DNA of 11,154 nt from Magnetovibrio sp. (GTDB taxonomy: Bacteria; Pseudomonadota; Alphaproteobacteria; Rhodospirillales; Magnetovibrionaceae): the NCBI GenBank assembly GCA_016763255.1, contig JAESUA010000090.1, positions 1 through 11,154 of the forward strand. Direction: 5' to 3'. Position numbers and translations under genes: made by a program. Shown piece after piece: positions 1 through 11,154 of the stretch (the stretch's first letter is position 1; the number at the start of each line of letters is the position of its first letter). Under the pieces are notes generated by a model. The model searched no databases and had not been told where the DNA came from. It was given only the letters and a program-made list of their open reading frames with translations.

Positions 1-93
1 GCTTTGCTTTGTAAAGATTCCAGTGTTGCTGCGGATCTATTCAGCGTATGAAGTTTGGAACCGTGTTTAATCCTCCCCAGGGACCGTACCGTT

Positions 94-720
94 ATGGCTG
101 ACATTGCACTGCTGTCAATTTTCATTCCGACGTTCTTTTTTGTCTCGATCACTCCGGGTCTGTGCATGACCCTGGCGTTGACCATGGGTATGACCATCGG
201 CGTACGCAAAACCTTGTGGATGATGAGTGGCGAGCTGATCGGTGTCGGCACCGTAGCGGCGGCCGCCGTGTTGGGGGTGGCTGCGGCGGTGGCGCAATAC
301 CCGGATGTTTTTGTTTATTTGAAATTGTGCGGCGGGGCTTATCTAGCCTTTTTGGGGGTGCAGCTGTGGCTTTCTAAGGGCCGCATGGCGGTGCGCCTGG
401 ACGACGATGTCGCCCCGGCGCAGCCACGCCGCACGGAACTGGCGGTGCAAGGCTTTGTCACCGCCATCGCCAACCCCAAAGCCTGGGCCTTCATGATTTC
501 CCTGCTGCCGCCGTTCATCAAGATGGACCAAGCCCTCATACCGCAGCTGAGCCAACTGGTGGCGATCATCTTGGTGCTCGAACTGATCTGCTTGCTGATT
601 TACGCCACCGGTGGAAAGTCACTGCGCACATTCTTGCAGAGCTCCGGCAATGTGCGCATGCTCAACCGCATCGCCGGAACCTTGATGGTCGGGGTTGGCG
701 GGTGGCTAGCCTTTCTTTAA
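94..720 (+). CDS. LysE/RhtB-family amino-acid exporter
   Basis: The product is a 208-residue inner-membrane protein, the usual size for LysE/RhtB exporters, which expel amino acids or related small metabolites using the proton gradient; the substrate here cannot be read from sequence. About six hydrophobic segments are visible, at residues 3-25, 42-66, 70-92, 118-140, 148-171 and 187-207. Family hallmarks are the N-terminal ITPG (19-22, though the usual PGP is PGL here), the glycine-rich stretch after it, ANPKAW (126-131) and NRIAG (191-195). The frame is open back to a TTG at 55, but I chose the ATG at 94: an AGGGA Shine-Dalgarno lies at 79-83 and the extra 13 residues (polar, with a proline) do not fit an N-terminal membrane helix. 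It converges on the small exported OB-fold gene. Family is confident; substrate unknown. Confidence 0.88.
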   Translation: MADIALLSIFIPTFFFVSITPGLCMTLALTMGMTIGVRKTLWMMSGELIGVGTVAAAAVLGVAAAVAQYPDVFVYLKLCGGAYLAFLGVQLWLSKGRMAVRLDDDVAPAQPRRTELAVQGFVTAIANPKAWAFMISLLPPFIKMDQALIPQLSQLVAIILVLELICLLIYATGGKSLRTFLQSSGNVRMLNRIAGTLMVGVGGWLAFL

Positions 721-740
721 ATGCGTATGGCCTAGCCATT
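701..740 (+). terminator. Possible weak terminator hairpin after the exporter gene
   Basis: TGGCTAG at 703-709 pairs perfectly with CTAGCCA at 732-738, and two G-U pairs can extend the stem to 701-740. The loop is long (22 nt) and only a short TTATT follows, so termination would be weak. It overlaps the last codons of the exporter gene and lies between two convergent genes, where a terminator is expected. Confidence 0.25.
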
Positions 741-757
741 ATTGCGACAGCCCCCCC

Positions 758-1129
758 CTACTTGGTGGGCTCAAAGGTCGCTTTTTCAACCAATGTTGGA
801 TAGAAATAACCCATGGTGAAATCGGTATCGAGCGCGACCGTGCCGGTGCCTGAAACCGTGTCCCCAACCGAGACTTTTTGCTGGCTGGTGAATATCACCC
901 GGTCCGTATCGCCGGAACCGGTACCATCTTGCAGATGAATGAAATTGCGCCGCATGATGCCGTTGTTCACTTTAATGACCGTGCCGGTGATGGTGACCTG
1001 TTTGCCACCAAGGGCGATGCGATTGGCGTGAAGATCGGATACGCTCACGCTTTCAGCGGCCTCGACGCTGGCCGTCGTGATGAACGCTGTTAAGGCCAAG
1101 GCAACGAGGGAATTGATTGATGATTTCAT
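758..1129 (-). CDS. Small exported OB-fold protein (NrfJ-like)
   Basis: This encodes a 123-residue protein with an N-terminal signal peptide: a short basic start, a hydrophobic core at about residues 7-20 and a probable cleavage after VEA (22-24). The mature part looks like a small single-domain OB-fold: beta-rich GKQVTITGTVIKV (42-54), the signature NFIHLQDGTG (62-71), a VxVGDTVSGTGTV strand pair (86-98) and DTDFTMGYFYPTLVEKA (101-117). The N-(F/W)-IHLQDG-(T/S)-G block with a C-terminal D-x-DF-x-x-GY-x-Y segment is seen in small periplasmic proteins often annotated as OB-fold or DNA-binding, some beside multihaem cytochrome genes; no cytochrome gene is nearby here. The ATG has an AGGAAAA ribosome site at 1134-1140. 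A run of eight C bases (plus strand) abuts the stop codon but lies outside the coding frame. The biochemical role is unknown. Confidence 0.82.
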   Translation of the reverse strand: MKSSINSLVALALTAFITTASVEAAESVSVSDLHANRIALGGKQVTITGTVIKVNNGIMRRNFIHLQDGTGSGDTDRVIFTSQQKVSVGDTVSGTGTVALDTDFTMGYFYPTLVEKATFEPTK

Positions 1130-1241
1130 TGGGTTTTCCTATGTGTTTCGTCTTGGAGTGTGGTGTCGCGGGTTCATTTTGAATCTCTCCGGCTCGCGTG
1201 TCCAGATGTTACAGATGGCTTCGTATGACGTGAGGCCCTTC

Positions 1242-1271
1242 AGTATCTTCATATACCTTGTGTATGCTCAA
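1242..1271 (-). promoter_or_regulatory. Candidate promoter for the OB-fold gene
   Basis: On the minus strand TTGAGC (1266-1271) and GATACT (1242-1247) are separated by 18 bp; each matches the sigma-70 consensus at four of six positions. This would give a leader of about 110 nt before the ATG. A small inverted repeat, CCTTG (1256-1260) and CAAGG (1269-1273), overlaps the -35 region. Only a match by eye. Confidence 0.3.
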
Positions 1272-1328
1272 GGCACGTTTGGTTGTATTTCCAAGATACC
1301 GAACATTTTTCTCGACCCTGGACGACAG

Positions 1329-1399
1329 TAAGATCGAAGTGCTTCAAAATGGCTTGAAGGTGAAGTGGAACCGATCTTAAAGTTATTGAGGTCCAATAA
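1329..1399. repeat. Nested inverted repeats upstream of gor
   Basis: An 8-bp perfect inverted repeat, TAAGATCG (1329-1336) and CGATCTTA (1372-1379), encloses a 6-bp hairpin, CTTCAA (1342-1347) and TTGAAG (1354-1359) with a 6-nt loop. It is followed directly by a second hairpin, TTATTG (1383-1388) and CAATAA (1394-1399) with a 5-nt loop. The set could fold as a structured leader or small RNA, or mark regulator binding sites. There is no coding explanation; each stem alone is short enough to be chance. Confidence 0.4.
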
Positions 1400-1485
1400 G
1401 AACTTACCCGAAGGGTGGTGAACGCTGCCGAATGTCCTATATTATGGGCTAACGATTTAATTCATGAGCTTGTGAGACCCATTTC

Positions 1486-2865
1486 ATGCCCGAATTCGAT
1501 TATGACCTGATCACCATCGGTGCCGGTTCCGGCGGCGTGCGCGCCTCGCGTATGGCGGCACGCACCGGCGCACGCGTTGCGGTGGTGGAAGAAAGCCGCG
1601 TCGGCGGCACCTGCGTGATGCGCGGCTGTGTGCCCAAAAAACTGTTGGTTTATGGTTCGCACTTCGGACACGATTTTGCCGACGCGCGCGGTTTCGGCTG
1701 GAAAGTGAGTGAGCCGACGTTTGATTGGGGCGAGTTGATCGCCAATAAAAATGCCGAGCTCAATCGCCTGGAAGGCATCTATCACCGCATCTTGCGTGAA
1801 AACAAGGTCGATCTTCTGGATGGCCGTGGGGTGGTGACGGGGCCCAATTCGGTTGAGGTCAACGGCAAGACCTATACGACGAAACGGATTTTGATCGCCA
1901 CTGGGTCGTGGCCACATCTGCCGGACGTGCCAGGTATCGAGCTCGCCATTTCATCGAACGAAGCGCTGGATTTGGATGAATTTCCCAAGCGCATCGTGAT
2001 CGTCGGCGGTGGTTACATCGCGGTCGAGTTTGCCGGTCTGTTCAATGCCATGGGCGCAGACGTCACCATCATCATCCGCGCGGGCAACATCCTGCGTGGC
2101 TTTGATGACGACATCCGCAACACCCTGGCCCAGGAAATGGAAAAGTCAGGCGTCACCATTCATCGTGAATGCGTCGTGCGTTCGATTGAAAAGTTGGGTG
2201 AAAAAGAAGGTGAAGGTTTCTCGGTCCGCCTGCATGGCAGCGAAACCATCGGCTGCGATCAAGTGTTTTACGCCACCGGGCGCACCCCCAATACCAAGGG
2301 CATCGGCCTCGAAGATGCGGGCGTCAAGCTCTCGGACCGTGGTGCGGTGGTGGTGGATGAATATTTCCAGACCGCAACCCCCTCGATTTTTGCCCTGGGT
2401 GATGTGATTTCGCGGATCGAGCTGACCCCGGTGGCGATCAACGAAGGCATGGCCTTTGTCGCCACCCAATTTGAAAACACGCCGACGCCGATGGATTACG
2501 ATAATATTCCTGCGGCGGTGTTCTCCCAACCGCCCGTGGGCACCGTCGGTTTGATGGAAGCCCAAGCCCGTGAGCGCGGCGAAGTGGACATCTATATGTC
2601 GCGCTTTCGGCCCATGAAGCACACCCTTTCGGGGCGTGATGTGCACGCCATGATGAAGCTGATCGTGGATCGTGAAAGCCAGCGCGTGGTCGGCCTTCAT
2701 ATGGTTGGTGATGATGCGCCGGAGATCGTCCAGGGCTTTGCCGTGGCGCTCAAATGCGGTGCCACCAAGGCGCAATTCGACGCCACGGTGGGCATCCATC
2801 CCACCGCTGCCGAAGAATTTGTCACCATGCGCGACAAAGTCCCCGATAATGATGATGATGGTTGA
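1486..2865 (+). CDS. gor: Glutathione reductase (NADPH)
   Basis: This 459-residue flavoprotein disulfide reductase uses NADPH to reduce oxidised glutathione in the cytoplasm, keeping the thiol pool reduced. The FAD-binding GAGSGG motif is at 12-17. The redox-active disulfide is Cys43-Cys48 within GGTCVMRGCVPKK (40-52); the extra MR between the cysteines is the glutathione-reductase pattern. The NADPH-binding GGGYIAVEFAG (174-184) is followed by Arg198 and Arg204, which in this family contact the 2'-phosphate and favour NADPH over NADH. A second FAD motif, ATPSIFALGDV, lies in the middle, and the C-terminal dimer domain ends with HPTAAEE carrying the catalytic His438-Glu443 pair. Length is normal. 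The ribosome site is weak (GTGAG near 1472-1476), but the start matches the family N-terminus. It is followed 162 nt later by aroG with no clear intervening terminator. Confidence 0.95.
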   Translation: MPEFDYDLITIGAGSGGVRASRMAARTGARVAVVEESRVGGTCVMRGCVPKKLLVYGSHFGHDFADARGFGWKVSEPTFDWGELIANKNAELNRLEGIYHRILRENKVDLLDGRGVVTGPNSVEVNGKTYTTKRILIATGSWPHLPDVPGIELAISSNEALDLDEFPKRIVIVGGGYIAVEFAGLFNAMGADVTIIIRAGNILRGFDDDIRNTLAQEMEKSGVTIHRECVVRSIEKLGEKEGEGFSVRLHGSETIGCDQVFYATGRTPNTKGIGLEDAGVKLSDRGAVVVDEYFQTATPSIFALGDVISRIELTPVAINEGMAFVATQFENTPTPMDYDNIPAAVFSQPPVGTVGLMEAQARERGEVDIYMSRFRPMKHTLSGRDVHAMMKLIVDRESQRVVGLHMVGDDAPEIVQGFAVALKCGATKAQFDATVGIHPTAAEEFVTMRDKVPDNDDDG

Positions 2866-2912
2866 ACGGGGCTATTCCCACAAATTTGGTTGAGAATCGG
2901 TGTTTTTGCCAC

Positions 2913-2938
2913 CTTTGCCCTAGAAAATTAGGCCAAAG
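2913..2938 (+). promoter_or_regulatory. Hairpin in the gor-aroG intergenic region
   Basis: CTTTGCCCTA (2913-2922) pairs with TAGGCCAAAG (2929-2938) across a GAAAAT loop, giving a 10-bp stem with one C-C mismatch. No T-run follows on either strand, so it is not a typical intrinsic terminator. Two mutually exclusive small hairpins follow: CTGG 2950-2953 with CCAG 2959-2962, or GGCT 2952-2955 with AGCC 2961-2964. Could be a leader structure for aroG or a gor transcript-end stabiliser; undecided. Confidence 0.4.
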
Positions 2939-3027
2939 CGGGGTATCCACTGGCTTAACCAGCCTTAGGACCTCCCCGGTTTAGCAAGGCACGAGCAATA
3001 GGCTAACGAACAAAAGGAATTGAGCCC

Positions 3028-4404
3028 ATGTCCGAACAGTGGACACCCGCGAGCTGGAGAACCAAAAAAGCCATCCAGATGCCGAATTATCCGGATCAGG
3101 CCGTTTTGGATGAAGTTGAGCAGCGCATTGGGAATTTTCCGCCGCTGGTCTTTGCCGGTGAAGCGCGCAAGCTGAAAAGCAAATTGGCTGATGTTGCCCA
3201 AGGCAAAGCCTTTTTGCTGCAAGGTGGCGATTGCGCCGAAAGTTTTGCCGAATTTCATCCCGACAACATTCGCGATACCTTCCGCGTGTTGTTGCAGATG
3301 GCCATCGTTTTGACCTATGGCGCGGCTTTGCCGGTGGTTAAGGTCGGCCGTATGGCGGGCCAATTCGCCAAGCCGCGTTCGGCCGATACCGAAACCATCG
3401 ATGGTGTGGAACTGCCGTCCTATCGTGGCGACATGGTCAACGGTATGGAGTTCACCGAAAAAGCCCGTATTCCCGATCCCGAACGCTTGGTCCAAGCCTT
3501 CAATCAGTCGGCGGCAACGCTCAACCTTTTGCGCGCCTTTGCCTCGGGTGGTTTTGCCGATTTGCACAAGGTGCAGCGCTGGAACCTGGGGTTTGTCAAA
3601 GACAGCCCGTTTGGCGAGCGCTATCGCGATATGGCGGTGCGCATCCAGGAATCACTCGACTTTATGGCGGCATGCGGCATGAACTCGCAGACCACCAAGC
3701 ATATCCGTGAAACCTCGTTTTTCACCTCGCACGAAGCTTTGTTGCTGAACTACGAACAGAGCATGACCCGCGTCGATTCCCTGACGGACGAGTGGTACGA
3801 CACTTCGGCGCATATGCTGTGGATCGGTGAACGCACCCGTCAATTGGATGGCGCGCACATTGAATTTTTGAAAGGTGTCGGCAACCCGGTGGGCTGCAAA
3901 GTCGGACCGTCGATGGAACCCGATGAGTTGATCCGCTTGATCGATGCGCTGAACCCGGACAACGAAGCGGGACGTTTGACCCTGATCACACGCATGGGCG
4001 CGGACAAAATCGGTAATATTTTGCCGGGCCTGATCCGGGCGGTGCAGCGCGAAGGCCGCCACGTGGTTTGGTCGTGCGATCCGATGCACTCCAACACGGT
4101 GAAAAGCTCCAGCGGTTATAAAACCCGCCACGTTGACGCCATTTTGGCCGAGGTCAAAGCCTTCTTCCAGGTGCACAAGTCTGAGGGCAGTCATGCCGGT
4201 GGGGTGCATTTCGAAATGACCGGCCAAGATGTCACCGAATGCGTTGGTGGCGGTCAGGAAATTAAGGATGCTGATCTGTCGCTGCGCTATCACACCCATT
4301 GCGACCCGCGCCTCAACGCCACCCAGGCTTTGGAACTGGCATTTTTGTTGGCCGAACAGTTAAAAGAAGAACGCATGGCCAAAGAGGTCGGCGTGGTGGG
4401 CTAA
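3028..4404 (+). CDS. aroG: Class II DAHP synthase (3-deoxy-7-phosphoheptulonate synthase)
   Basis: This 458-residue enzyme condenses phosphoenolpyruvate with erythrose 4-phosphate to DAHP, the first committed step of the shikimate pathway to aromatic amino acids. It is the plant-like class II type, recognisable along its whole length: [12 protein letters not shown] (62-73), [16 protein letters not shown] (103-118), [11 protein letters not shown] (129-139), [16 protein letters not shown] (265-280), [11 protein letters not shown] (286-296), [10 protein letters not shown] (348-357), [15 protein letters not shown] (391-405) and [12 protein letters not shown] (422-433). By comparison with characterised class II enzymes, Cys69, His354, Glu396 and Asp426 are the expected metal ligands. 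Length fits the basic class II enzyme without a fused chorismate mutase. An AAGGAA ribosome site at 3014-3019 supports the ATG. The gene ends at the terminator at 4431-4464. Feedback sensitivity cannot be read from sequence. Some annotators name this aroF or aroH. Confidence 0.95.
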
Positions 4405-4430
4405 AGCCCTAGGCCACACCTTCACAAATT

Positions 4431-4464
4431 AAAAAGAGGCCTCAAATGTGGGGCCTCTTTTTTT
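4431..4464. terminator. Bidirectional intrinsic terminator between aroG and the paralog block
   Basis: AAAAAGAGGCC (4431-4441) pairs perfectly with GGCCTCTTTTT (4452-4462) around a 10-nt loop. On the plus strand the stem runs into seven T bases (4458-4464), ending aroG. Read on the minus strand the A-run at 4431-4435 and the AAATT before it become a U-rich tail, so the same element can end the minus-strand block whose last gene stops at 4501. Confidence 0.88.
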
Positions 4465-4500
4465 GTGGAAAACCAAGCCTGTGCACCCTGCACTTATTTA

Positions 4501-5349
4501 TTACACATCTGCAATATCGAGCTGTTTGATCAAGGCATGGGCATGGGCGCACTGGTCGGGGCCATGGCGCTGAACCAGGGCAGCGGAGTGCTCGGCTGAT
4601 TTAAGCTGCGCTTTGAGTCCCTTGTACAGCCCGCGCAGCAATAAGATTGCGCCGCGTTCGTCCAGGTGCCAGTTGCGGCTGGCTTTGCCCTCGGTCGGGT
4701 AGGCGGCACATGGCGGACGATCCGCATTGATGGCATCTTGAAAAATAAGGATTTGCTTGGCGGGGTTATGGAAAAAGAGGGCAGCCTCCATCAGCACATT
4801 GTCGACCGAGGTTGAGGCGATTTTGTGTTCGTACAGGTCGTGCCACTCGAACGTATTGTCGGCGTGTTTAAGGTAACGAATGGCCGACAGACATATGTCA
4901 TGGCCGTGTTGAAAAACTTCTTCCCCAGCCATGTCTTCCAAGGCATGAAAAAGGCCCAACAACACGCGCCGAGACAGGACCTTGCCGGCCTTCAAAAGTT
5001 GCTCTGATTGGGTTGGATCGCGTGGCAGCAAATGTTCGATGCGGACCGTGATCATACGCCTAAACATGGCGTGGCGATTGTGATCAATAATTTCCAACTG
5101 GCTGCGCTGCAGGCACATCTTGTTCTGGCGATGGAAAAAACTGGGGGTGTGCTCAATGCGCTGAGCTTTGTAGTGGTTGCGAAAGCTTTCAATGGTGTCG
5201 ACGGAGAGGTTGTTGTGGTTGCGCCGAATGATGCGTAGCAGCTGATCGGAATAATCATCAATGATGGTTATGGCCATGGATTGGCATATTTGGTGGCTTG
5301 AACGCGGTGTCTGTTGGATAGCGGTTCTGGGCGCAAAGTGTGAGCTCAT
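4501..5349 (-). CDS. Unknown protein, paralog A of a three-gene family
   Basis: I do not recognise this 282-residue protein. It has no signal peptide or membrane segment and looks soluble and mainly helical; it is rich in histidine. Motifs shared with the two upstream neighbours are MAITIIDDY (25-33), FRRMITVR (96-103), LSRRVLLGLF (125-134), FEWHDL (167-172), NWHLDERG (226-233) and an LKAQL...EH...LD tail. Its last ~158 residues align without gaps to paralog C at about 40% identity by hand count. Where B and C have LPGFF it reads LLGLF. Cysteines 22, 79 and 153 coincide with cysteines in C. I chose the ATG at 5347-5349 because GAGGGA lies 6 nt upstream (5356-5361); the frame is open to a GTG at 5460, which would add 37 residues not shared with B or C. 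It is the last gene of the block, ahead of the terminator at 4431-4464. Confidence 0.8.
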   Translation of the reverse strand: MSSHFAPRTAIQQTPRSSHQICQSMAITIIDDYSDQLLRIIRRNHNNLSVDTIESFRNHYKAQRIEHTPSFFHRQNKMCLQRSQLEIIDHNRHAMFRRMITVRIEHLLPRDPTQSEQLLKAGKVLSRRVLLGLFHALEDMAGEEVFQHGHDICLSAIRYLKHADNTFEWHDLYEHKIASTSVDNVLMEAALFFHNPAKQILIFQDAINADRPPCAAYPTEGKASRNWHLDERGAILLLRGLYKGLKAQLKSAEHSAALVQRHGPDQCAHAHALIKQLDIADV

Positions 5350-5425
5350 TGTTAATCCCTCTTCGTGTTTGAAGGTGGTGCGCGGTCTCTGGATGGGGAG
5401 TTCGCCTAACCATTTGGGCACACCG

Positions 5426-5454
5426 AATGAGCGTTCAAGCCAAAAGCGTGTCAA
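5426..5454 (-). promoter_or_regulatory. Candidate promoter for paralog A
   Basis: On the minus strand a perfect TTGACA (5449-5454) is followed after 17 bp by CTCATT (5426-5431), a poor -10 match. A TGAC-TAC-GTCA palindrome (5473-5483) lies just upstream and could be an operator. The -35 is good but the -10 is not, so a separate promoter for paralog A is only possible; readthrough from B is the alternative. Confidence 0.25.
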
Positions 5455-5503
5455 CCGCACGCATGGATGAGGTGACTACGTCAATCGGGGGAGGGACAGT
5501 ACA

Positions 5504-6304
5504 TTAATCTAAGCGTTCAAGAATGAGTGCTATTTTATGGCGGTCGGCACCTTCGTGGCGTTCGGCCAAGTGTTGCCAGGCGACATTATCGTCCACGGCC
5601 TTTTTTAAATCACCGAGCAAATGTTTGGCCATGACACGCAGGGCACGCGGCGTCAGTTCCCATTGTGCGTCCGGGGCATCGGCGTAACTGATGGGGGCCA
5701 AGTGGGCGTTGGCGATTTGCACAAACCAGTCACTGCGGTGCTGCACGTCTTCGAAATGCAAGGCAATGGCATACTGTGCATCGAGGATAACGGTGTGAAC
5801 CTCGGCGTCCTGGTCGACCAAGTTCCAACCCACCGGTAGGCGGCCCTTCATGATCCGTTCAAGGGCCGTATCGCAGCGCCACTGGTAGCGTTCTAGCGCT
5901 TCGGGCCCAAGCATCATGTTGAGGCCGAGGAAAAAACCTGGAAGGATGCGCCGTGAGATGGTGCCGTGAGGGACGCTGTCAACGCCGCGTTGGATGAACA
6001 GTTGCTCAAAGCGTTTGACGATCAAGCGATCGAATGCCGGGCGTTTAATGGCATGCCACTTTAATTCTTCTTGCTCGCGGGCGGCATCGCTAAAGGCTTG
6101 CTCAAACACGCGAGTCAACAGGCCGGCTTTGGCTTGAAAGTCAATGTTGAGCTCATCGATATGGCGCTGGGACAGTGAGCCGCCATGTTTTTGAGCTTCT
6201 TCTTTGAGCCGTTCGGTGAACGTGGACACCACAACCTGGGCCATGGCACGAGAGCGCGCATGGCGGCGTTTTTGGCTGATAACTTCAGGTGATTTTGGTG
6301 TCAT
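5504..6304 (-). CDS. Unknown protein, paralog B of a three-gene family
   Basis: I do not recognise this 266-residue protein. It has no signal peptide or membrane segment and looks soluble and helical, with a basic N-terminus. It is the most divergent of the three paralogs but keeps the block order and spacing: MAQVVV (21-26), FDRLIVKRFEQLF (91-103), ISRRILPGFF (116-125), VGWNL (158-162), QWELTPRA (214-221) and LKKAV near 233, ending in LERLD. It lacks the two N-terminal-half cysteines shared by A and C and retains one near residue 144 (WRCD). The ATG at 6302-6304 has GGGGAGGA 11 nt upstream (6316-6323); the alternative GTG at 6325 lies inside or ahead of that ribosome site, so it is unlikely. 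The upstream leader carries three 13-bp repeats. The gap to paralog A is 154 nt, almost the same as the 159 nt between B and C. Confidence 0.8.
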   Translation of the reverse strand: MTPKSPEVISQKRRHARSRAMAQVVVSTFTERLKEEAQKHGGSLSQRHIDELNIDFQAKAGLLTRVFEQAFSDAAREQEELKWHAIKRPAFDRLIVKRFEQLFIQRGVDSVPHGTISRRILPGFFLGLNMMLGPEALERYQWRCDTALERIMKGRLPVGWNLVDQDAEVHTVILDAQYAIALHFEDVQHRSDWFVQIANAHLAPISYADAPDAQWELTPRALRVMAKHLLGDLKKAVDDNVAWQHLAERHEGADRHKIALILERLD

Positions 6305-6337
6305 GTGTGTGATGGTCCTCCCCACAGCCGTACGCTT

Positions 6338-6379
6338 CCCCGGTGTTTAGTCCCCCGGTATTTAGCCCCCCGTATTTAG
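6338..6379 (-). repeat. Three tandem 13-bp repeats in the leader of paralog B
   Basis: Plus-strand units are CCCCGGTGTTTAG (6338-6350), CCCCGGTATTTAG (6353-6365) and CCCCCGTATTTAG (6367-6379), with start-to-start spacing of 15 and 14 bp and one mismatch between neighbours. In the mRNA sense of paralog B each reads CTAAA-N-AC followed by a G-tract. The array ends about 14 nt upstream of B's ribosome site. Regular spacing suggests binding sites or a leader RNA element. A shorter relative, CCCCGGTTTAGC, occurs at 2974-2985 ahead of aroG. Confidence 0.7.
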
Positions 6380-6439
6380 CTCACATTATTTGACCTGTGT
6401 CGGACGGCTTTTTAGGAAACTAACGGCTCTGTGATTGCA

Positions 6440-6467
6440 AATCTATCTTAATTTGTATGGAAATCAA
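6440..6467 (-). promoter_or_regulatory. Candidate promoter for paralog B
   Basis: On the minus strand TTGATT (6462-6467) and TAGATT (6440-6445) are separated by 16 bp, each matching four of six consensus bases, and overlap the stop codon of paralog C. The resulting leader of about 130 nt would include the 13-bp repeats. Only a match by eye; an A/T-rich context makes chance matches likely. Confidence 0.28.
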
Positions 6468-7324
6468 ACCTCACTCTTGTCCAGTACTGTGACCAATGCC
6501 AACAGTGCGCGAGTTTGTTCTACACCGTATTTGGTGGCAAGTTTCTTGGCGTGTTCTTTGTCGCTCAATTGGTGCTTGAGATGTAGGAACATCCGGCGCA
6601 ACAGGCGGATCATACCGTGCTCATCCAGCATCCAATCTTTGTTGGCTGGGCCTTCAAAATGGTACTCCTGAGCATCTGCTAAGTCATTGTTAATGAGGTT
6701 CATCATCCATGTCATGCGCTTCATGGGGTTGGTGAAATGCGGCAGCAGGGCCATCATCAGGTCATCGACAGCTTCTTGGGCTTGCTCGCTTTCCAGCAGG
6801 TCTTCCCATAAAAATCCTTGATCGGTGTGTTTCATGACTTCGACCAGATCTTTGCAAATTTGGTGGCCGCGGATAAAGGCATTTTCGCCAACCATTTTTT
6901 CCATCGCCAAAAAAAATCCCGGCAACAGGCGACGCGACAGGTAGGTTCCGCGCTCATCAAGCCCATTCAAGGGGGGGAACAAGTTGACAAAACGTGTGGT
7001 GATGATCCGCTTGAAAGGTTCACGACGGGTGGTCGGGTCGAAAACTTCTTGTTCGCAACGCACCAGGCAATTTTGATAATGGGTGCGGATCATCGGTTCT
7101 TGATCTCGGATCGCACCGTCTTTGTAGGTGTTCAGGAAAGTCTGGATGTCAACCGAGCTGAGACCTTGCGTTGATTGCTCGATCATGGAGATTAATTTTT
7201 CGGTGTAATCATCCAAAATCGCAAAGGCCATGTTCTTACACTGTCGGCTGCCGCTGGCCTTGTCGCCTGTCTCACCGTTTTGTGCACCTGCCTGTGTGTC
7301 TTTGGAGGTCATTGCATTCATCAT
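6464..7324 (-). CDS. Unknown protein, paralog C of a three-gene family
   Basis: I do not recognise this 286-residue protein, the first gene of the minus-strand block and divergent from nadE. It is soluble-looking and mostly helical, with a polar low-complexity N-terminus of about 28 residues before the conserved part. Shared blocks are NMAFAILDDY (31-40), FKRIITTRFVNLF (104-116), LSRRLLPGFF (129-138), AMEKMVGE (140-147), FLWEDL (171-176), DWMLDEHG (230-237) and a charged LKHQL...EH...LD tail. Cysteines 29, 86 and 157 match paralog A; Cys90 is its own. I chose the ATG at 7322-7324 because GGGAG (7334-7338) lies 9 nt upstream; ATG 7342 and GTG 7372 are in frame upstream but lack a well-spaced ribosome site, and ATG 7321 or 7312 are also possible. 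The exact start is uncertain by a few residues; the family relation to A and B is clear. Confidence 0.8.
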   Translation of the reverse strand: MMNAMTSKDTQAGAQNGETGDKASGSRQCKNMAFAILDDYTEKLISMIEQSTQGLSSVDIQTFLNTYKDGAIRDQEPMIRTHYQNCLVRCEQEVFDPTTRREPFKRIITTRFVNLFPPLNGLDERGTYLSRRLLPGFFLAMEKMVGENAFIRGHQICKDLVEVMKHTDQGFLWEDLLESEQAQEAVDDLMMALLPHFTNPMKRMTWMMNLINNDLADAQEYHFEGPANKDWMLDEHGMIRLLRRMFLHLKHQLSDKEHAKKLATKYGVEQTRALLALVTVLDKSEV

Positions 7325-7373
7325 TTTTCCACGCTCCCGCATCGGTCTTTTTTTCTTTTTATTTGGTGACACT

Positions 7374-7478
7374 CCCCCAAGTGCTTCATCGCCGTAGATA
7401 GACTAGCTCAAATTACGTATATGGCAGAAGGAAAAGCTTTAAAACCCCCAAGTTTCTCGCGTTGACAGGGGTGGGGGT
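7374..7478. repeat. Repeated C5/G5 motifs in the divergent C-nadE region
   Basis: CCCCCAAGT occurs twice in the same orientation (7374-7382 and 7445-7453). The second copy is also half of a perfect 7-bp inverted repeat, ACCCCCA (7444-7450) and TGGGGGT (7472-7478), which flanks the nadE -35 box at 7462-7467. This placement would suit a repressor shared by nadE and paralog C, but no known regulator site is recognised. I saw no convincing promoter for paralog C here. Confidence 0.4.
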
Positions 7479-7490
7479 GCGGCATACCCT
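7462..7490 (+). promoter_or_regulatory. Promoter of the nadE-gltX-cysS operon
   Basis: A perfect -35 TTGACA (7462-7467) is separated by 17 bp from TACCCT (7485-7490), which keeps the TA and final T of the -10 box. Transcription would begin near 7497, leaving a leader of about 38 nt before nadE. The spacer is unusually G-rich (GGGGTGGGGG). Confidence 0.6.
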
Positions 7491-7534
7491 CCGGCCTTGT
7501 ACACCTCCTCACCACTGAGCGTTGAATAGGCTCT

Positions 7535-9190
7535 ATGACTGAACAATTGACCATTGCTATTGCCCAAATCAATCCCACCGTGGGAGACATCAAGGCCAAC
7601 GTTGAATTGGTTCGAGATGCACGCGTGAAAGCACACGAACTTGGCTGCAATCTGGTGATCACCGGCGAACTGGTGATTTCCGGCTATCCCCCTGAAGATT
7701 TGGTTTTGAAGGGCAGTTTTCAAGAAGCGGTTAAGAGTGCAGTGCAGGGCTTGGCGGTTTTGACCGCTGATGGTGGTCCGGGATTGCTGATCAGTGCGCC
7801 GTGGATGGAAGACGGGGACCTCTATAATGCGGCCCTTTTGTTGGATGGTGGAAAAATCAAAGCCGTGGTGCCGAAGTACGCCTTGCCCAATTATGGTGTG
7901 TTCGATGAAAAACGCCTGTTTAGCCCCGGCGGCAAGCCCGGCGCGGTCAGGTTTCGCGGCATAAAACTGGGTGTGATGACCTGTGAAGATATGTGGGTGC
8001 CCGATGTTGCGGGCTCTTTAATGAAGGATGGTGCGGAGGTCCTTTTGGTGCTCAACGGCTCGCCCTTTGAAATGGACAAGCCGCATGTGCGCATCGATCT
8101 GGCTCGCGAACGGGTGCGCGAAACCGGTTTGCCGTTGATTTATGCCAACCAGGTCGGTGGTCAGGATGAACTGGTGTTTGATGGCGCGTCGTTCGTCTTG
8201 GATGAAAGCGGTGCGGTGACGACCCAAATGGCCGCCTTTGAAAGTCAGATCACCGCGGTGGCGTTCACCTGGGAAAATGACACCCTTACCCCTGTGTCAG
8301 GCCTGATGGTGGAGCCGATGAGCGAGGACGAAAGCATCTACAAGGCGCTGGTCCTGGGGCTCAAAGACTATGTAAATAAAAACAAGTTTCCCGGTGTAAT
8401 GATCGGCATGTCGGGTGGCGTCGACAGCGCCATCACGGCGGCCGTAGCGGTCGATGCCTTGGGCAGTGAACGCGTGCACTTGGTGATGATGCCCTCACCC
8501 TACACCTCCAAAGACAGCTTGGAAGACGCCGCTGAGGCCGCCACGTTGCTTGGGGCAAAACTTGATAATGTGCCCATCAAGCCCGCCATGGATGCCTTTG
8601 AGGGCTTGCTCAAAGACATGTTCGTGGCGCACGTAGCCGACACCACCGAAGAAAATATCCAGGCCCGTTCGCGCGGTTTGATCTTGATGGCGATGTCCAA
8701 CAAGTTTGGGCATATGGTGGTTTCCACCGGCAATAAATCGGAAATGTCGGTCGGCTATGCAACGCTTTATGGTGATATGTGCGGTGGTTTTAACGTCTTG
8801 AAGGACGTCTACAAAACCCGCGTCTACAGCCTGTGTAAATGGCGTAATGAGCATCATGACAACACCCTGATAGGCCCCAAAGGCACGGCGGTGCCGCAGC
8901 GTATCATCACCAAAGCCCCCAGCGCCGAACTGAAACCCGATCAAACGGACCAAGACACCTTGCCGGCTTATGATGATCTGGATGACATGCTGTGGTGTTT
9001 GATCGAACAAGAAATGTCGGTGCGTAACATCGCGAAGCGTGGTCATGCGCTGGAAACCGTCGAAAGAGTCTGGCGCATGCTGGACCGGGCGGAGTACAAA
9101 CGTCGTCAAGCGCCTCCCGGCGTAAAAATCACATCGCGGGCGTTCGGTCGTGACCGACGCTATCCGCTGACCAATGGATTTACTGCATGA
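7535..9190 (+). CDS. nadE: Glutamine-dependent NAD+ synthetase
   Basis: This 551-residue two-domain enzyme makes NAD+ from deamido-NAD, ATP and glutamine, the last step of NAD synthesis. Residues 1 to about 260 form a nitrilase-type glutaminase that releases ammonia, with a visible catalytic triad: Glu45 (GELVISGYPPEDL), Lys114 (VPKYALPNYGVF) and Cys150 (GVMTCEDMW). Residues about 270-551 form the ATP-dependent synthetase, with the pyrophosphatase loop SGGVDS (293-298), STGNKSE (397-403), the glycine-rich YGDMCGGFN (412-420) and APSAELKPDQTDQD (451-464). All key residues are intact. The length fits the fused, glutamine-using bacterial form, not the short ammonia-dependent one. The ribosome site is weak (TAGG near 7525). 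Its stop overlaps the gltX start as ATGA, pointing to translational coupling. Confidence 0.96.
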   Translation: MTEQLTIAIAQINPTVGDIKANVELVRDARVKAHELGCNLVITGELVISGYPPEDLVLKGSFQEAVKSAVQGLAVLTADGGPGLLISAPWMEDGDLYNAALLLDGGKIKAVVPKYALPNYGVFDEKRLFSPGGKPGAVRFRGIKLGVMTCEDMWVPDVAGSLMKDGAEVLLVLNGSPFEMDKPHVRIDLARERVRETGLPLIYANQVGGQDELVFDGASFVLDESGAVTTQMAAFESQITAVAFTWENDTLTPVSGLMVEPMSEDESIYKALVLGLKDYVNKNKFPGVMIGMSGGVDSAITAAVAVDALGSERVHLVMMPSPYTSKDSLEDAAEAATLLGAKLDNVPIKPAMDAFEGLLKDMFVAHVADTTEENIQARSRGLILMAMSNKFGHMVVSTGNKSEMSVGYATLYGDMCGGFNVLKDVYKTRVYSLCKWRNEHHDNTLIGPKGTAVPQRIITKAPSAELKPDQTDQDTLPAYDDLDDMLWCLIEQEMSVRNIAKRGHALETVERVWRMLDRAEYKRRQAPPGVKITSRAFGRDRRYPLTNGFTA

Positions 9191-10506
9191 CTTGCTTTCG
9201 ATTTGCTCCCAGCCCCACCGGCTACCTTCATGTCGGCAATGCCCGCATGGCGTTGATCAATTGGCTTGCCGCCAAGCATTTGGGCGGTAAGTTCATCTTG
9301 CGTCTGGACGATACCGATAAAGAACGGTCCAAGCCTGAATACGCCGATGGCATCCGCGAAGACTTGGCATGGTTGGGCATGGCGTGGGACGCCGAAGAAA
9401 AGCAATCGGATCGTCTGGCAGCCTATGACGCCGCGTTCGAACAGCTCAAAAAAGCGGGCCGGGTCTATCAATGTTATGAGACCCCAGAAGAACTGGACTA
9501 TATGCGCAAGCGTCTGCGGGCGCGCAGTTTGCCGCCGATTTACACCCCACCTTCCGCGGAAAAATTGCAAAGTTTCATCGACGAAGACCGCACCGCGCAT
9601 TGGCGTTTTAAATTGAGCCCCGGCACCATCGCGTTCGAAGACTTGGTGCGTGGGCCGGTGCATTTCGAGGCTGAAAAATTATCCGATCCGGTGATCCGTC
9701 GTCACGATGGATCGTGGCTTTATATGTTGCCCAGTGCGGTGGATGATCGTGATATGGAAATGTCGCACGTGATCCGTGGCGAAGACCATGTTGCCAACAC
9801 CGCCCTGCAGGTGCAGATGTTCGAAGCCATGGACGCGCCGGTGCCGACCTTTGCCCATCTGCCGTTGATGACCGATATCGAAGGCGGCGGCCTGTCCAAG
9901 CGTTTGGGCTCGTTGGCACTGCGTGATCTGCGCGCCGATGGGGTTGAGCCGATGGCCCTGGCGTCGTACCTCGCCCATCTTGGCACCTCTGACGATATCA
10001 AGGCCGAAGACAGTCTTGAAAAACTGGTGTCGGCCTTTGATTTTAAGCATATCTCACGTGCCTCACCGAAGTTCGATCCGGCGATGTTATCGCGCTTGAA
10101 TGCGCAAGTTTTGCACGCGACAGATTTTGCCGATATCGCCGATCGCGTGGCGGACGGCATTGATGAAAGTCTGTGGAATGCCGTGCGCGCCAACCTGGAA
10201 CGCATCGCCGATGTTAAGCTGTGGTTTGATATCGCCAACGCAGATATTGATCCGTTGATTGGTGATGAGGATGGCGAGTTCTTGAACCAAGCCGCCAGCT
10301 TGCTGCCCGAAGGTGAGCCCGATTCGGAGACCTGGGGGGTGTGGACCAAGGCGATCAAAGCCGAGACCGGGCGCAAGGGCAAAGGCCTGTTCATGCCGTT
10401 GCGCAAAGCGCTGACCGGGCTTGATCATGGACCGGAGCTTAAATCCTTCCTGCCGTTGATCGGGCGTGTGCGCGCGGTTGCTCGCCTTCAAGGCCAAAAA
10501 GGGTAA
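9187..10506 (+). CDS. gltX: Glutamyl-tRNA synthetase, GltX2-type
   Basis: This class I synthetase (439 residues) attaches glutamate to tRNA in the cytoplasm. [16 protein letters not shown] (5-20) contains the HIGH motif as HVGN, and [15 protein letters not shown] (234-248) contains the KMSKS motif as LSKR. Between them are the LRLDDTD block (38-44) and [10 protein letters not shown] (195-204). The [11 protein letters not shown] form and the short length resemble the second GluRS (GltX2) found in many alphaproteobacteria beside a longer GltX1. The Cys-x-Cys zinc ligands of E. coli GluRS are missing: only Cys96 remains in the CYETPEEL region. Organisms without GlnRS use such enzymes to charge tRNA-Glu and/or tRNA-Gln, the latter then amidated by GatCAB; which tRNA this one prefers cannot be told. 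It overlaps nadE by four bases and is 5 nt upstream of cysS. Confidence 0.93.
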
Positions 10507-10511
10507 AAGAC

Positions 10512-11154
10512 GTGACCATCAAGCTGTTCAATACCCTCAAACGCGCCAAAGACGTGTTCGTGCCCATCGATGAAAAACGTGTGCGCATGTATGTCTGCGG
10601 GCCAACGGTCTACGACTATGCCCACATTGGCAACGCCCGCCCGGTGGTGGTGTTTGATGTTTTGTACCGCTTGCTGCGCGAAGTTTACGGCCAAGAACAT
10701 GTGATTTATGCGCGCAACATCACCGATGTGGATGACAAAATCATCAACCGGGCCAAGGAAAGCGGTGAAAGCATTTGCGACATCACCAAGCGCACTGAAC
10801 AGGCGTTTTTGGATGATATGGACGCGCTGGGGGCGTTGCGCCCGGATATCCAGCCGCGCGCCACCGAGCACATCGCCAATATGACCATCATGATCTCCAA
10901 GTTGGTGGCCGCGGGCCATGCTTATGAGGCCGAAGGCCATGTTTTGTTCAGCATCGAAAGTTACCGTGACTATGGCCATTTGTCGGGTCGCAACCGCGAA
11001 GAAATGATCGCCGGTGCACGGGTCGAAGTTGCGCCTTATAAAAGAGACCCGGCCGATTTCGTGCTGTGGAAGCCAAGTGCGGATGACCAACCCGGTTGGG
11101 ACAGCCCGTGGGGCCGGGGACGTCCCGGTTGGCACATCGAATGCTCAGCCATGA
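10512..11154 (+). CDS. cysS: Cysteinyl-tRNA synthetase, N-terminal part (cut by window end)
   Basis: The first 214 residues of a class I synthetase that charges tRNA-Cys; about half of the usual ~460 residues is present. The visible part has [18 protein letters not shown] (26-43) with zinc ligand Cys29 and the HIGH motif as HIGN (38-41), then [15 protein letters not shown] (67-81), LSGRN, and [12 protein letters not shown] (203-214), whose Cys211 is the second expected zinc ligand. The KMSKS motif and anticodon-binding domain lie beyond the window. The start is GTG at 10512, with an AAAAAGGG ribosome site at 10496-10503; no ATG is available nearby at the family N-terminus. Only 5 nt separate it from gltX, so it is the third gene of the nadE operon. 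Confidence 0.95.

Follow-up and report, generated by a model that had tools for sequence, protein, structure and literature searches.

A family of predicted mainly helical proteins encoded opposite nadE, with a possible role as a signalling output module

Background

Between the housekeeping genes aroG and nadE of a Magnetovibrio sp. (draft genome of 2.7 Mb, 67% complete) lie three consecutive minus-strand genes which a first-pass annotation, made from the letters of an 11,154-nucleotide stretch (the whole of which is called the window here), could assign to no protein family and put forward as a possible undescribed system. The locus therefore raises the questions of whether the three genes belong together, how widely their family is spread and what its proteins might do.

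Three paralogous genes between aroG and nadE

The genes, termed C (6464..7324, -), B (5504..6304, -) and A (4501..5349, -), are open reading frames encoding true homologues: in single pairwise BLASTP comparisons A and C are 36% identical over 267 amino acids (E 1e-54), B and C 23% (E 1e-14) and A and B 22% (E 3e-8). Translation is more likely to start at ATG 5349 (A), 6304 (B) and 7324 (C) than at the GTG codons of the open reading frame list, and for B and C these starts fit the database copies of 266 and 286 amino acids, respectively. The near-identical spacings that had first drawn attention to the genes are exact, with 101/96/98 residues (A/B/C) from Met-Ala to SRR, 101/98/101 from SRR to the C-terminal Trp and 55/51/55 from there to the end. 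They are kept because the proteins are homologous, and so provide no independent evidence.

The block does lie between aroG (class-II DAHP synthase; 3028..4404, +) and nadE (NAD synthase; 7535..9190, +), opposed in direction to both. Between A and aroG, where a terminator had been proposed, lies a terminator-like two-way hairpin (4425..4472), which folds with -21.3 kcal/mol (z -4.9) on one strand and -17.1 kcal/mol (z -5.0) on the other and is not among the results of a simple terminator scan. The genes flanking the block in the window are aroG, a pyridine nucleotide-disulphide oxidoreductase gene, nadE and gltX; none of them encodes a histidine kinase, and no Rfam match was found in 4300-7700. 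The divergent intergenic region from C to nadE (7325..7534) contains a TTGACA-like element common to several relatives (alignment, judged by eye), which may be the nadE promoter. Elsewhere in the window, a small gene at 758-1129 (-) encodes 123 amino acids, begins, by eye, like a signal peptide and has no Pfam match.

Database searches and predicted structures

The Pfam profile search that the first-pass annotation had suggested bears out its impression of an unrecognised family, with no match at E < 0.1 for A, B or C. NCBIfam likewise gave none up to E 1, and no helix-turn-helix family model of either library matches them. PHROGs gave one weak match (E 0.054), and a profile search of PDB sequences with alignments A3 and A6 yielded 0 matches up to E 1. 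Nothing matching B was found in plasmid records. When 52 diverse members were compared with Pfam, the receiver domain was the sole family matched by more than one of them (8 fusions, see below), and two members had one weak match each. No description of the family was found in titles and abstract beginnings, which leaves room for a mention inside a paper, and none was found for the locus tags BEN30_09335, CCC_02594, CU669_15520 and H261_00820. The A/B/C family is real and, as far as these searches show, undescribed.

Several candidate identities were rejected. A known anti-phage defence protein would have to match a PADLOC model with confidence, and PADLOC gave a single weak match to C (E 0.029, 11.7 bits) and none to A or B. 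The relative P0011 is named DUF1722 (PF08349, YbgA) by one source, but its Pfam match (E 0.017) reaches 15.8 of the 22.5 bits of the gathering cut-off and A, B and C have no match at all, so that we treat the name as mistaken. HEPN toxins have a conserved catalytic R..H motif; none of the 30 columns that are conserved in 75% or more of 50 members is a His, and HEPN chains appeared in the structure comparison only among tied rows of low Z. Mg2046 of Magnetospirillum was considered because it has been called a novel redox regulator, but according to the portion of PMC6607277 that describes it, it combines CRP_ED and HTH_Crp_2 domains in 240 amino acids and does not belong to this family.

Structure prediction had been proposed for all three proteins, singly and as mixed complexes; it was carried out for C and for the core of B. 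The AlphaFold models of whole C (pLDDT 86) and of the B core alone (pLDDT 92.2, pTM 0.88; ten helices) are mainly helical, and in the comparisons made neither gave a significant match to a solved fold; that a fold family is missing from the VIA lists is, however, no ground for excluding it. Against viral models, Foldseek returned none at E <= 0.001 (best 0.04).

Distribution and copy number

Searched with single sequences, the protein database yielded 21 matches for C and 74 for B, with no Pfam domain listed on any of them; C as query matched in 71 of 100 genomes, its own included. With profile A3, 194 of 297 sampled genomes of the order have the family, compared with 12 of 385 genomes at the level of the class, 3 of these 12 being from the same order; with profile A6, 3 of 299 genomes of the phylum match, all 3 from the same order. 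The family is thus rare outside its order, to which studied magnetic bacteria belong and in which about two thirds of the sampled genomes carry it; it has neither a model in the libraries searched nor a solved relative. Among the named members are proteins of Paramagnetospirillum, Magnetospirillum and Phaeospirillum, the Paramagnetospirillum magneticum protein being P0113.

Some genomes hold several copies: six were found in 3 of 8 genomes searched again, and seven genomes of the Magnetospirillum-like family f22 have 3 to 6 each. The extra f22 copies that were viewed (L066-L069 in G540; L074, L076 and L078 in G485) lie in unrelated contexts. The window's own genome has a fourth member (L127:3355-4263, -, contig C362) which is without the SRR motif, and 15 of 18 genomes of the window's family show a comparable, separate and weaker match. 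The 11 fourth-copy loci viewed are mostly near genes for oligopeptidase F and a DUF3108 protein, and 8 of them have pnt transhydrogenase genes (Pfam names checked in L129). Apparent 'fusions' of 660-900 residues (L085, L086, L087, L089, L090) were discarded as what seems, by eye, to be read-through of neighbouring genes in the wrong frame. The simple gene caller yields spurious open reading frames in GC-rich DNA, and the counts over 105 loci given below come from six-frame searches.

The C-B pair and the odd copy A

In a quick tree of 87 rows, with SH-aLRT support only, B falls into a clade of 48 rows (support 98), the widespread type, and C into one of 20 rows from the genome families f1, f6, f8, f9 and f26, the support of which (84) is below the starred level. 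The two types share a layout: the C-type gene adjoins nadE, with the B-type gene beyond it, both in the f1 loci and in L035-L038, and in L027, L030 and L034 the B-type gene alone adjoins nadE. As the layout is common to several genome families, the C-B pair looks old.

A is placed within the f1 C-type rows (support 99) on an end branch of 1.12, compared with 0.22 for C, a placement to be read with the caution that the tree tool flagged its letter make-up as unusual and that long rows are less surely placed. Its closest relatives are 36% identical, no third full gene was found at this place in the other 17 genomes of the window's family, and A itself turned up in a single genome. The idea of a three-gene system is therefore not supported; what genomes share is B alone or the C-B pair, to which A has been added as a divergent extra paralogue.

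A conserved core with a variable N-terminal part

The members vary in their N-terminal part, which in C is helical and in some lineages is extended and rich in Pro and Ala, but share a conserved C-terminal core. This core spans about 185 residues and follows the pattern R..SRR..G..W..F..RxxW..N..W. Apart from the start Met, eight columns reach a conservation of 94% or more among 50 other members; they include the R and the W of RxxW, which all 50 have. A has Gln (236) for this otherwise invariant Arg and Ile (239) for the Trp (numbering of the 319-residue open reading frame starting at 5460). It keeps 21 of the 30 conserved columns, as against 28 in B, 27 in C and a median of 26; since two other rows also keep just 21, A is an outlier in which residues it has lost and not in their number. 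The isoelectric point of the family part has a median of 6.56 and exceeds 8 in 33% of 314 sequences, that of A being 9.1; this mostly near-neutral charge does not favour general DNA binding.

Receiver fusions and the proposed function

The first handle on the function of the family is provided by relatives in which a receiver domain (PF00072) is followed by the family core (order judged by eye). Such fusions make up 11 of the 120 matches listed (135 in all), a ratio which is no frequency, as the query alignment A5 itself held one receiver fusion. They were accepted on the strength of Pfam and of independent database proteins. Unlike response regulators, A, B and C have no receiver according to Pfam, which does find one in fused relatives such as L105 and L107. 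Among the genomes searched, fusions were seen only in family f11 (2 of 60 relatives, and G091); the 10 other database fusions come from hosts not assigned to a genome family.

For comparison, 13 fusion sequences were used (11 database proteins, L053 and L107; L105 equals P0116). At the position which we take to be phospho-accepting, 11 of them have Asp and 2 (P0214 and L107:3673-4689) Glu, as judged by eye, and the receivers of these two might possibly be locked on.

Two fusion loci include a CHASE2 histidine kinase gene. L105 (7598-11863) encodes, on the same strand, the receiver-core protein, a FecR protein and a CHASE2-PAS-HisKA-HATPase kinase, and L053 (5034-9701) has, by eye, the same gene order with a CHASE2 histidine kinase. 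In L107, the third fusion locus, no histidine kinase was recognised among the genes. Such a row makes up a two-component system, and it recalls the BiofilmReg operon of Burkholderia, for which the part of PMC5192318 dealing with its genes gives a response regulator, a FecR protein and a CHASE2 histidine kinase, and L105 matches it in the types of gene and in their sequence along the DNA. In that account, however, the Burkholderia regulator ends in trans_reg_C, whereas the output of L105 is the family core, and the Burkholderia FecR protein also has LysM.

These fusions suggest a signalling role, and we assign a probability of roughly 0.45 to the reading, the best supported of those considered, that the family core is a lineage-specific signalling output module, fused or free-standing, acting by binding another protein. 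The fusions are its one direct line of evidence. In one lineage a phospho-receiver would have replaced the N-terminal part to give a response regulator, which two loci encode next to a CHASE2 histidine kinase. Copies that stand alone, including A, B and C, would instead use the N-terminal part for sensing or dimerisation. C and B, as an old co-oriented pair, would probably form one operon and may work together, and A, a fast-evolving extra copy without the Arg/Trp pair, may be a modified or regulatory subunit. Several observations speak against an output module: the restriction of the fusions to f11 in the genomes searched, the want of any recognised signalling gene beside most members viewed, the basic charge of A and a third of the members, the two Glu receivers and the locus L107 with its missing kinase.

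The neighbourhood of nadE

A survey of synteny with aroG and nadE had also been proposed, and it revealed a striking arrangement. nadE occurs in 51 of the 105 stretches scanned, all of which hold a family member and were picked by hand, several of them for copies elsewhere, so that the counts are no prevalences. In these 51 loci, which span 17 genome families, the family gene is divergent from nadE in all 51 and within 1.5 kb of it in 50. A nicotinate-phosphoribosyltransferase-like gene is present in 15, and in L101 the family gene lies directly between it and nadE. The genes usually follow one another, some being absent, as gor, aroG, transferase, family gene (opposite), nadE, gltX and cysS, where the names gor and cysS are our assignments.

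This suggests a second reading, in which the proteins would control nadE and the transferase-like gene by binding either the enzyme or its promoter, with C, B and A tuning NAD supply. The argument is one of position throughout, and it includes the fourth copy type, which is one gene from pntAA in L129, L131, L135 and L137. Regulator genes near NAD genes are familiar from NrtR, NadQ and NiaR, but A, B and C match no NCBIfam (up to E 1) or Pfam (E < 0.1) family, in searches against each library as a whole. The position can be explained by stable housekeeping gene order and vertical inheritance, the loci were no random draw, and 54 of the 105 have no nadE in the stretch. Ten control genomes of the order weaken the inference from position further (8 without a match to profile A3, G093 without a match to C, and G055 with one family match genome-wide at E 2.8e-20). 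In 4 of them the transferase gene precedes nadE by 20-210 bases and in 1 aroG stands directly before it, so that the cluster is stable and closed up without the family gene; in the remaining 5 none of the six query genes was found upstream of nadE, and the nadE stretches of all ten, including the 1.5 kb around nadE, gave no family signal (best E 3.1). In addition, no conserved inverted repeat or palindrome was seen by eye in the gap between nadE and C, in the part viewed of an intergenic alignment of 16 stretches. Control of NAD synthesis is, in our view, an attractive but unlikely reading; since the family gene keeps its position next to nadE so stably, an involvement in NAD or redox control is directly testable, e.g. 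in Paramagnetospirillum magneticum.

Rather improbable is the broader picture combining both lines, in which the core would have a new helical fold and represent a novel kind of output module tying two-component or metabolic signals to NAD supply throughout the order, with C-B pairs and with A altered at Arg/Trp.

As a separate observation, the best NCBIfam match of the transferase-like gene (L035:6925-8073, L106:6674-7951) reaches 127 bits against a cut-off of 378, and the gene may represent a distinct subfamily.

Structural and DNA-binding alternatives

The mainly helical models without significant match, the long Pro/Ala-rich extensions, the tandem pairs and the up to six copies per genome would also suit structural or scaffolding proteins, forming oligomers or assemblies at the cell pole or membrane, with the receiver fusion as a late side-use. 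The conserved polar and aromatic residues of the core, however, suggest a specific site, and we regard such a role as rather improbable. A new type of DNA-binding transcription regulator, controlling its own expression from the intergenic region shared by nadE and C, is very improbable. In its favour, response regulators usually consist of a receiver and a C-terminal output, and most of them bind DNA; regulators are also often encoded divergently from their targets. Against it stand the mostly near-neutral family part, the want of a palindrome and of helix-turn-helix matches reported above, and the finding of no more than a single weak match to an AraC-regulator N-terminal domain among the 52 diverse members (E 0.0007).

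The Pro/Ala-rich N-terminal extensions of L045, L048, L108 and L110 have in common, by eye, short motifs of the type SEVL/SEVI and, in part of them, RAEI, which could perhaps be docking peptides.
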